34,090 bases of DNA from Lachnospiraceae bacterium (GTDB lineage: Bacteria; Bacillota; Clostridia; Lachnospirales; Lachnospiraceae): assembly GCA_017539565.1 (NCBI GenBank), contig JAFYCS010000054.1:1-34090 (forward strand), read 5' to 3'. The notes beneath the pieces were generated by a model. That model saw only the letters and a program-made list of their open reading frames with translations, did no database searches and had not been told where the DNA came from. This document shows positions 1 through 34,090 of this stretch, in pieces. The position numbers and the translations under genes are program-made. Every line of letters begins with the position of its first letter. The first letter of the stretch is position 1.

Positions 1-365
1 CCCTTTCCGAATCCTTCGAAAGGTTTCTCTCCGGCAAGGAATGCAAAGAGCGGATCCGCATTATCCCCATTGACATCTATCTTTGCGAACTGGGGGAATT
101 CCGTTCCGAACTTCATGGTACAGAACTGATGGATCTCATCATCAGAGCCGGGAGCCTGATTTGCAAACTGGTTGCTGGGAAAATCAAGTATCTCAAGACC
201 TTTATCCTTAAAATCTTTATACATCTTTTCCAGCGGATCGTAGTGAGGTGTAAAGCCGCAGCCAGTAGCTGTATTTACTATCAGCAGCACCTTACCGGCA
301 TAATCCTTAAGGCTTACATCATTGCCTTTTCTGTCCTTAACAGTAAAATCATAAACTGTAGCCAT
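1..365 (-). CDS. Glutathione peroxidase, Cys type (3' end outside window)
   Basis: This is the N-terminal 121 residues of a thiol-dependent glutathione peroxidase-like enzyme that reduces hydroperoxides in the cytoplasm; the rest lies beyond the left edge. The reading begins MATVYDFTVKDRKG. It contains NTATGCGFTPHY with the presumed peroxidatic Cys36 (Cys, not selenocysteine), the family motif FPSNQF at about 62-67 with Gln67, and a further Cys82 that could act as resolving Cys. The ATG at 365 follows AAAAGGAGGAAG at good spacing. It lies 16 bp downstream of the OhrR-type regulator on the same strand, so the two probably form one peroxide-inducible transcript. In bacteria such enzymes usually take electrons from thioredoxin rather than glutathione; that is family knowledge, not visible here. 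Confidence 0.9.
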   Translation of the reverse strand, partial: MATVYDFTVKDRKGNDVSLKDYAGKVLLIVNTATGCGFTPHYDPLEKMYKDFKDKGLEILDFPSNQFANQAPGSDDEIHQFCTMKFGTEFPQFAKIDVNGDNADPLFAFLAGEKPFEGFGK

Positions 366-381
366 ATAAACTTCCTCCTTT

Positions 382-831
382 TCAATTGTTCTTTTCTTCC
401 ATGTTTCTGAGTGCCTTGTATGTCAATTCATATAACGCCCTGAATTCATCCATAGTCAGTCCCATACATTCTGCTATACACGGCGGAATATGTACTGCCC
501 TGTCTTTAAGCTTCCTCCCTTCATCCGTAAGCTTTATGGTCAGAAGCCTCTCATCCTCAGCGGAACGCTCCCTGCTTATATAGGATGCCTGTTCCAGCCT
601 TTTGAGCACCGGCGTGAGTGTTCCGTAATCCAGATGCAGGTATTCTGCCAGTTCCCTTGAAGATGCTACCTCGTTTTCCCACATGACCATCATCACTATA
701 TACTGCGTATATGTAAGATCCAATTCCTTAAGAAAGGGGCCGTACTGTCTCACCAGCTCCTTGGAACATGCGTATAAAGGGAAACAAACCTGGTTGCTGA
801 GTTTTAAGCTGTCGTAGTTTTTCTTCTTCAT
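382..831 (-). CDS. ohrR: MarR-family organic hydroperoxide sensor (OhrR-like)
   Basis: A winged-helix repressor of 149 residues when started at the inner ATG (831). The N-terminus has KLSNQVCFPLYACSKE, matching the OhrR pattern NQxCFxLYA; the reactive Cys falls at residue 16, close to Cys15 of Bacillus OhrR. The tyrosine-bearing segment LDLTYTQYIVMMVMWE and the wing region ERSAEDERLLTIKLT also fit. An in-frame ATG at 861 would add ten residues but has no ribosome site and sits only about 12 nt from the predicted transcription start. The inner start has a weak GGGGCGG upstream and gives the usual family length. Known family members release DNA when the Cys is oxidised by organic hydroperoxides. 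The linked peroxidase gene supports that role. Confidence 0.85.
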   Translation of the reverse strand: MKKKNYDSLKLSNQVCFPLYACSKELVRQYGPFLKELDLTYTQYIVMMVMWENEVASSRELAEYLHLDYGTLTPVLKRLEQASYISRERSAEDERLLTIKLTDEGRKLKDRAVHIPPCIAECMGLTMDEFRALYELTYKALRNMEEKNN

Positions 832-865
832 ATCGCCGCCCCATATTCGCTTTTGTACCATTTAC

Positions 866-875
866 TTGTGCGCAA
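866..875. promoter_or_regulatory. Possible OhrR operator overlapping the ohrR transcription start
   Basis: An imperfect palindrome TTGTGCGCAA (8 of 10 positions symmetrical) lies just downstream of the ohrR -10 box and overlaps the expected transcription start. That position suits autorepression. The word is not the classic Bacillus OhrR box, so this is inference from position and symmetry only. Confidence 0.3.
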
Positions 876-879
876 TTGA

Positions 880-908
880 ATAATATCAAATAATGATCAC
901 CCTGTCAA
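880..908 (-). promoter_or_regulatory. Promoter of ohrR-peroxidase operon
   Basis: On the minus strand there is a consensus -35 TTGACA (908-903), a 17-bp spacer and a -10 TATTAT (885-880). The -35 falls in the loop of a 15-bp inverted repeat, and one repeat arm fills most of the spacer. Confidence 0.8.
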
Positions 909-924
909 GGGGTGATCATTATTT
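888..924. repeat. Perfect 15-bp inverted repeat between divergent promoters
   Basis: The arms 888-902 and 910-924 are perfectly complementary with a 7-nt centre (903-909). Each arm carries TGATCA. The element overlaps the ohrR promoter core and its right arm ends one base before the -35 of the divergent promoter. It could be an operator for a dimeric regulator acting on both genes. Alternatively it is a terminator for transcription arriving from either side, since a run of T follows on the plus strand. Confidence 0.75.
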
Positions 925-925
925 T

Positions 926-954
926 TTGACTATGTCTTTTCAATCTGCTATAAT
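926..954 (+). promoter_or_regulatory. Promoter of the zinc-ribbon gene
   Basis: TTGACT (926-931), a 17-bp spacer and a perfect TATAAT (949-954) lead to the gene starting at 985, predicting a leader of about 25 nt. The -35 abuts the 15-bp palindrome shared with the ohrR promoter. Confidence 0.8.
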
Positions 955-984
955 CAGGCAAATATTTTTCAGAGGTACCTCAAA

Positions 985-1185
985 ATGATATGTCCAAGAT
1001 GCGGAAAAAACAATATTGAACGCGCAAGCTATTGCGGTGAATGCGGTATAAAGCTTCCTGTTACCGGTAATACTATTCAGGGCGTACTCCAAAAGGGTAT
1101 GCGTGAAGCTGATGCTGCCGCAAAGTCCGCAGGTGACGGCCTGCAGTCACTTATCGACGATATAGTACATACGATCTCTAAGTGA
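985..1185 (+). CDS. Small zinc-ribbon protein
   Basis: A 66-residue protein that begins MICPRCGKNNIERASYCGECGIKL. The paired CxxC motifs (Cys3/Cys6 and Cys17/Cys20) form a typical zinc ribbon of the kind found at the N-terminus of many Firmicutes proteins. The remaining 40 residues are probably helical and have no recognisable domain. The ATG has AGAGG upstream and its own consensus promoter. It is divergent from the peroxide regulator, and its thiolate zinc site could respond to oxidation, though that is speculation from context. Its stop overlaps the end of the convergent dehydrogenase gene by 8 bp (1178-1185), which suggests transcriptional interference or a shared end. No function is assigned. 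Confidence 0.75.
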   Translation: MICPRCGKNNIERASYCGECGIKLPVTGNTIQGVLQKGMREADAAAKSAGDGLQSLIDDIVHTISK

Positions 1186-2074
1186 AATACAGAGCCGAAT
1201 CATCTATATCGTATACAGTTTCACAGCCGGTGGCACTCATGATATAGCGCAGTTCGTTTCCGACTTTTCTGATAAAGCCTGAAACACCGGCTGTACCGTC
1301 TTTCTCAAGCGCCGGCAGCATTGATCTTCCGACTGCCGCACCGTCTGCGCCCAGCGCCAGAGCCTTATATACATCAGCTCCGCTGGCTATACCGCAGTCA
1401 ACGATTATATCTATATCTTCATCCCCCAGAGCTTCGACAATATCGGGAAGTACCATCAGCGGCGGCACCGCATAAGGCAGGCGTCCGTGATGATGACTTA
1501 CAATTATCGCACTTGCACCGATCTTCGCACACTTAAGTGCATCTTCAACACTCAGTACACCTTTAACGACAAAGGGAAGTTTTGTGGACTCAATATAGGA
1601 CCTTAATGTGTCTTCAGTCTGTACGGCCATCTCCTCACCGATCACGATATCAAGACCTGTCTCACCGAAGATATGATCTATATCCATACCCACTCCGAAG
1701 GCTCCCACTTCTTCCGCAAAGGCCAGCTGGTCGCGCACCTTTCCGTTATCCGCATAAGGCTTAACTATCCTTACAGTCTTAGCTCCCGTGTCGATGATCT
1801 TTTCAAACATGTCGTTTTCCATCATGCCGCAAAAATTAAGTATATTGCATTCCCTGGCAGCCAGCGAGTACTCCTCAAGACCTGTCAGTTCCCGTCCATT
1901 ATATTGACCAAGATGTGAAAACGCCGGCGTCATGACCGGGCTCGAAAAATTCTCCCCCAGCAGGCTGGTTGATATATCCGCTACGACAGAATCTATAAGC
2001 CTCTGCTCGATCAGTATGGAATCCATGTATTTAGCCGTTATCTCATTTGCATCAGATACTCTTGTATAAGCCAT
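1178..2074 (-). CDS. FMN-dependent alpha-hydroxy acid dehydrogenase (LldD/lactate oxidase-like)
   Basis: A 298-residue member of the short anaerobe branch of the FMN alpha-hydroxy acid dehydrogenase family, which oxidises 2-hydroxy acids to 2-keto acids. Visible family features are KGV at 171-173 (FMN lysine), VSHHHGR at 192-198 where the family has SNHGGR (His195 would be the catalytic base, Arg198 the substrate-binding arginine), DCGIASGADVYKAL from 226, and GADGAAVGR at 242-250 for FMN phosphate. It is shorter than the classical 350-400 residue enzymes at the N-terminus. The ATG at 2074 has AAAGGAGGAG upstream and lies inside the 3' end of the isomerase gene (23-bp overlap), implying translational coupling. 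It is the last gene of a four-gene catabolic operon. The exact substrate is unknown. Confidence 0.85.
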   Translation of the reverse strand: MAYTRVSDANEITAKYMDSILIEQRLIDSVVADISTSLLGENFSSPVMTPAFSHLGQYNGRELTGLEEYSLAARECNILNFCGMMENDMFEKIIDTGAKTVRIVKPYADNGKVRDQLAFAEEVGAFGVGMDIDHIFGETGLDIVIGEEMAVQTEDTLRSYIESTKLPFVVKGVLSVEDALKCAKIGASAIIVSHHHGRLPYAVPPLMVLPDIVEALGDEDIDIIVDCGIASGADVYKALALGADGAAVGRSMLPALEKDGTAGVSGFIRKVGNELRYIMSATGCETVYDIDDSALYFT

Positions 2075-2885
2075 TTAACTCCTCCTTTAAATATGTCATA
2101 AACCTGATATACTCCTCATCCGTATTCAGATGTTCAAGTATCACGGGCATATCAGTATCGATCTCATGCATCTTTGTTACATAGTATCTTAACGGGAACT
2201 CACCGTCTCCCGGCCCGCATTCTTCAAGCCGCAGTGTGTATCGGCTGTCCAGATGTACATCCTTGATATGGCAGCTCCTGATGTGCTTACCCAAAACAGC
2301 GGCACATTCATCAACAATCTCCTCCGGATTAAAATACCTGTCCGCAGAATTTATCATGTTGATGATATCCATGTGGACCGCAAAACGGTCACGCCCTACC
2401 GCCTCCATAAGTTTAACATATTCCCCGGGGCCTGTGGGGATCATCCAGGGCATGGGTTCCAGTGAAAAATAAGTATTCTTCACATCCGCCCTGTCGATTA
2501 TCTCCTGTACCATGGATACAGTCTGTTTCCATGCATCTACAGTAAAGTTGGCCCTGTAACCGCCGTCCCAGCGTTCACCGAATGCACCGGCCACATTTAC
2601 CGCACATCTGGCTCCCAGAAATTCCGCAAGCCTTAACTGTTCAACGCAATAATCCATGTTCTTTTTCCGCTCATCCGGATCGGCAGAAAGTGCGTTTCTC
2701 CAGATTCCCACTTCCGCAATGCTTAAGCCTGCTTTATCTGCAACATCTTTATATGCGATTATCTTCTTTTCATCTTCATTACTCTGGACGGGAAATACAA
2801 CCGTCGTACAGCCAAGCTTTACCTGCTTCTGAGCCCATTCTTCAGGCGATGTGTGACTCAGCGGTGATGATGTTCCAAGTCTCAT
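2052..2885 (-). CDS. Sugar phosphate isomerase/epimerase (xylose isomerase-like TIM barrel)
   Basis: A 277-residue TIM-barrel protein of the AP-endonuclease-2/IolE-type isomerase superfamily, which uses a divalent metal to isomerise sugars or keto-inositols. The expected ligands are visible in order: Glu in YFSLEPMPWM, Asp in FAVHMDIINM, His in SCHIKDVH, and a last Glu in PVILEHLNTDEE. The start at 2885 is preceded by AAGGAGGGG. It lies 15 bp after the aldo-keto reductase gene and overlaps the dehydrogenase gene by 23 bp. Together with its neighbours it suggests oxidation and rearrangement of an unusual sugar, inositol or sugar acid. The sequence does not show which. Confidence 0.85.
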   Translation of the reverse strand: MRLGTSSPLSHTSPEEWAQKQVKLGCTTVVFPVQSNEDEKKIIAYKDVADKAGLSIAEVGIWRNALSADPDERKKNMDYCVEQLRLAEFLGARCAVNVAGAFGERWDGGYRANFTVDAWKQTVSMVQEIIDRADVKNTYFSLEPMPWMIPTGPGEYVKLMEAVGRDRFAVHMDIINMINSADRYFNPEEIVDECAAVLGKHIRSCHIKDVHLDSRYTLRLEECGPGDGEFPLRYYVTKMHEIDTDMPVILEHLNTDEEYIRFMTYLKEELNGLYKSI

Positions 2886-2900
2886 TCCGTAATCCCCTCC

Positions 2901-4019
2901 TTAATCCAGTATCTCCGAAGCTTCCTTCATAAGCTGTATTATGGGCAGATGCTGGGGACATACTCTCTCGCACTGTCCGCAGCCCACACAGTCTGATGCA
3001 CGGCCGCTGCGCTGTACCAGTCCATTATAAAAGTTTTTCGATCTCCAGTCATCAGGATATCTTCTTAACGTGTTTATGGTCCTGAACACATCGGGGATGC
3101 TTATCTTCATGGGACAGCCGTCACAGCAGTATTTACATGCGGTACATCCGATCTGCGGCATGCTCAGGAGCTCCGCAGTAACTTCATCCACTATCTTAAA
3201 CTCATCCTCCGCAAGAGGCTCAAAGTTCTTAAAAGTATTTATATTATCAGTCATCTGCTCTTCGTTTGACATACCGGAGAGTATGGTCATCACGCCGGGC
3301 AGTGATCCGACAAAACGAAGCGCCCAGGAAGCAACAGACTTCTCAGGCTGCCTTGCCTTGAACTTCCCTTCAATCTCCGGTCCCATGTTTGCCAGCATCC
3401 CGCCTCTCACTGGCTCCATCACTATTATGGGGATATTACGCTCATGCAGAATATCATACAGTTCCTGGGAACGTACCACGGGATTAGACCTGTCAAGATA
3501 ATTAAGCTGTATCTGGACAAACTCCACCTTAGGGTGCTTATCCAGTATCTCAGTCAGAAGTTCCGGACTTCCGTGATAGGAAAAGCCGAAATGCTTTATC
3601 AGGCCTTCCTCTTTCTTCTTAAGTCCCCATTCGAAACAGTCATACTTAACATAGGTATCGTAATTGTTTCCGTCTTCTATCGAATGAAGAAGGTATAGAT
3701 CGAAATATCCCGCACCTGTCCGCTCAAGCTGCTCATTAAATACGCGCTCTATATCTTCGTATTTGTGCAGTTCCCACGCAGGTAGCTTGGTAGCCAGCAT
3801 AAAGCTTTCCCTTGGATAACGTTTTACCAGAGCCTGCCTGATGGCTGTCTCTGACTTCCCTCCGTGATATACGTACGCAGTATCGAAATAGCTCATACCT
3901 GCATCCATGTATTTATCCACCATTCGGCATACATGTTCATGGTCGATCACACCGTCCTTCTCCGGCAGACGCATCAGGCCGAAGCCAAGTTTGGGCATAA
4001 CATTAAGGTCAATACTCAT
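2901..4019 (-). CDS. Aldo/keto reductase with C-terminal ferredoxin-type domain
   Basis: A 372-residue oxidoreductase. Residues 1-270 form an AKR barrel with the catalytic tetrad visible as Asp46 and Tyr51 (YFDTAYVYH), Lys78 (LATKLPAW) and His112 (LYLLHSIED). The C-terminal part carries two cysteine clusters, CTACKYCCDGC at 292-302 and CVGCGQCERVC at 344-354, followed by Pro, which are typical 4Fe-4S sites. This AKR-plus-ferredoxin architecture is common in Clostridia and suggests that electrons pass to or from ferredoxin as well as nicotinamide. The start follows AAGGAGGAG. It is the second gene of the operon, 18 bp after the epimerase. The substrate is unknown. Confidence 0.9.
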   Translation of the reverse strand: MSIDLNVMPKLGFGLMRLPEKDGVIDHEHVCRMVDKYMDAGMSYFDTAYVYHGGKSETAIRQALVKRYPRESFMLATKLPAWELHKYEDIERVFNEQLERTGAGYFDLYLLHSIEDGNNYDTYVKYDCFEWGLKKKEEGLIKHFGFSYHGSPELLTEILDKHPKVEFVQIQLNYLDRSNPVVRSQELYDILHERNIPIIVMEPVRGGMLANMGPEIEGKFKARQPEKSVASWALRFVGSLPGVMTILSGMSNEEQMTDNINTFKNFEPLAEDEFKIVDEVTAELLSMPQIGCTACKYCCDGCPMKISIPDVFRTINTLRRYPDDWRSKNFYNGLVQRSGRASDCVGCGQCERVCPQHLPIIQLMKEASEILD

Positions 4020-4037
4020 ATCACTCTCCTCCTTATA

Positions 4038-5069
4038 TCAGATCTCAGCCTTCGCCTTTTCAAGCGCTGCGATCACACGGTCACACCACTCGTCAAATTC
4101 AGGATCGTCACACTGGCATTCCTCGGGATGCGTCAGTACGTAGTCAAGGGCGATCTTCACACCCATATCAAATCTGACATTTGTCCTCATATCCGGAACC
4201 ACACGTTTAAGTTTTGAATTATCAAAAACCACAGAGACCGATTTATCACCCTTTAACGATCCGGTATAATCATAACCGTATTTGTCGCCTGCCGCCGCAA
4301 GGAAATCCGTCGATACGTGATATGCTTTAAGCTCCACACCCAGAACATCTGCTATGGTCTTATATATCTGATCCCAGGTGAGTGCTTCATCGGAAGTGAT
4401 CTGGAACGCCTCACCAATAGCCTGCCGGTTGCCCATAAGACCTGTATAACCGATGGCAAAATCACCGTTCCAGGTAAGTGTCCACAGGCTGGAACCGTCT
4501 CCCTGTATGATGACCGGCTTGCCCTCCTGCATCCTTCTGATAACCTGCCAGAAACCGTTCTTTCCATGCACCCCAAGAGGAACATTCCTCTCATCGTAAG
4601 TATGTGAAGGACGGACTATGGTAACAGGGAACCCTTCTTCCCGGTATTTCTTCATAAGGAATTCTTCACATGCGATCTTATCCCTTGAATACTGCCAATA
4701 AGGATTAGAAAGAGCAGTTCCCTCTGTTATTACATAGCCTGCGGCAGGTTTATGATATGCCGACGCCGAACTGATATAGATATACTGTTTTGTCTTTCCT
4801 TTAAACAGTCTGTAGTCACGTTCCACCTGGGATACCTTAAATCCTATAAACTCACATACACAGTCGAAGGTCTCCGCACCCAGCTTTCCAAGAACATCTT
4901 CTTCATCATTGATATCCGCGATGATCTGCTTAACTCCCTTAGGCAGTACATGCGCACGTTTTCCGCGGTTTAAGACCCACACTTCCCAGTCCAGCTCATT
5001 TACCAGCCTCTTAACTATGGCGGTGCTGATAGTTCCTGTTCCGCCAATGAACAGTGCTCTTTTTTTCAT
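4038..5069 (-). CDS. NAD-dependent epimerase/dehydratase family protein
   Basis: A 343-residue extended short-chain dehydrogenase. The N-terminus MKKRALFIGGTGTIS carries the GxxGxxS/G dinucleotide loop of a Rossmann fold. ISSASAY holds the catalytic serine region and WQYSRDK gives the YxxxK active site. The C-terminal half is less conserved and probably binds the sugar or nucleotide-sugar. The ATG at 5069 has AAAAAGGAGGAA upstream. It is the first gene of a minus-strand operon that continues with the Fe-S aldo-keto reductase, the isomerase and the hydroxyacid dehydrogenase. A four-step oxidation or epimerisation route is plausible but not proven. Confidence 0.85.
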   Translation of the reverse strand: MKKRALFIGGTGTISTAIVKRLVNELDWEVWVLNRGKRAHVLPKGVKQIIADINDEEDVLGKLGAETFDCVCEFIGFKVSQVERDYRLFKGKTKQYIYISSASAYHKPAAGYVITEGTALSNPYWQYSRDKIACEEFLMKKYREEGFPVTIVRPSHTYDERNVPLGVHGKNGFWQVIRRMQEGKPVIIQGDGSSLWTLTWNGDFAIGYTGLMGNRQAIGEAFQITSDEALTWDQIYKTIADVLGVELKAYHVSTDFLAAAGDKYGYDYTGSLKGDKSVSVVFDNSKLKRVVPDMRTNVRFDMGVKIALDYVLTHPEECQCDDPEFDEWCDRVIAALEKAKAEI

Positions 5070-5164
5070 GGAATATTCCTCCTTTTTAAGATCATTCGCT
5101 ATACTCAGGACAATTTGACATGATCAATAAGTTTACCTTATCAACCGCAGTGATATCCAACTAC

Positions 5165-5192
5165 TTATAAATCGGTTTGGTACATTATCAAA
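5165..5192 (-). promoter_or_regulatory. Candidate promoter of the four-gene catabolic operon
   Basis: On the minus strand, TTGATA (5192-5187), a 16-bp spacer and TATAAG (5170-5165) would start a leader of roughly 90 nt before the epimerase gene. No better match was seen in the 262-bp divergent region. Confidence 0.4.
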
Positions 5193-5193
5193 T

Positions 5194-5220
5194 TTTGTTA
5201 TCCGCGCCCTACAACAAAAT
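5194..5220. promoter_or_regulatory. 7-bp inverted repeat, possible operator in the divergent region
   Basis: TTTTGTT (5194-5200) and AACAAAA (5214-5220) are exact complements separated by 13 bp. They lie directly upstream of the candidate operon promoter and within 65 bp of the SDR promoter. A shared regulator could bind here, but AT-rich repeats of this length also arise by chance. Confidence 0.3.
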
Positions 5221-5282
5221 ATGATAATATGTTCAGACGGAAATTAAGAAGAAAAGAACCTTCCGGATATATTAGAATCAGC

Positions 5283-5311
5283 TTGGTTTCACTAAAAACC
5301 CTGAATATACT
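5283..5311 (+). promoter_or_regulatory. Promoter of the SDR oxidoreductase gene
   Basis: TTGGTT (5283-5288), a 17-bp spacer and TATACT (5306-5311) precede a GGAGG ribosome site at 5320-5324 and the ATG at 5332. The leader would be very short, about 14 nt. Confidence 0.55.
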
Positions 5312-5331
5312 ATCAATACGGAGGTTATGCC

Positions 5332-6078
5332 ATGTATCAGGTAAAAGGAAAATGGGCTTTAGTTACGGGAGCTGCCAGAGGTATAGGTTATCTGGCCGCA
5401 AAGTTTCTTGCTGCGGAGGGATGCAATCTGATCCTTCAGAGCAGGGATCTTGAACATACAAAAAAAGTAATTGAAGAAGCAAAAAACATTGGCGTTTCGG
5501 CGCATGCCGTCGCCTGCGAGCTGGGCGATCCCGATTCCGTCAAAAAGATGCTTGAAGAGATTGACACCCTTGGTGTACGGGTTGATATAGTCCTCAACAA
5601 TGCCGGGCTCCAGATAGCATACCGGACCGAGTACCTGGAAACACCGGTAAGCGATTATGAGATCAGCTTCCGTGTAAATACCATAGCACCTGCAATGATA
5701 TGTTATCACTTCCTGCCTAAAATGATGGAGGCTGGCACAGGCCGTATCGTTAACACCACCAGCGGCATCGCCCTGGATGTATGCCAGGCCGGTTATTCTG
5801 CCAGCAAGGCCGCTCTTGATAAGATAACCATTGACTTAGGATCCAAAGTCGAAGGTACTGACGTTATGATCAATCTTACTGATCCCGGCTGGTGCCGCAC
5901 AGACCTCGGCGGGCAGCATGCTCCAAATGCTCCGGAGAGCGCCATCCCCGGTGTAGTCGTTGGCGCATTTGTCGATGATAAACATTCAGGCCGTTATTTC
6001 GGTGCCCAGGGCTTTACCGGCCTCAGTTTAGAAGAAGCTGTCGCCAAAGCCGAAAGGGATTATAAAGCTCCTTATTGA
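5332..6078 (+). CDS. Short-chain dehydrogenase/reductase (SDR)
   Basis: A 248-residue classical SDR, cytoplasmic, using NAD(P)H. It has the cofactor motif VTGAARGIG (11-19), NNAG (89-92), the catalytic Ser144 in NTTSGIAL, and YSASK with Tyr155 and Lys159. The length is normal. The ATG is placed by GGAGG seven bases upstream. It is transcribed divergently from the epimerase/AKR/isomerase/dehydrogenase operon and ends at a strong terminator shared with the convergent ABC permease gene. It may serve the same sugar or polyol pathway, which is inference from position. Such SDRs act on many alcohols and ketones, so the substrate is left open. Confidence 0.9.
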   Translation: MYQVKGKWALVTGAARGIGYLAAKFLAAEGCNLILQSRDLEHTKKVIEEAKNIGVSAHAVACELGDPDSVKKMLEEIDTLGVRVDIVLNNAGLQIAYRTEYLETPVSDYEISFRVNTIAPAMICYHFLPKMMEAGTGRIVNTTSGIALDVCQAGYSASKAALDKITIDLGSKVEGTDVMINLTDPGWCRTDLGGQHAPNAPESAIPGVVVGAFVDDKHSGRYFGAQGFTGLSLEEAVAKAERDYKAPY

Positions 6079-6084
6079 AAAATA

Positions 6085-6111
6085 AACGGCGGGCCGTCAC
6101 AGCCCGCCGTT
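6085..6111. terminator. Bidirectional intrinsic terminator
   Basis: A GC-rich 10-bp perfect stem (6085-6094 with 6102-6111) and a 7-nt loop sit between two convergent genes. T-rich tracts follow on both strands (TTCTTTAT on plus, TTTATTTTTC on minus), so it should stop both the SDR and the ABC permease transcripts. Confidence 0.85.
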
Positions 6112-6127
6112 CTTTATAAGTTCCGGA

Positions 6128-6919
6128 TCAGCTAGCCAGATCTTTTTTCAGATACACACACATTGCTGCAAAAACCGATCCGGTTATAACCACCACCGCC
6201 GTAATCATTGCAGCCACCGGCGTATCTTTTTCCGCAAATATCTCCGATGCATTCGCATAGGAATAAGGTCCCACAAAGAGATAATCTTTCATATCCGGTA
6301 CCACCCTGCCCACCAGATCATACGCATAGAACATCAGCGCCAGCCCCAGGCCCACACCTATACGGTTCTTTGACGAGCATGCGGATATTATCAGTGCCAC
6401 AGCTGATATCTCAATGTTCATCAGAAGCATGCGGCTGAGGAATATCACCAGCTTTTCCATGGGTATCTCTTCTCCCAGGGCTATAAAGCCGGATGCGTAA
6501 CACAGTCCGCATACCAGGGAGAAAATTATCAGTTCCGTCAGCAGTGCCATCACTTTTGCTATGACGATGTTTGCCCTGGATACAGGCAGCGAATACAGGA
6601 ATTCGCCGGTATGCGCATCCTCTTCTTTGGAAAGGAGCACTGTAGCCATCAATGCCGCAAACATGGCGCTCCCCAGCCCGTGCACCGCTCCCACCTCTGT
6701 AGCAAAAAAGCCGCCTAAGGTAGCGATGCTCAAAGTACTCATTCCGAAAGCATCTGAAAAGGCCCCCATAGATGAGAACATATCGGCCATATCCTGCATA
6801 TCACCTTCCATGTTCTTGTATAACAGGATACACGCCAGTCCCATAATACCTACGCTGAGCGTCCATATGAGAAGACTTTTGAAACCCAGTTTTAATTCAT
6901 GTTTATATATTGATAACAT
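6128..6919 (-). CDS. ABC-2 type transporter permease
   Basis: A 263-residue inner-membrane protein with about six hydrophobic segments. The first is near 16-35, there are several between 80 and 210, and the last is near 238-258. It begins MLSIYKHELKLGFKSLLIW, a typical ABC-2 permease N-terminus in which a cytoplasmic helix leads into the first span. It starts 3 bp after the ATPase gene on the same strand, with AAGGAGG upstream, so the two form one exporter. Such pairs export lipids, peptides or antibiotics; the cargo is not visible. The transcript should end at the terminator at 6085-6111. Confidence 0.88.
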   Translation of the reverse strand: MLSIYKHELKLGFKSLLIWTLSVGIMGLACILLYKNMEGDMQDMADMFSSMGAFSDAFGMSTLSIATLGGFFATEVGAVHGLGSAMFAALMATVLLSKEEDAHTGEFLYSLPVSRANIVIAKVMALLTELIIFSLVCGLCYASGFIALGEEIPMEKLVIFLSRMLLMNIEISAVALIISACSSKNRIGVGLGLALMFYAYDLVGRVVPDMKDYLFVGPYSYANASEIFAEKDTPVAAMITAVVVITGSVFAAMCVYLKKDLAS

Positions 6920-6922
6920 AGT

Positions 6923-7756
6923 TCAGGCCTCCTTTCCTTCATAAAAATGCATAAACATATCTTCAAGTGAAGGCTCCTCTATGAAGAGGTTCTGTATTTT
7001 CTTTTGTGAGAGTTCTTTGATCAGCTCGTTGATATCGCCGTTATACATGTATTCCTTATGTTCACCGTCTATTGTGAGCTTTATGTTTTTGATGCTGCTC
7101 TCAGTCAGATTGGTGACTTTATCTTCCTTTATCATCCTGCCTTCGCGCATTACCGCAGCCCTGTCACAGTATCTGCTAACTTCGGATAAAACATGTGTTG
7201 AGAGAAAGCAGGTCGCCCCCTGTGCCACGTATTCTTTTATAAGTGTAAAGAAAGTGTTCTGCATCAGGGGATCAAGTCCCGACGAAGGTTCATCGAATAC
7301 GAAAAGCTCCGGCTTGTGCTGCATCGCGCAGACTATACTGACTTTCTTTCTGTTTCCAAGTGAGAGTTCCTTTATCCTTTTTCCTGTATCAAGCTTTAAG
7401 CGCTCGCACAACATCTCAGCTTCCTTTCTGCAATCCGTCCCTCGTACATCGGCAGAGAGCTTTATCACCTCCGATACTCTCATTGACGGATAGAACAGGG
7501 CTTCCGATGGCATATAACCTATCTTCTTAAGAATCTGTGTATGGTCTTTCACGCTGTCTTTCCCAAGAACCGTGATACTGCCGCTGTTAAAACTCAAAAA
7601 GCCCAGCATCGAACGTATCGTTGTTGATTTCCCTGCACCGTTGGGACCGATGAATCCGTATATCTCCCCTTCTTTAACGGTAAAGCTCACATCCGTGACG
7701 CCCCTTTTCCTTCCGTAGGTCTTTGTAAGTTTTTCGATCTTTATAATATCTTTCAT
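6923..7756 (-). CDS. ABC transporter ATP-binding protein
   Basis: A 277-residue ATPase subunit. It has Walker A GPNGAGKST, a degenerate signature LSLGNRKK in place of LSGGQ, Walker B LFVFDEPSSGLDP, and the switch histidine in FLSTHVLSE. The C-terminal segment ends EEPSLEDMFMHFYEG, typical of ABC-2 exporters. The ATG at 7756 (MKDIIKIEK) has GGAGG nine bases upstream. An upstream ATG directly abuts that GGAGG and the longest open frame runs back across a terminator, so both are unlikely starts. It pairs with the permease immediately downstream. Its own promoter is not evident in the 35 bp after the upstream terminator, so read-through may supply the transcript. Confidence 0.88.
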   Translation of the reverse strand: MKDIIKIEKLTKTYGRKRGVTDVSFTVKEGEIYGFIGPNGAGKSTTIRSMLGFLSFNSGSITVLGKDSVKDHTQILKKIGYMPSEALFYPSMRVSEVIKLSADVRGTDCRKEAEMLCERLKLDTGKRIKELSLGNRKKVSIVCAMQHKPELFVFDEPSSGLDPLMQNTFFTLIKEYVAQGATCFLSTHVLSEVSRYCDRAAVMREGRMIKEDKVTNLTESSIKNIKLTIDGEHKEYMYNGDINELIKELSQKKIQNLFIEEPSLEDMFMHFYEGKEA

Positions 7757-7790
7757 ATCATTCATCCTCCTTGAAATGACATTAACACAA

Positions 7791-7820
7791 TAAAAAAACG
7801 GGAGCAACAGCTGCTCCCGT
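7791..7820 (-). terminator. Intrinsic terminator of the LytTR-DUF3021 transcript
   Basis: On the minus strand ACGGGAGCA (7820-7812) pairs perfectly with 7806-7798 around a 5-nt loop and is followed by seven T (7798-7792). It starts ten bases after the DUF3021 stop codon. It separates this run of genes from the ABC exporter downstream. Confidence 0.9.
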
Positions 7821-7829
7821 GACCTGCAC

Positions 7830-8309
7830 TTATTCGTCTTTATCCTGCACTTTTTTATGTTCCGACTGAAAGGCTTTCAGCTCCTCATTAAGTATCCGGT
7901 CGTCTATCCTGCGTTTGGACCGGTATATAAAGAACACGCAGATGTACACCACGATAATATATGCCGCAAAGCCCAGACTGAGCCACAGGGATCCGTCAAA
8001 CCATTCCAGAAAATATGATAAAAGCGTATAAACCGCTGTACAGATCACCATGCCCAGTATCTCTTTTCCGCCAAGCTCATCACCTTCATCAAAGTTCCAG
8101 AATACATAGACCTGAATATAGCCCATGATATAGCAGGCAAATATCATCTCCGCCATATGAAGAATACCCGCAACGTAAACGCCTGTGGCCAGCTTGTATA
8201 CGCAATAGAAAAACAATATTGCAAAGAAGTACAGGCATGCCTTGAACTCAATACCTATTTCCCGCGTCAGATATCTCTCAAAAAGAGTCGGTTTCTTCTT
8301 ACCGTCCAT
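7830..8309 (-). CDS. DUF3021 family membrane protein
   Basis: A 159-residue protein with four predicted membrane spans (about 22-42, 47-72, 83-105 and 112-130) and a charged cytoplasmic tail. Position and topology match the DUF3021 proteins that are almost always encoded directly after a stand-alone LytTR regulator in Firmicutes. Family knowledge suggests the membrane protein restrains its LytTR partner. Its start lies inside the end of the LytTR gene (11-bp overlap) and has GGGAGGGG upstream, pointing to coupled translation. The strong terminator follows its stop codon. Confidence 0.8.
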   Translation of the reverse strand: MDGKKKPTLFERYLTREIGIEFKACLYFFAILFFYCVYKLATGVYVAGILHMAEMIFACYIMGYIQVYVFWNFDEGDELGGKEILGMVICTAVYTLLSYFLEWFDGSLWLSLGFAAYIIVVYICVFFIYRSKRRIDDRILNEELKAFQSEHKKVQDKDE

Positions 8310-8751
8310 GAGACACCCCTCCCTTCAAAAGCTTCCTGAAATCGGAAGCATAAGTCCTGGATATCAGTATATGCTCACCGTTTTCAAGGGTTGCATCTAT
8401 CCTGTTGGATGACAGACTCTTAAGAACCCTGACTTTATTAATATTTATGATCATGGATTTACTGCAGCGAAAAAAACGTATGTCATCAAGGGTCTCCAAA
8501 ACTCCCTGCAATGAACTGTCTACCTTGAGCACTTCGCCCACGGTATAGGCAAAGGTCTTATCATCGACAGTTTCGAAATAGAGCACGTCCTCCGTATCGA
8601 TGACCACACGCTCCTCATCTTTCCTGCCTATGAGCCTGTTGTTACCGCCATTGATAACATCCAGTATTCTCTTTATATCCGGTGTGACTTCTTTATATCT
8701 CAGGATCAGCTCGTCTTCACCACCGGTTATGCGCCTGATATCTATCTTCAA
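8299..8751 (-). CDS. LytTR-domain DNA-binding regulator (no receiver domain)
   Basis: A 150-residue protein whose C-terminal two thirds (about 50-150) is a LytTR DNA-binding fold. The visible landmarks are VLYFETVDDKTFAYT, FFRCSKSMIININKV and HILISRTYASDFRKLL. There is no phosphoacceptor receiver domain. The start is a TTG at 8751 with GGAGAG six bases upstream, only 11 bp after the peroxidase stop. LytTR-DUF3021 pairs usually act as one-component membrane-regulated switches that often control the exporter or membrane genes nearby. The ABC-2 exporter beyond the terminator is an obvious candidate target, by inference. Confidence 0.85.
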   Translation of the reverse strand: MKIDIRRITGGEDELILRYKEVTPDIKRILDVINGGNNRLIGRKDEERVVIDTEDVLYFETVDDKTFAYTVGEVLKVDSSLQGVLETLDDIRFFRCSKSMIININKVRVLKSLSSNRIDATLENGEHILISRTYASDFRKLLKGGVSHGR

Positions 8752-8762
8752 ACGGATCTCTC

Positions 8763-9215
8763 CTACAGCTCTTCCAGCATTTCCTGAGGATTATCTGCCG
8801 CCTTTACTTTTCCCATAGACTTTATTATGATCCCCTCTTCGTCTATAAGATAGGTGGTCCGGATCACGCCCATGGTGATCTTTCCGTAATTACTCTTCTC
8901 CTTCCAGACATCATAAGCCTGAAGCACCACCTTGTCAGGATCGCTGAGCAATGTAAAAGGCAGGGAATAATTCTCCTCAAATTTTTTATGGGATGCCACG
9001 GAGTCCTTACTTACCCCCAGGACCACAGCCCCCTTCTCTCTTATCTGAGGATACCTTTCAGCAAACCCGCAGGCCTGTTTGGTACAGCCTGAAGTGTTAT
9101 CCTTCGGATAAAAATACAGGATGACCTTCTGCCCCCTGTAATCCGATAATCTGTGCATTTCGCCATTCTGATCCGGCAGCGAAAAATCCGGTGCTTTTGT
9201 TCCTTCTTCCAGCAT
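8763..9215 (-). CDS. bcp: Thioredoxin-dependent thiol peroxidase (Bcp/PrxQ-type peroxiredoxin)
   Basis: A 150-residue cytoplasmic peroxiredoxin that reduces hydroperoxides using thioredoxin. The active-site segment DNTSGCTKQACGF carries the peroxidatic Cys44 and the resolving Cys49, the CxxxxC spacing of Bcp/PrxQ. FYPKD before it and TYLIDEEGII later are typical. Length is normal. The ATG at 9215 follows CAGGAGGGGG. It lies 24 bp after the hybrid kinase gene and 11 bp before the LytTR gene on the same strand, so it is probably co-transcribed with both. That is an unusual setting for bcp and may tie the kinase to redox stress. Confidence 0.9.
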   Translation of the reverse strand: MLEEGTKAPDFSLPDQNGEMHRLSDYRGQKVILYFYPKDNTSGCTKQACGFAERYPQIREKGAVVLGVSKDSVASHKKFEENYSLPFTLLSDPDKVVLQAYDVWKEKSNYGKITMGVIRTTYLIDEEGIIIKSMGKVKAADNPQEMLEEL

Positions 9216-9239
9216 TATATCCCCCTCCTGTATATATGA

Positions 9240-12050
9240 TCACAGCGCATTTGCCATAGCGGTCACTGCCTTTTCATAGGCTGTCACAAAGGCATCCGAA
9301 TCGTCCCTGATAAAATCCGTATCGCCGTCACGCGCGGCGAATTCATGCTGCTTCGCGCGTTCACTCAGCTCCTTCATGCCCAGTATCGCCATGGAACTCT
9401 TTACAGAATGTGAATCTATCCTGTATGTTTCGTAGTCATTATCTTTAAGTGCCTTACGCATACGCACTACACGTTCTGTTCCCTCTTCAACTGCATCCCC
9501 CACTATCACAGCCAGCATCTCTTCACTGCCGCCGCAATATGTAAAGGCCGTATCTATATCAAGCCCTTCTATTGCTGCCAGTTTATCCTTTAATCCGCCG
9601 GCTGATCCGGAACTGCCTTTGCCGCCTTCTCCGGCAGGCTCGAATTCAAATATTCCGTCATCATCCTCTTCCTCCGGCACTGCTTCTTTCACCTTATCCG
9701 CAGGCAGCATATTCTTTACGGTCTGCTCTAAGAGCTTTGAATCCAGAGGCTTGGTCAGGTAATCATCAAAACCTTCATCCATATACATCTGCCGGCTTCC
9801 GGCTACGGCATTTGCCGTAAGGACGACAGCCCCGGTGTCCTTATTAAGCGACTTTACATCACTGCGGATCATATGCAGGGTCTCGATGCCGTCAGGTGCA
9901 GGCATCATATGATCCAGCAGTATCAGGTCATATTTCTTCTCACGACACAGCTCAACCGCCCGGTTACCGTCACCGCACAGATCAGGCACTATTCCCGTCC
10001 TTTTAAGGAACAGCTTAACTATCGTCAGGTTTGAACGGTTATCATCTACCGCCAGTATCTTGGCATCAGGCGCCATAAAGCTGCAGGTCTCGGTCTCATC
10101 ACCGCCGGAGCTTTTTGTATCCATAAAATCATTTTTTAAAGGCTCCTTATCCACAAATCTTACCGGCAGAGTGACTTTGAATTCGGAGCCCACGCCGTAT
10201 TCACTCTCTACACTAACATCGCCGTTCATTGAATCGACGATGCTCTTTACGATAGCCAGCCCCAGTCCCGTGCCTTCGATGTTAACATTAGACTTCACAT
10301 CTGCACGTGAAAAGGCTTCGAACAGATAGGGAAGCTCTTCCTTCTTTATGCCCTTCCCCGTGTCTTTTACATTCATGAACAGCTCATAAGCGTCACCTTC
10401 CGCAAATCTTCCTCCCAGTTCGAGAGTCACGGTACCGGATTCTGTATATTTCACGGCATTATTGATCAGGTTTACCAGTATCTGGCGTATCCTGAACTCA
10501 TCGCTTATAAGCCCGTCCGGTATTTCCGCTGTAAGCTCCGTCTTAAGCTCCAGGCCCTTTTCATCGGCACGCTCCCTGACCAGCGAAATAACATCGCTCA
10601 GCATTTCAGACAAGCGGAATTTCGCTTCTACGATCTCCATCTTACCCGCTTCGATCTTTGAGAAGTCCAGCACGTCGTTGACCAGCATCAGCAGCATCTT
10701 GCCGGAGGTCTTGATGCTCCTGGAATATTCGCCCACGACTTTATCCTTATTTTCACGCAGTATCATCTCGTTCATTCCCAGGATCGCATTGATAGGCGTC
10801 CTTATCTCATGGGACATGCTGGCAAGAAACTGGGTCTTTGCTTCGGAGATATCGATCGCGTGCTGCTTTTCCATGTCCAGCTTCCTGAATTCCTCCACCT
10901 GCTGCATCACGACAAACACCAGCATAAAGCCTAAGCCTGTTACCATGGGAAGTGTCGCATTGATCATCGTCACCATCAAAAGCATCATCAATTCAATGAT
11001 ACAGCAGATCAAAAAGCCAAGGAATCCGATAAAAGTATAGCGGTAATCCCTGACACCGTTCTTTACGGCATCATATATAAGCAGTCCGGTCGCGTATAAT
11101 GCAAGAAAAACAAATACCATATTGGCATAATACCGGTTTTCATAGAAGGATGCTATACCGGTAAAATGAAGGAGGGGCCAGATGACCGCATTTATGACAG
11201 CTATGATCATCAAAACAGACATACTCTTTTTGAGGCGTCCGTGCTGTACAGAATTAAGATATATCGCGGGGGCAAAGGGTATAAGTAATGACAGCAGATA
11301 ATTCACGGTGCCGTTTATATAGTTCACGCTGAAAACAAAAGGAAACATCTTGGAATCCGTAAGCAGCCACGATGCGATCACCGCGATCCCCAGTGCACCG
11401 TACAGCATATTGATCTTGAGCTTATATATGATGCGCAGTACAACACTTACGATAAAAACTACCAGGGCGAATGTCAGTACTATAAATGCCAGCATGAAAT
11501 TCATCCCATGCGAACGGAACAGGTAGCTTAACGCGCCGAAACGCGTGCTGATAAAAGTCCCCGGTATGATCATACCGTCCTTAGGCGGGATCAGTCTCTC
11601 TATACGTATATCTTTCCCGGAATCACTGCCTTCAAGAGGTATCAGCATGTAGAAATATTTTACGATGCCGCCTGGGATGTTAACATCACGTTCTTCTATA
11701 AAATCCGCCCTGAACTCTCCGTCTACGTATACTTTGACGTCGTAGCGGTTATAAAAGAAAAGCATATCGTTATCTTTAATATCCCCGGGAAGCGTTGTCA
11801 TGATGGTACAGGATTTTGCTTCACCTGCTTTGGTGATAAATTCCCTGCCCGTGTTGAACGTGCTGCCGTCACTGTATTCTACGGTCCAGCTGTCTATAAA
11901 GCGTATGGGGTCACTCTCCCATACATCAGAATGATTGGATATGCTGAAAAAAGCCAATACCATTGCGGTAAAGGCCAGTGCAATACACAGGAATATCTTT
12001 GATATCCTTGAGACCCTGTCCAATAATTCCGGAGGCTGGTTATTACTCAT
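9240..12050 (-). CDS. Hybrid sensor histidine kinase with receiver and HPt domains
   Basis: A 936-residue membrane kinase carrying a whole phosphorelay. A first span (about 17-37) leads to an extracytoplasmic domain (about 40-180). Seven closely packed spans (about 182-385) follow, resembling the 7TMR-DISM layout. Then come HisKA with SMSHEIRTP (His414), a HATPase domain with NLINNAVKY, DTGKGI and GTGLGL, a receiver with DD near 669, Asp713 in LLDHMMP and Lys767 in LTKP, and an acidic linker. A C-terminal HPt domain has HSVKSS (His881). ATG 12050 has AAGGAG six bases upstream; a TTG at 12065 in the same frame lacks such a site. The gene overlaps the upstream coiled-coil gene by 8 bp. No partner response regulator is in the window. 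Confidence 0.93.
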   Translation of the reverse strand: MSNNQPPELLDRVSRISKIFLCIALAFTAMVLAFFSISNHSDVWESDPIRFIDSWTVEYSDGSTFNTGREFITKAGEAKSCTIMTTLPGDIKDNDMLFFYNRYDVKVYVDGEFRADFIEERDVNIPGGIVKYFYMLIPLEGSDSGKDIRIERLIPPKDGMIIPGTFISTRFGALSYLFRSHGMNFMLAFIVLTFALVVFIVSVVLRIIYKLKINMLYGALGIAVIASWLLTDSKMFPFVFSVNYINGTVNYLLSLLIPFAPAIYLNSVQHGRLKKSMSVLMIIAVINAVIWPLLHFTGIASFYENRYYANMVFVFLALYATGLLIYDAVKNGVRDYRYTFIGFLGFLICCIIELMMLLMVTMINATLPMVTGLGFMLVFVVMQQVEEFRKLDMEKQHAIDISEAKTQFLASMSHEIRTPINAILGMNEMILRENKDKVVGEYSRSIKTSGKMLLMLVNDVLDFSKIEAGKMEIVEAKFRLSEMLSDVISLVRERADEKGLELKTELTAEIPDGLISDEFRIRQILVNLINNAVKYTESGTVTLELGGRFAEGDAYELFMNVKDTGKGIKKEELPYLFEAFSRADVKSNVNIEGTGLGLAIVKSIVDSMNGDVSVESEYGVGSEFKVTLPVRFVDKEPLKNDFMDTKSSGGDETETCSFMAPDAKILAVDDNRSNLTIVKLFLKRTGIVPDLCGDGNRAVELCREKKYDLILLDHMMPAPDGIETLHMIRSDVKSLNKDTGAVVLTANAVAGSRQMYMDEGFDDYLTKPLDSKLLEQTVKNMLPADKVKEAVPEEEDDDGIFEFEPAGEGGKGSSGSAGGLKDKLAAIEGLDIDTAFTYCGGSEEMLAVIVGDAVEEGTERVVRMRKALKDNDYETYRIDSHSVKSSMAILGMKELSERAKQHEFAARDGDTDFIRDDSDAFVTAYEKAVTAMANAL

Positions 12051-13560
12051 CCGATGCTCCTTCAAGCTGATCTATCTCCCGGAGGATAAGCTCTCTGCGG
12101 GCCCTGCATATGCTGATATTTTCGCCGTAAATATCACACTGCTTTTTGCATTCTGCCAGATCATTTGCGGCATTGGTTATTGAAAGCTTATAATTTTTGA
12201 TCTTTTCCTGTAAAACAGATATTTCCTTTGAGATCTTTTTGATCGATTCTTCTTCCGCAGTTATGGATTTACGCAGTTCCTTTTCCTGCTCGTCAAGCAC
12301 TGCTATCTCTTTGTTGAGACGTACCCGCTCCTTGTCCGCATTCTTCTTTAATTCCATAACGCGGGCATTCAGATTCTCGATCTCCTCATCACATGCGGAT
12401 ATCTCACTGTTCTTTTCTTTTAAGCGGCTCTTTACTTCATCATACTCCTGCTGCTTTTTCTTTTTAAACAGGAAAACACTCTGGAGCTTTGACTTTTTGT
12501 CAGCCTTTTCTTCCTGTATCTCTGCCTTCTCGTCCGCCAAAAGGTTAAGCCTCTCCTCCAGGGCCTTGCGTTCCCTGGCGATCTCGTTACTCTTGGCCCT
12601 GCGCTCAGGCTCCAGGTTACTGATGGTCTTACGATATTCTTCTTTCTGTGTGCGCACATCCCTGCGTCTGCGCTTCAGATCGGCTATAACGCTCTCAATA
12701 TCGGCAGACTTGGCTTCCAGGCTGCGGATCTGAAGCTTGGTGGATTCCTCCTCGATCAGCTGGTCCGATAACAGTCTGGAATAAGCTTTCTCAGCTTCCT
12801 CCACCTGCAGGGCAGCTTCTTCACTTTTGGCAATGTATCCGGCCAAAGTCTCATCAACTTTGGAAAGCTCCAGCCTTTTGGCCTCGAGTTCCTCCTGCCT
12901 CGGGTCAACAGGCGGTTCGGGAGCAGCAACTGTTTCAGTCACAGGCGCAGAAGCATTTTCTACTGCAGGTACTTCTGATACCGGCTCCGATCCCCTGATC
13001 TGTATCTTATGTATCCACTCCACCGCAGAGCGCTCCATCTTTTCCTGCGAAAGACCTGTATTAAAGCATAATCTGAAACGTTTCAGCTTTCCTTCAACAC
13101 CTGCCACGCAGTGAAATACAGTACGCCTTCCGTTGATCTTACTGCGTACATAGCCGTATAAGAACTGTCCGTCGTCTTCCTGATAGCAGTCTATTTCTTT
13201 TGAATTATCCTTAACACCGGGGTCAGCTTCAACCTCCGCCTTAAAAACCCCAAAAGCCTCACTGAAAGGGCAGCTGTTCTCTTTTCCGGATGAAACGGTA
13301 TTGATCGTGATCCTGCCACTCTCCCACTTCTCTGCAGTTACGGTATCAGGCGTCCAGGCAATCAGGACTGCGTTCTCAGGTTCAGCCCCATTTTCCCCCT
13401 CTGTATATGAAAAACCGTCCGGTATCGCTACCGAATACAAATCCAGCCCGAAAGCCCTGTTTTCCTTGAAAGTAAACGCAGTCCCGGGTGTAGCTGTTTT
13501 CTTTTTTACGGTCTTGCTTTCAGCTTTTTTTAATGCGGAATCTGTGCCCGAAGCAGTCAT
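12043..13560 (-). CDS. Unknown protein: N-terminal globular domain plus long coiled coil
   Basis: I do not recognise this 505-residue protein. Residues 1-24 are basic. Residues 25-175 look like a compact beta-rich domain with five cysteines. Residues 175-215 form a Pro/Val/Ala/Glu-rich linker. From about 215 to the end it is almost continuous coiled coil, rich in Glu, Lys and Arg with heptad spacing. It has no signal peptide or membrane span, so it is probably cytoplasmic. Its start has TTGGAGG upstream and a strong promoter at 13602-13631. Its 3' end overlaps the hybrid kinase gene by 8 bp, so the two are translationally coupled and probably work together, for example as a scaffold for the kinase. 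That role is inference. Confidence 0.8.
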   Translation of the reverse strand: MTASGTDSALKKAESKTVKKKTATPGTAFTFKENRAFGLDLYSVAIPDGFSYTEGENGAEPENAVLIAWTPDTVTAEKWESGRITINTVSSGKENSCPFSEAFGVFKAEVEADPGVKDNSKEIDCYQEDDGQFLYGYVRSKINGRRTVFHCVAGVEGKLKRFRLCFNTGLSQEKMERSAVEWIHKIQIRGSEPVSEVPAVENASAPVTETVAAPEPPVDPRQEELEAKRLELSKVDETLAGYIAKSEEAALQVEEAEKAYSRLLSDQLIEEESTKLQIRSLEAKSADIESVIADLKRRRRDVRTQKEEYRKTISNLEPERRAKSNEIARERKALEERLNLLADEKAEIQEEKADKKSKLQSVFLFKKKKQQEYDEVKSRLKEKNSEISACDEEIENLNARVMELKKNADKERVRLNKEIAVLDEQEKELRKSITAEEESIKKISKEISVLQEKIKNYKLSITNAANDLAECKKQCDIYGENISICRARRELILREIDQLEGASDE

Positions 13561-13601
13561 CCCACAATTACCTCCAATGTTACATCGTATAAGAACATTT
13601 A

Positions 13602-13631
13602 ATTATAGCATATATCTGCAGTATTTTTCAA
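13602..13631 (-). promoter_or_regulatory. Promoter of the coiled-coil/kinase operon
   Basis: On the minus strand TTGAAA (13631-13626), an 18-bp spacer and TATAAT (13607-13602) are preceded by an extended -10 TGC. It lies about 40 bp before the ATG at 13560. Confidence 0.8.
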
Positions 13632-13679
13632 TGAATTGAGCGGGTTGTTTAACTGAGGATATTACAATTCTGTTTTTTT

Positions 13680-13817
13680 CTATTCATGCAGTTCATAATT
13701 CACATCTTCATCAATGATCTCAAGCATATATTTAGCGACATTGGCATCAAACTGCGTTCCCATATTCTTCTCGATCTCCGGGCGGACGGCATCCTGCGTC
13801 ACATGCTTCCTGTAATG
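13680..13817 (-). pseudogene. Remnant of an HD-GYP phosphodiesterase (C-terminal end only)
   Basis: Read on the minus strand in one frame from 13817 to the TAG at 13680-13682, this gives 45 residues beginning HYRKHVTQDAVRPEIEK and containing GTQFDANVAKYMLEIIDED. That is the extreme C-terminus of an HD-GYP domain. The intact HD-GYP protein at 31594-33945 has the matching SYRDPIPQQIVREELVK and GTQFDPEYARLMLHLIDVD. No HD or GYP motif precedes it: the similarity stops at the stop codon of the upstream HD hydrolase gene. The piece has no start codon or ribosome site. It is best read as the tail of a deleted gene. Confidence 0.7.
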
Positions 13818-13819
13818 AA

Positions 13820-14416
13820 TTACTGTTCAGCCGCAATCTCCTCGTTGATGATATCTTCTGTAGCCGCCATAGCCTGAAGCGTCATTTCCAGCAGTTTATC
13901 CAGTTCCCAGCCGAGCTGGTCTGCCCCGCGCTCTATAACTTCCCTTGAACAGCCGGCTGCAAAGCCCTTACTTTTATATTTTTTCTTAAGTGATTTAAGT
14001 TCCATATCTTTAGTGCTCTTTGAAGGCCTCATAAGTGCTGCTGCGCCGATAAGTCCCGTAAGCTCATCAGCGGCAAAAAGCACCTTCTCCATCTCATGCA
14101 CCGGCTCTACATCGATCGTAACGCCGCAGCCGACTGTTATACCGTATCCGTGGGAACATACAGCATGAATGATATCTTCACTCACACCCCCGTTCTTTAA
14201 AAGCTCCGGTGCTTTCAGGCAGTGTTCATCAGGATACAGTTCAAAATCTATATCATGCAAAAGTCCGACTATGCCCCAATATTCCGCGTCATCACCGTAC
14301 CCAAGCTCTTTTGCATACCATTTCATTACGGCTTCTACGGTAAGCGCATGCTGAATGTGAAAAGCGTCCTTATTGTATTGTTTTAAAAGCGTAAACGCTT
14401 CATCTCTTGATATCAT
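13820..14416 (-). CDS. HD-domain hydrolase
   Basis: A 198-residue HD-superfamily protein with metal ligands visible as His23 (IQHALTVEAVM), His54-Asp55 (GLLHDIDFE), His89 (CSHGYG) and Asp117 (AADELTG). This is the small HDIG-like hydrolase family common in anaerobes, probably phosphohydrolases of nucleotides. The true substrate is unknown. It lacks the GYP motif, so it is not itself a c-di-GMP phosphodiesterase. The ATG at 14416 follows ACAGGAG. The remnant of an HD-GYP gene begins immediately after its stop codon, so a deletion seems to have joined the two. Confidence 0.85.
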   Translation of the reverse strand: MISRDEAFTLLKQYNKDAFHIQHALTVEAVMKWYAKELGYGDDAEYWGIVGLLHDIDFELYPDEHCLKAPELLKNGGVSEDIIHAVCSHGYGITVGCGVTIDVEPVHEMEKVLFAADELTGLIGAAALMRPSKSTKDMELKSLKKKYKSKGFAAGCSREVIERGADQLGWELDKLLEMTLQAMAATEDIINEEIAAEQ

Positions 14417-14594
14417 TTTTCTCCTGTCCTTTCGTCTTTTTTAACAATCCCTGGTAATGTCCGTCCTGCAAACACATGATCATCTGTTATTTTACCAGAA
14501 ATGCACAGATATAAAAAGCCCAAATGCTTCTCTGACTATCCCCGCAGGAACACGTATTGCCGGAAAAAAGCCTCTTCTCGTCACAATGCTTCTG

Positions 14595-14603
14595 TGCTAT
14601 AAT
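14595..14603 (+). promoter_or_regulatory. Extended -10 promoter of the lipoprotein gene
   Basis: TGCTATAAT at 14595-14603 is a perfect extended -10. The -35 position (14575-14580, TTCTCG) matches poorly, as is usual for extended -10 promoters. The leader would be about 60 nt. Confidence 0.55.
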
Positions 14604-14669
14604 TGGCGGAGTGCCCGGCCACATGAGACAGGCGCAAAAACAGCAAAGATTATCGTTAAAGGAGAGATT

Positions 14670-15476
14670 ATGAAAAAGTCAAAGTATTTACTCGGAGGGC
14701 TTTTAATGAGCGGTATGCTCGTTATGAGCGGATGCAACAGTACAGGCAAAGAAACACCGGCGGAAGATGTTAATACGGAAGCAGAAACAGACACCACCGA
14801 AGAAAAAGAAGATGAAAAAAAGGAAGAAGAACCTGTTGTTGACGAAAAGGAAGAAGAGCCTGCAGAAACTGTAACGGATGAAGAAGAGTCGGAAGCAGAA
14901 AGCGATGAAGAAAACCTTGAATTCCTTTATCAGCAGTATTATGACATCATATCCGGTCTGGATGAAAAATGGGATCAGTTCATGTTTGTATATTTTGATC
15001 AGGATAACTTCCCGGATGTTGTTGTTTCAAGTACAACTCCTGATATAAATGATCTTAAAGAGTATATGATCATTACACACAGCAACGCAGGCGCTGAAGT
15101 GAATGAGGACTTAAGGGACGGCGTAGCCGGCGCAGGCGGATACAGGGGAACGCTATACTATGTCCCTCAATCAGGTATACTGTATGAGTGCACCGCCGAT
15201 GCCCCTTATAATAATCCTTGTGATTATGTATATCTGCTGGATAACGGACATCTTACACTGTACGCTACAGGGCGTACCGAGATCATGGATGGTTATGAAG
15301 GTCCAGATGATACGGAACATCTGACATGGTACTGGAATGATGCCGTGGTAACTCCCGATGAATACAAAGAGAAACTGAATGCGGAAACCAAAAACTTATC
15401 GGGTGATGCACTGTCATCTTTGTTTTTTGTTGACAAAGAGTCTATGTTAAGCAGACTGGAAAAGACGATAAAATAA
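14670..15476 (+). CDS. Acidic lipoprotein of unknown function
   Basis: A 268-residue secreted lipoprotein. The start at 14670 has AAAGGAGAG upstream and is followed by MKKSKYLLGGLL and a lipobox LVMSGC, so Cys22 would be lipidated and anchor the protein outside the membrane. The open frame extends further upstream, but that part lies before the promoter. Residues 28-82 are an extremely Glu/Asp-rich spacer, probably extended and exposed. The globular part (about 85-268) contains FDQDNFPDVVV, which resembles calcium-loop repeats (DxDxxPDxxx) seen in many clostridial lipoproteins, but I cannot name the domain. It is monocistronic, convergent with the phosphatase gene and separated from it by a long hairpin. 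Confidence 0.8.
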   Translation: MKKSKYLLGGLLMSGMLVMSGCNSTGKETPAEDVNTEAETDTTEEKEDEKKEEEPVVDEKEEEPAETVTDEEESEAESDEENLEFLYQQYYDIISGLDEKWDQFMFVYFDQDNFPDVVVSSTTPDINDLKEYMIITHSNAGAEVNEDLRDGVAGAGGYRGTLYYVPQSGILYECTADAPYNNPCDYVYLLDNGHLTLYATGRTEIMDGYEGPDDTEHLTWYWNDAVVTPDEYKEKLNAETKNLSGDALSSLFFVDKESMLSRLEKTIK

Positions 15477-15490
15477 ATCTGTTTTCAGAG

Positions 15491-15525
15491 ATCGCAGTTT
15501 CGCTCATCATGAGCGGGACTGCGAT
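15491..15525. terminator. Long hairpin between convergent genes
   Basis: Arms 15491-15507 and 15509-15525 pair over 17 positions (15 Watson-Crick, two G-U on the plus transcript); the innermost bases must open as the loop. It lies between the lipoprotein and phosphatase genes, so it probably ends one or both. A good T tract is missing, which lowers confidence in classical intrinsic termination. Confidence 0.6.
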
Positions 15526-15539
15526 ATATCTTAACAGCT

Positions 15540-16067
15540 TCAAAAACTGTACTCTCTGATCTCGCAGTTTCTGATCCCGAATGCCGCATACTCGTCATTT
15601 GTCATTTCATGGAAATATGAATTGACTACACGTGCGATCCCGTTGTGCGCAACCAGTATGTAGCTGCCTCCTTCCTCTTTCAGCTCATCTAACAGATTGT
15701 AAATACGCTGCGCCATTTGAAACATTGATTCACCGCCGTCATAACGGTTAAGGAACTGTTTTTTTGCTTCGATGAATTCTTTCCCGTTACGCGGTGTGGA
15801 TTCGTACTTTCCGAAGTTCTGCTCAAACAGTCTCTTTTCCTCACGCAGGGGGATGCCGCAGATCTCGGAAATATGCACCGCCGTATCTTTTGCACGAGAC
15901 AGCGGCGAATAAAGGATAATGTCAGCCTTTATCCCCAGTTCACGTATCTTTTCTCCGGTCCCAACGGCCTGCCTGTGGCCCAGCTCCGTTAACGGACTGT
16001 CCGTCGCACCGCATATCTTGTTTTCCTTATTCCAGACGGTCTCCCCGTGTCTTACAAAATATATCAT
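15540..16067 (-). CDS. Histidine phosphatase family protein (phosphoglycerate mutase-like)
   Basis: A 175-residue member of the histidine phosphatase superfamily. The N-terminus MIYFVRHGETVWN holds the RHG motif with the phosphorylated His7. SPLSRAKDTA supplies the second arginine and VAHNG the second histidine. It is shorter than glycolytic phosphoglycerate mutase (about 230-250 residues), so a phosphatase role on a small phosphorylated metabolite (CobC- or PhoE-like) is more likely. The ATG follows GGAGACAGGAA. No neighbour hints at the substrate. Confidence 0.88.
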   Translation of the reverse strand: MIYFVRHGETVWNKENKICGATDSPLTELGHRQAVGTGEKIRELGIKADIILYSPLSRAKDTAVHISEICGIPLREEKRLFEQNFGKYESTPRNGKEFIEAKKQFLNRYDGGESMFQMAQRIYNLLDELKEEGGSYILVAHNGIARVVNSYFHEMTNDEYAAFGIRNCEIREYSF

Positions 16068-16189
16068 TTCCTGTCTCCGTTGTTTAATTTTGTTGTTTGT
16101 TCCTGTAAACTGATGGGTATGCGTTTTGCTGCTGTATCAATCCAGGGGGATGCTCATATATTATTTCAACCCTTGATATTGGCCTCATC

Positions 16190-16244
16190 CAAACATACGT
16201 TCCCACATCTTGCGCTTGCATTTATCGAACATTTGTTCTATCAT
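16190..16244 (+). promoter_or_regulatory. LexA-controlled promoter of the HAD gene
   Basis: TTGCAT (16216-16221), a 17-bp spacer and TATCAT (16239-16244) form the promoter. A LexA box GAACATTTGTTC (16227-16238) fills the end of the spacer and touches the -10. A second, degenerate box AAACATACGTTC sits upstream at 16191-16202. Firmicutes LexA binds GAAC-N4-GTTC, so repression by occlusion and induction by DNA damage are expected. Confidence 0.75.
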
Positions 16245-16289
16245 TATATTAGTACATTTGTTTGACTGTTAGACGCACGGAGGTGGATC

Positions 16290-16613
16290 ATGGACCATAT
16301 GATAATAGCGGTGGACTTTGACGGAACACTCTGTTACAGCAACTGGCCGGATGTCGGCGAGCCCAATACCGCGCTTATAGAATATCTCAAAATATGGAAA
16401 AAGCAGGGGCACAAGCTGATACTCTGGACATGCCGGGCCGGTGATGCCCTGGATCTGGCCATACACTGGTGCCGCCAGCAGGATCTGGAGTTCGATGCCA
16501 TAAACGATAACCTGCCGGAAACCATAGAGAAATACGGTCATAATTCCAGGAAGATCACCTGTGACTACTATATAGATGACCGCGCCTGCCTGCCGGAGAT
16601 GCTCTGCGGATAG
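16290..16613 (+). CDS. Small HAD-like phosphatase, probably SOS-regulated
   Basis: A 107-residue minimal HAD-fold protein. Motif I is AVDFDGTL with Asp9 and Asp11. LILWTCRAG supplies the Thr of motif II, KITCDYYIDDRA the acidic motif IV near the C-terminus, and a motif III lysine may lie between them (for example in ENIEKYGHNSRK-like sequence at 80-88). It is capless and about half the usual HAD length, resembling small HAD proteins of phage and bacteroidal origin. The ATG at 16290 has GGAGG six bases upstream. It stands alone behind a LexA-box promoter. A role in clearing damaged nucleotides or trimming DNA ends is possible, but only inference. Confidence 0.8.
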   Translation: MDHMIIAVDFDGTLCYSNWPDVGEPNTALIEYLKIWKKQGHKLILWTCRAGDALDLAIHWCRQQDLEFDAINDNLPETIEKYGHNSRKITCDYYIDDRACLPEMLCG

Positions 16614-16667
16614 CTTGCCGTGCTGTCATCTTCCGTGCCTTTTCCTGCTTCCTGTCTCTTAATGAAC

Positions 16668-17141
16668 TTACATCTTTCCCCTTAAGAATTCGATAAGCCC
16701 CTCGGGGCAGTCTCTTTTAACGATAAGAAACGCCTGATTTTTACTGATCCACAGATAAAAGTTCTCCTTGCTTTCGGTTATGCGGTAAAACCTGTCATAG
16801 GTCAGAACAGATCTTGATGAATTGCTCTCCAGTTCAACATGGTCGTCATAAAACCTGTATTTTACTATATCACACTGTACTGTCCTGTTGGTCCTGTATC
16901 CTATGATAGCTTTCACCTCGGTGGCTACAGCCGCCAGCACGACACACATTATGCTCAATGCTGCCGCCATCTTTATGACCGTCACAAGTTTATCGTGATA
17001 CAGAAAATACCAGGATATCGATATTATCGTTACCATGGCAGCCATAATCAGCCAGTATCCCTGACTCATTTTCCACAGTCCCTCTCTGCTTAGCTTCCTT
17101 ACTTCTTCCTGATTCCATTGTGATTCAGTTTCGTACGGCAT
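16668..17141 (-). CDS. YcxB-like membrane protein
   Basis: A 157-residue protein with two adjacent membrane spans (about 28-48 and 55-76). A C-terminal cytoplasmic domain has the feel of the YcxB family: FYDDHVELESNSSRSVLTYDR, then FYLWISKNQAFLIVKRD. The ATG follows GAGGAGAGG. It lies 32 bp after the kinase gene on the same strand, so they may be co-transcribed. Function is unknown for the family. Confidence 0.7.
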   Translation of the reverse strand: MPYETESQWNQEEVRKLSREGLWKMSQGYWLIMAAMVTIISISWYFLYHDKLVTVIKMAAALSIMCVVLAAVATEVKAIIGYRTNRTVQCDIVKYRFYDDHVELESNSSRSVLTYDRFYRITESKENFYLWISKNQAFLIVKRDCPEGLIEFLRGKM

Positions 17142-17173
17142 TTTTTTCCTCTCCTCATGTCAGTATTTATCAG

Positions 17174-17791
17174 CTACCTGCCGGTGCCCCTGCCGGTGCC
17201 AGGCACTTTGTACAAGGCATCACACCATTCCCTGACCCTGATCCCCACTTCCTCCGGTGTCAGATCATCGACCATCAACAGGTCTACATTGTCTTTCCCC
17301 AGAAACCACTGCCGTTTTAAAGGCATCATGTGCGTCAGGTGATGTTCAAAAGAATTGCGGCTCCTGGTGGTATCGTTCTGCTTATGGGCCCTTAGCACCT
17401 CATCGGATGCATCCATGAACAATATCCGGTCCGGCATGCAGCTGCGCACTTCATCCAGTTCCTTCTTAAGGGCATTTTCCACTTCCCAGTCTGCTCCTAT
17501 GCTCTTTGGATAATTGATAGTATAAAACTCTATCTCTTCTGCCCCGAAGTCCATTATGCTGCACTTATGTTCCGATGCCTTGGCGTAACGGACCACCTCA
17601 TTCTTCAGCCACAGCTTCTGAATTTCCAGATAATCCTCATACACGTTTTTATTAAGTCCGCGGCGCTTTATCTCAGCCACCACATCTCCGATGTCCTCAT
17701 AGCTGATATTGATATACGGTGCATTCTCCTGAAGATACCTTACCGCAGTAGTCTTTCCTACCGCCATACATCCCTGCAATGACAGTATCAT
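17174..17791 (-). CDS. P-loop kinase-like protein with a repeat-derived C-terminus
   Basis: A 205-residue P-loop protein. LQGCMAVGKTTAVRYL (5-20) gives a Walker A motif of nucleoside or shikimate-kinase type, DRILFMDASDEVL the strand leading to the lid, and RSRNSFEHH a likely lid arginine region. It is probably a cytoplasmic small-molecule or nucleotide kinase. The last ten residues, VPGTGRGTGR, are encoded by a copy of the same repeat word that forms the 67-bp hairpin just upstream of the gene (17814-17880). The original 3' end has therefore been replaced or extended by repeat DNA. The ATG follows GGGAG. The substrate cannot be told. Confidence 0.75.
   Translation of the reverse strand: MILSLQGCMAVGKTTAVRYLQENAPYINISYEDIGDVVAEIKRRGLNKNVYEDYLEIQKLWLKNEVVRYAKASEHKCSIMDFGAEEIEFYTINYPKSIGADWEVENALKKELDEVRSCMPDRILFMDASDEVLRAHKQNDTTRSRNSFEHHLTHMMPLKRQWFLGKDNVDLLMVDDLTPEEVGIRVREWCDALYKVPGTGRGTGR
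17181..17215. repeat. Repeat copy inside the 3' end of the kinase gene
   Basis: Positions 17195-17215 are identical to 17816-17836 and, inverted, to 17858-17878 (a 21-bp word containing GTGCCAGGCAC and TTGTACAA). Just beside it the unit CTGCCGGTGCC is repeated in tandem (17181-17200). The coding strand reads it as the kinase C-terminus. Confidence 0.85.
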
Positions 17792-17813
17792 TTTTTTCTC
17801 CCTTCATTCATTA

Positions 17814-17880
17814 ACGGTGCCAGGCACTTTGTACAAGAGCGCACATTTTGTGCGCTCTTGTACAAAGTGCCTGGCACCGT
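17814..17880. repeat. 67-bp perfect palindromic repeat (REP-like hairpin)
   Basis: Arms 17814-17845 and 17849-17880 are perfectly complementary over 32 bp with a 3-nt loop. Each arm contains the nested palindromes GTGCCAGGCAC and TTGTACAA, then GAGCGCACA. It lies between the SMI1/KNR4 and kinase genes. No T tract follows on either strand, so it is not a normal terminator. Similar GGTGCCAGGCAC words are, as I recall, dispersed in clostridial genomes, fitting a REP-type or small mobile hairpin element. A third copy of the word sits 600 bp away in the kinase gene. Confidence 0.9.
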
Positions 17881-17888
17881 ATCAGCGA

Positions 17889-18626
17889 TCACACTCTCCT
17901 TAAGTACCCCTTGATCACGGGGTCATCATTGCAGATATAACCGTCAAATTCAAACCCGATCAGCCACTTTAGCAGGGTAGTAACATCGCGGAAATTGTTG
18001 AACTCCCCCTCATTAAAGCGAAGCAGATAACCGGTCTGTTTTTCCAGCAAAAGAGAACTTCCGTCACTCATGACAGTGCCCATCATAATAAAATCGTTCT
18101 GGTCGCCCTCCTGTCTGAAGTGATCGTAGCCGCGTCTGTAAAGTCCCTCTATTATATGCAGGCTGTCAAATGAGATCGTCATTCCGCAAAGATCCATGCC
18201 GTTAGCAAAGCTGTAAAGCGCACGCACCTCATCGGGAAGGCGTACCCCCAGCCTCTGTTCAAACAGGCTGATGGTGATCTCGCTGGCCGGATCATAAAGA
18301 TCCATCTGTACCACATCGGGATACTTTTCGCACATATATTTAAGGATGCGGATCTCCTCCGCAAAGGGCAGGCTGTCCGGTATCACTAATGTTGCCAGAT
18401 CCTGCGCGGTCTGCGGTATGAGCATCTCTTCAGTCTGGCTGTCCACCGAAGGTGTCTGCACCGTTTGCTGCCGGGGCTGTACAGCTGTCTGAGGCGGAGT
18501 CTGCTGCATCATCCTGTTTCCCAGCTCCTTCCAGGCTTCCTCCCTGTTCTTTCTGTTTTTCCTTTTAAGCTTGATGGTTAATACTCCGATCGCTATCACA
18601 GCGATAACAAATAATAAAAACGGCAT
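17889..18626 (-). CDS. Membrane-anchored SMI1/KNR4 (SUKH) family protein
   Basis: A 245-residue protein with a single N-terminal span (about 2-19), a basic stretch, a Gln/Thr/Pro-rich linker (40-70) and a C-terminal SMI1/KNR4 domain from about 110. The landmark is FEQRLGVRLPDEVRALYSFANGMDL, followed by a strand-rich region that ends FDGYICNDDPVIKGYLRRV. SUKH domains often act as immunity proteins to polymorphic toxins, but no toxin gene is present here and many housekeeping members exist. The ATG has AAAGGAA upstream. It starts 37 bp after the hydrogenase-EAL gene on the same strand and may be co-transcribed with it. Confidence 0.8.
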   Translation of the reverse strand: MPFLLFVIAVIAIGVLTIKLKRKNRKNREEAWKELGNRMMQQTPPQTAVQPRQQTVQTPSVDSQTEEMLIPQTAQDLATLVIPDSLPFAEEIRILKYMCEKYPDVVQMDLYDPASEITISLFEQRLGVRLPDEVRALYSFANGMDLCGMTISFDSLHIIEGLYRRGYDHFRQEGDQNDFIMMGTVMSDGSSLLLEKQTGYLLRFNEGEFNNFRDVTTLLKWLIGFEFDGYICNDDPVIKGYLRRV

Positions 18627-18663
18627 ATAAGTTCCTTTCAGTAAGATATTCTGTGTATTGTAT

Positions 18664-21255
18664 TTAATCTAATCCGGGTACGAAGCGGATAGCCTCATCA
18701 GCGGTAAGGGGCTTGCTGAAATAGTAGCCCTGTATGGTGTCAGCCCCCAGTTCCTTTAAACGGTAATACTGCCACTTCTCTTCCACACCCTCAATGGTCA
18801 TCTCCTTGTTCAGGTCATGGATGAGGCGTATCACATCGTCGATAAAGGCATCCTTACCATCCACCAGGTAATTATCCACCAACGATTTATCCAGTTTTAT
18901 CACATCCACCGGTATATAAGTCAGGTATCCAAGTGACGAGTACCCCGTACCGAAATCATCCATCAGCATCCGTATACCCATCTCCTTAAAGCGCTTAAAC
19001 AGCTCATCTGCGCGTGCAGACTTATCCAGGAAGATACTCTCCGTTATCTCTATCTCCACATACTGTACCGGCACATCGTACTTCTTAAGCAGTTCCTCCA
19101 AAAAGTCCACATAGCCCGCATCGCTTATCTGGTTACTGGAGAAGTTGACCGATACCGGATGCAGTGTATGCCCCTGATCACGCCACTCTGCCAGCTGGCG
19201 TACCACAAGCTCGGTGGTGATACGTCCTATCCTCCATATCCAGCCGCACTTCTCCGCAACAGGAATGAACTGTCCTGGGCCGATCCCTTTCTCCTTCATA
19301 CGTATCAGTGCCTCAAAACCGCATACCCTGAGCTTCTGCACGTCCACCTTGGGCTGATAGACCATATAGAAGCCGTCACTGTCAAATGCCTCACGTATCG
19401 CTTCACGTATATGCTTTTCCTCACGTGCCTTCTCCTGCAGCTCATCGCTGTAGAAAAATACACGGTTACGGCCCAGGCTCTTGGCTACGAACATGGCTTC
19501 TTCCGCATTATTTATATGATCGTCCACGCCCAGCACTCCGTCGGCATTGGACACACCTATGCTGGCTGTCAGTTTAAGTTCCACACTGCCTGAGTGGAAA
19601 GGCTCGTTAAATACACTGCGTATCTTTTTAAGTGCAGGATGTTCTTCCGTCAGCGGCTCGTTCAGCATGATCAAAAACTGATCCCCGCTGTATCGTGCCA
19701 GAAGCCAGCGGTTCTCAAGGGTCAATACCTTAAGCCCCATGGCCACTCTCTTTAAGACCTCATCCGCCAGCTCATGGCCGTAGGTCGCATTGATGCCTTT
19801 AAATCCCTCTATGTCCGCCATGACATAAGACGCACTGCTCCATTTTCCTTCCGCCTGCGTTAAGAATTCCAGCGCATAACGGCGGTTGAAGATATCCAGA
19901 AGCTCATCATGCTGCGCCTTATATACCAGGTTCTGATGCTCGTTCTCCACCGCGTTCCTTAAGTAATGTACGCAGTTTTCCCGGTGGTTGAAACCGTTAT
20001 ATATAGCCGTAGCCATATCCATACAGCTGCTGTATCCGCAGGAACTGCAGTTGATGCGGCGGGATTCCATGCTTTCCTTTCCCATTGAACGGAAAATATG
20101 TTCCAGCTCGTTTATATCGGGTATCTTTACTACGCATTCCGACGAAAGATCACGGTAATGGCGCAGGTAATCCTTAAGATCCAGCGATGCAAACTGCTTA
20201 TTCAACGCTTCCAGTCTCTGTGCCGGCTGCAGGGCCCTTGATACTGCCGAATCACCGCTGTCTTTCTTTACACTCTCACGTATATTCAGCAGATTAAAGA
20301 GTGCCTTATCCGTAGATGATATCTCCGGATCCGTAGCAGTCCCGCAAAGGCAGCCGTTCTTGCAGTTGAGCGCATCTATAAAGAGGAAAGGTATGTCTTT
20401 ATCCGCAATGTTCTTCGCATGAGTCTTGAGATACTCATACATGTGGCGCTCACCCTCAAGCTGCCGTATGAATGCTCCTTCTCCCAGAAACCACTTTACA
20501 TGTTCTCTCAGCCCGCCGGGCATGGGATAGATAGACCCCAGACCGTATTCAACTTCATCCGAAACAGGCTCACCGTAGATGCCGCGCTCCTTCACCGCTG
20601 CCATCAGATGACGGAAGGTAACATTATACTCTACCAGCCCCTCATTATCCGGATCATCTATCTCCAGCTTCTTTGCAATGCATGGACTGATAAATGCAAA
20701 ACTGTCAGTTATCCCCAGCTCCTTCCGGGCATAAATGGCAGCGCACATCAGCGGGCTCTGCACAGGGAAAAGCCTGGGCAGCAGCTCCGGTATATACTTT
20801 TCGATATATGTTACCACGGCCGGACAGGGCCGCGAAATGCCTCCCGTAAAGCCGTATTCGTTGATATATTTGATATAACCCCAGGTGGTTATATCCGCCC
20901 CGAATGCCACGCTGATGATACGTTTTATTCCCAGCGCCTTAAGCCCTCCCAGCACACGTTCGTATTCATCGGGATAATTGGCACGGAAAGCCGGTGCTAT
21001 AAGAAGTGATATCTCTTTGCCTGCTTCCAGGTCCCTTAAGAACGCATCCGTATCATCGTTATATTCACGCGCATCATGCTGGCATACATCAAGGCAGGCT
21101 CCGCATCCCACGCAGCGTGCGGGATCCACATTTATATGCGAATGTCCGGATGCATCGGCAACCGTGGAGATGCATGCGCCCATGGCACTGCACACATTGA
21201 TGCACTTATTACATCCTACACAGTTTTCATTCGTATATACGAGTTCTTTTGCCAT
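18664..21255 (-). CDS. Hydrogenase-like Fe-S sensor fused to degenerate GGDEF and intact EAL domains
   Basis: An 863-residue cytoplasmic fusion. Residues 5-62 hold two 4Fe-4S ferredoxin sites (Cys12/15/18/22 and Cys48/51/54/58). Residues 75-310 are an [FeFe]-hydrogenase catalytic-type domain whose four H-cluster cysteines are all present: Cys144 (RPCPAV), Cys192 (SPCIAKKLE), Cys298 and Cys302 (NCKNGC). The proton-relay Cys that normally precedes the first is Pro143, as expected for a sensor rather than a turnover enzyme. Cys403/406/411/428 (Cx2Cx4Cx16C) form a further Fe-S domain. GGDEF (about 447-605) is degenerate, SGDQF at 523-527. EAL (about 615-860) keeps Glu648, Asn704, Glu736, Asp766-Asp767, Lys787, Glu822 and Gln842. 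The start at 21255 has GCAGGG upstream; an ATG at 21270 has no ribosome site. Likely a redox or H2-regulated c-di-GMP phosphodiesterase. Confidence 0.9.
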   Translation of the reverse strand: MAKELVYTNENCVGCNKCINVCSAMGACISTVADASGHSHINVDPARCVGCGACLDVCQHDAREYNDDTDAFLRDLEAGKEISLLIAPAFRANYPDEYERVLGGLKALGIKRIISVAFGADITTWGYIKYINEYGFTGGISRPCPAVVTYIEKYIPELLPRLFPVQSPLMCAAIYARKELGITDSFAFISPCIAKKLEIDDPDNEGLVEYNVTFRHLMAAVKERGIYGEPVSDEVEYGLGSIYPMPGGLREHVKWFLGEGAFIRQLEGERHMYEYLKTHAKNIADKDIPFLFIDALNCKNGCLCGTATDPEISSTDKALFNLLNIRESVKKDSGDSAVSRALQPAQRLEALNKQFASLDLKDYLRHYRDLSSECVVKIPDINELEHIFRSMGKESMESRRINCSSCGYSSCMDMATAIYNGFNHRENCVHYLRNAVENEHQNLVYKAQHDELLDIFNRRYALEFLTQAEGKWSSASYVMADIEGFKGINATYGHELADEVLKRVAMGLKVLTLENRWLLARYSGDQFLIMLNEPLTEEHPALKKIRSVFNEPFHSGSVELKLTASIGVSNADGVLGVDDHINNAEEAMFVAKSLGRNRVFFYSDELQEKAREEKHIREAIREAFDSDGFYMVYQPKVDVQKLRVCGFEALIRMKEKGIGPGQFIPVAEKCGWIWRIGRITTELVVRQLAEWRDQGHTLHPVSVNFSSNQISDAGYVDFLEELLKKYDVPVQYVEIEITESIFLDKSARADELFKRFKEMGIRMLMDDFGTGYSSLGYLTYIPVDVIKLDKSLVDNYLVDGKDAFIDDVIRLIHDLNKEMTIEGVEEKWQYYRLKELGADTIQGYYFSKPLTADEAIRFVPGLD

Positions 21256-21291
21256 ATAAAACCCTGCCATATTTATTATGGTATTTTATTG

Positions 21292-21297
21292 ATTATA
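21292..21297 (-). promoter_or_regulatory. -10 element of the hydrogenase-EAL gene
   Basis: A perfect TATAAT on the minus strand lies about 37 bp before the chosen ATG at 21255. The -35 region (TTTTAT, 17 bp upstream) is weak, so an activator may be needed. Confidence 0.5.
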
Positions 21298-21329
21298 TCA
21301 TGCACGCGCTGAAAATAAAATGCTCATAT

Positions 21330-23327
21330 TTATACTTTTATCTTATATGCCCGGGTAAACTCACTAAACCTGATCTTCTCATTCCAGGATGCAAAAGGTC
21401 CGGGCAGCGACTCACCGCTCCTCGGATTTCCGTCCATACAGCAGTTGACTGATTCCGGCGCACTCACTTTATTTATCTCTCCCGGATCTCGTTTTAACTT
21501 AAACTTCTTATCGGGCCCCGGGGCGTTCACGGGCTCATCCCCACGTATCTTCAGATCAAGGGTCCCCTCCTCCGGATCCAGTTCAAACCCGAACCATGCA
21601 TAATCCCCCATCTTATCCATGCCGTAGAATTCCTGCCAGGTTTTAAGGTCCAGGCACACCTCCGGCGCAGGATACATGATGCGCAGATATCCGCCTTTTA
21701 AACACAGATAGAGATTTCCTTCCGACTCATTATCCGGGGTCGGAAATACGATTGCAGCCTCACCGCAGTCATAGAATATGTTGTTCATTATCTTTGCCTT
21801 ACGTGAAGTACCGCCGCGCTCCATGCCTCCCATCCTGAAGCCCACGGGCTTTGCATAATACCCGCTGTGACGGCACTTCCCTATCAGGTTATGCGCTATG
21901 ATCAGGCGGTCCGTACCCTCGCAGTATATGCCGTAGCCGTTGACCGCTTCATTCTCAGCAAGCTTATACCAGCCGCTGGATCCGGGTTCTGCCGGAACAG
22001 CTTTCGGATCGAACCTTCCCTCCACATTCCAGATGACATTATTGTCTATAAGGTTAACCCCGTCCTTTGTACACTCGATGAATATGGCTTCCCTCTGCTC
22101 TATGCCGTTTAAGAATATGTTTGATGTGATGCGTGTATTTTCGTTACCGCAATCCAGCCACAGATGATCTGCCCGGAAGGTATCCCTGAAGACGTTCCTG
22201 CGGATCAGTCCGTTCACACTGTTGTGCAGCTTGATGCCACCCGCTTCCCATGAGAGCTCCATCTTCTGCCAGCCCGTGCCCTCTATCAGATTATCCTCTA
22301 TGAGCATGTTCTCTGCAAAGAGCCCTGCTATGCCGCACACACCGGAGTTATTAATCTCACATCCGCGTATGACCGAGTGTCCGATTATCTGGCCCTCTAT
22401 CCTGTCATGATGCCAGCACTCATTCCCTATATCGATTCCTACGGTATTTGAGTAGTTCACCGTGCAGTCTTCGATGATCCAGTGATGGCCCCGGAAGGCC
22501 GATATCGCCCCTCTCTGGGGAACAGGGCCTCCGTTAGCCGCATGCTCGCAGGTGATCCCTTTTATCTTTATGTATGAAATGAAGGGTTCCCTGGGCGCGA
22601 TACACTGCTCCCTTACGGATATCTCTATCAGATGATCCTTCGGGTCCTCATCTCCCTTTAATCTGAAGTGTATGGTCTGGCCGTTCGCCTCAACCCAGTA
22701 TGTGTTTTCTTCCTCTCCCAGCATATGATAGAGTGCCACCTGCTTTAAGGGAATGCCATCGCAGTATACACAGCCCCGTCGGTTTAAATAGGTCGTCATA
22801 TCAGTCTTTGCATATTCTATAAAGAGACGGTCATGTATGATGTTTACCGCACAGAAAGGATTGTAACCGCGGAACATATCCGGATCCAGCTCATGCTTCC
22901 ATATCCGTCTGGTATCCTCCGCTGCCTCCGCAGACCTTGTACCGGAAGAAAACTCCGCTACCATCTCAAGCTTCCAGCCGCTGCTTCTTTTGAAATTCTT
23001 TACTTCCTCGGAAGCCCTTATTATAACTTCCGCTCCGGGATATGCCGCATAGGTTATCATATGCCCGCTGTCGGTGCCGCCCATAAGAGGAGTCAGGCAC
23101 TCCCTGTAGATACCGCTTTTTATATAGACTATAGTGCCGGGACGTGCTTCCTGCGCCGCGCGCTTTAAACTCTTAAAGGGCGCTTCTTCGCTTCCGTCAT
23201 TTGAATCGGACGCAGCCGGATCGCTGATATCAACATATAACGTCCGGTCATGTTCAGCCTGCTTTTCCCAGAAATCAAAACATGTGCCGTCAGGCAGTAT
23301 ATCCGTCAGCTCAGTTTCATATCTCAT
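21330..23327 (-). CDS. Right-handed beta-helix carbohydrate-active protein (GH141-like?)
   Basis: A 665-residue protein. Residues 28-80 show the entry of a right-handed parallel beta-helix: NDGSEEAPFKSLKRAAQEA, then GTIVYIKSGIYRE, as in DUF1565/pectate-lyase-like folds. Repeated helix rungs follow (WIIEDCTVNYSNTVGID, VIRGCEINNSGVCGI, MLIEDNLIEGTGW, GLIRRNVFRD, RITSNIFLNG). The layout resembles GH141 enzymes, which act on pectin fucosides or xylan, but the assignment is tentative. There is no signal peptide, so it should act in the cytoplasm on imported oligosaccharides. Its ATG overlaps the GH3 stop codon (ATGA, 23324-23327), so the two enzymes are co-translated and probably work on the same glycan. 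Confidence 0.75.
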   Translation of the reverse strand: MRYETELTDILPDGTCFDFWEKQAEHDRTLYVDISDPAASDSNDGSEEAPFKSLKRAAQEARPGTIVYIKSGIYRECLTPLMGGTDSGHMITYAAYPGAEVIIRASEEVKNFKRSSGWKLEMVAEFSSGTRSAEAAEDTRRIWKHELDPDMFRGYNPFCAVNIIHDRLFIEYAKTDMTTYLNRRGCVYCDGIPLKQVALYHMLGEEENTYWVEANGQTIHFRLKGDEDPKDHLIEISVREQCIAPREPFISYIKIKGITCEHAANGGPVPQRGAISAFRGHHWIIEDCTVNYSNTVGIDIGNECWHHDRIEGQIIGHSVIRGCEINNSGVCGIAGLFAENMLIEDNLIEGTGWQKMELSWEAGGIKLHNSVNGLIRRNVFRDTFRADHLWLDCGNENTRITSNIFLNGIEQREAIFIECTKDGVNLIDNNVIWNVEGRFDPKAVPAEPGSSGWYKLAENEAVNGYGIYCEGTDRLIIAHNLIGKCRHSGYYAKPVGFRMGGMERGGTSRKAKIMNNIFYDCGEAAIVFPTPDNESEGNLYLCLKGGYLRIMYPAPEVCLDLKTWQEFYGMDKMGDYAWFGFELDPEEGTLDLKIRGDEPVNAPGPDKKFKLKRDPGEINKVSAPESVNCCMDGNPRSGESLPGPFASWNEKIRFSEFTRAYKIKV

Positions 23328-26300
23328 CGTCCTTCCTCCTCTTTTTTTATTTCTGTTGTGAACCAGTCATATTTAAATGGCCCGTCTGCCTCTATGCGTA
23401 TGACATGACTGTCGGAATCCGCAACTCTGCTCAAATCCAAAGGTATGCGTATATCCGCCCACAGCAGCGGAAATGAACACCTGCGCCTCTTTTCATCCTC
23501 CACAGCCCTTGGCATTAAGTTACGTGCCTCAGAAACATTATTTTCATGATCGCGGGTATTTAAGCGTATGCTGCCTGCCTGTACTTCATCTATAAATATC
23601 CTCAGCGCAGCGTCTGCTTCCGCGCAGCCGTGGATCCTCAATTTAACCGTATCCGCAGGGATTGCGCAGTTATCATACTCTGCACTGAAGCGCCCGTTTG
23701 CATTTGCATCGTATACACTCAGGCCTGCTGCCGTAACGGCCGTAAACCCGAAGAGTCCCTCCACCAGCTGGCTGCCGCTCTCTCTGTCATAATGATCCGC
23801 TTTAATCTTTTTTGTCAGATCCCGCAGACCCACGGTGTCACCATCGATATCGATCAGGCCGGAAACCATGGTTGTCTCCGCAGCTGCCGATGATGCCGCC
23901 ACACTTATCTCATAAGTCCCTTTTTCTATTATGAGCGACTCTCTCACCACATCATAGAACGCAAGTTCCCTTAAAGGTATCTCCAGGCTTATGCTTCGCG
24001 CTTCCCCGGCCGCAATATTCTTTATACGCTCAAAACCTATCAGCTGCTTACGGCGGTTCTTAGGTATCCTGGCATATACCTGGATCACTTCGTCGGAATC
24101 AAAGTCACCTACGTTGGTGATGAGCAGATCCACCATCAGCATACGGCCGTCGCTACGAACTTTATCATAGACACCGCCGGGTTGGCCGAAGCGTTTCTTT
24201 GCCTTATGCTCTTTTTCCTGCACAGAACCCTGCACTACGGAAAGCTCCAGCTCACTGTAATCAAAGCCAGTATATGTCAATCCGTAGCCAAAGGGATACA
24301 GCACATCCCGTGTGAAGAAACGGTAGGTACGCTCCCCTCCTATGATATCGTAGTCATCGATATCGGGAAGGTCTGCATCGGACTTATACCAGGTCTGGGT
24401 AAGCCTGCCTGCGGGATGTACGCTGCCGCACAGCGCATCCGCTATGGACTGTCCCATGCACTGCGATCCCGTTGAGGACCAGAGTATGGCCTTTGCCTTT
24501 TCGTTTATCCCATTTATAGCATAGGGATAATCGCTCATCAGCACAACTGTGATGTTCGGATTGACTTTATATATCTCATCAAAAAGCCTCTGCTGGTATG
24601 GGATGAAGTTTATGGTAGCACGGTCTACTTCCTCCTTTGCATTTACCATAGGGCTGTGCCCCAGCGCCAGTATGACATTCTTTGCGCCCGCTGCTGCTTT
24701 TACTGCCTCCTTAATTCCGCAGCTGTGTGTCTCCACGGTAAATTCAAGTTTAGTCAGGGCACTGTGATCCGACTTTGAGGATATGATGCGGCCGTCCTTA
24801 TCCGCATAAAGCCTCTTTCCGAAGCGGTCGGACATAACAACTTTTCCGTCATCTTTCTTATCCATACGGAATACTTCCAGATCAAACCAGCTGAATATAC
24901 GCTCTGTCCCCAGGTTCACCCTGCCCGCGATCTTTTCCTCCGCGCATTCTGCCACGGGATCATCCGCAAGAACAGTGATCATGTACTTTCCGCTCTGCAC
25001 ATCCCTTAGGGTATAGGATCCTTCTCCCCAGTCCTCAAGAACATAGGTGTCCATTTTATCGGACAGCTGTATATGACCCTCCCCGTCTGCGGAAAGGTAC
25101 CTGTCACCGCACCTTAAGCTTATCCTGTCACAGGCATCCGTAAAATTCACGGCTTCTTTACGCTTATTGTTTATGCCGTCCTTAAGTGTTACATGCTCAG
25201 GTGCCGCTCCGCCGTACCAGTCCTGATACCACTTATCCCCTACGGGGCCTATCAGTACGCTCTCATTAAATGCTTCTTCATCCAAAGGCAGCATGCCGTC
25301 ATTCTTAAGCAGCACCAGTGCACCGTCGGTAAGTGCCTTACATGCTTTATGTGCCTCCTCACTGCAGGTATCACCAAGGGCTTCCTTATCAGTCGCATCA
25401 TTAAAAAGCCCCAGTCGTATCTTTGTGCGGTACACGTTCCTTATAGCCGTATCCAGGTCTTCTTCAGAAAGAAGCCCCAGCTCATAAGCTTCTGCAGCGC
25501 CTTCATAGACTCCGTCGGGCCTGCCGCTCAAAGCATCCACACCGGCTTTTAAAGACCTTGCCACAGTTTCCGCATCCATTGCCGTTGCATGGCTGAAGGA
25601 AGCCGAAAGCTCCATGGCGCCACCGTCTGATACCGCATGGGTCAGTCCGTATTCAGCCTTCAGTATGTCCCTTACTTCTTCATTAAAAAGCCCCTGTACG
25701 CCGTTTATGCGGTTATACGCAGTCATCACCCCCTCTGCGCCGCCGTCCTCTATACAGCGCCGGAAGGGTTCCAGGTACAGTTCATATTTGTTACGCGGGC
25801 TTATGGATGCGTTCTTCCAGCCCCGTCCTATCTCGGTGTTGTTGGCATAGAAATGTTTGAGTGTAGCCGCTGCCATAAGATGTTCTTTATCTGCGCCCTG
25901 TATGCCGCGCACATATGAAGCTGCCATATTGCCGGCCTGTACGGGATCTTCCCCGTAGGCTTCCTCATTACGCCCCCAGCGCGGATCGCGCAAAAGGTCC
26001 ACCGTGGGAGCCCAGCGTGATATACCGCCCCACTTACGCTTATAATATACTATCCTGGCTTCCCTGCCTGTAACCCTGCCTGCTTCTTTTATTGCTTCCC
26101 TATCCCAGGACGAACTCATACCTATGGGCTGGGGGAAAGAGGTGGTTATATCCGGCTCCCCGATGCCGTTCTGGTCATTCCTGGCTTCCACGCCGTGGGC
26201 CGCTTCTCCGCCCAGTCGCATATCAGGTATATCCAGGCGCTCAACACCCTTCGATCCTGAGGCCAGCATATGCAGTTTTTCGTCTGTCGTTAACTGTGCA

Positions 26301-26374
26301 AGTAACCAATCCAGTTTAGCCTCTGTGTCAAGCTCCTTATCCCATAAGGGATTGTTCTGTCTGTCAGCTCCCAT
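23324..26374 (-). CDS. Glycoside hydrolase family 3 with inserted beta-trefoil
   Basis: A 1016-residue GH3 enzyme (beta-glucosidase/beta-xylosidase group). The barrel domain has RWGRNEEAYGEDP (132-144), LKHFYANN with Lys173-His174, and the nucleophile Asp250 in AVSDGGAM. The second domain begins near 345 (GALVLLKNDGMLPL) and is interrupted by about 130 residues (415-548) that look like a fascin-type beta-trefoil (DRYLSADGEGHI, GKYMITV, GKRLYADKDGRI). The domain then resumes with LALGHSPMVNAKEEVDR, where Glu581 or Glu582 is the likely acid/base. A fibronectin III-like domain (about 740-840) and a CBM6-like jelly-roll (about 880-1010) follow. No signal peptide is present, so it is cytoplasmic. 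The ATG follows AAAGGAGG. Confidence 0.92.
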   Translation of the reverse strand: MGADRQNNPLWDKELDTEAKLDWLLAQLTTDEKLHMLASGSKGVERLDIPDMRLGGEAAHGVEARNDQNGIGEPDITTSFPQPIGMSSSWDREAIKEAGRVTGREARIVYYKRKWGGISRWAPTVDLLRDPRWGRNEEAYGEDPVQAGNMAASYVRGIQGADKEHLMAAATLKHFYANNTEIGRGWKNASISPRNKYELYLEPFRRCIEDGGAEGVMTAYNRINGVQGLFNEEVRDILKAEYGLTHAVSDGGAMELSASFSHATAMDAETVARSLKAGVDALSGRPDGVYEGAAEAYELGLLSEEDLDTAIRNVYRTKIRLGLFNDATDKEALGDTCSEEAHKACKALTDGALVLLKNDGMLPLDEEAFNESVLIGPVGDKWYQDWYGGAAPEHVTLKDGINNKRKEAVNFTDACDRISLRCGDRYLSADGEGHIQLSDKMDTYVLEDWGEGSYTLRDVQSGKYMITVLADDPVAECAEEKIAGRVNLGTERIFSWFDLEVFRMDKKDDGKVVMSDRFGKRLYADKDGRIISSKSDHSALTKLEFTVETHSCGIKEAVKAAAGAKNVILALGHSPMVNAKEEVDRATINFIPYQQRLFDEIYKVNPNITVVLMSDYPYAINGINEKAKAILWSSTGSQCMGQSIADALCGSVHPAGRLTQTWYKSDADLPDIDDYDIIGGERTYRFFTRDVLYPFGYGLTYTGFDYSELELSVVQGSVQEKEHKAKKRFGQPGGVYDKVRSDGRMLMVDLLITNVGDFDSDEVIQVYARIPKNRRKQLIGFERIKNIAAGEARSISLEIPLRELAFYDVVRESLIIEKGTYEISVAASSAAAETTMVSGLIDIDGDTVGLRDLTKKIKADHYDRESGSQLVEGLFGFTAVTAAGLSVYDANANGRFSAEYDNCAIPADTVKLRIHGCAEADAALRIFIDEVQAGSIRLNTRDHENNVSEARNLMPRAVEDEKRRRCSFPLLWADIRIPLDLSRVADSDSHVIRIEADGPFKYDWFTTEIKKEEEGR

Positions 26375-26390
26375 TCAAAATACCTCCTTT

Positions 26391-26428
26391 ATACCGCTAT
26401 GATACGGTTTATATGCGGTATTCCTCAA
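26391..26428 (-). promoter_or_regulatory. Candidate promoter and operator of the glycosidase operon
   Basis: On the minus strand TTGAGG (26428-26423), an 18-bp spacer and TATCAT (26404-26399) lie just before the GH3 ribosome site. A 7-bp inverted repeat, ATACCGC at 26391-26397 and GCGGTAT at 26415-26421, straddles the -10, as expected for a sugar-responsive repressor site. Confidence 0.4.
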
Positions 26429-26472
26429 CTCAATATCCGAGATGGATATATATCATTTTTTGATATCAGGGC

Positions 26473-26524
26473 TTGCTTTTTTCGAACATCCGTTCTATAA
26501 TACAGCCATACGAACATACGTTCG
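26473..26524 (+). promoter_or_regulatory. LexA-controlled promoter with two LexA boxes
   Basis: TTGCTT (26473-26478), a 17-bp spacer and a perfect TATAAT (26496-26501). LexA box 1, GAACATCCGTTC (26484-26495), ends at the -10. Box 2, CGAACATACGTTCG (26511-26524), is a perfect palindrome over the transcription start. Box centres are 28 bp apart. This matches the LexA promoter at 16216-16244 in design. Confidence 0.85.
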
Positions 26525-26551
26525 TATTATGTAAACTTTGGGTAAAGCATT

Positions 26552-26863
26552 ATGGATGAAAACAACGAAAATAACGGACAAAAAGAATTACTTAAGGACG
26601 TGGACGTCATCTGCAGTTTTTCCCACAACGGGGTCATCACGCCGCTTCGCATACGCATGACTGATGAGGACGGCCAACGTCAGGCTTTCAACATAAAGGA
26701 ATACCGGGACTTATCAGGCCTGGGTGCCCGCACCATGCCCGACGGGGTCTATGTTGCCAACAATACCCTGGTCTTTGAATGCAAGATATGTGTCTTTCGC
26801 CATCTGCGTCTGATACGCCTGTATTACAATCCGCCCAAGATGATCTGGAAGATGACCGGTTAG
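26552..26863 (+). CDS. Small unknown protein under LexA control
   Basis: A 103-residue protein that I cannot assign. The first 15 residues are Asn/Glu/Lys-rich and disordered. Residues 17-50 (DVDVICSFSHNGVITPLRIR, then TDEDGQRQAFNIKEYRDLSG) look like a beta-rich fold. The C-terminal part has FECKICVFRHLRLIRLYYN and ends in PPKMIWKMTG. It faintly recalls small proteins found beside Y-family polymerase genes in Clostridia (pattern Dxx..G.i.Pl.i), but no such polymerase is in the window. The start has only a weak ribosome site (GGGTAAAG). It is monocistronic behind two LexA boxes and its stop overlaps the end of the convergent cyclase gene by 4 bp. Confidence 0.7.
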   Translation: MDENNENNGQKELLKDVDVICSFSHNGVITPLRIRMTDEDGQRQAFNIKEYRDLSGLGARTMPDGVYVANNTLVFECKICVFRHLRLIRLYYNPPKMIWKMTG

Positions 26864-28197
26864 GTCTTTGGTATTATTATCCCGCCGAAATACTCCGGCT
26901 CCCCTTCACTGTCGCACACCACAAAACACCTGGTGGCAAGCAGCACGTAACTTCCGTCCGGGCGGCGTGCCCGGTAGTGTATGGGCCGTAACTCACCATT
27001 GCCGTTTAATGCTGCATCTACAGCCTCTTTATATATTTCTTTATCATCCGGATGGATGTAATCCTGCCATATAAGGCCGGCATGATACATATACTGCGAT
27101 GACAGCCCGAAGTCATATATCAGCGACATCGACCATCGCGAAAAATCATAACGCATATCATTTATATACACATAGCCTTCTCCCGCCACGGTATACAATG
27201 CGCCGAAGAACCCGTCCAGCAGGCGCTTTCTTTCATCGGGAATAGGCTTATCCAGCGAGTTCATCTTCCGGAAACCTTCCATTAACGTTCTGGATTTAAT
27301 GGCCTTTTTATTCTCATACATGAGACTGTCTGCCCGCTCAAATACCTCGTTCACGTTTACATCCCTGCCGGGCTCGAATACCGCCAGACCGCTGGCCACC
27401 GTAGGCCCCGTCCGTGTACGCGTATTGCGGTCGGACTCTTCCCGCAGTTCTTTGAGCAGTTCATCGCGGTGGTCATAATCATAGTCACTGAGGATCACGG
27501 CAAACTCGTCACCGCCCACCCTGAATACGGGACTGTGCTTGAATACATTGCAGATCATCCGGCTTGTACGCTGTATCTCCTCATCGCCAAAGCTGTGTCC
27601 TCTGGTATCATTGATGCGTTTCAGATCGTTCACATCACACATGACTATGCCAAAAGGCAGATACTGTACGCCTTCACTTATCCTCTTATCTATCAAAGCC
27701 GTCTGCTCGGCAAAAGCATTCTTATTCCTGATACCTGTCAGTTCATCACGGCGTGCCATCATTTCTGCAGACTGCAGATTGCGCTCCTGCTCTTCTTTTT
27801 CTTTTATCTCATCATTGATATTTTCAAGACAGCATATGACATGGTTTCCGTCTTCACATTTGAGCATGATATGCCGCAGATGCGATATCTTACCGTTTTT
27901 CACGCCACGGCAGATCATCGATACCGCTCCGTCACTTTCAAGATTCTCTCTTATCCGGCTCTTATCATACATGCGCATCATCGCTTCCTGATCGGAAGGG
28001 TGTACAAAACGCCGCGCATTGTCACACGCTAACGCAAAGAAATCCGTACCGTTATCCGGAAATTCTATCTCATCTAAAGACCGTGAAGGGAGGAACTGGA
28101 TGAAATCTCCTGTTTCGATATCAACGTAATAAAGACTGTCGTAATGTTTGGCTAAAGTGGTTGCGATCTGATTAAACGCTGCCTGATCGATAGTCAT
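26860..28197 (-). CDS. PAS-GGDEF-PAS diguanylate cyclase
   Basis: A 445-residue cytoplasmic enzyme that makes c-di-GMP from GTP. The N-terminal PAS-like domain (about 10-130) includes YYVDIETGDFIQF. A short coiled segment leads to the GGDEF domain (about 143-305) with RRDELTGIRNKNAF, CDVNDLKRINDTRGHSFGDE and an intact VGGDEF at 227-232. No RxxD inhibitory site precedes it, so product inhibition is unlikely. A second PAS fold (about 335-445) follows the cyclase domain: VAGEGYVYINDMRYDFSRWS, then YHAGLIWQDYIHPDD, then YRARRPDGSYVLLATR. A C-terminal PAS after GGDEF is less usual. The ATG follows AAAAGGAG and there is a consensus promoter at 28242-28270. Confidence 0.9.
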   Translation of the reverse strand: MTIDQAAFNQIATTLAKHYDSLYYVDIETGDFIQFLPSRSLDEIEFPDNGTDFFALACDNARRFVHPSDQEAMMRMYDKSRIRENLESDGAVSMICRGVKNGKISHLRHIMLKCEDGNHVICCLENINDEIKEKEEQERNLQSAEMMARRDELTGIRNKNAFAEQTALIDKRISEGVQYLPFGIVMCDVNDLKRINDTRGHSFGDEEIQRTSRMICNVFKHSPVFRVGGDEFAVILSDYDYDHRDELLKELREESDRNTRTRTGPTVASGLAVFEPGRDVNVNEVFERADSLMYENKKAIKSRTLMEGFRKMNSLDKPIPDERKRLLDGFFGALYTVAGEGYVYINDMRYDFSRWSMSLIYDFGLSSQYMYHAGLIWQDYIHPDDKEIYKEAVDAALNGNGELRPIHYRARRPDGSYVLLATRCFVVCDSEGEPEYFGGIIIPKT

Positions 28198-28241
28198 ATA
28201 GTACTCCTTTTAATATATACAAAAAAACGAGGACCATGACT

Positions 28242-28270
28242 ATTATATACCTGTGCAATGCAGCTGTAAA
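28242..28270 (-). promoter_or_regulatory. Promoter of the PAS-GGDEF-PAS gene
   Basis: On the minus strand TTTACA (28270-28265), a 17-bp spacer and a perfect TATAAT (28247-28242). A T7 tract lies in the leader before the ribosome site. Confidence 0.75.
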
Positions 28271-28302
28271 GCGGTGAGGACACAGGGACGGTTCTTACCG
28301 TC
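28271..28302. repeat. Dispersed-repeat fragment with small hairpin
   Basis: The words GGTGAGGACACAGGGACGG and GACGGTTCTTACCGTC (a 6-bp perfect stem with a 4-nt loop, 28287-28302) lie between the membrane-protein stop codon and the next promoter. As I recall, GAGGACACAGGGACGGTTCT words are widely dispersed in clostridial intergenic DNA. The hairpin could also help end the four-gene operon, though no T tract follows. Confidence 0.55.
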
Positions 28303-28303
28303 A

Positions 28304-29089
28304 CTATAACTTCAGCTTCTTCACACGCTCCTGCATGTAATCGGCTATATTCTTCCAGAGCGTCTTAAGCTGTTTTTTGTGGGTGCAGAGCTTCTCCGTG
28401 CAGTTGGCACAGTGGAGATATCCGTTGGTATTTTCGGAAAAGCGCTCCGGGAAGCGGTAGAATGTGATCTCCCACCTGGCCATAAGTACCACGGATAATA
28501 CCAGAAGACTCCAGGTATATGTCTTCTGGACAAAGAACAGCGGCGTAAACATCATGGCGTAATCCCAGTTATATATGCGGCAGGTACAGCAGCATTTGTT
28601 CTTAAGAAACCATGACTGGAAGGGACAGAAGAACAGGATGCATATCAGGTCGCAGACCGAATAGAAGGAACACAATAAAAGCATGATGCCGTCATCCAGT
28701 ATCCCTTTCATGTGCAGCATGCCAAACACCGCATTAATCGCAACCCATATAAGGGCCACCAGCATGACCGCGTTATCGTCCTGTATCTTTATCTCCGTCT
28801 TGCCCGTCTTTATATAGTTCTTTCTGAACTGCTTCTGACAGCCCGGACTCTCGATCTTTGAAGGGAAGAAGCGAAGGATCATCTCCACAAGAAATACTAT
28901 CCATATGGCTGTGAGTATCACAGGATGGCTTTCTATGATCGACTCCAGATCCTCACCGTTCTTAAGCTTGTTCATGATATAAAAGTACAACAAAAGCAGG
29001 AAGGTCAGCGACCTTCCCACAAGTCTTACATAATGATATACGCTGACCGGTGTCAGCCTGACTTTCTCTTTTTGCTTTGTATTACTCAC
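28304..29089 (-). CDS. Cysteine-rich polytopic membrane protein of unknown function
   Basis: A 261-residue protein with about five membrane spans (about 28-38, 58-75, 108-125, 132-155 and 190-212). It has a conserved-looking cysteine cluster: CPFQSWFLKNKCCCTC around 155-170, and CANCTEKLC near 230. The pairs could bind a metal. I recall uncharacterised clostridial proteins of this appearance but know no function. The start is GTG at 29089, with AGGAAG upstream, overlapping the end of the DUF4003 gene by 8 bp, which implies coupled translation. It is the last gene of a four-gene operon headed by a membrane diguanylate cyclase. Confidence 0.75.
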   Translation of the reverse strand: MSNTKQKEKVRLTPVSVYHYVRLVGRSLTFLLLLYFYIMNKLKNGEDLESIIESHPVILTAIWIVFLVEMILRFFPSKIESPGCQKQFRKNYIKTGKTEIKIQDDNAVMLVALIWVAINAVFGMLHMKGILDDGIMLLLCSFYSVCDLICILFFCPFQSWFLKNKCCCTCRIYNWDYAMMFTPLFFVQKTYTWSLLVLSVVLMARWEITFYRFPERFSENTNGYLHCANCTEKLCTHKKQLKTLWKNIADYMQERVKKLKL

Positions 29090-30125
29090 CGCTCTTTTCT
29101 TCCTGTTTTTCCTCCGGCTCTGCCGTATCTGCGCATGCCCCCAGCAGGGTGGGTGCGATGTTCATGACCAGGTTCATTATCGCCGCGTTCCGCTTAGCCG
29201 TTATTATAGATATCGTATTGTTGATGACCGTGCTGCCTGCTACAGAAGAATCCCTGCCGTATACATCGGCAACCACCAGCGTAGCATACATAAACCGCTC
29301 TTTATCATCCATACGCGATTTATCAAAGCCCTTCATCGTTTTTAAGAATTCCGAAGCATCTGCGATATCCGCTGCAAGTGTCTCCGGCGCAGCATCCGTC
29401 TCTGCCAGGGCTGCCAGCACGGAGAATTTCGCATCGGTGCTGAAATCAAGCTTTTTATCCTTAAGCGCCTTATATATCCTCATGACCTTGTCGCATTTGG
29501 CTTTCATATCGCCATAGCTCATCGCCAGTATCTCGCATACGCCCTGAACAGCGTCGGAGGATATCCCCGGCTTGTAGGTCTTCTTTATATAGCTGTAGCC
29601 CTCTTCCAGATCGGCTAAGAGCTTATCCGTCTCCTTATAGCTTAAGGCCATCAGTACCACCGGTGATATATCATCTGCCCCGGTTAAGAAGGGATGATCC
29701 TTATTCATCCGCTTCATCAGCTCTTTGGCCTTGCCCACCGCCTCATCGCATTCAGCCTGCATGCCCATGTCGCAGATGATAACAGCCGCCAGTATGGCAT
29801 TGGTGCCTTTTGAAAGCTTTGCCCCGCAGATCTTTTTATTGACTTCCTTTATATCTTCAAGATACTTTTCAGGATCCTCCGAAAGGGCCATCTTGCTGAG
29901 TATCACCAGCTCTGCAGTGGCACGCATATCGGAAAATATACCGGTCTGTTTCCTGAGTATCTTCCTGCACTCTGTAAGCTTATCCGCGTCGGCTTCCGCC
30001 TGCTCCGAAGTATAGATAAAACCGGCGATCACGCCCATCAGGCCTTCCTCGAACGCGAACTTATCCTTTACCGCTGAACGGTTCTTCTCCAGTAATATGC
30101 ATTTTTCGCTGACCGCTGTGTTCAT
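29082..30125 (-). CDS. DUF4003 family protein
   Basis: A 347-residue, almost entirely helical, cytoplasmic protein that fits the DUF4003 family of Firmicutes. The landmarks are ITAGF-like VIAGFIYTSE near 35, LSKMALSEDPEKYLEDI, ILAAVIICDMG, and MALSYKETDKLL. A C-terminal hydrophobic stretch (IAPTLLGACADTA) could be a short buried helix or a weak membrane contact. Family function is unknown. The ATG at 30125 follows GAGGGGG. It lies between a two-span small membrane protein and a Cys-rich membrane protein, so it may form a membrane-associated complex with them. Confidence 0.8.
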   Translation of the reverse strand: MNTAVSEKCILLEKNRSAVKDKFAFEEGLMGVIAGFIYTSEQAEADADKLTECRKILRKQTGIFSDMRATAELVILSKMALSEDPEKYLEDIKEVNKKICGAKLSKGTNAILAAVIICDMGMQAECDEAVGKAKELMKRMNKDHPFLTGADDISPVVLMALSYKETDKLLADLEEGYSYIKKTYKPGISSDAVQGVCEILAMSYGDMKAKCDKVMRIYKALKDKKLDFSTDAKFSVLAALAETDAAPETLAADIADASEFLKTMKGFDKSRMDDKERFMYATLVVADVYGRDSSVAGSTVINNTISIITAKRNAAIMNLVMNIAPTLLGACADTAEPEEKQEEKSGE

Positions 30126-30153
30126 AAAGCCCCCCTCTTTTATGTAACGGATA

Positions 30154-30417
30154 TTATCTGATATGATGTTCCTTCTTTATCCTGGCCGTGATGGCATGAA
30201 GGATGAATGCAACACATACTGCAGCCACCGATATGCCCAGGCATGTATAGAGCACGGGCCGCAGGCGGCTCGCGTATTCATAAGGATCGTATATCCCCTG
30301 CTTATACAGTTCATCCTGATACCACATCCATATGCCGGTTGAAACCAGAGCCACGATCCACAGGACAATGCGGACAATGAACAGTAGTTTTATCTGCTTC
30401 TTAGGATCTTTTTCCAT
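30154..30417 (-). CDS. Small two-span membrane protein
   Basis: An 87-residue protein with two membrane spans (about 10-28 and 55-77), a positively charged N-terminus and C-terminus (both likely cytoplasmic) and a short outside loop. The ribosome site GGAG lies within the last codon and stop region of the upstream cyclase gene, six bases before this gene, so expression is coupled to it. No family is recognised. A role as partner or modulator of the membrane cyclase is possible, from position only. Confidence 0.65.
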   Translation of the reverse strand: MEKDPKKQIKLLFIVRIVLWIVALVSTGIWMWYQDELYKQGIYDPYEYASRLRPVLYTCLGISVAAVCVAFILHAITARIKKEHHIR

Positions 30418-30423
30418 TTACTC

Positions 30424-31506
30424 TTACTCCATATCTTCAGCAATTAGTATGTTCTTGCCATGCTGCTTGCCGTAGTACATCCTTCCGTCGGCAACCTTGA
30501 TGATCGCGTCCGGTTCGTGATATGCATCACTGTATTCTTCCAGGCCGATGGTAACTGTTGCTGAGATACGTTTGTTGTAAAAGACCGTCGGATTGGCTTC
30601 CACGAATTTTCTGATATACTCCATCTTCTCCTTAGCCACGGCAAAATCGTAGTCTTTCATAAGGATAACGAATTCCTCACCACCCCAGCGGCAGATCTCG
30701 CATCCGCCCATCTCCTTTCTGATAAGGCCGGAAATATGCCGCAGTACCTCATCACCGCCGTCATGTCCGAAGGAATCATTAATGCGCTTAAAGTTATCTA
30801 TATCCAAAAAAGCTACACAGAAATGTCCCGGATTTTTATCATCCATAAGCGCATTGACCAGCGGCAGGAATCCGCGTCTGTTGAGCAGGTTGGTCAGTGC
30901 GTCAACATGTGCGTCGGTGGAGAGCTTTTCGTTCTTCTCCTCAAGACTTGTAAGTTCCTTTTCGCTGGAATAGATATACATCCAGGTATAGAATATTATC
31001 GAAAAGATCATTACAAAAGATGAAAAGATCATAAGGATCGTTTTCATCAGATTTCCTACATTGACGGGCGGTATCTCATCAACGTAAGCCACGTACATAT
31101 ATACATATACCGCAAAATGCAGGACCAGTATAGGTATCAGGATCAGTCTTTTATTTCCCTTAAAAAGGAAGGTACCGAAATACAGTATTATCGGCACTAT
31201 GGATACCAGAAAGCACCACGAACCGCAATCCCAGCCGATATACCCCGTCGATATCACGGCATATACAGCTACCTCTACCAGCAGGCTGACATAGACCGGC
31301 ATGATGGAGCCTATCTTACACAGAAGGACGCAAAACAGATAAACGATAACACTGACGATGTTGAGCCTGACAAGCGGCTGGACATCGGCGATGACCATCA
31401 GATATATCAGGGTCGCATGAACCAGACCCATGACCGCTATGGTAAATAAGAAGCCGTTATGCACAACGAAGTGCATGAACTTGTCTACAGTAAACTTTTC
31501 CTTCAC
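30424..31506 (-). CDS. Membrane diguanylate cyclase (GGDEF)
   Basis: A 360-residue enzyme with about six membrane spans in residues 16-180, a short coiled linker (181-200) and a GGDEF domain. The domain shows VDALTNLLNRRGFL, LDIDNFKRINDSFGHDGGD with Asp235, and the active-site loop RWGGEEF at 273-279, an accepted active variant. No RxxD inhibitory site is seen. The first codon appears to be GTG at 31506 with a poor ribosome site; an ATG at 31476 would remove ten residues but also lacks one. It heads the operon with the two-span protein, DUF4003 and the Cys-rich membrane protein. The spans resemble MASE-type sensing domains, with no identified ligand. Confidence 0.9.
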   Translation of the reverse strand: MKEKFTVDKFMHFVVHNGFLFTIAVMGLVHATLIYLMVIADVQPLVRLNIVSVIVYLFCVLLCKIGSIMPVYVSLLVEVAVYAVISTGYIGWDCGSWCFLVSIVPIILYFGTFLFKGNKRLILIPILVLHFAVYVYMYVAYVDEIPPVNVGNLMKTILMIFSSFVMIFSIIFYTWMYIYSSEKELTSLEEKNEKLSTDAHVDALTNLLNRRGFLPLVNALMDDKNPGHFCVAFLDIDNFKRINDSFGHDGGDEVLRHISGLIRKEMGGCEICRWGGEEFVILMKDYDFAVAKEKMEYIRKFVEANPTVFYNKRISATVTIGLEEYSDAYHEPDAIIKVADGRMYYGKQHGKNILIAEDME

Positions 31507-31545
31507 TCTGCCGTAAACCCCGCTCGTAATATTTCGAACCTTGAT

Positions 31546-31554
31546 ATTATAGCA
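31546..31554 (-). promoter_or_regulatory. Extended -10 promoter of the membrane GGDEF operon
   Basis: TGCTATAAT on the minus strand (31554-31546) lies about 40 bp before the GTG at 31506. The -35 is poor. Confidence 0.55.
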
Positions 31555-31593
31555 TGCCCCGATACTTTTAGGAATAGCACTTTTCCCATCAGC

Positions 31594-33945
31594 TTATGAT
31601 AAGCGTATATTGGTAATGGCGATCTGGTCACCTGTAATGGCCGCATAGATCTTTTTGTCTATGCCCGTGATGGTGACCTTATTGCGTATGGAAATGCCGC
31701 AGTTCTCCGTGATGATGGTTATGGTATTTTCTTCCACCTTGAATCTTACGACGGCGTCAAAGCCCTCACGCAGGAATTCCTTCCAGGCGTCCCACCCCTC
31801 AAAGCTGTCAAGAGTCTTTACGCTCAGCTTAAGGGAGCTGTTCGGATCACACTCCCAGGCCTCACCGTCAAAACGTGAAAAAGCCAGGTCGCGGTAATTG
31901 GCACCGTTCACCTTTCCGTCGTCAGATGTAAAGATATCGACAAACGGACAATGCCATACCAGACGTGCTGTGGGCAGGCACTTTGAGTGGAAAGATATCT
32001 TAAGGCCGTCCTTTACCTCCACTCCCTCCGATGAGTCAGTGCGGTATCCGTCTATCTGCACGTTGGGCAGGTCCCCCGCAGGAACATTTATATAACTGAT
32101 AGCCTCGGCTATTCTGGGAATAAAACCTTCTCCGATATCCTCTTCCGCCTTATCAATGCTGACATGACTGAAGCGGCAGTACTCCCCGGTAAGGCCGATA
32201 TAAGTATAGCGTGTAGAATCCGGCAGGGCAATGATCACCCTGACGGTCTGTTCCAGCCCTATGATCCTGACAAGCATATGGTCCCTGTACTTTACAGCTT
32301 CGATCACATACTCATCCTTCCGTCTGATATCCCCGGAAGTCTTGTCCGTGATCTCTGTTTCTATCTTCCGCGCGCCCCTGCACTGTGTGCGGCCGTCAAA
32401 CCATATCTCACCGTATTCGAAATAGTTAAGATCCTTTTTCTTCTTCTCCGTATCGTGTACGCGCCCGTCAAGGGAATCAAAGAGTATCAATGACGGTATG
32501 GGGATCTTGTCTTTTTCCTTATCGATAGTACCTATCCTCATGCGCAGCGTTGTCATAGTGGGGGTTATGAGTATGCCCGCAGATATCTTACTCCTGTATT
32601 CGGCGATACTCAGCTCGTCGCGGCCTGCCAGTTCTATGACTTCTTCACGTTCACACATCTCATATTCCGTATCCACATCAATAAGATGCAGCATAAGACG
32701 GGCATATTCCGGATCAAACTGGGTCCCCGCCCCCTTGACAAGCTCCTCTCGCACTATCTGCTGCGGTATGGGATCACGGTAGCTGCGCTTGGAAGACATT
32801 GCATCATAGGCATCCGCAACGGATATGATGCGCGCTATCTCCGGTATGTCGGTGCCCTTAAGTCCGTCCGGATATCCCTTTCCGTCATAACGTTCGTGAT
32901 GCCATGCCGCACCGATACTCAGATACGGAAACTCACTGATACGTTCAAGTATCTGCTTTCCGTATCCCGGATGCTTCTTTATCTCTTCATATTCCTCTTT
33001 GGTAAGCTTTCCTTCTTTGGTTATGATGCTGTCTGAGACACCTATCTTACCTACATCGTGGAGCATGGCTGCATAATAGATCTCATCACATTCCTGTTCA
33101 CTCTTCCCACTCATCTCCGCCAGCTTGCGCGAATACTCCGCAACTCGGGACGAATGACCGTGGGTATATTCATCCTTTGCATCGATAGCACTGGCTAAAG
33201 CTTCCATGACCTCTACCATGAGAGCCTTATGTTTAATGCCTGCCTCTTCTATATCCTCCACATATTTATCCAGCTTATCGTTAAGCTCCTGACGATAAAC
33301 ATTTGTAAGGAAGATATAATACTCCAGTATGCACAATGCCGTAACGATATCCGTATAACCAAGACTGGTATCCGAAAATTTCTCCATTACAGCGACTAAG
33401 ATCGCCTGTGCCAGTATCAGGTTGAGCATCAGTCCTTTTCGTTTATCGCCTATGCTGAACGCCCGTATGGATGCATTAAGAAGGATAAGCAGATACACAA
33501 ACTGTGTAATATAGATGGTAAGGCTCAGAGGCCCGCTGCGCCATATATTGTTTTCACTGATCCAGAAAGCCAGATGACTTCCGAAGAAAGCCGTAGAATA
33601 CACGGCCGCATTTATCAGAGCGGGAATGATACATATCAGCTTGTGCTTCCTGTCCTGCAGTATGATGATCACTTCCGTCAGAATGACAAAAGGCCGCAAA
33701 ATATAATTGATCATGCACATCGTCTGACGCAGCATTATGGTCCGCGCCGCATCAGCCGCTGACATTACACTCACATCAGTATTACGGTCAAAGGTACCCA
33801 CCACGGTGATCACAAACATCAACAAAACGCAGACGCGAAAAAGACTCGTCCCCGGTATCTTAACCTCCCTGTTTACAAACATCATGGTGATGATCGCCAG
33901 CAGGATCATGAGCGTTATGAAGTTTATCGTAAAATACGCAACCAT
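31594..33945 (-). CDS. Membrane HD-GYP c-di-GMP phosphodiesterase with large unknown C-terminal region
   Basis: A 783-residue protein. About six spans occupy residues 4-215. A coiled linker (218-255) precedes the HD-GYP domain (about 258-430) with HSSRVAEYSRKLAE, HDVGK (296-300), and HHERYDGKGYP (349-359), the full signature of c-di-GMP hydrolases. Residues 440-783, some 340 residues, form a further region rich in beta strands that I do not recognise, with two apparent halves (about 440-620 and 620-783). It contains YRTDSSEGVEVKDGLKISF and WKEFLREGFDAVVRFK. HD-GYP proteins normally end near the domain, so this tail is unusual. The ATG is preceded by AGAGAAG at short spacing. It has its own strong promoter. 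Confidence 0.9.
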   Translation of the reverse strand: MVAYFTINFITLMILLAIITMMFVNREVKIPGTSLFRVCVLLMFVITVVGTFDRNTDVSVMSAADAARTIMLRQTMCMINYILRPFVILTEVIIILQDRKHKLICIIPALINAAVYSTAFFGSHLAFWISENNIWRSGPLSLTIYITQFVYLLILLNASIRAFSIGDKRKGLMLNLILAQAILVAVMEKFSDTSLGYTDIVTALCILEYYIFLTNVYRQELNDKLDKYVEDIEEAGIKHKALMVEVMEALASAIDAKDEYTHGHSSRVAEYSRKLAEMSGKSEQECDEIYYAAMLHDVGKIGVSDSIITKEGKLTKEEYEEIKKHPGYGKQILERISEFPYLSIGAAWHHERYDGKGYPDGLKGTDIPEIARIISVADAYDAMSSKRSYRDPIPQQIVREELVKGAGTQFDPEYARLMLHLIDVDTEYEMCEREEVIELAGRDELSIAEYRSKISAGILITPTMTTLRMRIGTIDKEKDKIPIPSLILFDSLDGRVHDTEKKKKDLNYFEYGEIWFDGRTQCRGARKIETEITDKTSGDIRRKDEYVIEAVKYRDHMLVRIIGLEQTVRVIIALPDSTRYTYIGLTGEYCRFSHVSIDKAEEDIGEGFIPRIAEAISYINVPAGDLPNVQIDGYRTDSSEGVEVKDGLKISFHSKCLPTARLVWHCPFVDIFTSDDGKVNGANYRDLAFSRFDGEAWECDPNSSLKLSVKTLDSFEGWDAWKEFLREGFDAVVRFKVEENTITIITENCGISIRNKVTITGIDKKIYAAITGDQIAITNIRLS

Positions 33946-34005
33946 TCTTCTCTTATCAGGCCTTTTATGCTCTCTGCAAGTATATTCCGCTCACTTAATC
34001 TTTAA

Positions 34006-34034
34006 AGTATATCAAAATGCCCGCATGTTTGCAA
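34006..34034 (-). promoter_or_regulatory. Promoter of the HD-GYP gene
   Basis: On the minus strand TTGCAA (34034-34029), a 17-bp spacer and TATACT (34011-34006), about 60 bp before the ATG. Confidence 0.7.
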
Positions 34035-34050
34035 ATAAACCGTCATCAAC

Positions 34051-34090
34051 TCAGTACTCTGTATGCGAAACAAGCTTTCCGTCCCTCCAC
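34051..34090 (-). CDS. Possible last codons of a gene entering from the right edge
   Basis: The minus strand reads WRDGKLVSHTEY and then TGA at 34053-34051. The composition is protein-like, but twelve codons are too few to be sure, and the same DNA could be non-coding upstream sequence of the HD-GYP gene. Confidence 0.25.
   Translation of the reverse strand, partial: WRDGKLVSHTEY

Follow-up and report, generated by a model that had tools for sequence, protein, structure and literature searches.

The window analysed here is the whole stretch of 34,090 nucleotides (Lachnospiraceae bacterium, GCA_017539565.1, contig JAFYCS010000054.1, positions 1-34,090). On its minus strand (18664-21255) lies one uninterrupted frame of 863 residues plus stop, P0001, with the following features:

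18664..21255, minus strand: whole gene P0001, Fe-S/hydrogenase-like sensor plus GGDEF-EAL, 863 aa (single ORF, Pfam)
21070..21225, minus strand: two ferredoxin-type CxxCxxCxxxC motifs, residues 11-62 (Pfam; eight cysteines in 36/36 fusions)
20341..21015, minus strand: H-domain PF02906, residues 81-305, with C144/C192/C298/C302 (Pfam and alignment)
19969..20055, minus strand: C-terminal Fe-S domain PF04060, Cx2Cx4Cx16C, residues 401-429, C403-C428 (Pfam and alignment)
19885..19974, minus strand: presumed signalling linker, C428 to N457 (29 residues in 16/17 orthologues)
19462..19917, minus strand: degenerate GGDEF (SGDQF), residues 447-598 (Pfam; N489/D498 in 36/36)
18709..19404, minus strand: EAL phosphodiesterase domain, residues 618-849 (Pfam; catalytic set complete in 35/36)

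The ATG at 21255 is preceded by AGGG, 6 bases away, and an alternative in-frame ATG lies upstream at 21270. Every Pfam match was above cut-off: Fer4_7 (11-62), Fe_hyd_lg_C (81-305, E = 6e-27, 95 bits), FeS PF04060 (401-429, E = 4e-7), GGDEF (447-598, E = 2e-24) and EAL (618-849, E = 1e-60). The ORF and these matches bear out the order that an earlier note had read in a single frame (ferredoxin sites, H-domain, Cx2Cx4Cx16C, SGDQF and EAL), and they include all four domains for which it had proposed a search. No MCPsignal match was found in P0001 by Pfam. The Rfam scan of the whole window gave no match, and promoter and terminator sites were no commoner than in shuffled sequence.

The relatives are rumen Lachnospiraceae, and many of the related records are rumen MAGs. 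The tally of the architecture that the same note had suggested gave GGDEF-EAL on 36 and MCP on 97 of 153 distinct front-end ORFs, in a biased sample that includes the best 80 of 324 loci, sought with the fronts of GGDEF-EAL members, and does not represent natural frequencies. Where PAS, kinase or phosphatase outputs had been named as usual for such sensors, in this sample they are mostly MCP chemotaxis domains. Output classes were assigned by motif, with a Pfam scan of 19 front-end ORFs that placed L054, the sole motif-unclassified ORF, in the MCP class. ORFs whose front stretch equalled or lay inside another's, and matches spanning fewer than 150 front residues, were dropped before counting, six truncated ORFs were left unclassified, and the fragment in L082 is too short for residue counts, which therefore cover 152 of the 153. 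The same front end is also joined to kinase, GGDEF and HD-GYP outputs, the last being the other c-di-GMP phosphodiesterase fold (four ORFs by motif, two checked by Pfam). In the front tree (91 rows, MCP rows thinned to 41) the nearest front ends are MCP-linked proteins, and the host's own paralogue (C73; L046) has an MCPsignal output by Pfam. Across the phylum (398 genomes) a full-length protein was found, among the matches listed, only in the window's genome, and across the order (392 genomes) in at least four (G000, G269, G369, G419); two candidates per genome were scored in both samples and the counts are lower bounds.

Concerning its origin, a single clade of the GGDEF-EAL halves was rejected by the AU test (p = 5e-45). 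The halves come from two separate lineages, and c-di-GMP breakdown therefore appears to have been recruited more than once. With ten rows omitted as long or as outgroups, a single clade of the type 1 and type 2 fronts was not rejected (p = 0.80), and the trees agree with two fusions as well as with one that was followed by a swap. The idea of a dedicated partner gene was dropped because no neighbour is common across the clade, save in one group of close relatives (30 loci).

The front end carries 16 cluster cysteines, in the two F-clusters (C12/15/18/22 and C48/51/54/58), the H-site (C144/192/298/302, all four there) and the C-terminal cluster (C403/406/411/428), and the alignment shows all of them kept in 36/36 GGDEF-EAL fusions. 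No front in the classified sets lacks any of the four of the H-site. The pocket was mapped by HMMER alignment of P0001 to the "Iron hydrogenase 1" chain 9rj9_A, which we take to be C. pasteurianum CpI. P143 aligns with the CpI proton-relay cysteine (C299), S190 with M353 and, in a second, weak stretch of the alignment, L296 with M497. The relay cysteine is thus replaced, as had been noticed before, but Pro143 is no peculiarity of this protein: proline stands at this position in 147/152 fronts of the clade, whatever the output (window protein counted once), and in about 10% of the sensory sequences in HydDB, according to PMC10055695, which also describes the cysteine as replaced in most sensory sequences. 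The pocket residues K195 and E198, both present in group A, are kept in 147/152 and 152/152 fronts, respectively. The proton-path residues E252 and E289 of TamHydS likely correspond to L249 and D294, a mapping made only via CpI.

P0001 scores below the NCBIfam cut-offs for catalytic groups A and B1 (TIGR02512, 93.0 < 405.95; TIGR04105, 127.7 < 450), and it has the sequence features of sensory [FeFe]-hydrogenases (groups C/D), namely an H-domain with four cysteines, two N-terminal [4Fe-4S] motifs and the C-terminal Cx2Cx4Cx16C. The group D (M2e) feature, M353 to Ser/Thr, is present as S190, while the group C (M2f) feature, a PAS domain after the C-terminal cluster, is absent (no Pfam match up to E 1). 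Like the putative group C/D sensors TmHydS, TamHydS and RaHydS, it combines two F-clusters, H-domain, Cx2Cx4Cx16C and a replaced relay cysteine; unlike them, it has no PAS match and bears a GGDEF-EAL output in the same chain. If TamHydS C379 is the first cysteine of the C-terminal cluster, as we assume from the numbering, the first and last cysteines of this cluster directly follow an Asn in P0001 (N402, N427) and an Asp in TamHydS (D378, D403). These Asp residues are thought to keep the cluster hard to reduce (PMC13104023). TamHydS, a characterised group D sensor, further shares with P0001 the changes M353 to Ser and M497 to Leu (PMC8163306; M497 from the weak alignment stretch).

The maturases HydE, HydG and HydF, whose presence the earlier note had wanted checked, are encoded as equivalogs in one cluster of the window's host, which also has a catalytic group B1 hydrogenase; a complete H-cluster can therefore be made there. 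Relatives, mostly MAGs, were surveyed for HydG alone, which builds the iron unit with CO and CN ligands for the [2Fe] part, and front presence in 60 relatives was taken among the matches listed, to about 170 bits. With fronts so counted, only 4/32 front-carrying genomes have HydG, own host included, and 28/32 are without it, 14 of these 28 being at least 95% complete (one of the 14, G018, has 8% contamination). HydG is also missing in 7/9 other fusion-bearing genomes tested, five of them among the 28 and two (G269 and G419) outside the 32. G007, too, carries a fusion and is HydG-less. G024, which has no front, gave an incomplete HydG match of 308 bits over 173 positions and was scored as lacking the gene. 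In the control with 14 named genomes Thermotoga maritima alone passes the cut-off, a match we read as its known HydG. Among close members, the pocket residues are the same in hosts with and without HydG, and the front does not differ with HydG status. The negative association between front and HydG (p = 0.01, 60 genomes; p = 0.18, 42 good-quality genomes; kinship uncorrected, fronts among the matches listed) disappears inside the genus (p = 0.54), and a claim of anti-correlation was cut back to "no dependence" because it is not significant in the good-quality genomes. The lack of HydG in most carriers, together with the conservation of all four H-site cysteines, suggests that the clade as a whole hardly depends on the [2Fe] subcluster. 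An H-domain can evidently be retained for another purpose, given how far the front end has spread among HydG-less genomes.

We propose that P0001 is a soluble one-component Fe-S switch on GGDEF-EAL, with the H-site as a plain [4Fe-4S] cluster in most clade hosts and H2 as a possible input here, a reading that we put slightly above even odds (about 55%). The clusters presumably occupying the front (two ferredoxin-like [4Fe-4S], the H-site and the C-terminal [4Fe-4S]) would gain or lose electrons, from ferredoxin or by oxidation, and this change would move the segment leaving the last cluster cysteine, C428, a putatively helical linker running straight into the GGDEF start helix. The degenerate GGDEF, probably a GTP-binding regulator, would set EAL hydrolysis of c-di-GMP, whatever the sign and size of the presumed effect, and c-di-GMP would be read in the host by c-di-GMP-I riboswitches and PilZ proteins. 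In most clade hosts the H-site would work as plain [4Fe-4S] because HydG is missing; the window's host, in contrast, could assemble the full H-cluster and so may respond to H2. The maturases and B1 hydrogenase of this host, the retained K195 and E198, the fusion-bearing genomes in which no riboswitch was found and the riboswitch loci followed by ORFs other than pilin-like ones count against this reading. The earlier proposal that H2 or redox state sets c-di-GMP breakdown is accordingly weakened in its H2 part (28/32 without HydG, fronts among the matches listed) and keeps redox as its better half, as the conserved mechanism probably runs on [4Fe-4S] clusters alone. Doubtful in comparison is a true H2 sensor, as favoured in that note, in which a HydEFG-matured complete H-cluster binds H2 and thereby controls EAL. 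The clustered maturases, the four H-site cysteines, the replaced relay cysteine (usual in sensory sequences), the TamHydS-like Ser and Leu (the latter from the weak stretch) and the H2-rich rumen habitat of many related records speak for it, against which stand the HydG-less front-carrying and fusion-bearing genomes and, among close members, a front and pocket that do not differ with HydG status. Going further with the Fe-S switch, the whole clade of "sensory hydrogenases" may have given up [2Fe] and H2, a step for which and against which we see equal chances. The H-domain would then be a [4Fe-4S] redox sensor, selected in HydG-less hosts (dN/dS is 0.06 for the front pair L044/L018, both from HydG-negative hosts) and successively combined with outputs of the chemotaxis, kinase, EAL and HD-GYP kinds, and ferredoxin redox poise (or O2/NO) would steer swimming and c-di-GMP in rumen bacteria.

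In the output half, the cyclase motif GG(D/E)EF is replaced by SGDQF, and its Glu is lost in 28/36 fusions and present in 8/36. N489 and D498, the positions at which PleD-like cyclases touch the GTP base, are invariant (36/36). The EAL catalytic set proved full, as previously claimed, with nine residues of presumed functional roles (E648, N704, E736, E739, D766, D767, K787, E822 and Q842) and the loop DDFGTGYSS; it is complete in 35/36 fusions, the exception being the distant member L101 (EVKCH, SDFGTG). The best family matches are the phosphodiesterases DibA (272.8 bits) and DosP (246.6 bits), both below cut-off, and the EAL half probably hydrolyses c-di-GMP. Degenerate GGDEF-EAL proteins are sometimes receptors, and a FimX/LapD-like receptor or structural partner devoid of enzyme role would agree with the degenerate GGDEF, the LapD model match (107.5 bits, below cut-off), FimX chains among the PDB matches and the degraded EAL of L101; it is improbable in view of the nearly universal catalytic set, the higher phosphodiesterase scores and the parallel HD-GYP fusion, which points to hydrolysis. 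Still less credible is a bifunctional or cyclase-dominated enzyme, with c-di-GMP synthesis by the GGDEF half of some members: some orthologues retain GGDEF/GGDEY (e.g., L044, L018, L125) and L053 pairs the same front with an intact GGEEF alone, but the window protein has SGDQF and few members keep the Glu.

The fusion is genuine, and related bacteria have it too. Seventeen orthologous ORFs (two from one genome, G007) cross the same junction unbroken, linker length is fixed (29 residues in 16/17 type 1, 23 in 15/15 type 2), and for the pairs that allowed a calculation dN/dS lies at about 0.01-0.2, in the front as well as in GGDEF and EAL. A type 2 gene is present in strain V9D3004 (L156), a record that bears no MAG label. 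No evidence was found that an assembly error or a frameshift, the latter a danger named in the earlier note, had fused two genes near the junction, and such an artefact can be dismissed because of this recurrence (36/153 ORFs), the constant linker and the low dN/dS on both sides.

Among known systems, DosP, MorA, DibA and other sensor-GGDEF-EAL phosphodiesterases have the output module and arrangement of P0001; their sensors are haem/PAS or membrane domains, and here the sensor is a hydrogenase-like Fe-S front. Nar1/IOP1 are hydrogenase-like Fe-S proteins without [2Fe], with H-domain cysteines kept in organisms lacking HydEFG; in this they may resemble P0001, but they are a cytosolic Fe-S assembly factor with no signalling output. 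HydDB lists kinase-linked, chemotactic and phosphatase-linked types in [FeFe] group C (PMC5037454). The MCP-linked nearest fronts and the MCP paralogue in the host bring its group C2, "chemotactic (putative)", close to P0001, whereas the output of P0001 is c-di-GMP turnover, with no MCP domain. The diguanylate cyclase-linked [NiFe] group 2c (HydDB) likewise connects c-di-GMP with a sensory hydrogenase in concept, but is an unrelated [NiFe] enzyme linked to synthesis and not to breakdown.

Literature searches found no description of such a fusion in print, in line with the earlier note, which knew of no characterised example; to judge by them, P0001 would be the first case in which a module of the sensory [FeFe]-hydrogenase type and c-di-GMP breakdown share one chain. 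Since breakdown lies in the same chain, a simple enzyme assay could report the sensor signal, making directly testable whether "sensory" hydrogenases respond to H2 at all. Switches of this kind could link redox state with pili and chemotaxis in the rumen, a habitat where methane formation is affected by H2 and the flow of electrons. The host itself has PilZ proteins and c-di-GMP-I riboswitches, one of them before a type IV pilin gene. The c-di-GMP-I riboswitch was not found in 5/9 other fusion-bearing genomes. Six of the nine riboswitch loci looked at have other ORFs behind, and the remaining three, in three fusion-bearing genomes, are followed by a pilin-like ORF.

The earlier note had read this gene as one frame joining a hydrogenase-like iron-sulfur sensor to a c-di-GMP phosphodiesterase, and the domain search it proposed (Fe_hyd, PF04060, GGDEF, EAL) bore this out, with all five domains found by Pfam in order:

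18664-21255, minus strand: fusion ORF, 863 residues (protein P0001)
Residues 11-62: ferredoxin-type clusters
Residues 81-305: [FeFe]-hydrogenase large-subunit domain
Residues 401-429: PF04060 Fe-S domain
Residues 447-598: GGDEF
Residues 618-849: EAL

The hydrogenase part lies far under the NCBIfam cut-offs of catalytic groups A/B1 (93.0 vs 405.95 bits; 127.7 vs 450), and the back half resembles sensor phosphodiesterases such as DibA and DosP, these matches all being under their equivalog cut-offs. Pocket positions were counted on the alignment of P0001 to 9rj9_A, an 'Iron hydrogenase 1' chain that is presumably C. pasteurianum CpI. P143 is aligned with its proton-relay Cys, S190 with M353 and Y243 with F417, while a second, weak alignment stretch pairs L296 with M497 and D294 with E495. 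Two papers indicate that these residues matter in [FeFe]-hydrogenases (PMC8163306, PMC10055695).

Genome searches, the GTDB collection and regions fetched around matches led to 153 distinct ORFs with the same front end (ferredoxin clusters, hydrogenase domain and PF04060). Classified by motif, their outputs are MCP (97), GGDEF-EAL (36), histidine kinase (8), HD-GYP (4) and GGDEF alone (1); six are truncated and one lacks a motif class, being an MCP by Pfam, which was checked on 19 of these ORFs. All 16 cluster cysteines are kept in 36/36 GGDEF-EAL members, P143 in 33, and the EAL catalytic set is complete in 35, the exception being the degraded L101. The dN/dS values of front, GGDEF and EAL segments in ten pairs range around 0.01-0.2, ratios that are rough because dS exceeds 1 in several pairs and is saturated, leaving the ratio without value, for the L131/L141 front and GGDEF segments and the window/L050 GGDEF segment. 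In type 1, the back lineage of the window protein, 29 residues separate the last cluster Cys from the first GGDEF Asn in 16 of 17 members (21 in L129), and in a second lineage, type 2, 23 residues do so in 15/15, as expected of a helix that would have to hold its register. An artefact joining two genes, which the earlier note had allowed for, is contradicted by the recurrent family, the low dN/dS and the fixed linker lengths; the fusion is a genuine gene family under selection. It is well supported as a feature, namely a sensory [FeFe]-hydrogenase front of a known kind with a new output.

Concerning distribution, the best 80 of 324 loci belong mainly to rumen or gut Lachnospiraceae MAGs and a few isolates, with a few records under the labels Oscillospiraceae, Christensenellaceae, Clostridia or Clostridiales. 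Among the matches listed, at least 7 of the 35 genomes of the window's genus bear the full-length fusion (the host G000, G005, G007 twice, G017, G030, G031 and G032). The two copies of G007 (L044, L063) differ, and this genome is 100% complete with HydG not found. In G030 (L050), an MCP-linked front lies ~7 kb from the fusion.

As [FeFe] group C, HydDB (PMC5037454) distinguishes a kinase-linked type (C1), a chemotactic type (C2) and a phosphatase-linked type (C3), while it ties c-di-GMP to [NiFe] 2c. Within the accessible portions of a mainly open-access literature (covering, among others, PMC8924675, PMC6776011, PMC4374699, PMC10787695, PMC10407848, PMC9431212 and PMC9867429), no [FeFe] or sensory hydrogenase fused to a GGDEF, EAL, diguanylate or c-di-GMP module was found, in agreement with the note's remark that no characterised example was known. 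Such a fusion may have been published elsewhere or be listed in annotation entries.

Fronts of type 1 (17 members, the window protein among them) and of type 2 (15) share 62-80% identity with the window front, whereas the backs share 56-80% with the window back in type 1 and only 26-32% in type 2. In the back tree, type 1 is placed among GGDEF-EAL proteins found through back halves only, nearest to L198/L199 (52-53% identity), and type 2 elsewhere; Pfam scans of three back-found proteins (L042, L198, L201) revealed no hydrogenase domain. One clade of both backs was rejected (p-AU 5e-45), while the fronts are compatible with one clade (p 0.80), nested inside MCP-linked fronts. Therefore, either two fusions took place or one GGDEF-EAL half was swapped whole. 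The remaining GGDEF-EAL members, L045/L062 and L100/L101, stand farther off, on long branches that leave their placement unsure. Other members carry different outputs:

L030:856-2820, minus strand: front end with HD-GYP (Pfam HD_5 E ~1e-36)
L053:2154-4520, minus strand: front end with intact GGEEF alone; host G039, HydG-positive
L101:5936-9394, minus strand: front end, GGDEF and degraded EAL, then PAS; 1153 aa

HD-GYP, the other c-di-GMP phosphodiesterase fold besides EAL, follows the front end in four loci (L030, L032, L055, L056; HD_5 E ~1e-36 in L030 and L056). Taken together, the separate GGDEF-EAL backs and the HD-GYP fusions show that one kind of sensor has recruited c-di-GMP phosphodiesterases repeatedly, the coupling having arisen more than once. 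The L101 protein is perhaps a receptor instead of an enzyme. At L053 the H-site is unusual, with V in the relay place and Cys in that of D294. Fusions of both types occur together in MAG RUI362, type 1 and type 2 each on its own contig (L121, L135), hence two dissimilar GGDEF-EAL halves behind one sensor kind in a single genome. In MAG RUG12461, two same-strand ORFs follow the fusion (L119:9995-11326 and L119:11404-13320, plus strand), a GGDEF-PAS protein resembling that at 26860-28197 of the window and an ORF related to the front end.

The maturases that the note had proposed to look for are all present in the host and form a single cluster: HydE (593 bits), HydG (900 bits) and HydF (545 bits), each scoring over its cut-off. 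The host also has three PF02906 proteins, one being a catalytic group B1 hydrogenase (574 bits) and another an MCP-linked twin of the fusion's sensor. Relatives were searched for HydG alone, which is above cut-off in 2/9 other fusion-bearing genomes and absent from all four HD-GYP-fusion hosts (G012, G016, G019, G023; 72-97% complete). Among the matches listed, at least 32 of 60 relatives (own genome included) carry the front end; HydG occurs in four of these 32 (G000, G011, G031, G039) and in 12 of the other 28, for which no front is listed. Of the 28 genomes that carry the front but lack HydG, 14 reach a completeness of 95% or more, among them G018 with 8% contamination. Fisher p values for front versus HydG are 0.01 (all 60), 0.18 (42 good-quality) and 0.54 (within genus), the relatives not being mutually independent. 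Among close members the H-site pocket is alike in HydG-positive and HydG-negative hosts, and odd pockets occur on both sides (L053, L100; L062, L101, respectively). The fronts of L044/L018 show a dN/dS of 0.06, with both hosts HydG-negative (100% and 89% complete). Since the CO/CN iron unit of the [2Fe] subcluster is the product of HydG, which is mostly absent, most proteins with this front can hardly hold a complete H-cluster. Of the earlier proposal that H2 or redox state sets c-di-GMP breakdown, the H2 part is thus weakened, and the redox part is the likelier. Real doubt over H2 raises the interest of this sensor family.

P0001 is most likely a redox-controlled c-di-GMP phosphodiesterase, in which the redox state of the Fe-S front would control c-di-GMP hydrolysis by the EAL domain. 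The GGDEF catalytic Glu is lost in 28/36 members, while N489 and D498, positions that contact the GTP base in PleD-like cyclases, are kept in 36/36; this pattern fits a putative GTP-binding regulatory domain. H2 does not reduce the C-terminal cluster of TamHydS, a characterised group D sensory hydrogenase, for which two adjacent Asp are proposed as the cause (PMC13104023). By numbering, the fusion family has mostly Asn at the presumed same places (N402, before the first cluster Cys, in 32/36; N427, before the last, in 35/36), and this exchange could ease reduction of the cluster.

On the c-di-GMP and motility side, the host has three PilZ matches, one flagellin and the following loci:

Window 26860-28197, minus strand: GGDEF-PAS protein, GGDEF intact, near the fusion
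Window 30424-31506, minus strand: GGDEF protein, hydrophobic N-terminal half, GGEEF intact, near the fusion
Window 31594-33945, minus strand: HD-GYP protein, near the fusion
L046:5165-7102 (contig C73), minus strand: MCP-linked twin, same front end with MCP signalling domain
L047 (contig C85) 400-1056, 5342-6823, 6870-7532, plus strand: region of PilZ protein, group B1 hydrogenase (TSCCP motif) and CheC-like gene

From its domains, the L046 protein is a candidate soluble chemoreceptor for redox or H2, similar to HydDB C2. At L047 the CheC-like gene directly follows the hydrogenase and the PilZ protein lies ~4 kb from it, motility-type genes thus surrounding an H2 enzyme. Two c-di-GMP-I riboswitches were found in the host, one located 36 bases upstream of a type IV pilin ORF (N_methyl), and riboswitches of this class were found in 4/9 other fusion-bearing genomes. 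Scoring the longest ORF starting within 700 bases downstream at nine loci of five fusion-bearing genomes gave a pilin-like ORF in three (G000, G007, G032; those of G007 and G032 called by eye) and another ORF in six. In these three genomes (L212:769-1455, L247 and L250), the riboswitch lies 36-70 bases upstream of the type IV pilin-like ORF.
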